Shown one piece after another: positions 1-64,000 of a stretch of DNA of 64,000 nt. A program made the translations under genes and the position numbers. Within the stretch, counting starts at the first letter, position 1. Every line of letters begins with the position of its first letter. This DNA is from Paucimonas sp. (GTDB lineage: Bacteria > Pseudomonadota > Gammaproteobacteria > Pseudomonadales > Pseudomonadaceae), in NCBI GenBank assembly GCA_031253995.1, contig JAIRVG010000021.1:186001-250000 (forward strand), written 5' to 3'. The notes under the pieces were generated by a model. That model was not told where the DNA came from. It was given only the letters and a program-made list of their open reading frames with translations, and searched no databases.

Positions 1-155
1 GCAGCCGTTCACTGCCGTATAGGCAGCTCAGAAATGGTCTTCACCGGCTGGAACGCGCTGACTACCGTTCACTGCCGTATAGGCAGCTCAGAAATACTCC
101 GACCTGACGTTGTGGGACGACTTCCTTGTTCACTGCCGTATAGGCAGCTCAAAAA
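1..155 (+). CRISPR. CRISPR array A, leader-distal end (type I-F repeats)
   Basis: Three 28-bp repeats are seen at 7–34, 67–94 and 128–155, with 32- and 33-bp spacers between them; the array runs off the left edge, so its leader is not visible. The repeats carry the I-F hairpin (CTGCC/GGCAG around loop GTATA) and the 3' tag CTCAGAAA. The last repeat ends CTCAAAAA, one G to A change, which is usual for the oldest, leader-distal repeat and fixes the direction as plus. Repeats are the same as in array B, so the cas genes further right very likely process it. Confidence 0.95.
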
Positions 156-235
156 CGATTCCTCTCCCCAGCGTTCACCTCTTTGAATTCTGATAAACAG
201 ATCGATTTGCTACGCTTCCCAGAAATCCACTCAAA

Positions 236-263
236 CATAAACAGTCAATTAGGGCTGTTTATG
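236..263. promoter_or_regulatory. Inverted repeat upstream of hipB, probable HipB operator
   Basis: Perfect 9-bp arms CATAAACAG (236–244) and CTGTTTATG (255–263) are separated by 10 bp and end 28 bp before the hipB start. An extra half-site, ATAAACAG, lies at 193–200. HipB-type antitoxins repress their own operon through such palindromes. A weak TATAAG (267–272) follows and would be the -10. That it is the operator is inference from position and symmetry. Confidence 0.6.
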
Positions 264-291
264 CTGTATAAGCAGACAATTTAGGCCCCTT

Positions 292-612
292 ATGAGTGAT
301 TACTTCCCCGTCGATTGCAGCGCTTCGCTCCAGCGAATAGGACTTCTGATCAAGTCTGCTCGTCTGGAGCAGGGTATCCGCCAGCTGGATGTGGTCAGTC
401 GTCTCGGCGTACCAGAGAAGGTCATCCGCCGAATCGAACGCGGTGATCCCGCGGTCAGCGTCAAGTCACTGATGCTTGTGCTGTGGAATCTGGGTCTGAT
501 CGAGAAAGTATTCCGTTCGTTCGAGGGCAGTCCGATTTCATTCTCGGAGTTGAAGGAAGATACCCGTGGGCGCCGCGTGCGTCAGCGCCGCGCGAAAGCG
601 GAGGATTTTTGA
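292..612 (+). CDS. hipB: HipB-like antitoxin, XRE-family DNA-binding protein
   Basis: This 106-residue protein has a helix-turn-helix of the XRE type at about residues 13–68 (segments QLDVVSRLGVPEKVIRRIERG) and a basic C-terminal tail. It would bind the palindrome just upstream and neutralise the HipA kinase encoded next; the stop and the hipA start overlap as TGATG, which implies translational coupling. No strong Shine-Dalgarno is visible (only AGG). The pair sits between CRISPR arrays A and B rather than in a core-genome setting. Identification rests on the HTH fold and on the neighbour being a clear HipA; I am confident of the module, less of exact subfamily. Confidence 0.88.
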   Translation: MSDYFPVDCSASLQRIGLLIKSARLEQGIRQLDVVSRLGVPEKVIRRIERGDPAVSVKSLMLVLWNLGLIEKVFRSFEGSPISFSELKEDTRGRRVRQRRAKAEDF

Positions 613-1832
613 TGCCCAGCGCCTACATCTACATGGAGCACCCTGGTACTGCCGAAGTGCTGACGCTCGGAAAGCTGACCCTGCATCACAACAAACCAGG
701 AGAGTTCGTCTATTCGCCTTCTGCAATCGATGCCAGGGTGTGGGTACCCGATCCTATCCGCTATCCCTTGTCTGACCAGGTCTTTACGATCACCAGGAAC
801 CAGGGCGTGCCCGGTTTCATCGATGACGCCATGCCGGACGGGTGGGGCGAGCGGCTGCTTCAGCGGATGCAGCGCGACCCGGTAAGCCGTTTCGACCTGC
901 TGGTCGGGTCTCCCAACAGCGACCGCGTGGGCAATCTCATGACCGGCCGGGACAAGGCGCCTCCTGTTGGCGTGGGGCAAAAGCCCTTGTCACGGCTGAC
1001 GGGCCTGGATCGGTTCATCGACATCTGCGACGTGGTCTATGACAACGACATAGGCGACGAGGACGTGAAGGCACTCGGTGTACGGGATCAACGTTCGTCG
1101 GTCGGTGGAGCGCGTCCCAAGCGGACATTCTCGGGCGACCGGAAGCTGATCCTGGCCAAGCCGCACGATCGTTATGATCCTTACGAACTGGCACCCGTGG
1201 AACATGCCTGCATGACCTTCGCGGCAAAGAAGGGCATGCGTGTCGCCAAGACCTCCCTCTACCACGACAAGAAGGGCACGACCCTGTTGGTGGAGCGCTT
1301 CGACCGCCGTTACGTGGACGGTGTTTTTCGTCGGGTCCCGTTCCTGAGTGGTCTGACGTTGCTGGACACCGAATGGACCGTCGCGGACCTTACGGCTCGC
1401 TCCTATGCACGGCTGGCCGACGAGATGTACCGCCGCAAGGTGCCAGACGCGGACCGTCGTGAACTCTACTTGCGCATGGCCTACAACGTTCTGACGGGAA
1501 ATACGGACGATCACCCGCGCAACCACGCGATCATTTTCATCGACGGAGGCTGGCGGCTTTCGCCAATGTATGACGTGCTGCCAATTCTCGACGAAGGGCG
1601 CGCCAGGTACATGTCGATGTCGGTGGGGATCGACGGCGTGAAAGTCACCCGGTCCAATCTGCTGAGCCAGCATCTGCACTTTGCTCTGACCAAGGACGAG
1701 GCCGAGGGGATTCTCGATCAGGTGGCGGGCTGGGCTGATGAGCTCAGGGAGTATTACGGTTGTTTCTTCAAGGGCAAGGCTCTGGAGGCTGCGCGAGAGG
1801 CGGTCAGTGCCGAGGGGTTGTTGTCGGGGTAG
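612..1832 (+). CDS. hipA: HipA-like serine/threonine kinase toxin
   Basis: HipA toxins phosphorylate a cellular target (glutamyl-tRNA synthetase in E. coli HipA) and drive cells into dormancy. This 406-residue copy starts at the ATG overlapping the hipB stop; an upstream in-frame extension to 483 is shadow. The N-terminal domain (about 1–100) carries the PGFIDDAMPDGWGERLL-type segment of HipA proteins. The kinase core includes the catalytic-loop motif GNTDDHPRN at about 296–304 and the metal-binding YD at 320–321, so the enzyme looks intact. Length is close to the usual 400–440. It is followed by the leader of array B, with no gene between. Its target in this organism cannot be read from sequence. 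Confidence 0.92.
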   Translation: MPSAYIYMEHPGTAEVLTLGKLTLHHNKPGEFVYSPSAIDARVWVPDPIRYPLSDQVFTITRNQGVPGFIDDAMPDGWGERLLQRMQRDPVSRFDLLVGSPNSDRVGNLMTGRDKAPPVGVGQKPLSRLTGLDRFIDICDVVYDNDIGDEDVKALGVRDQRSSVGGARPKRTFSGDRKLILAKPHDRYDPYELAPVEHACMTFAAKKGMRVAKTSLYHDKKGTTLLVERFDRRYVDGVFRRVPFLSGLTLLDTEWTVADLTARSYARLADEMYRRKVPDADRRELYLRMAYNVLTGNTDDHPRNHAIIFIDGGWRLSPMYDVLPILDEGRARYMSMSVGIDGVKVTRSNLLSQHLHFALTKDEAEGILDQVAGWADELREYYGCFFKGKALEAAREAVSAEGLLSG

Positions 1833-1953
1833 GCGGATTGTCTGGTTTCAAGCCGGTACTCGGTTCACGCTCATCTGGTTTGCATGACAAGAGTGGCAAC
1901 GGACTGAAGTGTTTAATTGGTTGTTTTCGTCGCTGTCTCACCACATACGGCTG

Positions 1954-2084
1954 ACCCTTTTTTTGAGGTGGTGCACGGGGGCGTGGAAAATCAATGACTT
2001 ATAACGCTGGTAGAAAAAAGGGTCTGAGGTGACCGAATCGGGGTTTTGCTTTTTGAATCAAAGGATTGATAAGGTTTTGGTCGA
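1954..2084 (+). promoter_or_regulatory. Leader of CRISPR array B with two IHF sites
   Basis: Two exact matches to the IHF consensus WATCAANNNNTTR occur at 1989–2001 (AATCAATGACTTA) and 2056–2068 (AATCAAAGGATTG), the latter exactly 16 bp before the first repeat. The same arrangement is found before array D, with the proximal site imperfect before C. Arms ACCCTTTTTT (from 1954) and AAAAAAGGGT (2014–2023) form an inverted repeat around the distal IHF site. In I-F systems IHF bends the leader so Cas1–Cas2-3 can integrate spacers at the first repeat. The stretch 1833–1953 between hipA and this leader holds nothing I can identify. Confidence 0.8.
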
Positions 2085-3856
2085 GTTCACTGCCGTATAG
2101 GCAGCTCAGAAATCCCAGGCAGGCTGGGGCACGCCGACTTCGAAGTTCACTGCCGTATAGGCAGCTCAGAAAAAATCGCAGCAGGAAGCCTTCAAGTCGC
2201 TACGGTTCACTGCCGTATAGGCAGCTCAGAAAAGATGCCGCTCACGCAGCCAGCGCAGCGCATCGTTCACTGCCGTATAGGCAGCTCAGAAACCGCGATC
2301 CCGGCCTTGCCAGATGTTGACGGCGTTCACTGCCGTATAGGCAGCTCAGAAAGTACCGCTCAAGTCCGCATCGTGCGCAAAGCCGTTCACTGCCGTATAG
2401 GCAGCTCAGAAAATGCAGACCGTCGGCATCATGATGCAGAACGGCGTTCACTGCCGTATAGGCAGCTCAGAAAGCCAAGACTCGACTCAAGGTCACACCG
2501 CGGATGTTCACTGCCGTATAGGCAGCTCAGAAAAAGGTCGGGCACCTCGGCCAGCAGGTGGTTACGTTCACTGCCGTATAGGCAGCTCAGAAAGAGGTCG
2601 GGGGGATCTTGGCGCAAACAGCGATGTTCACTGCCGTATAGGCAGCTCAGAAATGGAAATCGCTGGCCGGGGTGTCGAGCAGGTTGTTCACTGCCGTATA
2701 GGCAGCTCAGAAATGCTGATCGAGGCCGCCAAGGCTGCCGGCAGCGTTCACTGCCGTATAGGCAGCTCAGAAAAAGAGCGCGTCTCCGCAGATCGCCGGC
2801 CTGGTGTTCACTGCCGTATAGGCAGCTCAGAAATGCACCGCCGCACCTACCGCGACGGCGCCGTGGTTCACTGCCGTATAGGCAGCTCAGAAAAGGGCAA
2901 TCCGGGGCATGTCGCTCAGGGTCGGGTTCACTGCCGTATAGGCAGCTCAGAAAGCCCACAGAGAGGTGCCGAGCGAATACAGCAGGTTCACTGCCGTATA
3001 GGCAGCTCAGAAATTCAACACCAACTACCAGGTTGCCGCGAACAATGTTCACTGCCGTATAGGCAGCTCAGAAAGAGGTGCCGGTTCCGGAACCAGAGAC
3101 GTAACCGTTCACTGCCGTATAGGCAGCTCAGAAAAGGTCCAGCGGCTCGACTGTTCCACCCAGGCGGTTCACTGCCGTATAGGCAGCTCAGAAATGCAGG
3201 CGACCGAACAGCTGGGATTGCTGCTCGTTCACTGCCGTATAGGCAGCTCAGAAATTTCCGGGCCGCGAGCGCCATCCTCATACCTGGTTCACTGCCGTAT
3301 AGGCAGCTCAGAAATTGCGGGATCGGGTTGGGTACCTGCGGTAATTCGTTCACTGCCGTATAGGCAGCTCAGAAAACACCGGCACGGTAGCGGATCCGCA
3401 GCCGCCCGTTCACTGCCGTATAGGCAGCTCAGAAACAGCTGTCGGCGCCGGTGGTCTCGCCGCGCTCGTTCACTGCCGTATAGGCAGCTCAGAAAAGACA
3501 GGCGAAGCGACTCCAAGCCCTGGCCGGGTTCACTGCCGTATAGGCAGCTCAGAAAAACTGCTCGGCAGTCTCGGCACGTTTGATTTTGTTCACTGCCGTA
3601 TAGGCAGCTCAGAAAAAGGAAGGGCAGTGCATGGTACTGCGCTCAATGTTCACTGCCGTATAGGCAGCTCAGAAAAGGGCAACGACCACTGGATTGGGCT
3701 GCAGGCCGTTCACTGCCGTATAGGCAGCTCAGAAAGCAAGAATGCGGATGACGCGCGGCGTGTCGTAGTTCACTGCCGTATAGGCAGCTCAGAAAAACTA
3801 CGCGCTCTACGGCGACATGAGCGAACGTGTTCACTGCCGCATAGGCAGCTCAGAAA
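2085..3856 (+). CRISPR. CRISPR array B, 30 repeats / 29 spacers (type I-F)
   Basis: Thirty 28-bp repeats occur at 60–61 bp spacing from 2085 to 3829, giving 29 spacers of 32 or 33 bp. The repeat has stem CTGCC/GGCAG, loop GTATA and tag CTCAGAAA. Only the last repeat (3829–3856) differs, with loop GCATA, marking the leader-distal end. I saw no duplicated spacers by eye. It is the longest array of the four and has an intact leader, so it is probably still acquiring spacers. Long open frames across it (VHCRIGSSE and SLPYRQLRK repeats) are artefacts of the repeats. Confidence 0.98.
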
Positions 3857-3992
3857 CTGGGTCGCTAGGCATCTACCGCCTTGACCACCGCTGGAAAGTT
3901 AAGAAAAAATCGAGGAAATGGTCTGAACTGAAGATTTTCATCGAGCGCTCAAGAAAAAATTCGCGCAGCCTGACAAATGGAAGGAAAAACTC

Positions 3993-5513
3993 ATGCGGTC
4001 AGTGGGCTATACGTTGCTGTGCGAAAGGCTGGGGATCAAGGCCGTCCCCCTGAATCGACCTGCTATCGTCCAGCCAGTCACGCGGCTCAAAGAGATCGGG
4101 CGCACGCTCGCCGTGCCTCCAAAGCAAGCTCCTGCACAGGATGACCTGCTCGGGAACGTTCTATTTGCCCTCAAGCATGAAGGCACGAATCTCTCGATTC
4201 TCGCCCAAGCCCTGCCACAGATTCCTGTCGAGCACTTCTTTGTCGCATTGCAGGGAACACCAAACGGCGTCTATATCCGTAAAGCCTGCTTCTTGAGGGA
4301 AGCTTTCTCTGCTGATTTGATCGAGCAGACTTCTCCCGTCAAAGGTGCATTCATTCCACTGTTTGATCCGACACGGTACGTCACTCGCCCTGGCTCACGC
4401 AATTCCAGGTGGCGGGTTGAATTCAACGGTCTGGGTGATTTCTCGTATTGCGCTACCGTTGAGCGGACACCTGAACTGGCGAGTCTCCTGGAACACGATA
4501 TTCTCGGCAAGGCCAAGGCGTTCATCGAGTCCCTTCCACCAATGATGATGGACCGGGCCATCAACTGGGCGTACTTGCACGAGACCCAGGACTCTTTCGC
4601 AATCGAGAAAGAGGCGCCGAGCGAGAACAAGGCTCGCCGGTTCATTCAGCTTTTACGCCAGGCCCATGAACAATTGCCGCTGACCGAGGATTACCTCGTC
4701 CACTTGCAGAACGCGACCATTTCAAACCCTTTGGATCTGGCAGTGGCATTCCGTCATGAACAGAACCACTTGGCCAACGGACTTCAGGGCGCTGCGGGTG
4801 TCAGCTACGTTCCGCCGCCACCGGAGCTGTGTCGGGAATTGATGGAAAGCCTGATGGGCTTCGCCAACACGGCCTCACAGCAAATCGATCCCTTGGTCGC
4901 CGCCGGCATCATCTCGTTCGGGTTTGTGTTCCTTCATCCCTTCATGGATGGAAACGGCCGTTTATCCCGCTTCCTGATTCACCATGCGCTGTGTCAGAGC
5001 GGTGCATTGGAGAAAGGGCTATTGCTCCCTATTTCGGTAGCGATGAAACAAGAAGAGAACAGATACCTGGAGACCCTGCAGACATTCTCCCGGCCAGTGC
5101 GAGAGTTCTGGCAAGTCGACTGGATCGATTTCGAGCACTTCCACTTTGAGTTCACCGGTTCACCTGCGGTGTATCGATACTGGGATGCAACGCAAAGCGT
5201 AGTGTTCACCTGCCAGATGGCCAAGCGTGCCCTGGAGGTTGAACTGCGCGACGAAACAGCATTTCTGGAGAGCTACGATGCCGTTTACAAGGCCGTGGAT
5301 GAGCGCTACGACGTTCGTGGCAGTGATCTCGCATCGCTGGTCATGATGTGCCTGAGCAATGGTGGGACCGTGTCGAACAACCGGCGCAAGCAATTCCTGT
5401 ACAGGGTTCCGGAAGCGATCTTCGACTTTATCGAAGAGACAGCCCAGCAAGTACTTGCCGCACGGCGTACGGCGATGGAGGAACATCGTACCGTCGGGCA
5501 GGGGGATGACTGA
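3993..5513 (+). CDS. Fic-domain protein (putative AMPylase), class II type
   Basis: Fic enzymes transfer AMP (or related groups) from a nucleotide to hydroxyl side chains of target proteins. The protein has 506 residues. The signature HPFMDGNGRLSR lies at residues 315–326 with the catalytic His at 315, and is fully canonical. An inhibitory-helix motif lies upstream, as in class II Fic proteins: S201-F-A-I-E205, followed by K where G or N is usual; E205 would block the active site. The start ATG has GGAAGGA about 8 bp upstream. No antitoxin gene is adjacent; self-inhibition may substitute. It is flanked by arrays B and C, which face each other across it. Targets are unknown. Confidence 0.9.
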   Translation: MRSVGYTLLCERLGIKAVPLNRPAIVQPVTRLKEIGRTLAVPPKQAPAQDDLLGNVLFALKHEGTNLSILAQALPQIPVEHFFVALQGTPNGVYIRKACFLREAFSADLIEQTSPVKGAFIPLFDPTRYVTRPGSRNSRWRVEFNGLGDFSYCATVERTPELASLLEHDILGKAKAFIESLPPMMMDRAINWAYLHETQDSFAIEKEAPSENKARRFIQLLRQAHEQLPLTEDYLVHLQNATISNPLDLAVAFRHEQNHLANGLQGAAGVSYVPPPPELCRELMESLMGFANTASQQIDPLVAAGIISFGFVFLHPFMDGNGRLSRFLIHHALCQSGALEKGLLLPISVAMKQEENRYLETLQTFSRPVREFWQVDWIDFEHFHFEFTGSPAVYRYWDATQSVVFTCQMAKRALEVELRDETAFLESYDAVYKAVDERYDVRGSDLASLVMMCLSNGGTVSNNRRKQFLYRVPEAIFDFIEETAQQVLAARRTAMEEHRTVGQGDD

Positions 5514-5568
5514 GTGTTGTCATGTCGCTAGCTAACAGCACGAGGCGGAGCGATCGGGTATTGGTGAT

Positions 5569-6196
5569 TTTTTAAGCTGCCTACGCGGCAGTGAAGCGAT
5601 CTGGGCGCACACGATCTGCGCAGCCCTGTTTCTGAGCTGCCTACACGGCAGTGAAGTCCCGACCCAGGTGATGGCCTGGGTGCGTCGATTTCTGAGCTGC
5701 CTACACGGCAGTGAAGCGCAGGTCGCCGGCGGCACGCGCCTGGTAGTATTTCTGAGCTGCCTACCCGGCAGTGAAGAGTGCAAGCGGCATTGCCGTGGGC
5801 ACCGGACTTTTCTGAGCTGCCTACCCGGCAGTGAAGAACGCCAAATGGAACTGCGACCGCAACCAAATTTTCTGAGCTGCCTACCCGGCAGTGAAGCCTT
5901 TCCCTCGCAGGCGATTCCGGGTTCGTCATTTCTGAGCTGCCTACCCGGCAGTGAAGCCTGCCATCCGCCGGCGAACTGAACCATGCGTTTTCTGAGCTGC
6001 CTACCCGGCAGTGAAGCAGTCCGAAGTAGCTATTTGCTGTTTCGCGCATTTCTGAGCTGCCTACCCGGCAGTGAAGGACCTGGGCTTTTCCGACGATGGC
6101 CTGCAGGTTTTCTGAGCTGCCTACCCGGCAGTGAAGACTCCGATGCGCGTCGCCAGCGGCGCGGTGATTTTCTGAGCTGCCTACCCGGCAGTGAAG
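5569..6196 (-). CRISPR. CRISPR array C, 11 repeats / 10 spacers (type I-F)
   Basis: Eleven 28-bp repeats at 60-bp spacing read on the minus strand, leader on the right. Eight leader-proximal repeats have loop GGGTA. The next two (5629, 5689) have loop GTGTA, the same as array D. The terminal one (5569–5596) has loop GCGTA and a degraded 3' tag. All begin with C instead of G. The position beside csy4 matches the standard I-F array downstream of the cas operon. Frames reading HCRVGSSE or FLSCLPGSE across it are artefacts. Confidence 0.97.
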
Positions 6197-6328
6197 TAGA
6201 GCCATTCCCCTCCAACCTCTTGTTCTCGAAGGGAAATAACCATCAATCCAGCCCCAGACCCTATTTCGCGAGCCCTTCGTAACCAATTGATTTTAAAGGG
6301 CTCTCAAATTACTCCAGAAAAAAGGGTC
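6197..6328 (-). promoter_or_regulatory. Leader of CRISPR array C
   Basis: On the minus strand an exact IHF site lies at 6280–6292 (complement of TAACCAATTGATT). A weaker proximal one lies at 6213–6225 (7 of 9 fixed positions), exactly 16 bp from the first repeat, as in leaders B and D. The AGGGTCTG motif lies at about 6255–6262, and the AAAAAAGGGTC arm at 6318–6328 overlaps the csy4 stop codon, so leader and gene share sequence. The weaker proximal site may lower acquisition here; that is inference. Confidence 0.7.
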
Positions 6329-6890
6329 AGAACCAGGGCACCGTAGCGCTACTACTCAACCCAAACCCACCAAACGATCCCGCCTCCGCCCGATCCAGCA
6401 ATGGTCCTTGCCGAACGAACAATCGGAAAACCTGCCCACCAGTGCTACTGCGCAAGGTGGCAAAAGGCAGGTTGCAGCGTTTTCCCGCGCTATCGGGAAT
6501 CCGCAGGCGTGCCTCTTCCTCACTGATGTCATGCCGCTTGATCAAGCGCCGGCGAGCCCGTTCCGGGTTGCTGTCGACCTGAACCCGGCTCACGGTGCGA
6601 TATTTCGTGCCCTTCGGCACCGCCCGTGTATCGCCACAATCTACGTGATCACGCATCCCGGTCAGCCAGTCGAGCGCTTGCAGGCCCGACAACGCCTGCA
6701 CGTTTCCATGCACGCGCAAACGCGATCCGAGGTTGCGCGCGTTCTGGCCGCAATCGGGAAAGCTGATACCGATATCGTCACGCCGCAGGTCATGCAGGGC
6801 ACGGTGAAACTTCGCCAGCAGCGCATTCATCAGCAGCGTTTCCGGAAACTCCGGATCCGGCCGCAGTTTCAGCTCCAGGTAATGGTCCAT
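6327..6890 (-). CDS. cas6f: Csy4/Cas6f crRNA endoribonuclease
   Basis: Csy4 cuts pre-crRNA at the base of the repeat stem-loop, leaving the 8-nt tag CTCAGAAA, and stays bound as part of the Csy complex. The start chosen (MDHYLELKL) gives 187 residues, the same length as the well-studied P. aeruginosa protein. The catalytic His29 and Ser148 fall at exactly those positions, in FH29RAL and RSSTGG. The arginine-rich segment RARRRLIKRHD is the RNA-binding helix. It is the last gene of the csy1-2-3-4 operon, starting 2 bp after csy3 ends. One enzyme must serve all four arrays, whose repeats differ only in the loop and first base. Confidence 0.98.
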   Translation of the reverse strand: MDHYLELKLRPDPEFPETLLMNALLAKFHRALHDLRRDDIGISFPDCGQNARNLGSRLRVHGNVQALSGLQALDWLTGMRDHVDCGDTRAVPKGTKYRTVSRVQVDSNPERARRRLIKRHDISEEEARLRIPDSAGKRCNLPFATLRSSTGGQVFRLFVRQGPLLDRAEAGSFGGFGLSSSATVPWF

Positions 6891-6892
6891 GC

Positions 6893-7918
6893 TCAACCCG
6901 CCTCGCCGAATACACCGCCGCGAATCAGGGTGGCGATGACGAAGTGCTGTTGGCCAATCTCCGGCACCTTGTCTTTCAGCACCCATGCATCGAGCAGGGT
7001 GTAGAAGTCGTCCTTGGTATTGCGCGGTTGACGATAGGCCTTGCCCTGGGTGGTAACCGAGCCATAGGGTTCGACCGCGATCGGACCATTGACTTCTGCA
7101 TCCTGGTACCAGGTATCGATACTGCGGATGGCGTTGCCCAGCTTCTGCGAGTGAATCCCTGCAATCCCGTCGACGTGATAGAGCGTCTTGCTCTTGTCAC
7201 CACGCTCGCGATCGAGGATCAGCTCCTGGGACGGGAATACCTCCTGCCCAGCGCCCAGACGAACGAAGGCGGTGACGCGCAGCAGCACGTGCTGCTCCCC
7301 CACCAATCCATTGGCGATCAGTTGTCCCAGGCTTTCCAGCGCCGCCGTCTGGTTGCCATGGGTGTCGAAGTTGCGCAGGGAAAGGGCGAAGGCGTCGAAC
7401 GTCCAGCTCTTCGCGGCCTGGCCGTCGATCAGGTGTTCGATCAGGACTTCCACCTGTTCGGCACCAATCCGGTTACGCCAGAGGAAGCGGCCATTGGCCA
7501 GGTTGCAGGCGTAACGACGTGCCAGTTCGTTGAAGCCGTTTTTCTCCACGTAGCCCTTGACCGTGTCCAGCAGCTTGCGCCGGTAGTCGGCATCGTTGCA
7601 CGCCGAAGGCTGGCCGGTGCCGCCCAGGACGCGAAGGGTGAAGGAAACACGCAGCGTATCGGCATCATGGGGCAGGGCGGCGACATCGACGGTTTGCAGG
7701 TTGGGGTTTTCGATCTTGGTATCCAGCTTCGCCGGGTCCAGTTCCTTGGTCTTCAGGCGGTTGGAGACAGTGCCGCGTACCGACTTGGTGTTGACCGGAA
7801 TGGCACTCCATTCACCACTGCGCGAATGCCAGTTACCGGCATGGAACAGCGCATCGGAAGGATCGAGCTTGCGCTCGAAGGCGAGGACGGAGGCGGTTTT
7901 GAGGCTGTCATTACTCAT
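6893..7918 (-). CDS. csy3: Csy3/Cas7f, backbone subunit of the Csy surveillance complex
   Basis: Csy3 polymerises in six copies along the 32-nt spacer part of the crRNA. The start at [18 protein letters not shown] gives 341 residues, the usual size, with AAGGA 8 bp upstream; the longer open frame to 8077 overlaps csy2 and is not used. Motifs shared with known Csy3 include LFHAGNW near the N-terminus and a C-terminal GGVFGEAG. It lies 32 bp after csy2 and 2 bp before csy4 in one operon. A shortened 24-nt pseudo-spacer in this locus would predict a complex with fewer Csy3 copies. Confidence 0.97.
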
Positions 7919-7950
7919 ATGCAAATCCTTTGTATGAAGTGGCTGGCAGG

Positions 7951-8928
7951 TCAGTCGAAGTCGTAGTCGGTTTCGGGCTGGTAGTGGTTGCGGCAGCGAT
8001 AGAGACCGCGTTCGGGGTCGCTGTCGGCGTACCACAGCAGGTGGTCGGCAGACTGCAGTCGGTGCGGACTGATCCACTGGCCGATGCTGAACAAGCTTTC
8101 CACCAGACGAAACGGAGTGCTCTGGTCGCGGGCGCTGGAGACCGATCCGGGTGGCTGAAGCTCGCTCAGTCCGACATAGCCGACCGGGATGGGGACGATC
8201 CAGCCGAGGTGCTGGCGGTCGTTGAGCCAGTCTTGTTTCTTCACGACACCCTCGTCTTCAACCACAGCTTCAGGTGCTCGCCAGTTGATGCGCGAAAGTG
8301 ACAACCAGGCATTCAGCGGCGAAGCGTTGGGATCCCTGGATTGCAATTCGGCATGCCGCAGGGTCAGCAGGTCATGGCGTTCGACTAGCACGAACCCGGG
8401 GAGCAGACGCCACATCGCGGACTGGAAGTTGTCCCGTTTGTCGTCGACGCTCCCGGCAAGCGGCTGCAGCAGAGGGCGCTGCCGTGTACCCGGAATGATG
8501 CTGCCCCCGGCAATACGCATCTGCGACAGCAGGTCGGTGATCCGTTGTGCCAACCCGGCCTTGTCAGTGCTGGCAAGCGCAGGACCCTGTACCGCGAAGA
8601 CCAAACTCAGTTCGAGGTGGATGCGGCCTTCTTCGACGATGGCCGAAGACTTGCCGTCCTTGTCGATCGGGTTGCGGGTCAGGCGAAACCCGTTGACGAA
8701 ACCGCCCTCGGTGATCTGTTCCTGATGGTCATGGACAACCACCGCGACGGCATTGAACTGCAGGTCGATATCCTCCGTGCGGGCCTTGCGCTCCAGTGCC
8801 CACATCAGGCCGATGAAGGCGGTCATGGAGGGGAAGCCGTGGGTCAACGGGCTGGAAATCGCGTTGGCGTTCTGCACGCGAAGGCGGGGTACGATCAACA
8901 GGTGGTCGAAGCCAGGCAATTCACTCAT
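7951..8928 (-). CDS. csy2: Csy2/Cas5f, crRNA 5'-tag-binding subunit
   Basis: Csy2 forms a dimer with Csy1 at the 5' end of the crRNA and helps read the PAM. The protein has 325 residues and starts [27 protein letters not shown] in its first line, with the [18 protein letters not shown] segment typical of the family. Its start overlaps the end of csy1 by 8 bp, indicating coupled translation. Length and order are standard for I-F. No anomalies seen. Confidence 0.96.
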
Positions 8929-10261
8929 CTTGCGCCTCCAGTTTCCGGGCGATCGGGATGACGTAATCCGCGATCTCGCGGCTCCAGTAGGCGTGTTCTG
9001 TGGTGCTGACCGGCAGGCCGCGTTTCTTGAGGATATCGTTCAGCCAGATGCCGAAACGGCTGGCGACCTCGTCGGGCCAGGTCTGGCTGGCGAATGCGGC
9101 GGTGAAGTTCAGGTCGGCTTGCGCGTGATCTTCCCGAGGCGCGAGCTGCGCCCGTTCGGGATCAAGCCAGAGCTGTTCGCAGATTGGCAGTTCGCAGGTG
9201 CTGTCAGAAGTCCAGCCAGCTGGGTACTGATTGCGGATACCTTGGCCGAAGGCGGCCAGCGACCGGCCGATCGCGCGTTTGATACGCTCACGGGCCTGGC
9301 GGGTTTCGAAGGATTGCTCCGGATCGCTCTCCAGCAGTTTGCATAAGGCGGTGATCTGGCGATTCACCCCGTCGAAACCGCGGAAACGCTTGAACACTGA
9401 GTCGATGGCGAGCAGGGGATTGCGGGTGCCGCTACCCCAGCTCGGTGGTAGCGAAGCCAGCAAGTAATTGACCCCGCCGCGGTCGCTGTTGAGCTGGCTG
9501 ACGTTTTGCGGCTTGGTACCACCGAGCTTACGCGCGACCAAGTCGCGGTAGTCGCGGTAGATGTCTTCGTGCGGAGCTTTGTCGCGCCAGGCCTGGCGGG
9601 CCTTCTTGTTGCGCTCGCCAAAGCGCGCATCGTTGATGTCCAGGTGGGCAGCGTGCACCAGGCTGCTGGGGAACAGCGGCTGCAACAGATGAAAGCCGGC
9701 ATCATCCGCCGGGTCGCCAGATACGCTCCAGTACACCTGCTTGGCCATTTGGTGGGAACTGATGGTGTCGCTGGGGCGGATCAGGCCCTTGAAGGCTTCG
9801 GCCCAGTTGTTCGCGATCTCCGGAGAGTCGTGCAGGGCGGCGAGCAGGTCGGCATCGTTGTTCTGGAGCCAATCCAGCAGGCGCCGGCCTTCGACTTCGA
9901 CCTTGAGGAATTTGTAGACGTCCAGGGCTGCGGCGTTGCCGACGATGTCGGTGGCGTGGCCGTCGAGTAGCGAGTGACTGCCAATTTCCTGGTGGTTGGG
10001 CAGCGAGGTGGGATCTACGTACAGGCTGGTACCGCGGGCGTCCGGGTGGGTCGCCTTGAGTACGTGGGTTACCGCCTGGATCTGCGCAACCCGTCGTGCG
10101 GCATCGGCGAGCCAGGTGGTGTAGTCGTATTTTGCGGCGGTGGGGGTGTCATCGTCCGGCTCGGTACCCTTGAGCTTGGCTTCCTTTCGCTCGTTGATGA
10201 AGCTGGCGATGGTGGTGCGGAACAGGGTGGTGCGGGGTGAGGGAAGAATCTGTTCGTTCAT
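8921..10261 (-). CDS. csy1: Csy1/Cas8f, large subunit of the Csy complex
   Basis: Csy1 recognises the CC/GG PAM in double-stranded DNA with Csy2 and recruits Cas2-3. The protein has 446 residues, close to the family norm of about 435. The N-terminus is MNEQILPSPRTTLFRTTIASF; a helical C-terminal part follows (WLNDILKKRGLPVSTTEHAYWSREI region). It is the first gene of the csy operon. Unlike the compact P. aeruginosa PA14 locus, 416 bp separate it from cas2-3, so it must have its own promoter. The Shine-Dalgarno is weak (AAGAG). A 7-bp hairpin lies 22 bp upstream of the start. Confidence 0.95.
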   Translation of the reverse strand: MNEQILPSPRTTLFRTTIASFINERKEAKLKGTEPDDDTPTAAKYDYTTWLADAARRVAQIQAVTHVLKATHPDARGTSLYVDPTSLPNHQEIGSHSLLDGHATDIVGNAAALDVYKFLKVEVEGRRLLDWLQNNDADLLAALHDSPEIANNWAEAFKGLIRPSDTISSHQMAKQVYWSVSGDPADDAGFHLLQPLFPSSLVHAAHLDINDARFGERNKKARQAWRDKAPHEDIYRDYRDLVARKLGGTKPQNVSQLNSDRGGVNYLLASLPPSWGSGTRNPLLAIDSVFKRFRGFDGVNRQITALCKLLESDPEQSFETRQARERIKRAIGRSLAAFGQGIRNQYPAGWTSDSTCELPICEQLWLDPERAQLAPREDHAQADLNFTAAFASQTWPDEVASRFGIWLNDILKKRGLPVSTTEHAYWSREIADYVIPIARKLEAQDE

Positions 10262-10282
10262 GAAGGACTCTTACGTAAATCG

Positions 10283-10299
10283 ACTTGGTGTTACCAAGT
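10283..10299 (-). promoter_or_regulatory. Hairpin/inverted repeat in the csy1 5' leader
   Basis: ACTTGGT (10283–10289) and ACCAAGT (10293–10299) are perfect 7-bp arms around a 3-bp loop, ending 22 bp upstream of the csy1 ATG. It could be an RNA hairpin limiting csy1 translation or a protein operator. A second short palindrome, GTTCTTAGAAC, lies at 10368–10378. Function is not known from sequence. Confidence 0.45.
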
Positions 10300-10364
10300 G
10301 TCTGGAACCACTGCGGCCTCTTGCAGCAGGGGGCGGAGGACTACCTTGGAGCAACTCTCCGAAA

Positions 10365-10382
10365 TTAGTTCTTAGAACACAT
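10365..10382 (-). other. Five-codon mini-ORF in the csy1 leader
   Basis: On the csy1 strand, ATG TGT TCT AAG AAC TAA (Met-Cys-Ser-Lys-Asn) is preceded by AGGAG (10389–10393) at an ideal 6-bp spacing, about 100 bp upstream of csy1. This is a better ribosome-binding site than csy1 itself has. It may be chance, a leader peptide, or a small RNA-encoded element such as those paired with crRNA-like antitoxins. Nothing in the sequence decides between these. Confidence 0.3.
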
Positions 10383-10465
10383 GCGGATCTCCTGAACGCT
10401 TGATTTGGTTGAGCCCAGCGCTGGCGTTTTGCGCTAGGTCGATGCTGACGATTGGCTTGTTTTTA

Positions 10466-10494
10466 ACCGTAGACTTGATCTGGAGAAAATTCAA
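10466..10494 (-). promoter_or_regulatory. Candidate promoter of the csy1-2-3-4 operon
   Basis: Reading leftward, TTGAAT (10494–10489) lies 17 bp from TACGGT (10471–10466), which keeps the three most conserved -10 positions. Transcription would begin near 10459 and give a roughly 200-nt leader before csy1. The -35 directly adjoins the PAM (10497–10498) of the site matched by the mini-CRISPR guide. The promoter call is by eye and moderate at best. Confidence 0.4.
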
Positions 10495-10496
10495 AT

Positions 10497-10522
10497 CCAC
10501 TGTGTCTGAATCCTGTACAGGT
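10497..10522 (+). promoter_or_regulatory. PAM-flanked target site of the mini-CRISPR guide
   Basis: CC at 10497–10498 is followed by 24 bp that match the pseudo-spacer at 10598–10621. Positions 1–9 are identical (ACTGTGTCT), 13–17 are identical (TCCTG), and 18 of 24 match overall, mismatching at 10, 12, 18, 20, 22 and 24. CC immediately 5' is the type I-F PAM. A perfect seed with poor distal pairing is the expected design for binding without Cas2-3 cleavage. The site spans the -35 of the rightward promoter and touches that of the leftward csy1 promoter. Confidence 0.85.
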
Positions 10523-10534
10523 GATCTGCATAAT
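10506..10534 (+). promoter_or_regulatory. Candidate promoter of the mini-CRISPR RNA
   Basis: CTGAAT (10506–10511) and CATAAT (10529–10534) are 17 bp apart; the -10 matches 5 of 6 consensus bases. Start of transcription would be near 10541, some 30 nt before the first pseudo-repeat. The -35 lies inside the target site of the RNA it would make, which predicts negative autoregulation. Confidence 0.5.
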
Positions 10535-10540
10535 TTTTAG

Positions 10541-10689
10541 CTTTCTACGTCAACAGCTGGTTTAAGCTTGTTTCACTGCCGCGAGGTAGCTCAGAAAACT
10601 GTGTCTAAGTCCTGCAAATGCTTTCACTGCCGAACAGGTAGAGTGCCCAAAAGAGCTAAGCCAAGCTTTCGCCTGGCCTAGCTCTTTTT
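10541..10689 (+). ncRNA. Single-spacer mini-CRISPR encoding a crRNA-like regulatory RNA
   Basis: Pseudo-repeat 1 (10570–10597) keeps stem CTGCC/GGTAG (one G·U pair), a shortened GCGA loop and an intact CTCAGAAA tag. Pseudo-repeat 2 (10622 to about 10650) keeps stem CTGCC/GGTAG with loop GAACA, but its 3' half is degraded, which is tolerable because only the stem is needed for the last cut. Between them is a 24-nt pseudo-spacer (10598–10621), 8 nt shorter than normal. It matches a CC-flanked site 99 bp upstream. The architecture resembles cas-regulating RNAs and CRISPR-regulated antitoxin RNAs known from other CRISPR types. Processing by Csy4 and loading into the Csy complex are inferred from the preserved stems and tag. 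Confidence 0.85.
10649..10689. terminator. Bidirectional terminator between mini-CRISPR and cas2-3
   Basis: A 14-bp stem with two mismatches (10653–10666 with 10671–10684) and loop TTTC is followed by TTTTT on the plus strand (10685–10689) and by a T-run on the minus strand (complement of 10649–10652). It ends the rightward small RNA and the leftward cas1–cas2-3 message. The cas2-3 stop codon (10678–10680) lies within the stem. Confidence 0.85.
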
Positions 10690-13600
10690 CGCAAACCCCA
10701 ACACCGAGTGATACCGCCACCCAAACGTGCTCTCGTAAACCGTCACTGCAGTAAACCGCTCAGCACAAACCTCCAGCGGTAACTCCAGCTCCTCAGCCAG
10801 TGCCTCCAGCAACTCCATCACATCGTGCTGTCCCCAGGGTGCAATCCCGGGCCCAAGATCCCTTTCCAGATCGATCGGACTGAACAACTCCGAACACTCC
10901 AGATAAACCCGCGACTCATTGAACCGTCCCGCCTCCTGAATCCGGTGCAGCACCAACCGCTCCCGGTCCTCATCCGGAAGCAGCACCAGTTCCTCTTCAC
11001 GCCCGCCATTCTCCCGAAACGGCTGATGCTGCGGCAGCACCCAGGTCAACGCCGCCTGCGGAAACTGCCAGGCGCAAGCCGCATCCAGGTCGAGCGTTTC
11101 GCGACTGACACGCCGTGCGAATTGCGGCGAGGCAGCTCGCTCTTTCGGCAGCATCAGCTCACTCAATCGGGCATGTTCAAGATCGACCAGGCTTTCCTTG
11201 GGCTTCCATGCCGAATGCTCTTTGGGCTGGATACGCGGTCGGGCGCTGATGACGTCGATATCACCCGGCTCAAGCAGCTTCCCCAGCCTGTGGGTCTTCA
11301 ACCTGAAGCGGTGATCGGGCGGTGCCCCGTCCTGTTCGAACCCGGGTTTTACAAAGGCCGCATCCGGTTTTTTATGCGGGGTCAGCTGGTTCTCGAAATG
11401 CCGCAGGTTCGTCTCGAAGATCAGCACGTTCGCCGCGTCGCACGGTTGGTTACGGTGCCGCTGTACCCGCCCGGCCAGTTGGATCAACGATCGCATCGAC
11501 GAAGGCTCGACCACCGCCCAGTCATAGTCGTGATCGCGCCCCACTTCCGTAACTGGCGAGCCGAGCACGACGAACAGGTGGTCCTGCTCCGGATAACGCC
11601 GCAAGGCTTCGCGGATATCTGGCTGGTCGAACACCGCATCCTTGTCCCTGCGGTTCAGTGTCCGGTCCAACTGCGCTTCGATGGCCGAACGCAACAGCAG
11701 CGGAAAGCGCGAGTGGTAAACGCACAGATGAATCCGCTGCCCCTGCGCGGCGCCCAGCTGGAACAGGGCGAGGGCGACATCGAACATCGGTTCGATATTG
11801 GCCATGCGCACCAGCCCGAAGCTGACGCGTTTTCCGGTGTGCGGACAAATTCCGGCGTGCCGTGCATGGCCGATTTGCATGGCTTCGCGAATTTGCGCAG
11901 CAAACTCCTTGTACAGCAGCTCCCTGCTTTGGGCAGCAAGGTTCAATTGCACTATTTCGCCGCGTCGGCAGGGGGGGACCTTGCCCAGTTCGGCGACGCG
12001 TTTTTTCACGAAGTGCCAATGTTGTTCTTTGAACGTCGGAGCATCGTCGCACCTTGCCTGGTGCGTGCCGAACTCATCGACCCACAGACAGCCAATCGGC
12101 TCGCTGCTCTGCGCAATACCACGGTTACGCCCATAGTGCTGACGACCCGCCCTGTAGGCCTGGAACATGCCCTCTACCAAGGCCGGCGGCAGGGTGGCCG
12201 AAGACAGCAATACACGCGTTCCCAGCAGCCCCGCGCAATAGACCAGGCGGGTAACGGCGGGCTGGTCCGCCAGATCGAAATCATCCAGCTCGTCCAGGAC
12301 CAGATCGCTGCTCATCAGGCGCAGCATCGGTGCGATCTGGCGACCGGCGCGTTGCGCTTCCGTCGCTGGCATCAGGTGGTCGATGGTGCAGACCAGCATC
12401 GGAGCACTGAGCAGCTTGCGGATGCTCGGGTCGTCCATGGCCTTGTCGAGCAGCGGGTGCTGGCTGGTATTGCCTTCGTATAAAAGGTGGCTGTCTTCCT
12501 CGATCAGCGCCTGGATGGATTCCGAGCCCATGTCGGAAGCTCTGGCCTGGTGGAATTCGAAGAGGACACGGCTGGCGGAGCCACCGACGTGCAAGGCCAG
12601 CTCGTCCTCGCTCAGGTGCAGGTCGCGGCGATAGCTGTCGCCGGTTTGGCGCGTCAGAGTGCGCAGGCCCAGGGCGAAGGTGCAGCGCAGTCCCAGTTCG
12701 GGGTCGGCCAGGGCGTTCATGATGCGTGCATTGGCCAGGGTCTTGCCGCAACCGGTGGACGCCATGTTGACGATGAACACGCCCTTGCCATCGAACTGGG
12801 TGCGTAGGCTGGTGGTGGCATCGGCCGCCTTGTCCTGCCAGCGGAAGCGCTCGTTTCCGCTGCGTTTGCGCATGCCACGGTGGCGGAGCAGGCGTGGCAG
12901 GTGGCGTTCGAAGCCGGGCAGCCCCAGGACGACGCCGGCGCTCATGCGCGCCACGCCAAGCAGGTGCTCGTCCAGTGGCTGCTTGAGGCTGCCATCGGTG
13001 TGGGTATTGGCGAAAACGCGGTAGTCCTTGTCGCCCTTCACCCGGCGCCCGTCCTCGGGAGACAGGCTGGAGTAATGGTGGTCAGCCAGCATCAGGCTGA
13101 GCCTGGCCAGGTGCATGACATAGGGGTTGGACAGCCAGTCGCCTTTGCCGGTCTTGCTGCTCAGTGCCAGCAGGCGCTGTGCAACCTTGGCCGCCTGGGT
13201 TCGCCACTTCGGCAGGACGACGGGCAAGGGCAGATCGAATTGCCAATAGGGTGCGATATCCGCCGGCTCGGTCGCGTTGGTCAGTTCGTTCCATTCATGG
13301 GTGATGCCGTCGAGGATGTTCGGCAGCATCGTCGGGCTGAAATCGGTGGTGCGCTGTCCGAGCCAGACCGGGCTGGACGATCGGGATTGATCCGGTGGCC
13401 GCGTGGGCAGGCGGTGGTGGCTGACCACCAGCCAGGCGATGGCTGCGGCCAACGGAGGCAGATGGCGGAAGGGCGGTGGTGTGTCGCGGTCCAGACCGTC
13501 GCGCATGAAGCGCCCCGGTGCCAGCCAGTGTGGGTCGTGCTGTGGGTCGGCGGCGGCGAGGCGCGTTAGCCAGCCTGCATCGTCATCCTTGCCGACAAAG

Positions 13601-14073
13601 GCGAGAAACAGGCGCAGCGAGACCCATTCGTGGCGGTAGAGATTGCGGGTTCTCGTGTTCAGCCTGAGGCGCGCCTGGAAAGCTGCGCTGGCTTTGCCCA
13701 GGTCGTGGAGCAGGGCCGCCATCTGCGCCAGCAGGCGGATGTCCTCGGCGGTGTGCCAGTCATTCTCGTCATGCTTGCGCAGAACATCGCGGCGAGTGGT
13801 GTTGGTCGGCACTGCGCCTTGCTCGTTGAAACGACTGGCATCGCCAACGATCCACAGCAGCTCGCTGTGGTCGAGGCCGCGAATCCAGTGGCAGGCTACG
13901 GCGGTGTTGCGCCGGGCGGTCTTTTTCAGCAGGCGGCGAAGGGTATCCAGGCCAGCCTGGGTGATGGGTGTCTGCCAAGTGCGGTCGCCGCGGCGCTCGG
14001 CGAATTGGTCGAGGATACGCCGGGTTTCGACCAGGGCGCGTTTGTCGCACTGACAGATCAGCAGGATATTCAC
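10678..14073 (-). CDS. cas3: Cas2-3 fusion: HD nuclease-helicase with N-terminal Cas2
   Basis: In I-F systems Cas3 is fused to Cas2, so one 1131-residue protein serves both adaptation (with Cas1) and target degradation. Residues 1 to about 95 form the Cas2 part (MNILLICQCDKRALVETRRILDQF over two stretches). The HD domain shows H123-D124-LGK and later VSHHRLP. The helicase has Walker A STGCGKT with Lys444 and a DELD box at 594–597. All key motifs are intact. Its ATG overlaps the cas1 stop by 4 bp. A terminator overlaps its stop codon, so cas1–cas2-3 is a transcription unit separate from csy1-4. Confidence 0.97.
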   Translation of the reverse strand: MNILLICQCDKRALVETRRILDQFAERRGDRTWQTPITQAGLDTLRRLLKKTARRNTAVACHWIRGLDHSELLWIVGDASRFNEQGAVPTNTTRRDVLRKHDENDWHTAEDIRLLAQMAALLHDLGKASAAFQARLRLNTRTRNLYRHEWVSLRLFLAFVGKDDDAGWLTRLAAADPQHDPHWLAPGRFMRDGLDRDTPPPFRHLPPLAAAIAWLVVSHHRLPTRPPDQSRSSSPVWLGQRTTDFSPTMLPNILDGITHEWNELTNATEPADIAPYWQFDLPLPVVLPKWRTQAAKVAQRLLALSSKTGKGDWLSNPYVMHLARLSLMLADHHYSSLSPEDGRRVKGDKDYRVFANTHTDGSLKQPLDEHLLGVARMSAGVVLGLPGFERHLPRLLRHRGMRKRSGNERFRWQDKAADATTSLRTQFDGKGVFIVNMASTGCGKTLANARIMNALADPELGLRCTFALGLRTLTRQTGDSYRRDLHLSEDELALHVGGSASRVLFEFHQARASDMGSESIQALIEEDSHLLYEGNTSQHPLLDKAMDDPSIRKLLSAPMLVCTIDHLMPATEAQRAGRQIAPMLRLMSSDLVLDELDDFDLADQPAVTRLVYCAGLLGTRVLLSSATLPPALVEGMFQAYRAGRQHYGRNRGIAQSSEPIGCLWVDEFGTHQARCDDAPTFKEQHWHFVKKRVAELGKVPPCRRGEIVQLNLAAQSRELLYKEFAAQIREAMQIGHARHAGICPHTGKRVSFGLVRMANIEPMFDVALALFQLGAAQGQRIHLCVYHSRFPLLLRSAIEAQLDRTLNRRDKDAVFDQPDIREALRRYPEQDHLFVVLGSPVTEVGRDHDYDWAVVEPSSMRSLIQLAGRVQRHRNQPCDAANVLIFETNLRHFENQLTPHKKPDAAFVKPGFEQDGAPPDHRFRLKTHRLGKLLEPGDIDVISARPRIQPKEHSAWKPKESLVDLEHARLSELMLPKERAASPQFARRVSRETLDLDAACAWQFPQAALTWVLPQHQPFRENGGREEELVLLPDEDRERLVLHRIQEAGRFNESRVYLECSELFSPIDLERDLGPGIAPWGQHDVMELLEALAEELELPLEVCAERFTAVTVYESTFGWRYHSVLGFAKKS

Positions 14074-15047
14074 GCGATCGGCGCCCCCAGTTGCTCGGCG
14101 ATGTCCTTGAGACTGTCGATCATGAAGTCCAGGGCTTCGCTGCGGGTCAGGTTTTCGATGCAGGCCTGGCGGAAGGTCTGTTCATCGTCGCCGCGCATCG
14201 CCGAGACAAAGGCTTGCGGCAGGATCAGGCCGTCCTTGACCAGGTCGGCGACGTCGAAGACCAGGCCGCCGCGGCGGGTCTTGCCGTGCAGGACGGCGAG
14301 GCCATGGGGCAGGCCGAGCACCCAGGTCGCGGTGGCCGCCAGTCCGTAGGCCAGGTAGTTGCCGTGGTCGAGGAAACGGTTGGCAGGATCACCGCCGCTG
14401 CCACGCTTGGCTCTGCCGAAGTCGCCATAGCCGGTTGCGGTAGCGGCGAGCTTGAACAGGCGTTTGCTCAGGCGGGCCTCCTCGGTCAGCAGGTGTTCGT
14501 GGTTGGGGGCGTGTTCGAGGGTGGCGAGGGAGTGGGCTAGGGCATCGTCGAGTGCCGCGGTGTCGATGCGGAAAGCGGATTTCTCGGTGGCGGCGCGTGC
14601 TTGCCAGTGCTTGCGGATATGGTCGAGGCGCTTGCGCTGGACGGCCTTCGCTGCTGCGAGGCGCTGGCCTTCGTCGAACCAGAAGGATACCCAGCGTTGC
14701 AGGTACTCGGAGGGGCGGTATTCGCTCTGCGGGGAGAACCAGGCGACTTCGATATCCATTTCATTGGCGCTGAACAACGGGGTTCCGCCGCCTCCGCAGA
14801 AACCGACCAGCACGCCGGCACGGGCCAGCTCGCGCATGGCTGCCTGGGTCACCGAGGTGCCGGTGCCAAGGAGGATTGTCGTGGTGTTGGCGATCGGGAT
14901 GTTCCAGTACAGCGACTGCTTGCCGGCGTCGGTGACGTATTCGACGCGGCCGCCATTTACCAGGACGCGACAGTGTTGCAGGTAATAGATGTTGGCGCGT
15001 TTGGAATGAAGGATGGTCTTGAGGTCGGAGGAGTGAATGCCGTCCAT
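14070..15047 (-). CDS. cas1: Cas1, type I-F CRISPR integrase
   Basis: Cas1 with Cas2-3 inserts new spacers at the leader end of arrays. The protein has 325 residues. The catalytic and metal-binding residues known from P. aeruginosa Cas1 fall at identical positions: Glu190 (LLTEE190A), His254 (VLH254GK), Asp265 and Asp268 (FD265VAD268). The start MDGIHSSDLKTILHSKRANI is the usual one. It is the first gene of its operon, divergent from array D, and shares the intergenic region with leader D. A TATAAC at 15081–15086 (minus) could be a -10, without a clear -35. No sign of decay. Confidence 0.97.
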   Translation of the reverse strand: MDGIHSSDLKTILHSKRANIYYLQHCRVLVNGGRVEYVTDAGKQSLYWNIPIANTTTILLGTGTSVTQAAMRELARAGVLVGFCGGGGTPLFSANEMDIEVAWFSPQSEYRPSEYLQRWVSFWFDEGQRLAAAKAVQRKRLDHIRKHWQARAATEKSAFRIDTAALDDALAHSLATLEHAPNHEHLLTEEARLSKRLFKLAATATGYGDFGRAKRGSGGDPANRFLDHGNYLAYGLAATATWVLGLPHGLAVLHGKTRRGGLVFDVADLVKDGLILPQAFVSAMRGDDEQTFRQACIENLTRSEALDFMIDSLKDIAEQLGAPIA

Positions 15048-15162
15048 GATGGCAACCTGGTTTCCGTTTTGGGGTTGATGGTTATAGCTGAGTTGATGGC
15101 TAAGTGCCGGCGTTTTTGTTGCGGATTGCTTTTTGGTGTGGGGGGTAAAGGAAGGGGTTGGG

Positions 15163-15294
15163 TACCCTTTTTTTGGCGGTGATTGGTTGGGGTATATAAA
15201 TCAATGGGTTAGGGATCGGGTGAAAAATAGGGTCTGGGGCGGTGAAAAAGGGGTTTTGCTTTTTAGATCAAAGGATTGGTAGGGTTTTGGTCTA
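15163..15294 (+). promoter_or_regulatory. Leader of CRISPR array D with two IHF sites
   Basis: IHF sites lie at 15199–15211 (AATCAATGGGTTA, exact) and 15266–15278 (GATCAAAGGATTG, one mismatch), the latter 16 bp from the first repeat. The last 55 bp are nearly identical to leader B (GGGGTTTTGCTTTTT...GGTTTTGGTC). TACCCTTTTTTT (15163–15174) and AATAGGGTCTG (about 15226–15236) form the same inverted pair as in B and C. TATAAA at 15195–15200 may be a -10 for array transcription. The divergent cas1 promoter must also lie between here and 15048. Confidence 0.8.
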
Positions 15295-16103
15295 GTTCAC
15301 TGCCGTGTAGGCAGCTCAGAAACGGTAGCGAATACCTGGACTGGGCCGAATCGGGTTCACTGCCGTGTAGGCAGCTCAGAAAGTGAGACCCGTACGCGTC
15401 TTGCCCACCTGGTTGTTCACTGCCGTGTAGGCAGCTCAGAAAGGTAGCTCATGGGCATCACGCAGCCCTCCGTCGTTCACTGCCGTGTAGGCAGCTCAGA
15501 AAACATCGAGGTCGCGGCGCCGGCTGCCAAGGTTGTTCACTGCCGTGTAGGCAGCTCAGAAATGATGCCCACGGTGGTGAAAGGGGGGATGATGGTTCAC
15601 TGCCGTGTAGGCAGCTCAGAAAAGGCCATCCTGCTCAACATCCCCACTGACGAGGTTCACTGCCGTGTAGGCAGCTCAGAAATGGAGAAAGCCATGCCGA
15701 TTACCGAGCATCAGGTTCACTGCCGTGTAGGCAGCTCAGAAATGAGCCAGACCGAGAGCCTCGACTTGCTGTTCGTTCACTGCCGTGTAGGCAGCTCAGA
15801 AAGAAATGGGCCGAACCGAAGCGCGATCTCCCAAGTTCACTGCCGTGTAGGCAGCTCAGAAACGAGCGGCAGGCCAAACGCCTGCGCCGGCTGAGTTCAC
15901 TGCCGTGTAGGCAGCTCAGAAATTCCTGTGGCTCACAGGGTGACCGCGTCGCAGCGTTCACTGCCGTGTAGGCAGCTCAGAAAATGATCAGCTGGCACTG
16001 ATTTCGGGCATCAGGGTTCACTGCCGTGTAGGCAGCTCAGAAAGTTGCGTATTGCTGGAGCCAGGGCGTCGCCCTGTTCACTGCTGTGTAGGCAGCTCAG
16101 AAA
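15295..16103 (+). CRISPR. CRISPR array D, 14 repeats / 13 spacers (type I-F)
   Basis: Fourteen 28-bp repeats from 15295 to 16076 at 60–61 bp spacing, loop GTGTA, tag CTCAGAAA. The last repeat (16076–16103) has CTGCT in place of CTGCC in the 5' stem arm, replacing a C-G pair with U·G, as expected at the leader-distal end. This is the array next to cas1 in standard I-F loci. Long frames such as VHCRVGSSE are repeat artefacts. Confidence 0.98.
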
Positions 16104-16195
16104 AGCTGGACAGGGGCATGCAGGTGAGGACTGGTAGGGAGGGTATGACGGGAGGGCTTGGTGGAGATTTCTGGGTGTCAGATAGATCCGGGAAT

Positions 16196-16262
16196 CAGGC
16201 TTTACGACGGCTTCGCCGCCGATCGCGGATAAATCCGCTCCTACACCGATACGCGTCGCTCG
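16196..16262. repeat. REP-like GC-rich element
   Basis: The stretch TTTACGACGGCTTCGCCGCC, then GATCGCGGATAAATCCGCTCC, recurs with few changes at about 42571–42616. Such hairpin-forming REP units are frequent between genes in Pseudomonas. The rest of 16104–16296 shows no gene. Confidence 0.6.
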
Positions 16263-16296
16263 GGGGGATCTCAACCCAACCCCAAATCCCAGGCAC

Positions 16297-16320
16297 AAAA
16301 AAGCCGACTAAAAAGTCGGC
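16297..16320 (-). terminator. Terminator of tRNA-Leu
   Basis: Stem GCCGACT/AGTCGGC (16303–16309 with 16314–16320), 4-bp loop, followed on the minus strand by six T (complement of 16297–16302). It lies 13 bp after the tRNA 3' end. Confidence 0.85.
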
Positions 16321-16333
16321 TTCTTCTGGATCT

Positions 16334-16418
16334 TGGTGCCCCGAGGGAGACTCGAACTCCCACTCCTTTCGAAAACGGATTTTGAATCCGCCGCGTCTAC
16401 CAATTCCGCCATCAGGGC
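16334..16418 (-). tRNA. tRNA-Leu (anticodon CAA)
   Basis: The minus strand gives an 85-nt class II tRNA starting GCCCTGATGGCGGAATTGG and ending CTCGGGGCACCA, with a long variable arm, a 7-bp acceptor stem (one G·U) and encoded CCA. The anticodon loop is TTCAAAA, so the anticodon is CAA and the codon is UUG. Its 3' end faces the CRISPR island and its 5' end faces queA, the normal Pseudomonas neighbour. Confidence 0.97.
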
Positions 16419-16529
16419 TTGTGGCGGCGCAGTATAAAGAGGGGCCTACCGTTGGTCAATCAGCTTTCATGGTCAATTTTTCCGCTTTCGGCTAAACTTC
16501 CCGGCCCTGTCGAACCCGTACCCATTGCC

Positions 16530-18709
<2,180 letters not shown>

Positions 18710-18755
18710 TGTTCTGTCATCCGACAAATACAACTTCTGCAAACTGGAGTGCTAA

Positions 18756-19097
18756 ATGAGCTTTCTGATCCCTGCCGCTTACGCGGACGCCGCAGCCCCT
18801 GCCGCTGCTGCCGGCCCGGCCGGTACCGGTTTCGAATGGATCTTCCTGGTCGGTTTCCTGGTCATCTTCTACCTGATGATCTGGCGCCCACAGGCCAAAC
18901 GTGCCAAAGAGCAGAAAAACCTGCTGAGCGCGCTGCAAAAAGGTGACGAAGTGGTCACCAACGGCGGCATCGCCGGCAAGATCGTCAAGGTCAGCGATGA
19001 CTTCGTGGTTCTCGAAGTGTCCGACTCGGTCGAACTGAAGTTCCAGAAGGGCGCCATCGCGGCCACCCTGCCGAAAGGTACGCTGAAAGCGATCTGA
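18756..19097 (+). CDS. yajC: Sec translocase accessory protein YajC
   Basis: YajC is a small inner-membrane partner of SecDF in protein export. The protein has 113 residues. An alanine-rich N-terminus is followed by a transmembrane helix (WIFLVGFLVIFYLMIW, about 28–43) ending in RPQAKRAKE, then a cytoplasmic domain with GDEVVTNGGIAGKI. These are diagnostic. It lies between tgt and secD. A GC hairpin without a T-run (19118–19136) follows and may act as a processing or attenuation site. Confidence 0.96.
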   Translation: MSFLIPAAYADAAAPAAAAGPAGTGFEWIFLVGFLVIFYLMIWRPQAKRAKEQKNLLSALQKGDEVVTNGGIAGKIVKVSDDFVVLEVSDSVELKFQKGAIAATLPKGTLKAI

Positions 19098-19157
19098 TTA
19101 GTTTTTATCCAATCGACGGGGCGCGCAAGGCGCCCCGCGTCTTGAACGGGCGGCGTG

Positions 19158-21023
19158 ATGCTGAACAAAACTCCTCTATGGAAGTACGTACTGATCCTGG
19201 CGGTATTGGCGATCGGTTTTATTTATTCCGCTCCCAACCTCTATCCTGACGATCCGGCTGTACAGGTCAGTGGCGCAAGCACTGCGCTGCAGGTCAGCCA
19301 GGCCGATCTGGATCGCGCCAGCAAGGCGCTGGGTGATGCAGGGATCGCGGTGAAGGCCGCTACCCTGGGCGAGAACGGCAAGGGTGCCCTGCTGCGCCTT
19401 TCCAAGCAGGAAGACCAGCTTCCGGCCAAGGATGTCGTGCGCAAGGCACTGGGCGATGATTACGTGGTGGCGCTGAACCTGGCCCCGACCACTCCGCAAT
19501 GGCTGCGCAGCATCGGTGCTCATCCGATGAAACTGGGTCTGGACCTGTCCGGTGGTGTGCACTTCCTGCTCGAAGTGGACATGGACAAGGCCATGGCCGC
19601 GCGCCTGAAAGTCTACGAAGGCGAAGTCAAAAGCCTTCTGCGCAAAGAGAAAGTCCGCTACCGCAGCCTGCCGCAGCAGGATGGTGGCATCCAGCTGGGC
19701 TTCTCCGACGACGCGACCCGCGAACAGGCCCGCAGCCTGATCCGCAAGAATTTCAACGATTTCGACCTGACCACCACCGAGCGTAACGACCTCTCGGTCC
19801 TGCGTCTGGCGATCTCGCCGGCGAAGATCACGGAAATCCGTGAATACGCCATCAAGCAGAACCTGACCACCGTCCGCAACCGGGTCAACGAGCTGGGCGT
19901 CGCCGAGCCGCTGGTGCAGCGCCAGGGTGCCAACCGCATCGTGGTCGAGCTGCCGGGCGTACAGGACACCGCCGAAGCCAAGCGTATTCTCGGCAAGACC
20001 GCCAACCTGGAATTCCGCCTGGGCGCCGAGCCTGGTGCGTCGAAAGCCACCACCGAGCAGTTCGAGTTCCGTGAAGGCGGGCGTTCGGCCCTGGTCGAGC
20101 GCGGCCTGATCATCACCGGTGACCAGGTCACCGATGCCCAGGCCAGCTACGACGAGCACGGCCGTCCGCAGGTGAACATCCGTCTCGATGGCCACGGCGG
20201 CGAGCTGATGAGCCGTGCGACCCGTACCAACGTCGGGCGCAGCATGGCGGTGATCTTCATCGAGCAGCGTCCTGTCACGCGCTACGAGAAGCAGGTGGTC
20301 GACGGCGTCGAGAAGGACGTGGCGATCCAGACCTTCCAGGAAGACAAGAAGATCATCAGCCTGGCGACCATCCAGTCGCCACTGGGCAGCCAGTTCCGCA
20401 TCACCGGCCTGAACGGCCAGGGCGAATCGTCCGAACTGGCCCTGCTGCTGCGTGCCGGTGGCCTGGCCGCGCCGATGTACTTCGCTGAAGAGCGCACCAT
20501 CGGCCCGAGCCTGGGTGCCGACAACATCACCAAGGGTATCGATGCTTCCCTGTGGGGCATGCTGTTCGTTTCCCTGTTCATCATGGCCATCTACCGCTTC
20601 TTCGGTCTGATCGCCACCGTCGCCCTGGCGGGCAACATGGTCCTGCTGCTGGCGCTGATGTCGCTGCTCGGCGCGACCCTGACGCTGCCTGGTATCGCCG
20701 GTATCGTGTTGACCATGGGCATGGCGGTCGACGCCAACGTGCTGATCTTCTCGCGTATCCGCGAGGAGCTGGCCAATGGCATGTCGGCGCAACGCGCCAT
20801 CCACGAAGGTTTCGACCGTGCCTACACGGCGATTCTCGACGCCAACCTGACCACCCTGCTGGTCGGCGGCATCCTCTTCGCCATGGGCACCGGCCCGGTC
20901 AAGGGCTTCGCGGTCACCATGTCGCTGGGTATCTTCACCTCGATGTTCACTGCCATTCTGGTTACCCGTGCGATCGTCAACGGGATCTATGGCGGCCGCG
21001 ACATCAAGAAGCTGTGGGTTTAA
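19158..21023 (+). CDS. secD: Protein translocase subunit SecD
   Basis: SecD with SecF uses the proton gradient to pull exported proteins across the inner membrane. It has 621 residues, typical for Pseudomonas. The first transmembrane helix is near residues 9–26, a large periplasmic P1 region includes LGLDLSGGVHFLLEVD, and the C-terminal part has five helices with the GIAGIVLTMGMAVDANVLIFSRI motif of the RND-like family. The ATG at 19158 follows a GTG at 19155 in frame; either could serve. Confidence 0.97.
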   Translation: MLNKTPLWKYVLILAVLAIGFIYSAPNLYPDDPAVQVSGASTALQVSQADLDRASKALGDAGIAVKAATLGENGKGALLRLSKQEDQLPAKDVVRKALGDDYVVALNLAPTTPQWLRSIGAHPMKLGLDLSGGVHFLLEVDMDKAMAARLKVYEGEVKSLLRKEKVRYRSLPQQDGGIQLGFSDDATREQARSLIRKNFNDFDLTTTERNDLSVLRLAISPAKITEIREYAIKQNLTTVRNRVNELGVAEPLVQRQGANRIVVELPGVQDTAEAKRILGKTANLEFRLGAEPGASKATTEQFEFREGGRSALVERGLIITGDQVTDAQASYDEHGRPQVNIRLDGHGGELMSRATRTNVGRSMAVIFIEQRPVTRYEKQVVDGVEKDVAIQTFQEDKKIISLATIQSPLGSQFRITGLNGQGESSELALLLRAGGLAAPMYFAEERTIGPSLGADNITKGIDASLWGMLFVSLFIMAIYRFFGLIATVALAGNMVLLLALMSLLGATLTLPGIAGIVLTMGMAVDANVLIFSRIREELANGMSAQRAIHEGFDRAYTAILDANLTTLLVGGILFAMGTGPVKGFAVTMSLGIFTSMFTAILVTRAIVNGIYGGRDIKKLWV

Positions 21024-21032
21024 GGGGCTGCC

Positions 21033-21944
21033 ATGCTACGTACGATCAACTTCATGGGCGTGCGCAATGTTGCGTTCGCCGTCACCATGCTCCTTACAGT
21101 GGTGGCTCTGTTCAGCTGGTTCCACAAGGGCCTGAACTTCGGTCTGGACTTCACCGGGGGTACGCTCATCGAGCTGACCTACGAGCGTCCGGCCGATCTC
21201 GGCAAGGTCCGCGAGGAACTGGTCAGTTCCGGCTTCAACGAGGCCGTGGTGCAGAGCTTCGGTGCAACCACCGACCTGCTGGTGCGCATGCCTGGCGATG
21301 ATCCTCAGCTGGGCAACAAGGTTGCCGACGCGCTGAAGAAAATCGGCGGCGACAACCCGGCAACGGTCAAGCGCGTCGAGTTCGTCGGCCCGCAGGTGGG
21401 TGAGGAATTGCGCGACCAGGGCGGCCTCGGCATGCTCATGGCGCTGGGCGGGATCCTGATCTACCTGGCGTTCCGCTTCCAGTGGAAGTTCGCCGTAGGC
21501 GCGATCCTCTCGCTGGTCCACGACGTCGTGGTGACCATGGGTATCCTGTCGTTCTTCCAGATCACCTTCGACCTGACGGTGCTGGCGGCGGTCCTGGCGA
21601 TCATCGGTTACTCGCTCAACGACACCATCGTCGTGTTCGACCGGGTCCGCGAGAACTTCCGCGTGCTGCGCAAGGCGACGCTGATCGAGAACATCAACAT
21701 CTCGACCACCCAGACCCTGCTGCGTACCGTGGCTACCTCGGTGTCGACCCTGCTGGCCATTGCCGCCCTGCTGATCTTCGGCGGCGACAACCTGTGGGGC
21801 TTCTCGGTGGCGCTGCTGGTCGGTGTTCTGGCGGGTACCTACTCGTCGATCTACATCGCCAACGTGGTGCTGATCTGGCTGAACCTGACCACTGAAGACC
21901 TGATTCCTCCGGCGAAAACCGAAGGCGTGGACGACCGTCCATAA
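21033..21944 (+). CDS. secF: Protein translocase subunit SecF
   Basis: SecF is the partner of SecD, 9 bp downstream of it. The protein has 303 residues, with an N-terminal helix, the GLDFTGGTLIEL periplasmic motif, and a C-terminal membrane domain including GYSLNDTIVVFDRVREN, a SecF signature. It ends shortly before a strong terminator at 21975–22008 that closes the queA–secF operon. Confidence 0.97.
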   Translation: MLRTINFMGVRNVAFAVTMLLTVVALFSWFHKGLNFGLDFTGGTLIELTYERPADLGKVREELVSSGFNEAVVQSFGATTDLLVRMPGDDPQLGNKVADALKKIGGDNPATVKRVEFVGPQVGEELRDQGGLGMLMALGGILIYLAFRFQWKFAVGAILSLVHDVVVTMGILSFFQITFDLTVLAAVLAIIGYSLNDTIVVFDRVRENFRVLRKATLIENINISTTQTLLRTVATSVSTLLAIAALLIFGGDNLWGFSVALLVGVLAGTYSSIYIANVVLIWLNLTTEDLIPPAKTEGVDDRP

Positions 21945-21974
21945 GGCTTTTTCCTACGCCGTTGGCGGAAGAGG

Positions 21975-22008
21975 AGGGCGCGAGTATTGAACTCGCGCCC
22001 TTTTTTTT
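21975..22008 (+). terminator. Terminator after secF
   Basis: Stem GGGCGCGAG/CTCGCGCCC around a short A/T-rich loop, followed by eight T. Confidence 0.92.
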
Positions 22009-22064
22009 GCTCCAAGGCTGGGAGAAGCGCGGATTGATACCCGCAGGTAAATCAGGAGGTTCAC

Positions 22065-22613
22065 GTGAACAAGTCGATGCTCGTGGGTGCGGTACTGGGT
22101 GCTGTCGGTGTGACTGCCGGAGGTGCTGTCGCCACCTACAGCCTGGTCAATGATGGACCGGAGTATGCCCAGGTGATGGGTGTGCAGCCGGTCAAGCAGA
22201 CCGTGAAGACGCCACGGGAAGTCTGCAAGGACGTCACGGTCACCCGGCAGAAACCGGTGCAGGACCAGCATCAGATCGCCGGTACCGTGGTCGGTGCGCT
22301 GGCCGGTGGCCTGCTCGGCAACCAGATCGGCGGCGGCACCGGCAAGAAGATCGCCACGGTGGCCGGTGCGGTCGGTGGTGGCTATGCCGGCAACAAGGTG
22401 CAGGAGCACATGCAGAACAGTGACACCTACACCACCACCCAGACCCGCTGCAATACGGTGAATGACGTGAGCGAGAAGGTGGTCGGGTATGACGTGAAGT
22501 ATTCGATCGGTGACAAGGTGGGGCAGGTGCGCATGGAGCGTGATCCGGGCTCGCAGATCCCGCTGGACAAGCAGGGCAACCTGATCCTGGGTCAGGCCCA
22601 GCCTGCTCAGTAA
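22065..22613 (+). CDS. Glycine-zipper 2TM domain protein (outer-membrane-type)
   Basis: This 182-residue protein starts at GTG with a near-perfect AGGAGG 5 bp upstream. The N-terminal hydrophobic segment (MLVGAVLGAVGVTAGGAVAT) is a signal or anchor. The glycine zipper VVGALAGGLLGNQIGGGTGKK is followed by VAGAVGGGYAGNKVQE; these are paired helices with small-residue packing seen in the SlyB/Rickettsia 17-kDa family. C-terminal part VGYDVKYSIGDKVGQVRMERDPG fits that family. Exact role is unknown; envelope integrity is likely. Monocistronic, between the secF terminator and a REP pair. Confidence 0.8.
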   Translation: MNKSMLVGAVLGAVGVTAGGAVATYSLVNDGPEYAQVMGVQPVKQTVKTPREVCKDVTVTRQKPVQDQHQIAGTVVGALAGGLLGNQIGGGTGKKIATVAGAVGGGYAGNKVQEHMQNSDTYTTTQTRCNTVNDVSEKVVGYDVKYSIGDKVGQVRMERDPGSQIPLDKQGNLILGQAQPAQ

Positions 22614-22637
22614 GAAGGGCTTGAGGGGTACGCGCAC

Positions 22638-22716
22638 CCTGTGGGAGCGGGTTCACCCGCGATGGCGGCAGTGAATTCACCATCGCAATCGCGGGTGAAC
22701 CCGCTCCCACAAGGTT
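22638..22716. repeat. Inverted REP pair (BIME)
   Basis: CTGTGGGAGCGGGTTCACCC and its inverted copy GGGTGAACCCGCTCCCACA flank a short centre, giving a long hairpin. It lies between the convergent glycine-zipper gene and suhB. Confidence 0.75.
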
Positions 22717-22738
22717 TGCGGTGAGCCACAAGCCGGGC

Positions 22739-22771
22739 ACAAAAAAAGCACCTCGAAAGGTGCTTTTTTCA
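22739..22771. terminator. Terminator of suhB
   Basis: Stem GCACCT/AGGTGC with loop CGAA; A-run on the left and T-run on the right make it usable in both directions. It lies just past the suhB stop. Confidence 0.85.
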
Positions 22772-22784
22772 TTTCAGGTGAAAC

Positions 22785-23600
22785 TCAGCGCTTGACCGAA
22801 GGCGGCAGGTGCGGCTGGATCGCGGTCAGCACGGCCTTGAAGCACTTGATGTTGCCGGCAACCACATGACCCTTCTCCAGGAAGTCATGACCACCGGTGA
22901 AGTCGCTCACCAGGCCGCCCGCTTCCTGGATCAGCAGCGCGCCTGCAGCCATGTCCCACTCGGACAGGCCCGACTCCCAGAACGCATCGAAACGACCTGC
23001 AGCCACATAGGCCAGGTCGAGGCTGGCGGAACCGGCGCGGCGGATGCCGGCGGTCTGGCCGACCAGCGCACGGAACATGCCCAGGTAGTTGTCCAGGTAT
23101 TCCATCTGGTTGTCGCGGAACGGGAAGCCGGTACCCAGCAGGGCGCCTTCCAGGCTGGTACGCGAGCTGACGCGCAGGCGACGGCCATTGAGCTGGGCGC
23201 CACGGCCACGGCTGGCGGTGAATTCTTCCTGGCGAACCGGGTCGAGGACCACGGCATGTTCCAGGCGGCCGCGGTATTTGCAGGCGATGCTGACGGCAAA
23301 GTGTGGAACGCCACGCAGGAAGTTGGTGGTGCCGTCCAGCGGATCGATGATCCACAGGTAGTCTTCACCTTCGCCGCTGCCGGCATGCAGACCGGTCTCT
23401 TCGCCCTGGATGGCGTGGGTCGGATACGCCTTGCGCAGCGCATCGATGATGACCTTCTCGGCTGCGCGGTCGACCTCGGAGACGTAGTCCTTGGCGTCCT
23501 TCTCATCAACCTTGATGGTATCCAGGCGTTCGATTGAGCGGAAAATCAGTTCGCTGGCGCTGCGGGCGGCGCGCAGCGCGATATTCAGCATGGGCTGCAT
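22785..23600 (-). CDS. suhB: Inositol-1-monophosphatase / SuhB
   Basis: SuhB dephosphorylates myo-inositol-1-phosphate and in proteobacteria also acts in rRNA transcription antitermination complexes. Start MQPMLNIALRAARSASELI gives 271 residues, the family size; the much longer upstream open frame runs antisense through trmJ and cysE and is not coding. Metal-binding motifs are GEETG (about 67), WIIDPLDGTTNF (about 82–93) and SEWDMAAGALLIQEAGG. It is divergent from trmJ across 147 bp. Confidence 0.97.
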   Translation of the reverse strand: MQPMLNIALRAARSASELIFRSIERLDTIKVDEKDAKDYVSEVDRAAEKVIIDALRKAYPTHAIQGEETGLHAGSGEGEDYLWIIDPLDGTTNFLRGVPHFAVSIACKYRGRLEHAVVLDPVRQEEFTASRGRGAQLNGRRLRVSSRTSLEGALLGTGFPFRDNQMEYLDNYLGMFRALVGQTAGIRRAGSASLDLAYVAAGRFDAFWESGLSEWDMAAGALLIQEAGGLVSDFTGGHDFLEKGHVVAGNIKCFKAVLTAIQPHLPPSVKR

Positions 23601-23747
23601 GGACGTTTCACCTGAGATGTTAAAGAAAGCCGAACAGTCTAACAGAAAACTTCCGGGGCAGAAGGGCAACATTTGCTTACGTGGCGTTACGCCCGTCGCT
23701 TCTGTAAGATTTGCTCCCCCCTGATTTGATGCCTGTGAGCGCCCGAC

Positions 23748-24509
23748 GTGCTGGAAAATATTCGTGTCGTCCTGGTCTGTACCAGTCATCCCGGCAACAT
23801 CGGCGGGGCTGCGCGTGCCATGAAGAACATGGGACTGTCGCGCCTCGTGCTGGTGGATCCGGCGGATTTCCCTTCTCCCGAAGCCAGCGCCCGCGCCTCC
23901 GGTGCCGACGATGTGCTGGCCGGCGCGCAAGTGGTCGCCTCCCTGGAGGACGCCCTGGTCGGCTGCACCCTGGTGGTCGGCACCAGCGCCCGCAGCCGCA
24001 GCCTGCCCTGGCCGATGCTCGACCCGCGCGAGTGCGGCGCCGAGGCGGTCAAGCGCGCCGCGCAAGGCGAGCAGGTCGCGCTGGTCTTCGGTCGTGAACA
24101 CGCCGGCCTGACCAACGACGAACTGCAGCGATGTCACTACCACGTGCATATCCCCTCCAACCCGGACTTCAGCTCGCTGAACCTGGCGGCGGCGGTGCAG
24201 GTGCTGAGCTACGAAGTGCGCATGGCCTGGCTGGCGGAAGCGCCGGCAGCGGTCACGACGGACAAGGACGAGGCGGTCGAGGAATTGGCCACCATGGATG
24301 AAATGGAGCGGTTCTACGGCCACCTGGAAAGCACCCTGGTTCAGATCGGTTTCCTCGATCCGGCCAAACCCAAGCACCTGATGCCGCGGCTGCGGCGCCT
24401 GTTCGGGCGCAGCGCGGTGAATCGTTCGGAAATGAGTATTTTGCGCGGCATCCTCACCGAAACCCAGAAAGCGGCCCGGGGCGATGCGCACAAGCGGAAG
24501 GATCAATAG
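23748..24509 (+). CDS. trmJ: tRNA (cytidine/uridine-32-2'-O)-methyltransferase TrmJ
   Basis: TrmJ methylates the ribose at position 32 of several tRNAs. It has 253 residues from a GTG start (MLENIRVVLVCTSHPGNIG). SPOUT-class features include NIGGAARAMKNMGL near the N-terminus, LVFGREHAGLTNDEL, and the knot segment IPSNPDFSSLNLAAAVQVLSYE over two stretches. It abuts cysE (1 bp from stop to next start). The order suhB<>trmJ-cysE-iscR is normal for Pseudomonas. Confidence 0.96.
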   Translation: MLENIRVVLVCTSHPGNIGGAARAMKNMGLSRLVLVDPADFPSPEASARASGADDVLAGAQVVASLEDALVGCTLVVGTSARSRSLPWPMLDPRECGAEAVKRAAQGEQVALVFGREHAGLTNDELQRCHYHVHIPSNPDFSSLNLAAAVQVLSYEVRMAWLAEAPAAVTTDKDEAVEELATMDEMERFYGHLESTLVQIGFLDPAKPKHLMPRLRRLFGRSAVNRSEMSILRGILTETQKAARGDAHKRKDQ

Positions 24510-25292
24510 ATGTTCGAGCGTCTGCGTGAAGATATCCAAAGCGTTTTCCACCGTGACCCGGCGGCGCGCAATGCCTTCGAGGTGCTGACCTGCTACCCCG
24601 GGATGCACGCGATCTGGCTGCACCGCGCGGCTCACTGCCTGTGGAAGAAGGACTGGAAATGGCTGGCCCGCCTGGTGTCCAACTTCGGGCGCTGGCTGAC
24701 CGGCATCGAGATTCACCCGGGGGCCAAGGTCGGCCGGCGGTTCTTCATCGACCACGGCATGGGCATCGTCATCGGCGAGACTGCCGAGATCGGCGATGAC
24801 GTCACCCTCTACCAGGGCGTGACCCTGGGCGGCACCACCTGGAACAAGGGCAAGCGCCACCCGACCCTGGAAGACGGCGTGGTGGTGGGGGCGGGCGCCA
24901 AGGTGCTCGGTCCGTTCACCGTCGGCGCCGGGGCCAAGATCGGTTCCAATGCCGTGGTGACCAAGGCCGTCCCGGCCGGCGCCACCGCGGTGGGTATTCC
25001 GGGGCGCATCATCGTCAAGAGCGATGGCGAGCAGGAAGCCCGGCGCAAGGCCATGGCCGAGAAGATCGGCTTCGATGCCTACGGCGTCAGCGAGGACATG
25101 CCGGACCCGGTGGCCCGCGCCATCGGTCAGTTGCTCGACCACCTGCAGGCGGTCGACGGCCGCCTGGAGGACATGTGCGGCGCCCTGACCAAGCTCGGCA
25201 GCGACTACTGCGCCAAGGAGCTGCCAGCCTTGCACGACGAGGACTTCGCCTGTGTCAAAGGCGAGGTACGCAGCGACGCGGCGACGCATTGA
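24510..25292 (+). CDS. cysE: Serine O-acetyltransferase
   Basis: CysE makes O-acetylserine from serine and acetyl-CoA, the first step of cysteine synthesis, which supplies sulfur to the adjacent Isc genes. It has 260 residues. The left-handed beta-helix hexapeptide repeats run from [19 protein letters not shown] (about 70) to GIPGRIIV (about 168), with the catalytic-site signature [17 protein letters not shown] and [13 protein letters not shown] precedes the ATG. Confidence 0.97.
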
Positions 25293-25389
25293 CAGCCGTC
25301 CGGCACATTGGGGCGTGTGCTCACGCCCCGACTTTGCTATCATCCTGCGCCGCCGTTCAGGCGCAAACCCGACTAAAGCAGTAGGTCTT

Positions 25390-25414
25390 ATAGTTGACTT
25401 AAATGCTCGGGAAT
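25390..25414 (+). promoter_or_regulatory. IscR type 1 binding site upstream of iscR
   Basis: The 25-bp site begins ATAGTTGACT and ends CTCGGGAAT, matching the type 1 IscR consensus for [2Fe-2S]-IscR. It lies 46 bp before the iscR start and should mediate autorepression of the whole isc operon when cluster supply is adequate. Confidence 0.8.
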
Positions 25415-25459
25415 CGCATACTCGCACACATTCCGTAACCTCCGTGGTATCAAATAGCC

Positions 25460-25951
25460 ATGCGACTGACTACCAAAGGCCGATACGCCGTGACTGCCAT
25501 GCTCGACCTGGCATTGCACGCGCAGAACGGGCCGGTCTCCCTGGCCGACATCTCCGAGCGCCAAGGCATTTCCCTTTCCTACCTGGAACAGCTGTTCGCC
25601 AAGCTGCGCCGCAGCAACCTGGTGTCCAGCGTTCGCGGTCCGGGTGGCGGCTACCAGCTGTCGCGGACCATGGAAAGCATCCAGGTCGCCCAGGTCATCG
25701 ATGCGGTCAATGAATCGGTCGATGCCACCCGTTGCCAGGGCCTTGGCGATTGCCATGCCGGCGATACCTGCCTGACCCACCACCTGTGGTGTGACCTGAG
25801 CGCACGGATCCACGAATTCCTCAGCGGAATCAGCCTGGCCGACCTCGTGACCCGCCGTGAGGTCCAGGAAGTCGCCCAGCGCCAGGACCTGCGTCGCATC
25901 GCCGGCCGTGCCCCGCATCTGGACAAGATTGAAACGTCCGCCGTCGAATAA
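25460..25951 (+). CDS. iscR: Iron–sulfur cluster regulator IscR
   Basis: This Rrf2-family repressor carries a [2Fe-2S] cluster and sets isc expression. It has 163 residues, with an N-terminal winged helix ([18 protein letters not shown], then [14 protein letters not shown]). The cluster ligands are in [17 protein letters not shown] at about 92–108: three Cys plus His, as in E. coli IscR. It heads iscR-S-U-A-hscB-hscA-fdx-iscX and has an IscR box upstream. Confidence 0.98.
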
Positions 25952-25993
25952 CCGTACCGACGAGCGACGCGCCTGCCTGATAGGAGATATTCA

Positions 25994-27208
25994 ATGAAGT
26001 TGCCGATCTACCTCGATTATTCCGCGACCACTCCGGTCGACCCACGCGTCGCCCAGAAAATGAGCGAGTGCCTGCTGGTCGACGGGAACTTCGGTAACCC
26101 GGCGTCGCGCTCCCACGTCTTCGGCTGGAAAGCCGAGGAAGCGGTCGAGAACGCCCGCCGCCAGGTCGCCGACCTGGTCAACGCCGATCCACGGGAAATC
26201 GTCTGGACCAGCGGTGCCACCGAATCCGACAACCTGGCGCTGAAGGGCGTTGCGCACTTCTACGGCTCCAAGGGCAAGCACATCATCACCTCCAAGATCG
26301 AGCACAAGGCGGTCCTGGACAGCACCCGCCAGCTGGAACGCGAAGGTTTCGAGGTCACCTACCTGGAACCGGGCGAAGACGGCCTGATCACCCCTGCACT
26401 CGTTGAAGCCGCGCTGCGTGAAGACACCATCCTGGTCTCGGTCATGCACGTGAACAACGAGATCGGCACCATCAACGACATCGCTGCCATCGGCGAACTG
26501 ACCCGCTCCCGCGGCGTCATGTTCCACGTCGACGCCGCTCAGTCCACCGGCAAGGTCGAGATCGACCTGCAGAAGCTGAAAGTCGACCTGATGTCCTTCT
26601 CCGCCCACAAGACCTACGGCCCTAAAGGCATCGGCGCGCTGTACGTCAGCCGCAAGCCGCGCGTACGTCTGGAAGCGGCCATGCACGGCGGCGGTCACGA
26701 GCGCGGCATGCGTTCCGGTACCCTGGCCACCCACCAGATCGTCGGCATGGGCGAAGCCTTCGCCGTGGCCAAGGAACTGATGGCCAGCGAGAACGTGCGC
26801 ATCAAGGCGCTGAGCGACCGCTTCTTCAAGCAGGTCCAGGGCCTGGAAGAGCTGTACGTCAACGGCAGCCTGACCGCCCGTATCCCGCACAACCTGAACC
26901 TGAGCTTCAACTACGTCGAAGGCGAGTCGCTGATCATGGCGCTCAAGGACCTGGCCGTTTCGTCCGGCTCGGCCTGTACTTCGGCATCCCTGGAGCCGTC
27001 CTACGTCCTGCGCGCCCTGGGCCGCAACGACGAGCTGGCGCACAGCTCCATCCGTTTCACCTTCGGCCGTTTCACCACCGAAGAAGAAATCGACTACGCC
27101 GCGCAGAAAGTGTGCGAGGCCGTTACCAAGCTGCGTGAGCTCTCGCCGCTGTGGGACATGTTCAAAGACGGCGTCGACATCTCCAAGATCGAGTGGGCTG
27201 CGCACTAA
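25994..27208 (+). CDS. iscS: Cysteine desulfurase IscS
   Basis: IscS is a PLP enzyme that takes sulfur from cysteine and hands the persulfide to IscU. It has 404 residues, as in E. coli. The PLP lysine is in [12 protein letters not shown] and the mobile catalytic cysteine in [14 protein letters not shown]. The start [16 protein letters not shown] has GGAGA upstream. C-terminal [18 protein letters not shown], the IscU-docking end, is complete. Confidence 0.98.
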
Positions 27209-27254
27209 GTAGTCGCCGGCAAGAGCGGCTCTCTGATGAGGAAGGAATTGCACC

Positions 27255-27641
27255 ATGGCATACAGTGAAAAGGTCATCGACCACTACGAAAACCCACGCA
27301 ACGTCGGCAAGATGAACGCCGAGGACCCGGATGTCGGTACCGGCATGGTCGGCGCTCCAGCGTGCGGCGACGTGATGCGCCTGCAGATCAAGGTCAACGA
27401 GCAGGGCGTCATCGAAGACGCCAAGTTCAAGACCTACGGCTGCGGTTCGGCCATCGCCTCCAGCTCCCTCGCCACCGAGTGGATGAAGGGCAAGACCCTG
27501 GACGAAGCCGAAACCATCAAGAACACCCAGCTGGCCGAAGAACTGGCCCTGCCGCCGGTGAAGATCCACTGCTCGGTACTCGCCGAGGACGCCATCAAGG
27601 CGGCCGTGCGCGATTACAAGCAGAAGAAAGGTTTGATCTAA
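27255..27641 (+). CDS. iscU: Iron–sulfur cluster scaffold IscU
   Basis: IscU assembles the nascent cluster on Cys37, Cys63 and Cys106 with Asp39; all four are present in 128 residues. The HscA recognition motif LPPVK is at 99–103. AAGGA lies ahead of the ATG. It sits 46 bp after iscS. Confidence 0.98.
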
Positions 27642-27669
27642 CCCGCCTGTCGCAGGTCAAGGAGTCCCG

Positions 27670-27993
27670 ATGGCTATCAGCATGACAGAAGCCGCCGCCA
27701 ACCATGTGCGGCGCTCCCTCGAAGGACGTGGCAAAGGTGACGGCATTCGCCTGGGCGTCCGTACTACCGGCTGCTCCGGTCTGGCCTACGTGCTGGAATT
27801 CGTCGACGAGCCGAATGACGAAGACCAGGTCTTCGAGAGCCACGGCATGAAGGTCATCATCGACCCGAAAAGCCTGGTCTACCTCGACGGCACCGAACTG
27901 GACTTCGTCAAGGAAGGGTTGAACGAAGGCTTCAAGTTCAACAACCCCAACGTGCGCGGTGAGTGTGGCTGCGGCGAAAGCTTCAACGTCTGA
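27670..27993 (+). CDS. iscA: A-type Fe–S carrier IscA
   Basis: IscA carries iron or clusters to apo-proteins. The three ligands Cys35 (TTGCSGL), Cys99 and Cys101 (GECGCGESF) are in place in a 107-residue chain, the same length as E. coli IscA. It is 28 bp after iscU, with AAGGAG ahead of the start. Confidence 0.98.
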
Positions 27994-28001
27994 GGCTGCG
28001 C

Positions 28002-28523
28002 GTGGGTACTCCTTGTCATTTCGCCCTGTTTGACCTGCAGCCGGACTTCCGTCTGGACCTGGACCAGCTGGCCACTCGCTACCGCGAGCTGGCCCGCGCC
28101 GTGCACCCGGACCGCTTCGCCGACGCCAGCGAGCGCGAGCAGCGCCTGGCGCTGGAGCGTTCCGCCGGTCTCAACGAGGCCTACCAGACCCTCAAGAGCG
28201 CGCCCCGTCGGGCGCGTTACCTGTTGGCGATCAGCGGCCACGAAGTGCCGCAGGAAGTCACCGTCCACGATCCCGAGTTCCTCTTCCAGCAGATGCAATG
28301 GCGCGAAGAGCTCGAAGACCTGCAGGACAGTGCCGACCTCGACGGCGTCGCCGCATTCAAGCGCCGCCTGAAAGTCGCCCAGGAAGCCCTCAACGAGGAG
28401 TTCGCCGCCTGCTGGAACGATGCCGCGCAGCGTGAACAGGCCGAGCGCCTGATGCGCCGCATGCAGTTCCTCGACAAGCTCGCCTACGAAGTGCGCCAGC
28501 TGGAAGAGCGCCTCGACGATTAA
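28002..28523 (+). CDS. hscB: Co-chaperone HscB
   Basis: HscB is the J-protein that brings IscU to HscA and stimulates its ATPase. Start at GTG ([19 protein letters not shown] follows) gives 173 residues, against 171 in E. coli; the frame from 27963 would overlap iscA. GAGG lies 9 bp upstream. The J-domain HPD is in [10 protein letters not shown], and the C-terminal three-helix IscU-binding domain ends [11 protein letters not shown]. Confidence 0.95.
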
Positions 28524-28526
28524 CCC

Positions 28527-28550
28527 GGTGCCGCCCCTGGCGGCACCTTT
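28527..28550 (+). terminator. Intra-operon hairpin between hscB and hscA
   Basis: Perfect 9-bp stem GGTGCCGCC/GGCGGCACC with a 3-bp loop, then only TTT. Too few T for a strong terminator; it may attenuate or stabilise mRNA so that hscA, fdx and iscX are made at a different level from iscR-S-U-A. Confidence 0.5.
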
Positions 28551-28565
28551 GGTATTCAGATAAGC

Positions 28566-30431
28566 ATGGCCCTACTGCAGATCGCCGAACCCGGTCAGAG
28601 CCCGCAACCCCACCAGCGCCGCCTGGCCGTGGGTATTGACCTTGGCACCACCAATTCGCTGGTCGCTGCCCTGCGCAGTGGTCTTTCCGCTCCGTTGCCC
28701 GACGCCGAGGGGCGGGTCATCCTGCCGTCCGCGGTGCGCTATCACGCCGACCGCATGGACGTCGGCCATGCCGCCCGCGAGGCCGCGTCGGCCGACCCGC
28801 TGAACACCATCCTGTCGGTCAAGCGCCTGATGGGCCGCGGCCTGGCGGACGTCAAGCAACTGGGCGAGCAACTGCCGTACCGCTTCGTCGGCGGCGAATC
28901 TCACATGCCGTTCATCGACACCGTCCAGGGCCCGAAAAGCCCGGTGGAGGTCTCGGCGGACATCCTCAAGGTGCTGCGCCAGCGCGCCGAGGACAGCCTG
29001 GGTGGCGAGCTGGTGGGTGCGGTGATCACCGTCCCGGCCTACTTCGACGATGCCCAGCGCCAGGCCACCAAGGACGCCGCGCGTCTGGCCGGCCTCAACG
29101 TCCTGCGCCTGCTCAACGAACCGACCGCGGCCGCCGTGGCCTACGGCCTGGACCAGAACGCCGAAGGCGTGGTGGCCATCTATGACCTGGGCGGCGGCAC
29201 CTTCGACATCTCCATCCTGCGCCTGACCGGCGGTGTCTTCGAAGTCCTGGCCACCGGCGGCGACACCGCCCTGGGCGGCGACGATTTCGACCACGCCATC
29301 GCCGGCTGGATCATCCAGTCCGCCGGGCTGTCCTCCGACCTCGACCCGAGCGCCCAGCGCCGCCTGCTGGAAACCGCCTGCGCGGCCAAGGAAGCGCTGA
29401 CCGACGCCGAGTCCGTCAGCGTGAGCTACGGCGAGTGGCAGGCCGAGCTGACCCGCACCGCCTTCGACGCCCTGATCGAGCCGATGATCGCCCGCAGCCT
29501 CAAGGCCTGCCGTCGCGCCGTGCGTGACAGCGGCGTCGAGCTGGAAGAAGTCAGCGCCGTGGTCATGGTCGGTGGTTCGACCCGCGTGCCGCGTGTACGC
29601 AGCGCCGTGGGCGAGCTGTTCGGCCGCCAACCGCTGACCGATATCGACCCGGACCAGGTGGTCGCCATCGGTGCCGCGATCCAGGCCGATACCCTGGCCG
29701 GCAACCGCCGTGAAGGCGGCGAGCTGCTGCTGCTCGACGTGATTCCGCTGTCCCTGGGTCTTGAGACCATGGGCGGCCTGATGGAAAAGGTGATTCCGCG
29801 CAACACCACCATTCCGGTGGCCCGCGCCCAGGAGTTCACCACGTACAAGGACGGCCAGAGCGCGATGATGATCCACGTGCTCCAGGGCGAGCGCGAGCTG
29901 ATCAGCGACTGCCGTTCCCTGGCGCGCTTCGAGCTGCGCGGTATCCCGGCCATGGTCGCCGGTGCGGCGAAGATCCGCGTGACCTTCCAGGTCGACGCCG
30001 ACGGCCTGCTCAGCGTCTCGGCGCGGGAGCTGGGTTCGGGCGTGGAGGCGAGCATCCAGGTCAAGCCGTCCTATGGACTGACCGACGGCGAGATCGCCCG
30101 CATGCTCAAGGACTCCTTCGAACATGCCGGCAACGACAAGGCCGCGCGCCAGCTGCGCGAGCACCAGGTCGATGCCGAACGCCTGCTCGAAGCGGTGCAG
30201 GGCGCCCTGGACGCCGATGGCGAGCGTCTGCTGGACGCCGACGAGCGCCTGGCGATCGAATACCAGATGCAAGAATTGCGTGATTTGATGAACGGCACCG
30301 ATGGCGCGGCCATCGAGCTGCAGACCAAGCGTCTGTCGCAGGTGACCGATGCCTTTGCCGCCCGGCGCCTTGATTCGACGGTAAAAGCCGCACTGGCCGG
30401 GCGCAACCTGAATGAGATCGAGGATAACTGA
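28566..30431 (+). CDS. hscA: Fe–S assembly chaperone HscA (Hsp70 family)
   Basis: HscA uses ATP to release clusters from IscU at the LPPVK motif. It has 621 residues. Hsp70 signatures are [27 protein letters not shown] and [13 protein letters not shown], followed by the substrate domain ([19 protein letters not shown]). Its stop overlaps the fdx start (TGATG). Confidence 0.98.
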
Positions 30432-30772
30432 TGCCGCAGGTTACATTTCTGCCCCACGAGAAGTTCTGCCCGGACGGCCTGACCGTCGAGGCAGCACCGG
30501 GGACTTCCATTCTCGAACTGGCCCATGACCATCACATCGAGATCGAAAGCGCCTGTGGCGGTGTGTGTGCCTGCACCACCTGCCACTGCATCGTGCGCAA
30601 GGGCTTCGATTCGGTCGAGGAAGCCGACGAGCTGGAAGAAGACATGCTCGACAAGGCCTGGGGCCTGGAAGCACTGTCGCGCCTGGCGTGCCAGGTGACG
30701 GTCGGGGAAGAAGACCTGACCATCGAGATTCCGAAGTACTCGCTCAACCACGCCGCCGAAGCGCCGCACTGA
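30431..30772 (+). CDS. fdx: [2Fe-2S] ferredoxin of the isc operon
   Basis: This ferredoxin supplies electrons for cluster assembly. The ligands are Cys42, Cys48, Cys51 and Cys87, with the CGGVCACTTCHC signature of the adrenodoxin type, in 113 residues. Translationally coupled to hscA. Confidence 0.98.
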   Translation: MPQVTFLPHEKFCPDGLTVEAAPGTSILELAHDHHIEIESACGGVCACTTCHCIVRKGFDSVEEADELEEDMLDKAWGLEALSRLACQVTVGEEDLTIEIPKYSLNHAAEAPH

Positions 30773-30786
30773 TTCCTGGAGCCGAC

Positions 30787-30987
30787 ATGAGCCTGAAATG
30801 GGTTGATGTACTTGAAATTGCTATCCAGCTTGCCGAAAGCAAGCCGGAAGTCGATCCTCGCTACGTGAACTTCGTCGATCTGCACCGCTGGGTGCTGGCA
30901 TTGCCAGAATTCAGCGACGATCCGGCCCGCGGTGGCGAAAAGGTCCTGGAAGCCATCCAGGCCGCCTGGATCGAAGAAGCCGACTGA
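30787..30987 (+). CDS. iscX: IscX, small Fe–S assembly regulator
   Basis: IscX is a 66-residue acidic protein that binds IscS and modulates cluster assembly. The sequence MSLKWVDVLEIAIQLAE and VDPRYVNFVDLHRWV matches the family over its full length; the longer frame from 30565 is a shadow of fdx. It is the last gene of the operon and is followed by a terminator. Confidence 0.97.
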   Translation: MSLKWVDVLEIAIQLAESKPEVDPRYVNFVDLHRWVLALPEFSDDPARGGEKVLEAIQAAWIEEAD

Positions 30988-31002
30988 GCGCACTCGGCAG
31001 GT

Positions 31003-31031
31003 TAGGCAATCCCCCGGAACCCGCGTATAAT
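31003..31031 (+). promoter_or_regulatory. Candidate ndk promoter embedded in the isc terminator
   Basis: TAGGCA (31003–31008) and a perfect TATAAT (31026–31031) are 17 bp apart; the start would be near 31038, 41 nt before ndk. The TATAAT forms the loop of the hairpin that ends the isc operon. Confidence 0.6.
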
Positions 31032-31047
31032 TCGCGGGTTTAATTTT
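31018..31047 (+). terminator. Terminator of the isc operon
   Basis: Stem AACCCGCG/CGCGGGTT (31018–31025 with 31033–31040), loop TATAATT, then TAATTTTT. Confidence 0.8.
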
Positions 31048-31078
31048 TCGCATCACTTACTGTTTCTGGAGTTACACC

Positions 31079-31504
31079 ATGGCTGTTCAACGTACTTTCT
31101 CCATCATCAAGCCTGACGCCGTTGCCAAGAACGTGATCGGCAAGATCACCACCCGCTTCGAAGACGCCGGCCTGAAAATCGTCGCCTCGAAAATCAAGCA
31201 ACTGTCCAAGGCCGAAGCCGAAGGCTTCTACGCCGAGCACAAAGAGCGCGGCTTCTTCGGCGACCTGGTTGCCTTCATGACCTCCGGTCCGGTTGTCGTC
31301 CAGGTTCTGGAAGGCGAGAACGCCATCGCTCGCAACCGTGAGCTGATGGGCGCTACCAACCCTAAAGAAGCTGCTGCCGGCACCATCCGCGCCGACTTCG
31401 CCGAGTCCATCGACGCCAACGCCGTCCACGGTTCGGACTCCGAAGCCGCTGCCGCTCGCGAAATCGCCTACTTCTTCGCAGCTACCGAGGTAACCACTCG
31501 CTAA
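31079..31504 (+). CDS. ndk: Nucleoside diphosphate kinase
   Basis: Ndk exchanges the terminal phosphate between nucleoside tri- and diphosphates. It has 141 residues. The phosphorylated His is in NAVHGSDS near residue 117, and the N-terminal [14 protein letters not shown] is typical. TGGAG precedes the start. It heads ndk-rlmN-pilF-rodZ-ispG. Confidence 0.98.
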
Positions 31505-31532
31505 GCCACGGCTGACGAGTGAGGGTGAATCC

Positions 31533-32675
31533 ATGACTACATCGACCGACAAAATCAACCTGCTGGGGCTGACCCAGCCGGAAATGGAAAAGTTCTTCGA
31601 CTCGATAGGGGAGAAGCGCTTCCGTGCCGGACAGGTAATGAAATGGATTCACCACTTTGGCGTCGATGATTTCGACGCCATGACCAACGTCGGCAAGGCC
31701 CTGCGCGAAAAGCTCAAGGCGCGCGCCGAGATCCGCGGCCCGGAAGTGGTCAGCGAGGACATCTCGTCCGACGGTACCCGTAAATGGGTAGTGCGCGTTG
31801 CCTCCGGCAGCTGCGTCGAAACCGTGTACATCCCCCAGGGCAAGCGCGGTACGTTGTGCGTATCGTCCCAGGCCGGTTGCGCCCTGGACTGCAGTTTCTG
31901 CTCCACCGGCAAGCAAGGATTCAACAGCAACCTCACCGCCGCCGAAGTGATCGGCCAGGTGTGGATTGCCAACAAGTCGTTCGGCTCCGTGCCGGCCACC
32001 ATCGACCGCGCCATCACCAACGTGGTGATGATGGGCATGGGCGAGCCGCTGCTGAACTTCGACAACGTGGTCGCTGCCATGCACCTGATGATGGACGACC
32101 TCGGCTACGGCATCTCCAAGCGCCGGGTGACCCTGTCCACCTCCGGCGTGGTGCCGATGATCGATGAGCTGGCCAAGCACATCGACGTGTCCCTGGCCCT
32201 GTCGCTGCACGCGCCGAACGATGCGCTGCGCAACGAACTGGTGCCGATCAACAAGAAGTACCCGCTCAAGGTGGTCCTCGATTCCTGCATGCGCTACATG
32301 TCGGAACTGGGCGAGAAGCGCGTGCTGACCATCGAGTACACCCTGCTCAAGGACGTCAACGACAAGCTCGAACACGCCGTGGAAATGGCCGAGCTGCTGA
32401 AGAACGTCCCGTGCAAGATCAACCTGATCCCGTTCAACCCGTTCCCGCACTCCGGCTACGAGCGGCCGAGCAACAACGCCATCCGCCGTTTCCAGGACCA
32501 CCTGCACCATGCCGGTTTCAACGTGACCGTGCGCACCACCCGTGGCGAGGACATCGACGCGGCCTGTGGCCAGTTGGTCGGGCAGGTGATGGACCGTACC
32601 CGTCGCAGTGAGCGCTACATCGCCGTGCGGCAACTGAACGCCGACGCCGATTCCAGCGGCGTGGCGGGCAACTGA
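31533..32675 (+). CDS. rlmN: Dual-specificity 23S rRNA/tRNA adenine C2 methyltransferase RlmN
   Basis: RlmN is a radical-SAM enzyme methylating A2503 of 23S rRNA and A37 of some tRNAs. It has 380 residues; the cluster motif CALDCSFC (C-x3-C-x2-C) is complete and [12 protein letters not shown] is the SAM-binding segment. The mechanistic Cys near the C-terminus is in DIDAACGQL. Confidence 0.97.
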
Positions 32676-32688
32676 GACGGGAATCGCC

Positions 32689-33450
32689 ATGACCCTGCGC
32701 GCCGCGCTGCCGCTTGTTCTGCTGACGACGCTGCTGTGCGGCTGCGCCAGCACCGGCGGTTCGGCCCCGCAGGTCAGCGGCAAGGCGCGTGACGAAGCCC
32801 GCCAGGCCTATGTGCAACTGGGCCTGGGCTATCTGCAGCAAGGGCATGCCGAACGGGCCAAGGTTCCCCTGAAGAAAGCCCTCGAACTCGGCGCGACCGA
32901 CGCCCAGGCCAATGCGGCCCTGGCCCTGGTGTTCCAGCACGAAGGCGAGACGGAACTGGCCGACGCGCATTTTCGCAAGGCCCTCTCGGCCCAGCCCCAC
33001 GATGCGCGGATCCGCAACAACTACGGTGGTTTCCTCTACACGCAAGGCGAATATGCCAAGGCGCAGCAGATGTTTCGCCAAGCATCCGCCGATACCCTGT
33101 ATCCTGAGCGGTCCCGGGTGTTCGAGAACCTCGGGCTGACCGCCCTGAAGCTGGGGCAGCGCGACCAGGCGCGGGAATACCTGGAAAAGGCTTTGCGTCT
33201 CAACCGGCACCAGCCCGGAGCCCTGCTGGAAATGGCTGAGATGTCTTACGAAGACAGGCATTATGTACCGGCTCGCGATTTCTACGACCGGCACGGCCGT
33301 CTGAGTGAACCGAGCGCCCGCAGCCTGTTGCTTGGCAGCCGCCTGGCAACGGTCTTCGAAGAAAGGACCAAGGCCATCGAACTGGGCCTGCAATTACAAC
33401 GACTTTATCCCGGTACGCCGGAATATCAGCAATACCTGTCGGAGCAATGA
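32689..33450 (+). CDS. pilF: Type IV pilus pilotin PilF (TPR lipoprotein)
   Basis: PilF helps the PilQ secretin reach and multimerise in the outer membrane. It has 253 residues. The lipoprotein signal MTLRAALPLVLLTTLLCGC has the lipobox LLCGC; about six TPR repeats follow. Its stop overlaps the rodZ start, the usual arrangement in Pseudomonas. Confidence 0.93.
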   Translation: MTLRAALPLVLLTTLLCGCASTGGSAPQVSGKARDEARQAYVQLGLGYLQQGHAERAKVPLKKALELGATDAQANAALALVFQHEGETELADAHFRKALSAQPHDARIRNNYGGFLYTQGEYAKAQQMFRQASADTLYPERSRVFENLGLTALKLGQRDQAREYLEKALRLNRHQPGALLEMAEMSYEDRHYVPARDFYDRHGRLSEPSARSLLLGSRLATVFEERTKAIELGLQLQRLYPGTPEYQQYLSEQ

Positions 33451-34481
33451 TGAAAGCGGCGCATCCCGAAGTAGCAGCAGCGACTCGTGAGAATCCCGGT
33501 GAAACCCTGCGTCAGGCCCGCGAAAGCCGGGGCTGGGATCAGGGCGAAGTGGCCCGCAAGCTCAACCTGACCGTGAGTTCCCTGAAGAACCTCGAAGACG
33601 GCGCCTTCGACAAGCTGCCGGGGCATACCTTCGCTCGCGGCTATATCCGCGCCTACGCCAAGCTGCTGGGCATGGACCAGGCCGCCCTGGTGCAGTCCTT
33701 CGACGGCTATACCGGCACCCACGCCCAGGGCAGCGACGTGCACGCCCTCGGCCGTATCGAGGAGCCGGTGCGTCTTTCCCACAATATCCTGCGCATCGTC
33801 AGCCTGTTGCTGCTGGTGGTGGTGATTGGTGGCGGCTTCGTCTGGTGGAAAGACCAGAGCGGCACTGCCGGCAAGGAGCTGTTCAGCCTCGCGCCAGAGC
33901 ACATCGAAGTGGAAAGCGCCGACGGCACCACCCAGATCCATCCGCTGGACGAGCCGGAAGACCAGGCTGTCAGCGCAGGCCAGCAGCCCGAGACGGTGGC
34001 CCCGGCCAGCGAGCCGCTGCCCCTGACCGAAACCGCGCCGCAAACCCCGGCTGCACCGCAAACCACCACGCCAGCCGAGCCGGCTGCTCCGGCCGCGGCG
34101 AATGCTGCCCCTGCACCGGCTGCCCAGGCTGCCCCCGCGCCGGCACCCGTTGCACCGGCCGCACCTGTCGCGCCAGTGACCGCTCCAGTGGTCGCCACCA
34201 CGCCTGCCGCTGCTCCTGCCCCGGCGGAAGTCCCGGCGGGTAGTGGCCAGGTGAGCCTCAAGTTCACCGGCGCCTGCTGGTTCTCGGTGACTGATGGCAA
34301 CGGCAAGCTGCTGACCCAGGCAACCAAGAAAAACGGTGATGTCGTGGAAGTGGTCGGCAAACTGCCGCTCTCCCTGCACCTGGGCGCTGCCCGCGCCGTG
34401 CAGGTCAGCTACAACGGCCAACCCGTCGATCTCGCACCGTCCACCCGTGGCGAGATCGCTCGCTTGAAATTGGGACAATAA
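33447..34481 (+). CDS. rodZ: Cytoskeletal protein RodZ
   Basis: RodZ links MreB filaments to the membrane and sets rod shape. It has 344 residues: an N-terminal HTH domain (GETLRQARESRGWDQGEVAR), a single transmembrane helix (ILRIVSLLLLVVVIGGGFVWW, two parts, about 115–135), a long Ala/Pro-rich periplasmic linker (about 180–260) and a C-terminal DUF4115 domain (VSLKFTGACWFSVTDGNG). Two in-frame ATGs (33447, 33450) overlap the pilF stop. Confidence 0.94.
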   Translation: MMKAAHPEVAAATRENPGETLRQARESRGWDQGEVARKLNLTVSSLKNLEDGAFDKLPGHTFARGYIRAYAKLLGMDQAALVQSFDGYTGTHAQGSDVHALGRIEEPVRLSHNILRIVSLLLLVVVIGGGFVWWKDQSGTAGKELFSLAPEHIEVESADGTTQIHPLDEPEDQAVSAGQQPETVAPASEPLPLTETAPQTPAAPQTTTPAEPAAPAAANAAPAPAAQAAPAPAPVAPAAPVAPVTAPVVATTPAAAPAPAEVPAGSGQVSLKFTGACWFSVTDGNGKLLTQATKKNGDVVEVVGKLPLSLHLGAARAVQVSYNGQPVDLAPSTRGEIARLKLGQ

Positions 34482-34484
34482 GTC

Positions 34485-35594
34485 ATGCACGGCGAATCTC
34501 CGATCAAACGTCGCGAATCCCGGAAAATCTGGGTCGGTAACGTGCCTGTCGGCGGCGATGCACCCATCGCCGTCCAGAGCATGACCAACACCGACACCAA
34601 CGACGTCGCGGCCACCGTGGCGCAGATCAACCGTCTGATCGACGCTGGTGTCGACATCGTCCGCGTCTCGGTACCGGACATGGATGCCGCCGAAGCCTTC
34701 GGCCGCATCAAGCAGCAGGTCAGCGTGCCGCTGGTCGCCGATATCCACTTCGACTACAAGATTGCCCTGCGCGTCGCCGAGCTGGGCGTCGATTGCCTGC
34801 GCATCAACCCGGGCAACATCGGCCGCGAAGACCGCGTTCGCGCGGTGGTCGATGCCGCCCGCGACCGCGGCATCCCGATCCGCATCGGCGTCAACGCGGG
34901 TTCCCTGGAAAAGGACCTGCAGAAGAAGTACGGCGAACCGACCCCGGCAGCATTGGTTGAGTCGGCGCTGCGCCATGTCGAGCACCTCGATCGCCTGGAT
35001 TTCCAGGACTTCAAGGTCAGCGTCAAGGCCTCCGACGTGTTCATGGCCGTCGAAGCCTATCGCCTGCTGGCCAAGCAGATCGTCCAGCCGCTGCACCTGG
35101 GCATCACCGAAGCCGGTGGCCTGCGCTCGGGCACGGTGAAATCGGCGGTCGGCCTCGGTATGCTGCTCGCCGACGGGATTGGCGATACTATCCGCATCTC
35201 CCTGGCGGCCGATCCGGTCGAGGAAGTGAAGGTCGGCTACGACATCCTCAAGTCGCTGCACCTGCGTTCCCGCGGCATCAACTTCATCGCCTGCCCGAGC
35301 TGCTCGCGGCAGAACTTCGATGTGGTCAAGACCATGAACGAGCTCGAAGGCCGTCTGGAAGACCTGCTGGTGCCGCTGGACGTGGCGGTGATCGGTTGCG
35401 TGGTCAACGGTCCCGGCGAAGCCAAGGAAGCCCACGTGGGCCTGACCGGTGGTACGCCGAACCTGATCTACATCGACGGCAAGCCGGCGCAGAAGCTGAC
35501 CAATGACAACCTGGTGGACGACCTTGAAAAGCTCATCCGCCAGAAAGCGGCCGAGAAGGCCGAGGCCGACGCGGCAGTGATTGCCCGCGGTTGA
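34485..35594 (+). CDS. ispG: 4-hydroxy-3-methylbut-2-enyl diphosphate synthase
   Basis: IspG is the [4Fe-4S] reductase of the MEP isoprenoid pathway. It has 369 residues. Motifs include [15 protein letters not shown] start, RINPGNIG, and the cluster cysteines in CPSCSRQ and [13 protein letters not shown]. It depends on the isc machinery encoded nearby. Confidence 0.97.
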
Positions 35595-35622
35595 CCGCTA
35601 CAGATTTCGTTAAGGATTTTTC

Positions 35623-36912
35623 GTGAGCAAATCGCTGCAAGCCATCCGTGGCATGAACGACATCCTGCCCGAGCAGACGCCCCTGTGGCGCTATTTCGAA
35701 AGCACCGTGGCAGGTCTGCTGGATACCTATGGCTATCGCCAGATCCGTACGCCGATCGTCGAGTTCACCGAGCTGTTCAAGCGCTCCATCGGTGAAGTCA
35801 CCGATATCGTCGAGAAGGAGATGTACACCTTCACCGACCGCAACGGCGACTCCCTGACCCTGCGTCCCGAAGGCACTGCCGCCTGCGTGCGAGCGGTGCT
35901 GGAGCACGGCATCACCGGCAACGAGCAAGTGCAGAAGCTCTGGTACATCGGCCAGATGTTCCGCCACGAGCGTCCGCAGAAGGGCCGTTATCGCCAGTTC
36001 CACCAGATCGGCGTCGAGGTGTTCAACCTCGCCGGTCCCGATATCGATGCCGAGCTGATCGCCCTGACCTGGCGCCTGTGGGGCCTGCTGGGTCTGCGCG
36101 ACGCGGTGACCCTGGAGCTGAACAGCCTCGGCACCAGCGAAGCCCGCGCCCGTTATCGCGAAGCGCTGGTGGAGTTCCTCTCCGCCCGTCTCGACCAGCT
36201 GGACGAAGACAGCCTGCGCCGCCTCAAGACCAACCCGCTGCGCATCCTCGACAGCAAGGACGCCAAGACCCAGGCCGCCCTGGTCGGCGCGCCGAAGCTT
36301 GAAGAGTACCTGGACGAAGAATCCCGCGTTCACTTCGAAGGCCTCAAGTCGCGCCTGGATGCCGCCGGCATCCCGTACGTGATCAACACCAAGCTGGTGC
36401 GTGGCCTCGACTACTACAGCAAGACCGTGTTCGAGTGGGTCACCGACAAACTCGGCGCCCAGGGCACCGTCTGTGCCGGTGGCCGCTACGACGGCCTGGT
36501 CGAGCAGATGGGCGGCAAGGCGACCACGGGCGTCGGTTTCGCCATGGGCATCGAGCGCCTGATCCTGCTCCTGGAGACCCTGGAGCTGGTGCCGGAGTCG
36601 ATTTCCCGCCAGGTCGACGTCTACCTCTGCGCCTTCGGTGAGCAAGCCGAGCTGGCTGGCCTCAAGCTCAGCGAAAAACTGCGCGACCGCCTGCCGAACC
36701 TGCGCCTGCAGGTCAATGCCGGTGGTGGCAGCTTCAAGAGCCAGTTCAAGAAAGCCGACAAGAGCGCGGCGCTGTATGCCCTGATCCTTGGGGACGACGA
36801 ACTGGCCCAACAAGTGGTAGGTTTCAAACCCCTGCGTGGTCAGGGTGAACAACAGAACATTGCCTGGGATGCTCTGGCCGAGCACCTGGAAGCTTCCCTC
36901 GCGCAGGCGTGA
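35623..36912 (+). CDS. hisS: Histidyl-tRNA synthetase
   Basis: HisS charges tRNA-His. It has 429 residues from a GTG start with AAGGA upstream. Class II motif 1 is near [15 protein letters not shown], motif 2 is [16 protein letters not shown], and the histidine-binding signatures are [15 protein letters not shown] and [15 protein letters not shown]; a C-terminal anticodon-binding domain follows. Confidence 0.98.
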
Positions 36913-36948
36913 AGCGCCCACAGCCGAATTGTCGAAAGGAGTATTGGG

Positions 36949-37590
36949 GTGTCGAGTACCGATGATGAAACACTGGCCACGGTCAAGGACTGGTGGGAGC
37001 GCAACGGCAAGCCACTGGTAACCGGCGGCCTGCTGGCCCTGGTGATCGTGTTCGGCTGGCAGGCCTGGCACAAGTACCAGACCAACCAGTCGCAAGGCGC
37101 TTCGAACCTGTATCAGGCCCTGCTGGAAACCTCGCTGACGCCGACCGGCACGCCGGATGCGGCCAAGGTCGCCGAGCTGTCGGGCAAGCTGAAGAGCGAG
37201 TTTGGCGGCACTGCATACGCCCAGTACGGCAGCCTGTTCGTGGCCAAGGTCGCGGTGGACAGCGGCAAGCTGGATGATGCCGCTGCCGAGCTGAAGAGCG
37301 TCTACGACAAGCCGGCCAACGCGACCCTGGGCGAAGTCGCCCGTCAGCGCCTGGCCCGCGTGCTGGCTGCGCAGAACAAGGTCGACGAGGCACTGAAGCT
37401 GCTCGACGGCGACGCCGACAAGGCCTTCGTCGCCACCCGCGAGGAGCTCAAGGGCGACCTGCTGGTGCAACTGGGTCGTGGCGATGACGCCCATGCTGCA
37501 TACGAAAAGGCCAAGGCCGCGCTGTCCGACGACGACGCGGTAGGTGGCCTGCAACTCAAGCTCGACGACCTGGCCAAAGGGGATGCGTGA
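36949..37590 (+). CDS. YfgM-like tetratricopeptide membrane protein
   Basis: YfgM-type proteins are ancillary to the SecYEG translocon and periplasmic chaperones. It has 213 residues from GTG (MSSTDDETLATVKDWW), with a transmembrane helix at about 22–40 (PLVTGGLLALVIVFGWQAW) and a TPR-like periplasmic region. It lies between hisS and bamB, the position of yfgM in many gammaproteobacteria. Confidence 0.88.
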   Translation: MSSTDDETLATVKDWWERNGKPLVTGGLLALVIVFGWQAWHKYQTNQSQGASNLYQALLETSLTPTGTPDAAKVAELSGKLKSEFGGTAYAQYGSLFVAKVAVDSGKLDDAAAELKSVYDKPANATLGEVARQRLARVLAAQNKVDEALKLLDGDADKAFVATREELKGDLLVQLGRGDDAHAAYEKAKAALSDDDAVGGLQLKLDDLAKGDA

Positions 37591-37591
37591 C

Positions 37592-38734
37592 GTGATCGGT
37601 TGGAAACATGCAGCAGTGCTGACCCTGGCCATCCTGGCCGCGGGTTGCAGCAGCAACAGCAAGAAGGAACTGCCCCCGGCCGAACTGACCAAGTTCACCG
37701 AGGAAGTGGTCCTGCAGAAGCAGTGGAGCCGTTCGATCGGTGACGGTCAGGGTGACACCTGGAACATGCTGGTTCCTGCCATCGAGAACGATCGCATCTA
37801 CGCCTCCGACGTGACCGGCGTGGTGATGTCGCTGGACCGCATGAACGGCGACGTGGTGTGGAAGAAGGACCTGGAAAAACCTGTCTCCGGCGCGGTTGGC
37901 GTGGGTTATGGCATGGTCCTGCTGGGCACCATCAAGGGTGAGGTCATCGCCCTCGATTCCAGCACCGGCGAACAGAAATGGACCGCCCGGGTCACCAGCG
38001 AAGTGCTGGCCCCGCCAGCGACCAACGGTGACATCGTCGTGGTCCAGACCCAGGACGACCGCCTGATCGGCCTCGACGCCGCCACTGGCGACCGTCGCTG
38101 GATCTACGACAGCACCCCTGCCGTACTGACCCTGCGCGGTACCGGTGCGCCGATCGTGACCAACCGCCTGGCGGTTGCCGGCCTGTCCAGCGGCAAGGTG
38201 GTCGCCCTGGATACCAGCAACGGCGTTCCGGTATGGGAACAGCGCGTAGCGATTCCGCAAGGTCGTTCGGAACTGGAACGCGTGGTGGACATCGACGGCG
38301 GCCTGCTGCTGTCCGGTGGCACCCTGTACGTTTCCACCTACCAGGGCCGCGTCGCCGGCCTGGACCTGGAAAGCGGCCGCGTGCTGTGGCAGCGCGATGC
38401 CTCCAGCTACACCGGTGTCGCCCAGGGCTTCGGCAACGTCTACGTGAGCGAGGCCTCGGGCACCGTCGAAGGTATCGACGAGCGTTCGTCCTCGGCGCTG
38501 TGGAGCAACGACCAACTGGCCCGCCGTCAACTGTCGGCACCGGAAGTGTTCTCCAGCTACGTGGCAGTCGGCGACCTGGAAGGTTACCTGCACCTGCTGA
38601 GCCAGGTGGACGGCCGCTTCGTCGGCCGCGAGCGCATCGACAGCGACGGCCTGCGCGCCCGTCCGCTGGTCGATGGCAACATGATTTACGTGTTTGGCAA
38701 CAGCGGCACCCTGGAGGCGCTGACCATCAAGTAA
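37592..38734 (+). CDS. bamB: Outer membrane assembly lipoprotein BamB
   Basis: BamB is the beta-propeller lipoprotein of the BAM complex inserting outer-membrane proteins. The GTG at 37592 is chosen over the ATG at 37583: AAGGGG is correctly spaced only for the former, and it gives 380 residues. Signal MIGWKHAAVLTLAILAAGC has lipobox LAAGC. PQQ-like blades recur (VVWKKDLEKPVSGAVG, TGEQKWTARV, SGRVLWQRDAS). Confidence 0.95.
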   Translation: MIGWKHAAVLTLAILAAGCSSNSKKELPPAELTKFTEEVVLQKQWSRSIGDGQGDTWNMLVPAIENDRIYASDVTGVVMSLDRMNGDVVWKKDLEKPVSGAVGVGYGMVLLGTIKGEVIALDSSTGEQKWTARVTSEVLAPPATNGDIVVVQTQDDRLIGLDAATGDRRWIYDSTPAVLTLRGTGAPIVTNRLAVAGLSSGKVVALDTSNGVPVWEQRVAIPQGRSELERVVDIDGGLLLSGGTLYVSTYQGRVAGLDLESGRVLWQRDASSYTGVAQGFGNVYVSEASGTVEGIDERSSSALWSNDQLARRQLSAPEVFSSYVAVGDLEGYLHLLSQVDGRFVGRERIDSDGLRARPLVDGNMIYVFGNSGTLEALTIK

Positions 38735-38795
38735 GTCTATGCTTGGGGCCTTCGGGCCCCGGGCCGCGACGTCGTGAGACGACGCCCCGAACTTC

Positions 38796-38820
38796 GGCCG
38801 CTGCCCCGCAGCGGCCTTTG
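38796..38820 (+). terminator. Probable terminator after bamB
   Basis: Stem GGCCGCTG/CAGCGGCC with a short C-rich loop, then TTTG. The T-run is short; read-through into der is possible. Confidence 0.55.
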
Positions 38821-38852
38821 TATTTTCTGAATTTACGCAAATGGAGAGCCGC

Positions 38853-40319
38853 ATGGTTCCCGTAATCGCCCTGGTGGGTCGCCCGAACGTCGGCAAGTCC
38901 ACCATGTTCAACCGCCTGACCAAGACCCGCGACGCCATCGTCGGCGATCTTTCGGGCCTGACCCGTGACCGCCAGTACGGCGAAGCGCGCTGGCAAGGCC
39001 GCACCTACATCCTGATCGACACCGGCGGCATCACCGGTGACGAGGCGGGCATGGACGAGAAGATGGCCGAGCAGTCGCTGATGGCCATCGAGGAAGCCGA
39101 CTACGTGCTGTTCCTCGTGGACGCCCGCGCCGGCCTGACCGCTGCCGACCAGATGATCGCCGAGCACCTGCGCAAGCGGAACAAGCAGTCGTTCCTGGTG
39201 GCGAACAAGGTCGACAACATCGACCCGGACACCGCCCGCGCCGAATTCGCCCCGATGGGCATGGGCAACGCCATTCCGGTGGCCGGCTCCCAGGGCCGTG
39301 GCATCAACGCGATGATGGAAATCGTCCTCGGTGACGTACCCCGCGACGCCGAGGAAGAGTCCCTCGACGAAAACGTCGCCGAAGGCGAGGAAGCCACCCG
39401 CATTCCTGGTCCGAGCGAGAAGGATGGCATCAAGATCGCCATCATCGGCCGGCCGAACGTCGGCAAGTCGACCCTGGTCAACCGCATGCTCGGCGAAGAG
39501 CGCGTGGTGGTCTACGACGAGCCCGGCACCACCCGCGACAGTATCTACATCCCGTTCGAGCGCAACGACGAGAAGTACACCCTGATCGACACCGCCGGGG
39601 TGCGCAAGCGCGGCAAGATCCACGAGGAAGTCGAGAAGTTCTCCGTGGTGAAGACCCTGCAGGCGATCAAGGACGCCAACGTGGTGATCTTCGTCATGGA
39701 TGCCCGCGAAGGCGTGGTGGACCATGACCTCAACCTGCTGGGCTTTGCCCTGGAAGCCGGTCGGGCCATCGTCATCGCCCTGAACAAGTGGGACGGCATG
39801 CAGCCGGGCGAGCGCGACTACGTGAAGACCGAGCTGGAGCGCCGGCTGTTCTTCGTCGACTTCGCCGACATCCACTTCATCTCGGCCCTGCACGGCACTG
39901 GCGTCGGCAACCTGTACCAGTCGGTGCAGAACTCGTTCAAGTCGGCGGTCACCCGCTGGCCGACCAGCCGCCTGACCCAGATCCTCGAAGACGCGGTCAG
40001 CGAGCACCAGCCGCCGCTGGTCAACGGCCGCCGCATCAAGCTGCGCTATGCCCACCTCGGTGGCGCCAACCCGCCGATCATCGTGATCCACGGCAACCAG
40101 GTGGAGAAGGTCCCGCGTTCTTACTCGCGTTACCTGGAAAACACCTACCGCCGCGTGCTCAAGCTGGTCGGTACGCCGATCCGTATCGAGTACAAGGGCA
40201 GCGACAACCCGTTCGAGGGCAACAAGAACACCCTCACCGACCGGCAGGTCAACAAGAAGCGCCGGTTGATGTCGCACCACAAGAAAGCCGAGAAGAAGCG
40301 CAAGGACAAGCGCAAGTAA
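38853..40319 (+). CDS. der: Ribosome biogenesis GTPase Der
   Basis: Der (EngA) has two tandem GTPase domains and a KH-like domain, and acts in 50S assembly. The start [17 protein letters not shown], with GGAGAG upstream, gives 488 residues. The first P-loop GRPNVGKS is at about 9–16 and the second near 205, with DTGG and DTAG motifs. The C-terminal tail is rich in Lys ([14 protein letters not shown]), as usual. Confidence 0.97.
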
Positions 40320-40325
40320 GTTCGT

Positions 40326-40362
40326 GGCGGCGCAGGGTCGAATCCTGCGCCGCCGCTCTTCT
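40326..40362 (+). terminator. Terminator after der
   Basis: Perfect 11-bp GC stem GGCGGCGCAGG/CCTGCGCCGCC with a 7-bp loop, followed by GCTCTTCTT. Confidence 0.8.
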
Positions 40363-40478
40363 TGATCCCGGTCAGCGCCCCCCGCTGGCCGTGTGTTACA
40401 ACCTTTTTCCCGATCCGTCGATCCGCTATGCTCGGTGGTCTACCGCCCCTGGGCCGGGTCCGCAGGAAAGAGGGTTTC

Positions 40479-41627
40479 ATGATCAGCAGCAAGCTGCCGA
40501 ATGTCGGCACGACCATCTTCACCACCATGTCTCAGCTCGCCGTGCAGACCGGCGCGTTGAACCTGTCCCAGGGTTTTCCCGACTTCAATGGCCCGCAGGC
40601 CCTGCTCGATGCGGTGGGGCGGCATGTCAGTGCCGGGCACAACCAGTATTCGCCGATGACCGGCTTGCCGGCGCTGCGCCAGCAGGTGGCGGCGAAGATC
40701 GCTCGTCACTACGGCGTCAGCGTCAATGCCGACAGCGAAGTGACCATCGTCCCCGGTGCAACCGAGGGCATCTTCTGTGCGATCCAGGCGGTGATCCGTG
40801 CCGGCGACGAGGTGATCGTCTTCGACCCCAGCTACGACAGCTACGAGCCGTCCGTGGAACTGGCCGGTGGCCGTTGCGTGCATGTGCAACTGGACCCGGT
40901 GGACTTCAGTATCGACTGGCAGAAGTTCAGCGATGCCCTGAGCCCGAAGACGCGCATGGTCATCATCAACTCGCCGCACAACCCCAGCGGCGCGCTGATC
41001 ACCCGTGCCGACCTGGACCAGTTGGCGGCCCTGATCGCCGACCGCGATATCTACCTCATCAGCGACGAAGTCTACGAGCACCTGGTGTTCGATGGCGTCG
41101 CCCATGCCAGCGTGCTCAGCCACCCGGCCCTGTATTCGCGCGCCTTCGTGGTCAGCTCGTTCGGCAAGACCTACCACGTCACCGGCTGGAAGACCGGCTA
41201 CGTGATCGCGCCGCCGGCCCTGAGCGCGGAAATGCGCAAGATCCACCAGTACGTCAACTTCTGCGGCGTGACCCCGCTGCAGTGGGCGCTGGCCGACTTC
41301 ATGGCCGAGCACCCCGAGCATATCGACGAACTGCCGGCTTTCTACCAGGCCAAGCGCGACCTGTTCTGCGACCTGCTGGCGCCGTCGCGCTTCAGCTTCC
41401 GTCGTTCGCCCGGCACCTATTTCCAGCTGGTGGATTACTCGGCGATCCGCCCCGACCTGAACGATGTCGACATGGCCTTGTGGCTGACCCGCGAGCACGG
41501 CGTGGCGACCATCCCGGTCTCGGTGTTCTACCAGCAACCCATTCCTGAACAGCGCCTGGTGCGCCTGTGTTTTGCAAAACGCGAGGAGACGCTGCGCGAG
41601 GCGGCGGAAAAACTATGCGCGATCTGA
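40479..41627 (+). CDS. Pyridoxal-phosphate aminotransferase, methionine aminotransferase type (YbdL-like)
   Basis: Fold-type I aminotransferase of 382 residues. Start MISSKLPNVGTTIFTTMS has GGAAAGAGGG upstream. Substrate and PLP motifs: NLSQGFPDFNGP, INSPHNPSG, and the PLP lysine in SSFGKTYHVTGWKTGY. E. coli YbdL uses methionine, His and Phe as amino donors. The next gene is an omega-amidase; together they can transaminate with glutamine and clear the resulting 2-oxoglutaramate, or work in methionine salvage. The stop overlaps the next start. Confidence 0.88.
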   Translation: MISSKLPNVGTTIFTTMSQLAVQTGALNLSQGFPDFNGPQALLDAVGRHVSAGHNQYSPMTGLPALRQQVAAKIARHYGVSVNADSEVTIVPGATEGIFCAIQAVIRAGDEVIVFDPSYDSYEPSVELAGGRCVHVQLDPVDFSIDWQKFSDALSPKTRMVIINSPHNPSGALITRADLDQLAALIADRDIYLISDEVYEHLVFDGVAHASVLSHPALYSRAFVVSSFGKTYHVTGWKTGYVIAPPALSAEMRKIHQYVNFCGVTPLQWALADFMAEHPEHIDELPAFYQAKRDLFCDLLAPSRFSFRRSPGTYFQLVDYSAIRPDLNDVDMALWLTREHGVATIPVSVFYQQPIPEQRLVRLCFAKREETLREAAEKLCAI

Positions 41628-42406
41628 GCAACCTGCCCAACCTGAAAGTGGCCCTGGTCCAGACCAGCCTGATCTGGCAGGACCGCCAGGCCAACTACGA
41701 GCATTTCGAGACCCTGCTGGACCAGGCCCGCGGTGCCGACCTGGTGATCCTGCCGGAGATGTTCACCACCGGTTTCTCCATGGAGTCCGAGCGCCTGGCC
41801 GAGCCGGAGAACGGGCCGACGTACGCCTGGCTCAAGGCCCAGGCGGCGCGGATCGATGCGGTGGTCACCGGTAGCGTGATCATCCAGGCCGCCGATGGCA
41901 GCCACCGCAACCGCCTGCTCTGGGCGCGGCCGGATGGCGAGATCCTGCATTACGACAAGCGCCACCTGTTCCGCATGGCGGGTGAGCACAAGCACTACAC
42001 CCCGGGCGAGCGCCAGGTGCAGTTCGAGCTCAAGGGGTGGCGGGTGCGGCCGCTGATCTGCTACGACCTGCGGTTCCCGGTGTGGAGCCGTGATGCCCAG
42101 GACACCGACCTGCTGCTGTATACCGCCAACTGGCCGGCGGCGCGGCGCCTGCACTGGAACCGGTTGCTGCCGGCGCGGGGGATCGAGAACCTGTGCTATG
42201 TGGCGGCGGTGAACCGGGTGGGGACTGATGGCAAGGGCTTCGCGTACAGCGGCGACAGCCAGGTGCTGGATTTCCAGGGTGAGAGCCTGCTGGGCGCGGG
42301 GGAGGCGGACGGGGTGTTTACCGTCGAGCTGAATGCGGCGGACCTGGCGGCCTACCGCACGAAGTTTCCGGCGAACCTGGATGCCGATAGCTTCGAATTG
42401 CATTGA
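41615..42406 (+). CDS. Omega-amidase, nitrilase superfamily (YafV-like)
   Basis: This 263-residue carbon-nitrogen hydrolase would hydrolyse 2-oxoglutaramate or 2-oxosuccinamate. The catalytic triad is visible: Glu in LVILPEMFTTGF, Lys in HYDKRHLFRM, and Cys in PLICYDLRFPVW. The start at MRDLSNLPNLKVALVQTSL overlaps the aminotransferase end by 13 bp, so the pair is coupled. Confidence 0.9.
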   Translation: MRDLSNLPNLKVALVQTSLIWQDRQANYEHFETLLDQARGADLVILPEMFTTGFSMESERLAEPENGPTYAWLKAQAARIDAVVTGSVIIQAADGSHRNRLLWARPDGEILHYDKRHLFRMAGEHKHYTPGERQVQFELKGWRVRPLICYDLRFPVWSRDAQDTDLLLYTANWPAARRLHWNRLLPARGIENLCYVAAVNRVGTDGKGFAYSGDSQVLDFQGESLLGAGEADGVFTVELNAADLAAYRTKFPANLDADSFELH

Positions 42407-42453
42407 TGGTTTGAGAACCCACAGAGTCCGCGTCCGACGCACAACTCATTGAT

Positions 42454-42632
42454 TTAGCAGAGGCGGCGTGGGAGCGGATTCACCGGGACGCCGGACCGCC
42501 GCGATTGGCCGCGAAGCGGCCATAAAACCTGTATCCCGGGTGTGTCAGGAAAACTCGGGACTCAGGTTTTACGACGGCTGCGCCGCCGATCGCGGATTAA
42601 TCCGCTCCCACGCCGACCGCGGCGCACTTGCG
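42454..42632. repeat. REP cluster between omega-amidase and the PepSY reductase
   Basis: Two REP-type units, GGGAGCGGATTCACCGGGAC and the ACGACGGCTGCGCCGCCGAT/CGCGGATTAATCCGCTCCCAC unit, lie in this 230-bp gap between convergent genes. The second is the same family as 16196–16262. I see no gene in it. Confidence 0.65.
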
Positions 42633-42637
42633 GTCTA

Positions 42638-45205
42638 TCAATAGACATCCCGCCGATAACGCCCTTCCTCGATCAGCGTCTCGACCTCGGCACTGCCCAG
42701 CAGCTCGTTCAGCGCCGCATCCACGCCACCGGCCATCCCCTGCAAACTGCCGCAGACATAGATCGCCGCTCCCTGCTCCAGCCAGTGCTGCAACTTGCCC
42801 GCCTGCTCACGCAGCAGGTCCTGCACATACACCTTCTGCGCCTGGTCCCGAGAAAACGCCAGGTCCAGTCGCGCTAGGTCACCGCTGGCCAGCCAACCCT
42901 GCAATTCATCCCCGCACAGGAAGTCCTGCCCGCGATTCCGCTCGCCAAACAGCAACCAGTTGCGCTGTTCGCCACCGGCAATGCGTGCCTTGAGCAAGCT
43001 GCGCAGCCCCGCCAGTCCGGTACCGTTGCCGATCAGGATCATCGGCGCCGCTTCCGCCGGCAGGTGGAAACCGCTGTTGCGCCGCAGGCGCAGGCTTACC
43101 GTGCCGCCCACCGCCATATGTTCGGTCAACCAACCCGAACCCAGCCCCAACGAACCATCCGGGTGCCGTTCCTGACGCACGATCAGCTCCAGCACGCCAT
43201 CGGCGGCGATGGAGGCGATGGAGTATTCGCGGGCGTCCAGCGGAATCAGGGCATCCACCAGCGCCTGCGCATGCAGCCCGACCAGATGCTCGCGACCCAC
43301 CGGCAACTGCCGGCTGGCCAGGGCCACGGACAGCGGTTCGGCCAGGCCGTCCACCTGCACCACGGCCTCGGCATCCAGGCCGAGCCCGGCGAGGAACTGC
43401 TCGATACGCTGCGGCGCCTGGCGCGGCAGGATCTCCACCAGGTCGCCGGCATCCCATTGCACTGGCGAAGGCGGATTCAGGCCGAGCAGGAACACCGGCA
43501 GACCCTGGCTGCCCGGGTTGAGCAGTTCGCGACGGTTCAGGGTCCAGGATTCGTAGCTCGGCGCCTGCCAGGCGGGCACATGGGTGCTGCCACTCAGCTC
43601 GGCCAACTGCTGCTGCCAGCGCTGCAGGGCTGCCGGGTCGGCGCTGTCCACTTCCACCGGGGCGAAGCGGGCATGGGCGCCGCGCTCGCCGAGCCAGGCG
43701 TGCAGGCGCCGGGCGAAGCCGCAGAAGTGCGGGTACTGGCGATCGCCGAGGGCCAGCAACGAGTAGTTCAGGCCTTCCAGCGACCAGGGCTGGCCCAGCA
43801 CCTTGCGCTCGAAACCGCGGGCACTGTCCGGCGCCTCGCCGTCGCCGAAGGTACTGACCACGAACAGCGCACGCTGGCTCTGGCGCAGGTCGTCTTCGCT
43901 CAGGCTGGCCAGCGATTGCACGCGCACCGGCAGGCCGGCAGCCTGCAACTGGCCGGCGCTCTGCCAGGCCAGTTGCTCGGCAAAGCCGCTCTGGCTGGCG
44001 AAGCCCACCAGCCAGCCATCCTTCTGCTCGTCGCCCGTGGTCAGGCCGCTGCGTGCGGCACGCACCTGGCGCTTCTTGCGCCGGCGGTCGAGGTACAGCA
44101 GCCAGCCGGTGACGAAGAACAGCGGCATGGTCAGGCTGGCGATGGAAACGATGATCCGCCCCGGCAGGCCGAAGTAGCTGCCTACGTGCAGGGCATAGAC
44201 GCTGGCCAGCAACTGCGCCTTGAACGACTTGTCGGTATACACCTCGACCCGCTTGACCTGGCCGTTGGCCGGGTCGAGGGTCAGGGTGTTGAAGGCGCGT
44301 TCATGGGCGGCGCTGTCCAGCAGGTAGAAGATCATCGCCGGCTGCCCGCCGGCCTGCGGAAGGCGCAGGTTGTAGGCCGCCAGGCCCGGGCCGGCGGTTT
44401 TCTGCAGGCTGTCCCAGATCGCGTCGTAGTCGACCACCAGCGCCGGTGCGTTGGCATCGGGTTTGGGCGGGCCGCGATGACCGCCGCGGCCTTCGCCGCG
44501 TTTCTGTTCCTGACCGGCCGGTGGCTTGTCCGCCAGCAGCTTGTTCAGGCCTTCGCGGTACCACTCGTAGGACCAGAACAGCCCGGTGAGGGCGAACAGC
44601 AGGTAGAACAACAGGCACCAGGTGCCGAACACCGCATGCAGGTCCCAGTTGAACGCGCGCCCCTTCTTGGCCCAGTCGAGGGTCAGCCAGGTCCGCCAGT
44701 TCAGCGCCTGGCGCGGCCAGCGCAGGTACAGGCCGGAGAGGCAGAAGAACACCAGGATCAGGGTGCAGGCACCGGTGATCTGCCGGCCGGTATCGCCGAT
44801 GGCCAGGAAGCGGTGCAGGTTGAGCATCAGGTTGAAGAAGTCCAGGCCCACCACGTCGCCGGTGTACTGGCCGGTATACGGATCGACATAGCGCAACTGG
44901 CCACGGCGTTCACCCGGCGGCGGGGTGAAGAACACCCGGGCGGCGGCGTCGCTGTGGGTCTCGACCCAGAGCATGCTGACCTTCTTGCCTTCGGTGGCCT
45001 CGACCCGGCGCACCAGTTCGGCCGGCGCCAGCACGCCACCCTCACGGACCTGGACCTTGAGCACCTGCGGGTTCATGGCCCGCAGGATCTCGTCCTGGAA
45101 CGACCAGGTCGCCCCGGTGATCCCCATCAGCGCAAGCACCAGCCCGGCGGTGATGCCGAAGAACCAGTGCAGTTGGAACAGCGTCTTTTTCACCACATCG
45201 ACCAC
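42638..45205 (-). CDS. piuB: PepSY-TM / flavodoxin / FAD-NAD(P)H reductase fusion (PiuB-like)
   Basis: An 855-residue inner-membrane protein. The N-terminus has a PepSY-type membrane domain ([22 protein letters not shown]; further helices near residues 135–160, 190–215 and 350–370). It is followed by a flavodoxin domain ([34 protein letters not shown]) and a ferredoxin-reductase-like FAD/NADPH domain ending GRYRRDVY. It likely passes electrons to the periplasm to reduce ferric siderophore. Order with the TonB receptor and PiuC matches P. aeruginosa PA4513–PA4515. Substrate is inferred. Confidence 0.88.
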
Positions 45206-45255
45206 CCGAACTTTTTTGGGAATGCGAATTACTCGCGCATTATGCCTTGATACAC

Positions 45256-45287
45256 AAAAGCCCCGCTCATCTGAATGAGCGGGGCTT
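45256..45287 (-). terminator. Terminator of the TonB receptor gene
   Basis: Long stem AAGCCCCGCTCAT/ATGAGCGGGGCTT with a 3–4 bp loop, followed on the minus strand by TTTTG. It separates the receptor from piuB. Confidence 0.85.
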
Positions 45288-45302
45288 GACCGAAAGCGAC
45301 CG

Positions 45303-47585
45303 TCAGAAGTGGAAGCTGGTGGTCAGCAGGGCGGTACGACCCGCCGCCTGGTTGGCGAAGTGGGCGGCGTACGCCTTGTCGTAATAGAGCTCGTTGGTCA
45401 GGTTCTGCACGTTGAGCTGCAGGTCGATGTTGCGGGTCAGCTTGTAGCTGGCCATGGCGTCGTAGCGCACGTAGGACGGTACGTAGACGGTGTTGTTGAC
45501 GTCGCCCCAGACATCGTCGACATAGAACGCGCCACCGCCCAGGGTCAGCTTGTCGGTCACGTCGTAGGTGGTCCACAGGCTGAAACTGTTCTTCGGCGTG
45601 TTTGGCAGTTCGTTGCCCTTGGCCGGGTTGGCACCGGCGGTGACGGCACCGTTGCGGCCAGCCAGGCCCGGATCCACGGCTTCGCTCTTCAGGTAGCTGT
45701 AGCCGGCGAAGACCTGCCACTTGTCGGTGAGCTTGCCGCTGGCACCCAGTTCGATACCGTCGACGCGGGTGGTACCAGCATTGGCGTAGGTGTTGTTGGA
45801 CACCAGGATGCGGGTGTTTTCCTTCTCGGTGCGGAAGATCGCCGCGGTCAGGGCGACACGGTTGTGGAACACGTCCCACTTGGTGCCGATCTCGTAGTTC
45901 TTGGTGGTTTCCGGTTCCAGGTCGCTGACCAGGGTGCTGTTGCCCGGGGTCAGCGGGTTGCCTTCGGCGCCATCGACCAGGCCGCCTGGCGGGGTCGCCG
46001 AGGTGGCGAACGAGGTATAGATGCTGCCGTTCTCGGCCGGCTTCCACACCAGGCCCGCTTGCCAGCTCCAGAAGTGGCTGTTGTTGCTGGTCTTGCCGGT
46101 GGTGCTGCTCTTCGCGGTGGTGTCGAAGGCGTCATAGCGGGTGCCGAGGTTCAGCAGCCATTGCGGGTCCAGTTCGATGGTGTCGAAGGCGTAGGCCGCG
46201 CGGGTGGTGGAGTCGGTGTTGGTGACGCTCGCGTAGTTGCGGGTGATGGTGCCGGTCCACGGGTCGTTCGGGTTCGGGTTCGACAGCGAGGTGCAGTAGG
46301 GGCGGGTGCCCGGGTTGCAGGTCAGCTTGCTGTTCGGACTGACCACGTAGCTGCTGGCCATGGTGTCTTCCTGGGTGAACTCGATACCGGTCGAGTAGCT
46401 GTGCTTGAAGCCCAGCGCCTGGAATTCACCGAACAGGTCGGTCTGGTTGGTGGTGGTGGCGGTGTTGCTGATCCGGGTGTTGGCGCGGCGCCATACGGTG
46501 CCGAACTGGCTGACGTTGTGGGCGCTGTCGTCTGGCTGGGTCAGCACGTAGTCCTGGGCGGTATTGCCGTGGCGCAGGGTGTTCTTGATCGTCATCGACT
46601 CGTTGATGTCGTGCTCGATGCTGAAGGTGCTGATGTCGGCGCGAGTCTTGCGGAAGTCGCGGTCCTTCAGGCCGTAGAAGTTGTCGCTGTCGCCGCCGTC
46701 GTCCGGTTTGTCATGCACGTGCGGGGCGGTGGCGCCGGCCAGCTTGTAGCCGTAGGGAATGCCCGAGTCCGGCAGGTCGTCGCTTTCCATGTGGTAGTAG
46801 TTGAGGTTGACCCGGGTCGGCGTGCCGAGGCCGAAGGTCACCGATGGCGCCACGCCCCAGCGATCGTAGTTGATCGAGTCGCGACCGGCGACGTTCTGCT
46901 CGTGGCTCATCAGGTTCAGGCGGAACGCTGCGGTATCGAGGAATTGGCGGTTGACGTCGAGGGTGTAGCGACGGGTCTGGTCGGAGCCGTAGGTGAAGGC
47001 GCCATTGGTGAAGTCGGCCTGCTTCGGCGCCTTGCTCACCAGGTTGAGGCTGCCGCCAGCCGCGCCGCGGCCGTTGATGGCCGAGTTCGGGCCCTTGCTG
47101 ACTTCGATGGATTCCACGGCGAAGATTTCGCGGGTCTGCGCACCGGTGTCGCGCACGCCGTCGATCGACGTATCGCCCTGGGCGTCGAAGCCGCGGATGA
47201 ACGGACGGTCACCCTGCGGGTTGCCGCCTTCGCCGGCCCCGAAGGTAATGCCCGGCACGGTGCGCAGGGCATCCTGCAGCGAAACGGCGCCGGTGTCCTT
47301 GAGGACCTGTTGCGGAATCACGGTGACCGAGCGCGGTGTATCAACCAGCGGCGCGGTGTACTTCTGCGAGGACGCCTTTTCAACCTTGTAGTCGGTGCTG
47401 GCCTGTTCGGCCTGGCCGGTGATGCTGGTGGCATCGAGGGCGATCGAACCATCCTTCTTGCTGGCAGCGACGGGCTCGTCGGCATACGCCATGTGCGCGG
47501 CGGACGTTGCGGTGATGGCGACACCGATGGCGGATGCGAGCAAGCGCGGTGAACTGACAGTGGCTGGTACGAATTGACGCGACAT
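45303..47585 (-). CDS. piuA: TonB-dependent catecholate-type siderophore receptor (PiuA/Fiu-like)
   Basis: Outer-membrane beta-barrel of 760 residues importing ferric siderophores. The start [21 protein letters not shown] begins a signal peptide ending near AYADEP. The plug domain has [28 protein letters not shown] and [12 protein letters not shown]; the barrel ends ALLTTSFHF with the required C-terminal Phe. No secretin-like signalling domain is present, so it does not work through sigma signalling. It is divergent from piuC; a Fur-box-like sequence lies between. Confidence 0.9.
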
Positions 47586-47744
47586 CAGGTGGACCCCCTC
47601 CCAAGGTTTCGAGGGGGCGGAATATAAGAGCAAGTGATTGGCACTCACAATTGAGAAAGGCTTGCATTTACATTCTTTACACCTTTGTCAGGGAATTTTG
47701 TCGCGGATCAATGTCCGCCCCTCGGACAGGGCTTGTGGCCAATA

Positions 47745-47763
47745 GATAAGAATCAATACCATT
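47745..47763. promoter_or_regulatory. Candidate Fur box between piuA and piuC
   Basis: GATAAGAATCAATACCATT resembles the 19-bp Fur consensus, with a good left half. It lies 33 bp upstream of piuC and could repress both divergent genes in iron-replete cells. Confidence 0.5.
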
Positions 47764-47795
47764 GGCATCTTTTCCCGCCCAGGTGCCCGATCGCC

Positions 47796-48476
47796 ATGCT
47801 TTTACACATTCCCGGCCTGTTCAACCGCGAGGAAGTGCTGCGCATCCGCGAGGCACTGGAGAAAACCGATTGGGCTGACGGCAAGATCACCGCCGGCTAC
47901 CAGTCGGCCAAGGCCAAGCACAACCTGCAGTTGCCCGACTCCCATCCCCTGGCCAAGGAGATCGGCGCGGCGCTGGTCGAGCGCCTGTGGAGCAACCCGC
48001 GCTTCATGTCGGCGGCGCTGCCGCACAAGGTGTTTCCGCCGCTGATCAACTGCTACCGCGAAGGCGGCAGCTTCGGCTTCCATATCGACAATGCCGTGCG
48101 CCAGCCGCGGGGCAGCGTCGAGCGGGTGCGCACCGACCTGTCCTCGACCCTGTTCTTCAGCGATCCCGAGGACTACGACGGCGGCGAACTGGAGATCCAG
48201 GACACCTATGGCCTGCAGCGGGTCAAGCTGGCGGCGGGGGACATGGTGCTGTATCCGGGCACCAGCCTGCATCGGGTCAATCCGGTGACCCGCGGTGCCC
48301 GTTATGCGGCGTTCTTCTGGACCCAGAGCCTGGTGCGCGAGGACAGCCAGCGTGCGCTGCTGTTCGAGATGGATGGCGCGATCCAGCAACTCACCGCCGA
48401 CGTGCCGGACCATCCGGCACTGCTGCAGCTGACCGGCACCTATCACAACCTGCTGCGGCGCTGGGTCGAGGTCTGA
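47796..48476 (+). CDS. piuC: Fe(II)/2-oxoglutarate-dependent hydroxylase PiuC
   Basis: PiuC-family proteins are paired with siderophore receptors and are thought to process the siderophore or receptor complex. It has 226 residues from [21 protein letters not shown]. Iron ligands are His and Asp in FGFHIDNAV and His in [17 protein letters not shown]; Arg of that last segment binds 2-oxoglutarate. It forms an operon with the Sel1 gene. Confidence 0.94.
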
Positions 48477-48479
48477 GGC

Positions 48480-49229
48480 ATGGCATTCCAGTTACGCCGT
48501 GAGGAAGTGGTCGGCAGCGACCAGTTGGGCGAGATGTTCGAAGAGAGTCCGGCCAAGGCGGCACAGGCACTGTTGATGGCGGCGGGCAAGGGCGTGGTGG
48601 AGGCCCAGGCGCTGCTGGGGCAGATCCTCCTGGACGGGCGCGGGATCGAGAAGGATTCGGCCCTGGCCCGGCGCTGGTTCGGGATTGCCGCGAACGGAGG
48701 CAGCCTGATGGCGCACAACATGCTCGGGCGCTGCCTCGAACATGGCTGGGGCGGGGAGGCGGATGCCGCGCAGGCGGCGTTGCACTACCGGCATGCGGCC
48801 AATGGCGGGCTGGACTGGGGCATCTACAACCTCGCCAACCTGCTGGCGACTGGGCGTGGCGTGGCGCTGGACCATCAACTGGCGCTGGCCTGCTACCGGC
48901 GCGCTGCACAGATGGGCCATGCCAAGTCGATGAACCTGCTCGGGCGTTATCTGGAGGAGGGCCTGCATTGCCAGGCGGACCTGCCGAAGGCGCGGGAGTG
49001 GTACCGGCGTTCGGCCGAGGGCGGGGATTTTCGCGGGCAGTTCAGCCATGCGGCGATGCTGGCGGGGCAGGGGCAGCTTGAGGAAGCGCTGGTGTGGTTG
49101 CAGCGGGCGCTGGAGGGCGGGAATGCGAATTTCCTGCGGGTGGCCGGGCCAGCATTGGAGCAGGCGCCGCAAGCAGAAGTGCGGGCGATGGCGGGGGCTT
49201 ACCGGGCTCGTCTGGCTGAGCTGGTGTAG
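48480..49229 (+). CDS. Sel1-repeat protein downstream of piuC
   Basis: This 249-residue protein consists of tandem Sel1-like (TPR-type) repeats, e.g. GRGIEKDSALARRWFGIAA and GRGVALDHQLALACYRRAAQ. It starts 3 bp after the piuC stop. No signal peptide. It has the same place as PA4516 in P. aeruginosa. Probably a scaffold for protein contacts; function unknown. Confidence 0.85.
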   Translation: MAFQLRREEVVGSDQLGEMFEESPAKAAQALLMAAGKGVVEAQALLGQILLDGRGIEKDSALARRWFGIAANGGSLMAHNMLGRCLEHGWGGEADAAQAALHYRHAANGGLDWGIYNLANLLATGRGVALDHQLALACYRRAAQMGHAKSMNLLGRYLEEGLHCQADLPKAREWYRRSAEGGDFRGQFSHAAMLAGQGQLEEALVWLQRALEGGNANFLRVAGPALEQAPQAEVRAMAGAYRARLAELV

Positions 49230-49241
49230 AGACCTTCAGGG

Positions 49242-49341
49242 CCTCATCGCTGGCAAGCCAGCTCCCACAGGGATCTTTGCAAGCCACGAGATCAGTGGAC
49301 AACCCGGTCCTTGTGGGAGCTGGCTTGCCAGCGATGAGGCC
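49242..49341. repeat. Inverted REP pair
   Basis: TCATCGCTGGCAAGCCAGCT followed by CCCACAG, and the inverse copy CTTGTGGGAGCTGGCTTGCC followed by AGCGATGA. The same family occurs at 55264–55344. Confidence 0.8.
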
Positions 49342-49356
49342 CTGATTGACACCCAA

Positions 49357-49388
49357 GAAAAAGGGGCTGATCACTCAGCCCCTTTTTT
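49357..49388. terminator. Bidirectional terminator between Sel1 gene and speC
   Basis: Stem AAGGGGCTGA/TCAGCCCCTT with loop TCAC, A-run before and T-run after. It serves both convergent genes. Confidence 0.9.
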
Positions 49389-49391
49389 CAT

Positions 49392-50555
49392 TTACAGGTA
49401 GTAAGCCTTCAGCGGCGGGAAGCCGTTGAATTCCACCGCGCTGTAGCTGGTGGTGTAGGCACCGGTGGACAGCCAGTACAGGCGGTCACCGATCGCCAGG
49501 TTCAGCGGCAGGCCGTACTTGTAGTGCTCGTACATGATGTCGGCGCTGTCGCAGGTCGGGCCGGCGATGACCACTTCTTCGGTCTCGCCTTTCTTCTCGG
49601 TCCAGATCGGGAACTTGATGGACTCGTCCATGGTTTCGATCAGGCCGGAGAACTTGCCCACGTCGGTGTAGATCCAGCGCTCGACGGCGGTACGGGACTT
49701 GCGCGCCACCAGCACCACTTCACTGACCAGGATGCCGGCGTTGGCGATCAGCGAACGGCCCGGCTCCAGGATGATTTCCGGCAGGTCGTCACCGAAGTCT
49801 TCCTTCAGGAAGCGGATGATTTCCTCGGCGTAGGTTTCCAGGCTGTTGGTACGGGTGATGTAGTTGGCCGGGAAGCCGCCACCCATGTTGATCAGCTTGA
49901 GCTCGATGCCGTCTTCTTCCTTCAGGCGCTCGAAGATCACCTTCACCTTGGCGATGGCGGCGTCCCACACGGAGATGTCACGCTGCTGCGAGCCGACGTG
50001 GAAGGAGATGCCGTAAGGCACCAGGCCCAGGTCGCGGGCGAGGATCAGCAGGTCCATGGCCATGTCGGTCTGGCAGCCGAACTTGCGCGACAGCGGCCAG
50101 TCGGCAGTGGTGGAGCCTTCGGTGAGGATGCGCACGTAGACCTTCGAACCCGGGGCGGCCTTGGCGATGTTGCGCAGGTCGGCTTCGGAGTCGGTGGCGT
50201 AGAGGCGCACGCCCTTCTCGTAGAAGTAGCGGATGTCCTTGGACTTCTTGATGGTGTTGCCGTAGCTGATGCGCTCAGGGCCGACGCCACGACCGAGGAC
50301 CTTGTCCAGCTCGTAGATCGAGGCGATGTCGAAGCTCGAACCCTTTTCCTTCAGCAGGTCGATGATCTCGACCGCCGGGTTGGCCTTGACCGCGTAGTAG
50401 ACCTTGGCGAATTCGAAGCCGGCGCGCAGGTCGTCGTAGGCCTGGCTGATCATCTTGGTGTCGATGAGTACGAACGGGGTTTCTTGCTTGTCGGCGAAGG
50501 CCTTCATTTTCTGGAAGGTTTCGCGCGCGAAGTAGTCTTCGACCTGAATCGACAT
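49392..50555 (-). CDS. speC: Ornithine decarboxylase
   Basis: Makes putrescine from ornithine. It is the eukaryote-like alanine-racemase-fold decarboxylase, 387 residues from MSIQVEDYFARETFQKM. The PLP lysine is in VYYAVKANP, the glycine-rich phosphate site in LINMGGGFP, and the catalytic Cys in GPTCDSADIM. The upstream extension to 50750 lacks family similarity. It has the same neighbours as PA4519. Confidence 0.94.
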   Translation of the reverse strand: MSIQVEDYFARETFQKMKAFADKQETPFVLIDTKMISQAYDDLRAGFEFAKVYYAVKANPAVEIIDLLKEKGSSFDIASIYELDKVLGRGVGPERISYGNTIKKSKDIRYFYEKGVRLYATDSEADLRNIAKAAPGSKVYVRILTEGSTTADWPLSRKFGCQTDMAMDLLILARDLGLVPYGISFHVGSQQRDISVWDAAIAKVKVIFERLKEEDGIELKLINMGGGFPANYITRTNSLETYAEEIIRFLKEDFGDDLPEIILEPGRSLIANAGILVSEVVLVARKSRTAVERWIYTDVGKFSGLIETMDESIKFPIWTEKKGETEEVVIAGPTCDSADIMYEHYKYGLPLNLAIGDRLYWLSTGAYTTSYSAVEFNGFPPLKAYYL

Positions 50556-51207
50556 ACCTGGGGACTCCATGGGCAAACTGAATGAATAAGTGGCTGCAAC
50601 TGAACGCCCTCCGTATCCCCACTTTGGTTCGCCTACTTCCCAAGGCATGTCGCCGAAAGCAAAAAGGTCAACCGCGCGCGATAACTTGCTCCACGGGTGA
50701 CCTTGCTGTCTCGTCGTCAGTACTTGAGCCGGATGGATCGTTTCCAGCATGGACGTTCGGCGCGAACTTTAGGACCTGAGGGGTTCAAGATCAACTAAAA
50801 ATGTCGCCTTTTCGTACTCCTCGGCGGCGTGTTGTCGACGTGTTTCCTTCTTAACCGACTCAAGTGACAGGCATATGTTCCTTTGAATCGCCCGAGCGTA
50901 AAGAATTGTGGAATAGCTGGCGATTTGCCGAAGTTTGCCGAACTTGTCCCACAACTGTTTGATTCGCCGAGTTTCGCCACGAAATGACTTTCATTGAATA
51001 ACGGTGACCGTTTGTCGCGAGGCTGGAAGAGGCAGGCCAGAGGGGGTGAGTGTTCATATTTATGGCCACTCTTCCCGTAGGTGCTTTGCGTGAAAAAAAT
51101 TTGCCCGCCAGCCTTCGATCGGACGAAATGACGCCGCATTTGCCGCTCTTAATAAGAAACATTACTATTCGCGCACCTTCCCACCGCCTGACGATGACCT
51201 TCGCACC
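50556..51207. other. 652-bp region between divergent speC and the ECF sigma gene
   Basis: No supported gene. The middle part (about 50770–51050) is more AT-rich than its surroundings. A 114-codon minus-strand frame (50795–51139) has no recognisable features and poor codon bias. The region must hold the speC and sigma promoters; a Fur-like site lies at 51151–51169. Confidence 0.5.
51151..51169 (+). promoter_or_regulatory. Candidate Fur box upstream of the FecI-like sigma gene
   Basis: AATAAGAAACATTACTATT, 39 bp before the sigma start, has the A/T-rich partly symmetric form of a Fur box. Iron-repressed expression is the rule for fecI-type genes. Confidence 0.45.
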
Positions 51208-51696
51208 GTGTCTCGACCCAAAGGCTTCCTCGACCACTACCACGAGCTGATCGGCACCTGGACGCGCAAGCTGCGCAATCGCCAGCAGGCCGAGGATCTT
51301 GCGCACGATGCTTTCGTCCGGGTCCTGGAGAGCGGGCAGGGTGAGGTCGAGCAGCCGCGTGCCTACCTGCACCAGACCGCGCGCAACATTGCTGTCGATG
51401 GCTATCGCCGCGAAGACCGGCGCCAGTCCCTGGAGCAGCAGGCCCTGGACCTGAGCCCGTCGATGGACGACGACCCGGAGGCGTACATGAATGCGCTGCA
51501 ACTGGCGGACAGCGTCGAGCGCGCCCTGGCCGAACTGCCGCTGAACTGTCGCAAGGTGTTTGTCTGGCAGAAGCTCGAAGGCCTGACCCAGGCCGAGATC
51601 GCCGAGCGCATGGGATTGACCAAGAACATGGTCGAAAAGTATATGATCCGCACGCTCCGTCATCTGCGTGAGCACCTGGATGTGTCGACGAGATGA
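51208..51696 (+). CDS. fecI: ECF sigma factor, FecI-like
   Basis: A 162-residue ECF sigma factor started at GTG (SRPKGFLDHYHELIGTWTRKL). Region 2 includes AEDLAHDAFVRVLE; region 4 ends with LTQAEIAERMGLTKNMVEKY. Followed by a FecR-like anti-sigma gene (4-bp overlap) and a FecA-like receptor, the standard surface-signalling trio. Confidence 0.93.
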   Translation: MSRPKGFLDHYHELIGTWTRKLRNRQQAEDLAHDAFVRVLESGQGEVEQPRAYLHQTARNIAVDGYRREDRRQSLEQQALDLSPSMDDDPEAYMNALQLADSVERALAELPLNCRKVFVWQKLEGLTQAEIAERMGLTKNMVEKYMIRTLRHLREHLDVSTR

Positions 51697-52685
51697 GTCA
51701 GGCGAATGTATTCATGAATCAGGGCGCAAGTCCCGGGCCGCACGAGGCCGCGCGCGAGCAGGCGGCCGAATGGTTCGCCCGCCTCCAGGATGCGCCGCTG
51801 TCGGCCGGGCAGCAGGCGGATTTCGAGGCCTGGCTGGCGGCCGATCCCCTTCACCGCGACGAATATGAACTGCTCGCCAGCCTGTGGCGGGCCAGCGACC
51901 TGTTGCCCCGTGAGCGTCTGCAACGGTTGTGCGTCGAGGACCCGGTTCATCAATTGCCGCGCCGTCGATTCCTCAAGCAGGCACTCGCTGCCAGCGTGGT
52001 CGCCGCCGCAGTAGGCCTTGGCTGGTTCGGCTGGCAACAGCATCGCTTCAACTATTCCGCACAATTCGAGACCGCCTTCGGCGAGCGCCGACAGGTCGAG
52101 CTGCCCGACGGTTCGCACCTGGAGATCAACGGCCGTACCCGCCTCGACGTGCGCTTCAGCGCCGGCCAGCGGGATATCCGTCTGCAGCAGGGCGAGGTGA
52201 TGTTCAGCGTCGCCCACGACGTCGCCCGCCCCTTCGTGGTGGATGCCGGCAACGGCACCGTCACCGTCACCGGGACCCGCTTCGACGTGCGCCGTGATCC
52301 GGCCCGGACCCGCGTCGCGGTGGAGCAGGGCTCGGTGCGGGTGCAGGGCCAGGGCGGATCGCAGGCCTTGCTCGGTGCCGGCCTCGGTTCCCATATCGAT
52401 GCCCATGGTGCCGTCGCCGCGCCCTACGCGGTGGACGCCGCCGCACTGACCGCCTGGCGCTCCGGCAAGCTGGTGTTCAACGATGCCTCGCTGGCGCAAG
52501 TGGCCGAAGAAGTCTCGCGCTACCGCCAGCAGCCATTGAAAGTGGCGCCGAAAGTCGCCGGCCTGCGCCTCAGCAGCACCTTCCGGGTGGACGATACGGA
52601 CGCTCTGCTGCGGGCCTTGCCGAGCATCCTGCCGGTCGCGGTGGTGGCCCATGCCGATGGCTCCCACGAAATAATCGCAAAATAG
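51693..52685 (+). CDS. fecR: FecR-like sigma regulator (inner membrane)
   Basis: It passes the ligand signal from the receptor to the sigma factor. It has 330 residues: a cytoplasmic DUF4880-like N-terminus (AAEWFARLQDAPLSAGQQADFEAWL in two stretches), a transmembrane helix near 92–110 (LAASVVAAAVGLGWFGW), the FecR domain with GERRQVELPDGS, and a C-terminal STN-like region (ALPSILPVAVVAHADGS). Overlaps fecI. Confidence 0.92.
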   Translation: MSQANVFMNQGASPGPHEAAREQAAEWFARLQDAPLSAGQQADFEAWLAADPLHRDEYELLASLWRASDLLPRERLQRLCVEDPVHQLPRRRFLKQALAASVVAAAVGLGWFGWQQHRFNYSAQFETAFGERRQVELPDGSHLEINGRTRLDVRFSAGQRDIRLQQGEVMFSVAHDVARPFVVDAGNGTVTVTGTRFDVRRDPARTRVAVEQGSVRVQGQGGSQALLGAGLGSHIDAHGAVAAPYAVDAAALTAWRSGKLVFNDASLAQVAEEVSRYRQQPLKVAPKVAGLRLSSTFRVDDTDALLRALPSILPVAVVAHADGSHEIIAK

Positions 52686-52792
52686 ATTCAGGTATTTTCC
52701 GAGTTGTTCGTCTTCCTCGCCGACCTGTAATTGCCACGCATTTTCATTCGCAGGCAGTTGACCCGATCCGCCCCTCAGGACTTCTCGAAGAC

Positions 52793-55240
52793 GTGAACAA
52801 CAACAAGCGTTCCCCGCGTTCCGCCAGCCCCGCGCGCTGGCTGCCCCTGGCGCTGGCCCTGGCGGTCAGTGCCGGCATCGGCAACAGCTACGCCGATTCG
52901 ACCCCGACCCACATCCAGATCCAGGCCCAGTCGCTGGCCTCGGCGCTGAACCAGCTGGGCCAGCAGACCTCGCTGCAGCTGTTCTTCAGTCCGGACCTGG
53001 TGGCCGGCAAGCAGGCTCCGGCGGTGTCCGGCAAGCTGTCGCCGGAGCAGGCGCTGCAAGCCTTGCTGCAAGGTAGCGGGCTGACCTACGAGATCTCCCA
53101 GGGCACCGTGGTCCTGCACTCGGCCCAGGCCGACAGCCAGGCCGCCAGCGGCACCCTGGAGCTGGCGCCGACGTCGGTCAGCATGGTCGGTGACTGGCTC
53201 GGCGACGCCCAGGAAAGCGTGGTGCAGAACCACGCCGGCGCGCGCACCGTGGTGCGCCGCGAAGCGATGATCGAGCAGGGCGCGATGAACGTGCGTGACG
53301 TGCTCAAGGGCATTCCCGGGGTGCAGGTGCAGGACTCCAACGGTACCGGCGGCAGCGACCTGTCGCTCAACGTCGGCGTGCGCGGCCTGACCTCGCGCCT
53401 GTCGCCGCGCTCCACGGTGCTGATCGACGGCATCCCGGCGGCGTTCGCTCCGTATGGCCAGCCGCAACTGTCCATGGCGCCGATCTCGTCGGGCAACCTC
53501 GACAGCATCGACGTGGTGCGCGGCGCCGGTTCCGTGCGCTACGGACCGCAGAACGTCGGCGGGGTGATCAACTTCGTCACCCGTGCCATTCCCAAGGAAG
53601 CCACCGGTGAAATCGGCACGACCCTGGAGACGTCCCGCCATGGCGGCTGGAAGCACATCGAGTCGGCCTTCATCGGCGGCACCGCCGACAACGGCCTCGG
53701 CGCGGCGCTGCTGTACTCCGGGGTGAACGGCAACGGCTACCGCAGCAGCAACAACGACAACGACATCGACGACGTGCTGCTCAAGACCCACTGGGACCTG
53801 ACCGAGCAGGACGAGCTGTCGCTGAACTTCCACTACTACGACGGCAAGGCCGACATGCCTGGCGGCCTGACCCAGGCCCAGTTCGACGCCGACCCGTACC
53901 AGTCCGACCGCGACTACGACAACTTCAGCGGCCGGCGCAAGGACGTGTCGCTGAAGTACCTGCGGCAGATCGACGACGTCACCCAGTTCGAAGTCCAGAC
54001 CTACTACACCGACAGCTTCCGCGGCAGCACCATCGCCGCCCGCGACCAGAAGACCCTCAGCTCCTACCCGCGCAGCTACCACACCTTCGCGATCGAGCCG
54101 CGGGTATCGCGGATCTTCTTCACCGGTCCCGCGACCCAGGAAGTCAGCGTTGGCTATCGCTACCTCAAGGAAGCCATGCACGAGCAGTCGACCCGCCTGG
54201 CGCTGGTCAACAACGTGCCGACCGTCACCCCGACCTCCGACGGCCATGTGTTCCAGGACCGTACCGGCGGCACCGAGGCCAGCGCCTACTACATCGACGA
54301 CAAGATCGACGTCGGCAACTGGACCATCACCCCGGGCGTGCGTTTCGAGCACATCAACACCGACTGGCATGAGCGCCCGGTGCGCGGCACCAACGGCGTG
54401 CCGGTGCAGGCGAAGAGCCGCAGCGTGACCAGCAACGAGCCGCTGCCGGCGCTGAGCGTGATGTACCACCTGTCCGATGCCTGGAAGCTGTTCGCCAACT
54501 ACGAGACTTCGTTCGGCAGCCTGCAGTACTTCCAGCTGGGCCAGGGCGGCACCGGCGATTCGACTGCCAACGGCCTGGAAGCGGAGAAGGCCAAGACCTA
54601 CGAGATCGGTACCCGCTACAACGACGGCACCTGGGGTGGCGAGCTGACCGCGTTCTACATCGACTTCGACGACGAGCTGCAGTACATCAGCAACGATATC
54701 GGCTGGACCAACCTCGGCGCGACCAAGCACCAGGGGATCGAGGCTTCGGTGCACTATGACCTGTCGGGGCTGGATCCGCGCCTGGATGGCTTGAGCGCGA
54801 ATGCCGGGTTCACCTACACCCGTGCTACCTATGAAGGAGAGATTCCCGGCTTCAAGGGCCGCGACCTGCCGTTCTACTCGCGCCAGGTGGTCAATGCCGG
54901 ATTGCGTTACCAGGTGGATCGCTGGACCTGGAACCTGGACGCCTTCGCCCAATCGAAGCAGCGTGCGCCGGGGACCGGGATGAATGCCGATGGCAGCTTC
55001 AACGGCAACTACATCACCACGCCAAGCGCCGATGGGCAGTACGGCAACATTCCCGGCTACGTGACCTGGAGTGCCCGTGGCGGCTATGAATTCGGCAAGG
55101 AACTGTCGAACCTGAAGCTGGGGGCGGGGGTGAAGAACATCTTCGACAAGCAGTACTACACCCGGTCCAGCGATAACAACTCGGGGATCTACCTGGGTGA
55201 GCCGCGGACCTTCTATGTGCAGGCCAGTGTAGGGTTCTGA
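52793..55240 (+). CDS. fecA: FecA-like TonB-dependent transducer, ferric dicitrate type
   Basis: Outer-membrane receptor of 815 residues with signalling extension. GTG start, signal peptide ending near YADS, then the STN domain (LASALNQLGQQTSLQLFFSP) that contacts FecR. The plug is close to E. coli FecA in the run RLSPRSTVLIDGIP, APYGQPQLSMAPIS and VRYGPQNVGGVINFVTRAIP, so citrate-iron is the likely substrate. The barrel ends FYVQASVGF with the C-terminal Phe. Confidence 0.9.
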   Translation: MNNNKRSPRSASPARWLPLALALAVSAGIGNSYADSTPTHIQIQAQSLASALNQLGQQTSLQLFFSPDLVAGKQAPAVSGKLSPEQALQALLQGSGLTYEISQGTVVLHSAQADSQAASGTLELAPTSVSMVGDWLGDAQESVVQNHAGARTVVRREAMIEQGAMNVRDVLKGIPGVQVQDSNGTGGSDLSLNVGVRGLTSRLSPRSTVLIDGIPAAFAPYGQPQLSMAPISSGNLDSIDVVRGAGSVRYGPQNVGGVINFVTRAIPKEATGEIGTTLETSRHGGWKHIESAFIGGTADNGLGAALLYSGVNGNGYRSSNNDNDIDDVLLKTHWDLTEQDELSLNFHYYDGKADMPGGLTQAQFDADPYQSDRDYDNFSGRRKDVSLKYLRQIDDVTQFEVQTYYTDSFRGSTIAARDQKTLSSYPRSYHTFAIEPRVSRIFFTGPATQEVSVGYRYLKEAMHEQSTRLALVNNVPTVTPTSDGHVFQDRTGGTEASAYYIDDKIDVGNWTITPGVRFEHINTDWHERPVRGTNGVPVQAKSRSVTSNEPLPALSVMYHLSDAWKLFANYETSFGSLQYFQLGQGGTGDSTANGLEAEKAKTYEIGTRYNDGTWGGELTAFYIDFDDELQYISNDIGWTNLGATKHQGIEASVHYDLSGLDPRLDGLSANAGFTYTRATYEGEIPGFKGRDLPFYSRQVVNAGLRYQVDRWTWNLDAFAQSKQRAPGTGMNADGSFNGNYITTPSADGQYGNIPGYVTWSARGGYEFGKELSNLKLGAGVKNIFDKQYYTRSSDNNSGIYLGEPRTFYVQASVGF

Positions 55241-55263
55241 TTTCTCGGGTGTTCTTGAGGGCC

Positions 55264-55344
55264 CTATCGCTGGCAAGCCAGCTCCCACAGGTTCAGCGGT
55301 GCACGCGATACCTGTGGGAGCTGGCTTGCCAGCGATGAGGCCAT
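55264..55344. repeat. Inverted REP pair
   Basis: ATCGCTGGCAAGCCAGCTCC and its inverse GGAGCTGGCTTGCCAGCGAT flank about 40 bp. Same family as 49242–49341. Confidence 0.8.
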
Positions 55345-55350
55345 CAGCCG

Positions 55351-56505
55351 TCACACAGCAGTTTCAGCCGGGGAAACGATACTGGTCTTGCCCCCACGCG
55401 AGCGCCCCGAACTCAGGTACGCCGCGATCGATTCCTGGGTCACCTCGCCCAGGAACACCTTCTCCCCATCCAGCACTGGCAACCACGCCCGGTTGAACTC
55501 GTACATCCGCGACAACAGGATGCGCAGGTGCTCGTCATGCGCCGCCGTGGCGTTGAACTCGCGCAGGAAGTCGGCGCAGGTGCCCTGCTGGCGATGCAGG
55601 TCGCGACGACGCACATAACCCAGCGCACGATTGTCGCCATCGGTCACCACCACGTACTTGCGGTCATGCTCGTCCATCAGCTCCAGAGCCTCCGCCACCG
55701 GCATCTCCGGGCTGGCCGACGGCGCGTTGTCCGCCGCGTCTTCGGCACGTACCAGGAGCAGACGCTTGAGCGTGCTGTCCTGGCCGACGAAGTTGCTGAC
55801 GAACTCATCCGCCGGATGCGCCAGCAAGGTATCCGGATGATCCAGCTGGATCAGCTTGCCGGCGCGGAAGATGGCGATCTTGTCGCCCAGCTTGATCGCC
55901 TCGTCGATGTCATGGCTGACCATGATCACCGTCTTGTTCAGCGCCCGCTGCATCTCGAAGAACTCGTTCTGGATCATCTCGCGGTTGATCGGGTCGACCG
56001 CGCCGAACGGCTCGTCCATCAGCAGCAGCGGTGCCTCGGCAGCCAGCGCGCGGATCACCCCGATACGCTGTTGCTGACCACCGGACAGCTCCCGCGGATA
56101 ACGCTGCAGGTACTGCTTGGGCTCCAGGCGGATCATGCTCATCAGCTCGCGGGCACGCTCGTGGCATTTCTGCTTGTCCCAGCCGAGCAGGCGCGGGACC
56201 ACGGTGATGTTTTCCTCGATGGTCATGTTGGGGAACAGGCCGATCTGCTGGATCACGTAGCCGATGCGCCGGCGCAGGGTCACTTCGTCCAGGCCCGTGG
56301 TGTCCTCGCCGTTGATCAGCACCTTGCCCGAGGTGGGCTCGATCAGGCGGTTGATCATCTTCAGCGTGGTGCTCTTGCCGCAGCCGGACGGGCCGAGGAA
56401 GACGCAGATCTCGCCTTCGTTGACGGTCAGGCTGACCGAATCGACCGCCTTGACCTCCTTGCCGTTGCTTTGGAAGGTTTTCGAGAGGTTCTGGAGTTCG
56501 ATCAT
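55351..56505 (-). CDS. Osmoprotectant ABC transporter ATP-binding protein (OpuCA-like)
   Basis: Energises uptake of betaine, choline or carnitine-type solutes. It has 384 residues: Walker A GPSGCGKST at about 38–46, signature LSGGQQQR, Walker B LLLMDEP, and a C-terminal CBS pair (about 270–365) that in OpuCA senses ionic strength. It ends the four-gene operon and overlaps the upstream permease gene by 4 bp. Similar order to PA3888–PA3891. Confidence 0.92.
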   Translation of the reverse strand: MIELQNLSKTFQSNGKEVKAVDSVSLTVNEGEICVFLGPSGCGKSTTLKMINRLIEPTSGKVLINGEDTTGLDEVTLRRRIGYVIQQIGLFPNMTIEENITVVPRLLGWDKQKCHERARELMSMIRLEPKQYLQRYPRELSGGQQQRIGVIRALAAEAPLLLMDEPFGAVDPINREMIQNEFFEMQRALNKTVIMVSHDIDEAIKLGDKIAIFRAGKLIQLDHPDTLLAHPADEFVSNFVGQDSTLKRLLLVRAEDAADNAPSASPEMPVAEALELMDEHDRKYVVVTDGDNRALGYVRRRDLHRQQGTCADFLREFNATAAHDEHLRILLSRMYEFNRAWLPVLDGEKVFLGEVTQESIAAYLSSGRSRGGKTSIVSPAETAV

Positions 56506-57155
56506 TTGAGCAGTCCTTCTGGAGTCAGCGAACGTTGCAGGGCTTGCAGCAGCAGGTCGGCGAGGATGGCCAGGAGGCTCACCAGCACGGCGCCGACCAG
56601 CAGCATCGACATGTCGCTGCGGCTGATGGAGGTCAGGATGAGTACGCCCAGGCCACCGGCGCCGATGGTGGCGGCGATGGTCATGACGCCGATGTTCATC
56701 ACCACGGCGGTACGCACCCCGGCGAGGATCACCGGCACGGCGATCGGCAGTTCGACCATGCGCAGGCGCTGGCCGAAGGTCATGCCGATGCCGCGGGCGG
56801 CTTCACGGATGCCCGGCTCGACGTTGGTCAGGGCCAGGTAGGTGTTGCGCATGATCGGCAGCAGGGAATAGAGGAACACCGCGGTGATCGCCGGCAGCGG
56901 GCCGAGGCCTTGGCCGAACTTGGAGTAGAACGGCAGCAGCAGGCCGAACAGGGCGATCGACGGCACCGTCAGCAGCACCGTCGCGCTGGCTTGCAAGGGG
57001 CCTGCGAGGCTGGGGAAACGGGTCATCAGGATGCCGAGTGGCACGCCCACCAGGATCGCCAGGCCGACGGCGATGCCCACCAGGGTGACGTGCTGGCCGG
57101 TCAGGTGCAGCACTTGTGCCCAGTCCAGGTGGGCGAAGGTATCCAGCAGGTTCAT
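56502..57155 (-). CDS. Osmoprotectant ABC transporter permease (OpuCB/YehW-like)
   Basis: Inner-membrane permease of 217 residues with about five helices and the EAA loop (GIREAARGIGMTFGQRLRMVELPIA in two stretches). Overlaps its neighbours on both sides by 4 bp. Confidence 0.9.
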   Translation of the reverse strand: MNLLDTFAHLDWAQVLHLTGQHVTLVGIAVGLAILVGVPLGILMTRFPSLAGPLQASATVLLTVPSIALFGLLLPFYSKFGQGLGPLPAITAVFLYSLLPIMRNTYLALTNVEPGIREAARGIGMTFGQRLRMVELPIAVPVILAGVRTAVVMNIGVMTIAATIGAGGLGVLILTSISRSDMSMLLVGAVLVSLLAILADLLLQALQRSLTPEGLLK

Positions 57156-58063
57156 TGCGCACCTCCTTGCAGCGGATGCTCACGCAGGAAGTCGTCAGCC
57201 ACCTTGCCCGGGCTCTGGTGCTCGACGTCCACCTTGGCGTTGAGCTGGCGCATGGTCTCGTCGTCCAGTTGCTCGGCCAGTGGCTTGAGCAGGGTGGCCA
57301 GCTCGGGATGGGCGTCGAGCACGGCCTTGCGCACCACCGGGGCGGCGGTGTAGTCGGGGAAGTAGCGGCGGTCGTCTTCCAGCAGTTTCAGGTCGAAGGC
57401 GCTGAGGCGGCCGTCGGTGGTGTACACCAGACCGGTGAACACCTGGCCGTTGCGCAGGGCGGTGTAGACCAGGCCGGCGTCCATCTGGCGGATGTCCTTG
57501 CGGGTGAACTGCAGGTCGTAGGTCTCGGTCAGGCCCGCGAGGCCGTCCGGGCGGTTGGCGAACTCGGTGTCGAGGGCGAGGACGTGGGTCTTGCCCGCTT
57601 CGTCGCGCAGCACCTGGTTGAGCTGGCTGATGGTGCTCACCTGAGGGTACTGCTCGGCGATGTTGCGCGGCAGGGCCAGGGCGTAGGTGTTGCTGAACTT
57701 CGACGGCGCCAGCCAGACCAGGCCCTTCTTCGCGTCCAGCTCCTTGACCCGGGCGTAGGTGGCCTCGGCGCTGGGCATGCGCTCGTCGATATGGTTGTAG
57801 GACACCAGCGACACGCCGGTGTATTCCCAGACCATGTCCAGCTGACCGCTTTCCTGGGCACTGCGCGCCAGGCTGCTGCCGAGGCCGCCGGTGACGCTGA
57901 CGTCGAAGCCGTGCTGGCGCAGGTAGCGCGCGGTGATTTCGGCGAGCACGGTCTGCTCGGTGAACACCCGCGCGCCAATGCGGATCAGGGGTTTGTCGGC
58001 AGCCTGGGCAAATCCCGCGAACAGCAGGGCCGCGCCCAGGAGCAAGGCGATTCTTCGTTTCAT
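57152..58063 (-). CDS. Osmoprotectant ABC transporter substrate-binding protein (OpuCC/OsmX-like)
   Basis: Periplasmic protein of 303 residues. The signal MKRRIALLLGAALLFAGFAQA precedes KPLIRIGARVFTEQTVL, the usual start of quaternary-ammonium binders. Motifs GLGSSLARSAQESGQLDMVWEYTG are typical; the ligand is a betaine-like compound by family, not shown by sequence. Confidence 0.9.
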   Translation of the reverse strand: MKRRIALLLGAALLFAGFAQAADKPLIRIGARVFTEQTVLAEITARYLRQHGFDVSVTGGLGSSLARSAQESGQLDMVWEYTGVSLVSYNHIDERMPSAEATYARVKELDAKKGLVWLAPSKFSNTYALALPRNIAEQYPQVSTISQLNQVLRDEAGKTHVLALDTEFANRPDGLAGLTETYDLQFTRKDIRQMDAGLVYTALRNGQVFTGLVYTTDGRLSAFDLKLLEDDRRYFPDYTAAPVVRKAVLDAHPELATLLKPLAEQLDDETMRQLNAKVDVEHQSPGKVADDFLREHPLQGGAQ

Positions 58064-58076
58064 GCGTGTTCCTCGG

Positions 58077-58790
58077 TCAGTGAGTCAGGCCGCGTTCCAG
58101 CCAGCGGCGGCTGCACTGGCTGACCAGCGCATCGAGCAGCAAGGCCAGGGCCGCGGTGCAGGCCGCGCCCAGCAGCAGTTGCGGCTGGTTGTTCAGGGCG
58201 ATGCCGGGGAAGATCAGGCTGCCCAGGCTGTTGGCACCGATCAGGAACGACAGCGGCGCGGTGCCGACGTTGATCGCCAGGGCCACGCGCACGCCGCCGA
58301 CGATGATCGGCACGGCGTTCGGCAGCTCGACCTGGTACAGCGTCTGGCGTGGGGTCATGCCGATGCCGGTGGCGGCTTCCTTGAGCGAGGCGGGGACGTT
58401 TTTCAGGCCTTCGTAGGTGTTGCGCACGATGGGCAGCAACGAGGCGAGGAACAGCGCGAAGATCGCGGGGCCGGCGCCGATGCCGAGGATGCTCAGGGCG
58501 ATGGCGAGGACGGCGAGGGGAGGAACGGTGTTGCCAATGTTGAAGACCTGCATGAAGCGTTCGGCGCGGTCGACCCGGTGCGGTCGACTCAGGGCAATGC
58601 CGGCGGGGATACCCACGGCAAGCGCCGCCACCATCGACAGCAGCACCAGCATCAGGTGTGCCTGCAGGTAGAACCAGAGATCGGCGCGGTAGTGCGCGAT
58701 CGTATCGATGCCGATCCAGTGGACCAGCAGGGCCAGGATGACGAGCGCGGCGGCCCATCCCATCAGCCCCTTGCCATAGCGTACAGCCAT
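58077..58790 (-). CDS. Osmoprotectant ABC transporter permease (OpuCD-like)
   Basis: Second permease, 237 residues, with helices such as MLVLLSMVAALAVGIPAGI and EAA loop LKEAATGIGMTPRQTLYQVEL. First gene of the operon; 13 bp before the binding-protein start. Confidence 0.9.
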   Translation of the reverse strand: MAVRYGKGLMGWAAALVILALLVHWIGIDTIAHYRADLWFYLQAHLMLVLLSMVAALAVGIPAGIALSRPHRVDRAERFMQVFNIGNTVPPLAVLAIALSILGIGAGPAIFALFLASLLPIVRNTYEGLKNVPASLKEAATGIGMTPRQTLYQVELPNAVPIIVGGVRVALAINVGTAPLSFLIGANSLGSLIFPGIALNNQPQLLLGAACTAALALLLDALVSQCSRRWLERGLTH

Positions 58791-59153
58791 AGGCGCGGAC
58801 TCCTTTTATATCGTCGGCGCACGGATGCCGTGGTGTCGCCATTCCAGGCGACGGGCGATCCGTGTGCGAAAAGTGGCGGCCAAAAATGCGCGCCATGAGC
58901 GAAGCCCCGTCAGGCTCGTGTTGCCGGTGAAACCACCCCCGACCAACGGTCATTGCAGGGGAATGGACGCCTCCATCGCTTTAAAGGTTCCCATCTGATG
59001 CGGCATTTGGCCAGCGCTAATCTCCCGGGTGTTTGAAATTTCGCACGAGAAATAAGCGTGATTCTTACAGGGAGGCGTTGAATTACCTGCTGTTGGGCCG
59101 TTAGTCGCGAGGGGCAGCATTGCCTCTGTACTTCTTGCGAATAGTCGCTTGAG
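58791..59153. other. Gap between divergent opuC operon and higBA-like pair
   Basis: No gene supported. It should hold the opuC promoter, but I find no convincing -35/-10. A minus frame through here and the TA genes (58950–59585) is a shadow. Confidence 0.5.
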
Positions 59154-59171
59154 GGAATATTCCTTCGAAGG
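59154..59171 (+). promoter_or_regulatory. Overlapping palindromes before the toxin gene, probable antitoxin operator
   Basis: GGAATATTCC (59154–59163) and CCTTCGAAGG (59162–59171) are perfect 10-bp palindromes sharing two bases, just before the toxin start at 59178. AAGG of the second is also the ribosome-binding site. XRE antitoxins bind such sites. Confidence 0.5.
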
Positions 59172-59177
59172 TATTTT

Positions 59178-59534
59178 ATGCCGTGGACGGTTAAGTTTTG
59201 TACAGAGTTCGCTGAAGAGGTACAGCGTTCCGATCAATTGTTCAAAGAGCAATTGGCGGTGCATCTGGTGCTGTTGAGGGAAATCGGTCCTCTGTTGGGC
59301 CGCCCCAGAGTGGATACCTTGAGAGGCTCTCGCCATCAGAACCTCAAGGAACTGCGGTTTTCTTCCAATGGTTGTGTCTGGCGCGTGGTGTTCGCATTTG
59401 ATCCATCCCGCTGCGCCGTGGTTTTGGTCGCAGGTGACAAGGCAGGCGTCAGTCAGCAGCGTTTCTACAAGGGCTTGATTGCTTGCGCGGATGAGCGGTT
59501 TGACAGGTATCTGGCAGGAGGTGCCGGGAAATGA
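59178..59534 (+). CDS. HigB/RelE-family toxin
   Basis: A 118-residue protein of the RelE/ParE superfamily (HigB type, mRNA interferase by family). Features: LREIGPLLGRPRVDTLRGSRHQNLKELRF, WRVVFAFDPSRCAVVLVAGDK, and basic residues near the C-terminus. Toxin precedes antitoxin, as in higBA; they overlap by 4 bp. Inserted between the opuC operon and prfC. Confidence 0.88.
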   Translation: MPWTVKFCTEFAEEVQRSDQLFKEQLAVHLVLLREIGPLLGRPRVDTLRGSRHQNLKELRFSSNGCVWRVVFAFDPSRCAVVLVAGDKAGVSQQRFYKGLIACADERFDRYLAGGAGK

Positions 59535-59860
59535 CAATGACACTTGATGATTTGATGGACAGCCTTTCTCCAGAGCGCAGGGCATGGGTCGAGGAGCAAG
59601 CCCGTGAGCTGATTCGTGAGGAATTGACCCTGCAGGCTTTGCGCCGGCAGTTGGACGTTACCCAGGAAAGCCTTGCCGAGCGATTGGAAATGGGCCAGGC
59701 CAATATCTCCAAAGTGGAGAACCGCAGCGACATGTTGATTTCGACGTTGCGCGATTATGTCGAGGCGTTGGGAGGACGGTTGGAACTGGTTGCCTGCATG
59801 CCGGGTCGCGCTCCGGTAAAACTGAAGGGTTTCACTGACAGCCCGTCGGCTGCCGAGTAG
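59531..59860 (+). CDS. HigA-like antitoxin, XRE family
   Basis: A 109-residue antitoxin with HTH at about 38–92 (LDVTQESLAERLEMGQANISKVENR in two parts). The long N-terminal helix (EEQARELIREELTLQALRRQL) likely wraps the toxin. Coupled to the toxin gene by ATGA overlap. Confidence 0.88.
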   Translation: MTMTLDDLMDSLSPERRAWVEEQARELIREELTLQALRRQLDVTQESLAERLEMGQANISKVENRSDMLISTLRDYVEALGGRLELVACMPGRAPVKLKGFTDSPSAAE

Positions 59861-59964
59861 ATTTGCGCGCTTTGGTATCCATATCAGGGGACCCGATTTT
59901 GGTCCCCGCCCGACTTCAGGTATGATACGGCCCCTTTTTTCAATCCCCAGTCAGGCGATTTCCC

Positions 59965-61548
<1,584 letters not shown>

Positions 61549-61555
61549 GGGCAGC

Positions 61556-61646
61556 GGCAAGCTTCAAGTCATAAGCCACAAGAAAAGGCGGAGCGCATTG
61601 GCCCTGCTTTTTCTTGCAGCTTGAAGCTTACCGCTTGCCTCTCAAG
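61556..61646. repeat. Inverted repeat between prfC and the polyamine-binding gene
   Basis: GGCAGCGGCAAGCTTCAAGTC and, inverted, CAGCTTGAAGCTTACCGCTTGCC with internal AAGAAAA/TTTTCTT parts; a large hairpin between convergent genes, probably a REP-like element and terminator. Confidence 0.6.
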
Positions 61647-61647
61647 A

Positions 61648-62727
61648 TCAGTTCCCCGCCTTGATACTGGTCCAGATCCGGGTCCTGATCCGGTCGATCT
61701 TCGCCGGCATCGCTTCCAGCGCATACAGTTTGCCCATCACCTCGTCCTTCGGATAGATCATCGGATTGGCCTTCAGCTCCGGCTTCACCAGCGCATCCGC
61801 CTGCTGGTTACCGTTGGCGTACTGCACGAAGTCGCTGATATTGGCCATCACCTCCGGCTGCAGCAGGTAGTTCATGTAGGCATACCCCGCCTTCTCGTCC
61901 GGCGCATCCGCCGGCATCGCCACCATGTCGAACCACATCGGCGCGCCTTCCTTCGGAATCGAGTAACCCACCTTCACCCCGTTCTTCGCTTCCTCGGCAC
62001 GGTTCTTCGCCTGCAGCACGTCACCCGAGAAACCCACCACCACGCACACGTCGCCATTGGCCAGGTCGCCGGTGTATTTCGACGAGTGGAAGTAGCTGAT
62101 GTACGGCCGCACCTTCATCAGCAGGTCCTTGGCTTTTTCGTAGTCCTTGGGATCCTGGCTGTGATGGGGCAGGCCCAGGTAGTGCAAGGCGATCGGCAGC
62201 AGCTCCGGGCCGTTGTCCAGCACCGCGACGCCGCAGCTCTTCAGTTTGCCGATGTACTCGGGCTTGAAGATCAGGTCCCAGGAGTCCACCGGTGCGTTGT
62301 CGCCGAGCACCGCCTTGACCTTGTCGATGTTGTAGCCGATGCCGGTACTGCCCCACAGGTACGGGAAGCCATGCTGGTTGCCCGGGTCGTTGACCTCCAG
62401 CGCCTTGAGCAGCACCGGGTTGAGGTTCTTCCAGTTGGGCAACTGGCTCTTGTCCAGCTTCTTCAGGGCACCGCCCTGGATCTGCCGGGCCATGAAGTGG
62501 TTGGAGGGAAACACCACGTCGTAGCCGGAGTTGCCAGTCATCAGCTTGCCGTCGAGGGTTTCGTTGCTGTCGAAGACGTCGTAGGTGGGCACGATGCCGC
62601 TGGCCTGCTGGAAGTTCTTCAGCGTGTCCGGGGCGATGTAGCTGGACCAGTTGTAGATCTTTACCGAGTCGGCGGCGCTGGCCACGCTGGCGGCCAGCAT
62701 CAGGGGTGCAATGAAAAGCGTGCGCAT
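61648..62727 (-). CDS. Polyamine ABC transporter substrate-binding protein (PotF/SpuD-like)
   Basis: Periplasmic binder of putrescine or spermidine by family. It has 359 residues; signal peptide MRTLFIAPLMLAASVASA, then DSVKIYNWSSYIAPDTL, the classic start. Other features: WGSTGIGYNIDKV and YANGNQQADALV. The transporter's other subunits are not in the window. The cupin and FAD oxidase upstream on the same strand point to polyamine catabolism. Confidence 0.92.
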   Translation of the reverse strand: MRTLFIAPLMLAASVASAADSVKIYNWSSYIAPDTLKNFQQASGIVPTYDVFDSNETLDGKLMTGNSGYDVVFPSNHFMARQIQGGALKKLDKSQLPNWKNLNPVLLKALEVNDPGNQHGFPYLWGSTGIGYNIDKVKAVLGDNAPVDSWDLIFKPEYIGKLKSCGVAVLDNGPELLPIALHYLGLPHHSQDPKDYEKAKDLLMKVRPYISYFHSSKYTGDLANGDVCVVVGFSGDVLQAKNRAEEAKNGVKVGYSIPKEGAPMWFDMVAMPADAPDEKAGYAYMNYLLQPEVMANISDFVQYANGNQQADALVKPELKANPMIYPKDEVMGKLYALEAMPAKIDRIRTRIWTSIKAGN

Positions 62728-62783
62728 GTCCGGGGTACCTTTCTTTGAGCTGTTGTTATCGAAGGCGGCAGGCGATCAGCGGA

Positions 62784-63125
62784 TCAGAAAATCAATACGT
62801 AGGTCTTGCGCACGGTCTCCTGGATGTCCCAGATGCCGGTGCTGTTGGCCGGTAGCATCAGTGCGTCCCCGGCTTCTATGGTCAGGGGCTCGCCACCGTC
62901 GGGGGTGAAGGTGCAGCGGCCGGTGATGATGTGGCAGAACTCCTGTTGCATGATCTGCCGCCGCCAGCGCCCCGGGGTGCACTCCCAGATGCCGGTTTCC
63001 ACGCCGTCGCTGCGCTCGACGCAGGTGACCGAGGTCACCGCGACGGGCTCGCCGAGGGGCACGGCGACCGGGCTGGACGTCTCCAGGGCGACGCTGTCGG
63101 TGTGTTTGAACTGGGTGATGCTCAT
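62784..63125 (-). CDS. Cupin-domain protein, polyamine-cluster type
   Basis: This 113-residue single-domain cupin has EFCHIITGRCTFTPDGGEP and AGDALMLPANSTGIWDI, the two cupin motifs. Start at MSITQFKHTDSVALETS; the longer frame to 63752 is antisense overlap. It may regulate or bind a ligand of the adjacent putrescine-oxidation genes. No catalytic role can be assigned. Confidence 0.85.
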   Translation of the reverse strand: MSITQFKHTDSVALETSSPVAVPLGEPVAVTSVTCVERSDGVETGIWECTPGRWRRQIMQQEFCHIITGRCTFTPDGGEPLTIEAGDALMLPANSTGIWDIQETVRKTYVLIF

Positions 63126-63151
63126 GACTGCGGGTTCCTCTGTGTACGAAT

Positions 63152-64000
63152 TCAGTTCATGAAACTCTGCATGAAGTCCGCCAGGCTGCTGGCCATGCGC
63201 CGACGCCACGGCGGGCTGGCGGGACTGGCCAGGGTGCGGTCCTCGAAGACGAAGCTCTGGATGATGGCGTTGTAGCCGAGCCAGCGGCACGGCTCCGGCG
63301 GCCAGCTGGCGAGGCTGGACAGCGCCCGGTTGTCGTGGACCCAGGGCTGCGCGGTCAGGGCGTTGTGCTGGCCGAGGATCAGCGCGGCGAGGGTGCGCCC
63401 GCCGAGGTTGGTGGCGCCGACGCCTTCGCCGCCGTAGCCGCCGGACAGGGCGATGCCGCGCTGGCGGTCGCAGAGCATGTGCGGGCGGAAGCGCCGGGCC
63501 ATGCCCAGGTTGCCGCCCCAGGAATGGGTGATGCGCACGTTCTTCAGTTGCGGGAACAGCTCGCCGAACAGGTAGCGGCGCAGGTCGATCTCGCCGGGGG
63601 TGAGGCTGAAGTCTTCGCGCAGGCGTCCGCCGAAGCGATAGCCGCCACGAGCACCGAACATCAGGCGGTTGTCGCGGGTGCGCTGGCCGTAGGTGACCTG
63701 CCGGCTGTTTTCGCTGAAGGCCTGGCCTTCCTTCAGGCCGATCTCGTCCCACACCGACTCCGCCAGCGGCTCGGTGGCCACCAGCAGGCTCTGCACCGGC
63801 AACTGGTGCTTGCCCAGCGGCGGCAGGCTGGCGGCGTAGCCCTCGACGGCGGGGACTACCCAGTGGCTGCGGATCGTCCCTTGTGGGGTGCGGACCTGGC
63901 CGGGCTGCCAGTCGATGGCCGGGGTGTTCTCGTAGATCTTCACGCCCAGGCGTTCCACCGTTCGGGCCAGGCCGCGAGCCAGTTTCGCGGGTTGGATCGT
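63152..64000 (-). CDS. FAD-dependent oxidoreductase, PuuB-like (5' end outside window)
   Basis: C-terminal 282 residues of a DAO-type flavoenzyme; the frame stays open to the right edge (TIQPAKLARGLARTVERLG and on), so the start lies outside. Features: SHWVVPAVEGYAASL, SWGGNLGMARRFRPH, and GGYGGEGVGATNLGG, the last being the C-terminal FAD contact. By family it oxidises gamma-glutamylputrescine or a similar amine. Confidence 0.88.
   Translation of the reverse strand, partial: TIQPAKLARGLARTVERLGVKIYENTPAIDWQPGQVRTPQGTIRSHWVVPAVEGYAASLPPLGKHQLPVQSLLVATEPLAESVWDEIGLKEGQAFSENSRQVTYGQRTRDNRLMFGARGGYRFGGRLREDFSLTPGEIDLRRYLFGELFPQLKNVRITHSWGGNLGMARRFRPHMLCDRQRGIALSGGYGGEGVGATNLGGRTLAALILGQHNALTAQPWVHDNRALSSLASWPPEPCRWLGYNAIIQSFVFEDRTLASPASPPWRRRMASSLADFMQSFMN

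What the first reader, a model, noticed from the sequence alone, without database searches (positions are those of the whole stretch)
10497..10652. One-spacer mini-CRISPR whose guide matches a PAM-flanked site beside the csy1 promoter
Seen: two degenerate I-F repeats (10570–10597, 10622 to about 10650) both keep the Csy4 stem, and the first keeps the CTCAGAAA tag. They enclose a 24-nt pseudo-spacer matching 10499–10522 with positions 1–9 identical and 18 of 24 overall, directly 3' of CC, the I-F PAM. Known: crRNA-like RNAs with partial matches repress cas promoters (CreR) or toxin promoters (CreTA) in several CRISPR types; I do not recall a I-F case in this arrangement. Inference: the Csy complex loaded with this RNA binds but does not trigger cutting, repressing its own effector operon and tuning it to crRNA supply or anti-CRISPR attack.
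Basis: partly seen in the sequence, partly recalled or inferred. Interest (0 to 1): 0.95.

Follow-up and report, generated by a model that had tools for sequence, protein, structure and literature searches.

The report
CRISPR guide aimed at own genes
Beside a bacterial CRISPR immune system lies a worn-down mini-array with a single guide that matches, next to the right recognition motif, a site ahead of the genes for the system's own DNA-binding complex, so the complex likely turns those genes down; many relatives carry such guide-target pairs at the same place, often with a predicted RNA toxin in between.

Summary
The guide-target match (14 of 15 read positions, CC-flanked) was not reached in 5000 shuffles. 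It is not a one-off: 56 of 158 distinct csy1 loci carry a degenerate mini-CRISPR on the divergent strand with its own CC-flanked match; guide and target co-change, and positions 6 and 12 match near-randomly. The closest published case, Acinetobacter I-F creTA, sits in the same cas3-csy1 gap. In 36 loci, the window's included, the target lies 219-533 nt from csy1; 28 of these carry a Shine-Dalgarno-led mini-ORF with two adjacent minor codons, 24 at codons 8-9 (0.33 expected), of varied identity (AGA, AGG, TTA, ATA, TCA): a creT-like family. In 20 loci the target is 7-197 nt from csy1 and none has that codon pair: CreR-like candidates. The window keeps the creT leader shared with Pseudomonas japonica, but its frame closes after five codons without tandem minor codons. 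Best reading: a CreA guide kept over a decayed creT, likely now repressing the transcript leading into csy1-4. Promoter, RNA and repression are untested; a live toxin stays possible.

The parts
10570..10597 (+). PsiR1, degenerate I-F repeat with intact 8-nt CTCAGAAA tag (4-nt loop)
   Evidence: sub-threshold Rfam CRISPR-DR4 hit
10598..10621 (+). PsiS, 24-nt pseudo-spacer (guide)
10622..10650 (+). PsiR2, degenerate repeat, Csy4-type stem kept, tag lost; predicted 20-nt 3' handle 10622-10641
   Evidence: handle length by analogy with I-F crRNA
10497..10498 (+). CC PAM of the target
10499..10522 (+). partial target of PsiS, 18 of 24, 14 of 15 core positions
10389..10393 (-). AGGAG Shine-Dalgarno-like motif of the creT-like leader
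   Evidence: leader block shared with P. japonica
10365..10382 (-). creT-like mini-ORF, five codons then stop; no tandem minor codons
10346..10362 (.). stem-loop after the mini-ORF (6 pairs)
10283..10299 (.). 7-bp hairpin in the csy1 leader, kept in P. japonica with one compensatory pair
10651..10690 (.). strong hairpin with T-run downstream of the mini-CRISPR, overlapping the cas2-3 stop; likely its terminator
8921..10261 (-). csy1
   Evidence: TIGR02564
7951..8928 (-). csy2
   Evidence: TIGR02565
6893..8077 (-). csy3 (ORF; the family match starts at residue 60, so the true start is probably later)
   Evidence: TIGR02566
6327..6986 (-). csy4/cas6f (ORF; the family match starts at residue 35)
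   Evidence: TIGR02563
10678..14073 (-). cas2-3 (Cas3f)
   Evidence: TIGR02562
14070..15047 (-). cas1f
   Evidence: TIGR03637

Best explanation
The mini-CRISPR at 10570-10650 likely makes a short crRNA-like guide of the CreA kind that would steer the Csy complex to the CC-flanked site 10499-10522, where partial pairing is predicted to block, without cutting, the leftward transcript that leads through a creT-like leader into csy1-csy4. Shown: repeats, guide, PAM, partial target, intact csy1-4, cas2-3 and cas1, co-change of guide and target in relatives, and the early-closed toxin frame. Inferred: transcription, Csy4 processing to about 52 nt, loading, binding without cleavage, and repression. 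The module looks descended from a creTA toxin-antitoxin pair; as the toxin frame closes after five codons here, the kept guide most likely now serves as a brake on csy1-4, a CreR-like role.
For: Match 14 of 15 with CC, 0 of 5000 shuffles as good. 56 of 158 distinct csy1 loci share the layout; with foreign guides 38 of 3080 comparisons reach the same threshold. Match counts of 56 by position: 54-56 at 1-5 and 7, but 12 at position 6 and 7 at position 12, fitting Csy, which flips out every sixth base (recalled). Versus P. japonica, guide and target changed together at positions 2, 5 and 15. csy1-4, cas3f and cas1f all exceed family cut-offs. The window's mini-ORF has five codons, only 1 of 3 start-hairpin pairs and no tandem minor codons, against 24 of 36 far-target loci with the pair at codons 8-9. 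No run of four T lies between the leader and csy1. 20 near-target loci, 0 with that pair, show that such guides occur without creT.
Against: No promoter was found by consensus scan, so it is not shown that csy1 is under the targeted promoter; 235 nt lie between PAM and csy1. No RNA data. P. japonica, the closest relative found, appears to keep the tandem-codon creT, so decay may be recent and the guide merely not yet lost. In the published Acinetobacter CreT, toxicity was abolished by synonymous changes at codons 2, 3 and 5 and the stop codon was dispensable (passages), so an early-closed ORF need not be harmless. Some loci with intact creT have stem-loops before csy1, and whether csy1 is co-transcribed there is unknown.
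Confidence: 0.55

Rival explanations
1. It is a working CreTA addiction module: the guide silences a toxin RNA from the mini-ORF at 10382-10365, so loss or inhibition of Csy would stop growth. The short ORF would act as a minigene that ties up tRNA or by its leader RNA.
For: Geometry and leader of the creT family; the published Acinetobacter CreT does not need its stop codon and acts as RNA; similarly short five-codon ORFs occur in Acinetobacter ANC 7970 and in L161 beside intact guide-target pairs.
Against: Frame closes after five codons, no tandem minor codons, 1 of 3 start-hairpin pairs, family profile score -12.9 (rank 277 of 127,884 window positions), although that profile also scores some true members low.
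Confidence: 0.28
2. A relic: both creT and creA are decaying and the pair no longer does anything.
For: Second repeat has lost its tag, repeats are degenerate, and creT looks broken.
Against: Degenerate second repeats are usual in this family and in published creA genes (PMC8501985); the match is still 14 of 15 and three core positions co-changed with P. japonica.
Confidence: 0.12
3. Chance, or an ordinary array remnant that happens to resemble the gap.
For: True arrays with the same kind of repeat lie nearby; one array spacer also matches a CC site in the gap at 12 of 15.
Against: 0 of 5000 shuffles reach 13 or more; 56 of 158 csy1 loci share the layout; 36 of 47 loci with a 300-599 nt stretch upstream of csy1 carry it against 1 of 50 with under 150 nt.
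Confidence: 0.02

Closest known systems
Acinetobacter type I-F CreTA (WCHA45, LoGeW2-3, ANC3789; PMC10097628)
   Same: Same cas3-csy1 gap of about 400 nt, two degenerate repeats, partial guide, CC PAM, target between creA and csy1, creT leader with Shine-Dalgarno and mini-ORF divergent from creA.
   Different: Window toxin frame closes after five codons (published mini-ORF 33 bp), host is Pseudomonas, guide 24 nt instead of 20; no toxicity data.
CreR, cas-regulating RNA (Liu et al. 2023, not held; reviews PMC13131331, PMC12737573, PMC12948488)
   Same: crRNA-like RNA from a mini-CRISPR with partial match near its own cas genes, predicted to repress them and to respond to crRNA load or anti-CRISPRs.
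   Different: Reported for I-B, I-E and V-A in one review; another says 'Type I and Type V-A'. This is I-F, the csy1 promoter is not mapped, and a creT remnant lies in between.
Haloarchaeal CreTA with tRNA-sequestering CreT (PMC8501985)
   Same: Start codon, two consecutive minor codons and a stem-loop, as in the far-target relatives here.
   Different: I-B archaea; pair placed close to the start rather than at codons 8-9; the window itself lacks the pair.
Racr, phage repeat-like anti-CRISPR RNA (PMC10651486, seen in search listing and abstract start only)
   Same: Repeat-like RNA gene outside a normal array.
   Different: Solitary viral repeat; here two repeats, a guide and a target inside a cas locus.

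Membership tests
CreTA (type VIII toxin-antitoxin) | creA: two degenerate repeats keeping Csy4-type stem, first keeping the 5' tag | tested here: met
CreTA (type VIII toxin-antitoxin) | partial guide-target match flanked by the subtype PAM, target on the creT side | tested here: met
CreTA (type VIII toxin-antitoxin) | creT with Shine-Dalgarno and start codon between target and csy1 | tested here: met
   AGGAG-ATG, conserved block with P. japonica
CreTA (type VIII toxin-antitoxin) | creT toxin part: about 10-codon ORF with start-codon hairpin and, in relatives, tandem minor codons | tested here: not met
   five codons, 1 of 3 hairpin pairs, no tandem pair; hence not filed as a complete CreTA
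CreTA (type VIII toxin-antitoxin) | toxicity relieved by CreA-Csy | not testable with these tools
   needs an experiment
CreR | mini-CRISPR encoding a crRNA-like RNA with limited complementarity | tested here: met
CreR | target in or next to the cas promoter | tested here: inconclusive
   235 nt from PAM to csy1, no promoter recognised, no T-run before csy1
CreR | no toxin gene under the targeted promoter | tested here: inconclusive
   toxin frame looks decayed but leader is kept
CreR | represses cas expression | not testable with these tools
   needs an experiment
Canonical I-F CRISPR array | near-identical 28-nt repeats and 32-nt spacers | tested here: not met
   degenerate repeats, 24-nt spacer

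The most novel reading that the evidence does not exclude
Type I-F loci across Proteobacteria run a CRISPR-guided switch in the cas3-csy1 gap that exists in two states: CreTA, with a roughly 10-codon toxin RNA whose minor-codon pair at codons 8-9 is swapped between AGA, AGG, TTA, ATA and TCA, and a toxin-free CreR state with the target next to csy1. The window is caught in transition: toxin frame lost, guide and target kept as a csy brake. That would be a I-F CreR and a visible route from addiction module to regulator.
Probability: 0.45. Interest if true: 0.82.

Novelty: new variant of a known kind. Interest (0 to 1): 0.72.

Why it matters
It would extend RNA-guided cas self-control to type I-F and show how a CRISPR-guarding toxin module can decay into a regulator. 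Guide and target co-change in dozens of loci, giving ready-made test pairs, and the fixed position of interchangeable minor-codon pairs makes the tRNA-starvation idea for bacterial CreT directly testable. Anti-CRISPR work would gain a built-in sensor of Csy inhibition to look for.

Tried and rejected
Rejected: chance or plain array remnant; an Rfam name for the element (one search gave only sub-threshold hits, none in the gap). A sigma-70 promoter on either strand was sought and not found. A first genome-contig scan with the window's csy1 alone matched 12 stretches but no relative; the alignment scan then gave 510 relatives, of which the tool kept the best 80. A position-weight profile of 28 creT starts did not recognise the window's element (score -12.9, rank 277 of 127,884), but its leave-one-out scores were low for several members (0.4 for L070, 1.4 for L160), so it is a weak test. 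Looking for T-runs between creT and csy1 gave no common rule: present in 10 of 28 loci, absent in 18, the window among the latter. A further draw of 115 relatives gave no closer csy1 than that of P. japonica.

Rows dropped before counts: 178 loci with csy1 were reduced to 158 by identical 400-nt upstream stretches; 3 loci had no csy1 hit. The first detector gave 81 candidates in 69 of 158 loci; the count of 56 keeps only same-strand targets between mini-CRISPR and csy1 with at least 11 of 15, so L127 and L141, whose best CC target lies on the other strand, are left out. Of the 102 remaining loci 3 still hold a creT-like ORF (L059, L066, L127), so 56 is likely a lower bound; the detector also favours CTGCC-type stems. 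The sample is not random: genomes drawn by kinship plus the 80 best csy1 relatives. Plasmid loci L182-L185 are outside the 56; their guide-target pairs were read by eye. Far-target loci without a tandem pair in the automatic test, 8 of 36: L001 (window), L052, L082, L089, L094, L136, L161, L163. One search chose start codons partly by hairpin; the hairpin counts quoted are, anchored on the codon pair. The 34 starts were hand-listed.

Full report
What was checked. It holds a complete type I-F set, cas1, cas2-3 and csy1-csy4, all above NCBIfam cut-offs, and several arrays. In the 416-nt gap between cas2-3 and csy1 lies the reported element, at the reported coordinates.

Is it more than chance? 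Yes. Over positions 1-17 without 6 and 12 the CC-flanked site matches the guide at 14 of 15; in 5000 dinucleotide shuffles of the gap the best was 12 (12 in 3, 11 in 20), and no other of 10,976 CC sites in the window reaches 11. Against this, one of the other spacers of the window's arrays (57 tag-following stretches compared) also matches a CC site in the gap at 12 of 15, about what 57 tries could give.

Relatives. csy1 was searched in 398 same-genus genomes (17 with a hit, own genome included) and its family in 298, 293 and 369 genomes of family, order and class (22, 40 and 32 with hits). An alignment scan of genome contigs found 510 relatives, best 80 kept. After removing duplicates, 158 distinct csy1 loci were scanned. 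In 56 a Csy4-type hairpin with tag lies on the strand divergent from csy1, and the guide behind it matches a CC-flanked site between it and csy1 at 11 or more of 15 positions. With foreign guides the test reaches 11 or more in 38 of 3080 comparisons and 13 or more in 8; with the own guide 13 or more in 49 of 56. The foreign set includes near relatives, which may account for some of its high scores. By the stretch from csy1 to the previous long ORF, the module is found in 36 of 47 loci at 300-599 nt, 8 of 14 at 600 or more, 9 of 41 at 150-299, 1 of 50 below 150, and 2 of 6 not measurable.

Guide and target co-change. P. japonica's guide differs from the window's at core positions 2, 5, 8, 10 and 15; at 2, 5 and 15 the target changed in step, at 8 and 10 one of the two loci is mismatched. 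Across the 56 loci positions 6 and 12 match in 12 and 7, near or below a random quarter, while 1-5 and 7 match in 54-56. A guide held in Csy, with every sixth base out of the helix (recalled), should look like this.

Two layouts. In 20 loci the target is 7-197 nt from the csy1 start; 0 of 20 has a Shine-Dalgarno-led ORF with two adjacent minor codons at codons 8-9 and 1 of 20 has such a pair anywhere. In 36 loci it is 219-533 nt away; 28 of 36 have such an ORF, 24 with the pair at codons 8-9, against 2.86 and 0.33 loci expected from shuffles. The pairs are AGA AGA, AGG AGG, AGG AGA, TTA TTA, TTA AGA, AGA TTA, AGG TTA, ATA ATA or TCA ATA, and, one codon later, TCA TCA or ATA TCA. For 34 hand-listed mini-ORFs compared with the long ORFs of their own loci, codons 8-9 are used at a median of 2.7 per thousand against 19.4 for the others (Wilcoxon p 8e-6), and the rarest adjacent pair starts at codon 8 in 25 of 34. 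In the 28 ORFs with the pair at codon 8 or 9 (one of them the published LoGeW2-3), start-codon bases 1, 2 and 3 can pair with bases 15, 14 and 13 in 24, 26 and 28; A-T or G-C at 1-15 accounts for 23 of 28 (Fisher p 2e-5). These are marks of creT: the Acinetobacter toxin needs Shine-Dalgarno, start codon and this hairpin (PMC10097628, passages and sections), and haloarchaeal CreT needs two consecutive minor codons (PMC8501985, passages). A result that does not fit a simple tRNA-starvation model: in the Acinetobacter toxin the passages name codons 2, 3 and 5, not 8 and 9, as sensitive to synonymous change.

The window within this. 235 nt lie between its PAM and the csy1 start, and an AGGAG-ATG leader sits 114 nt past the PAM, where creT starts in the others (100-146 in most). 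This block is nearly identical in P. japonica while its flanks are not, and P. japonica has AGA AGA at codons 8-9 of the ATG frame. In the window the frame closes after five codons with no tandem minor codons, only 1 of 3 start-hairpin pairs can form, and the family profile does not recognise it. L161 (frame closes before the pair) and L052, P. entomophila (pair out of frame, read by eye), are further cases of a lost toxin frame with guide and target kept; Acinetobacter ANC 7970 also has a five-codon ORF.

Mechanism. The best reading is repression by guided Csy at 10499-10522 of the leftward transcript. As the toxin frame looks decayed and no run of four T lies between the leader and csy1, the remaining effect is most likely on csy1-4. 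The live-toxin rival stays open. Not shown: promoter, RNA, processing, binding, repression.

Known and new. CreR is reported for I-B, I-E and V-A (PMC13131331, passage), or more loosely 'Type I and Type V-A' (PMC12737573, passages); the primary paper was not held, so whether it lists I-F I could not see. I-F CreTA is reported for Acinetobacter, with a dozen homologues near related csy1 genes (PMC10097628, discussion). Searches for I-F CreR, wider I-F CreTA and csy1 autoregulation listed no such report; they cover open-licence papers, and I read the listings and the passages named here only. New as far as these searches go: the spread over Pseudomonas, Xanthomonadales, Halomonas and beta-proteobacterial loci (names), the swap of minor-codon pairs at a fixed place, the near-target class without creT, and a decayed toxin over a kept guide.

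Noticed in passing
L052, L065, L073, L096, L097, L125, L136 (gap upstream of csy1): A second CC-flanked seed match lies 18-32 nt from the main target on the mini-CRISPR side, like a tandem operator; with L163 (at -14) 8 of 56 loci have an extra site, against 48 of 3080 with foreign guides.
   Followed up: partly
window 2714-2745 and 10328 (minus strand): An ordinary array spacer matches a CC site in the creT-csy1 leader at 12 of 15 core positions and 20 of 32 overall; borderline chance given 57 spacers tried.
   Followed up: partly
window 292-1832 and 3993-5513: HipB-like, HipA-like and Fic-like ORFs lie between CRISPR arrays; NCBIfam matches are weak and below cut-offs.
   Followed up: no
L013, L015, L016, L020: In these same-genus loci a HipB/XRE-like reading frame, divergent from csy1, sits about 300 nt upstream of csy1 and no mini-CRISPR was found (frame judged by eye).
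   Followed up: no
window 10283-10299: A 7-bp hairpin just upstream of csy1 is kept in P. japonica with one compensatory base pair; possible leader control of csy1.
   Followed up: no
L161, L185, window 10365-10382: Three creT-like ORFs in unrelated hosts close at codon 6, right after the start-hairpin region; this may be decay, or a minigene-like toxin form.
   Followed up: partly
L059, L066, L127: creT-like ORFs with a minor-codon pair at codons 8-9 upstream of csy1 although no mini-CRISPR with same-strand target was detected.
   Followed up: no
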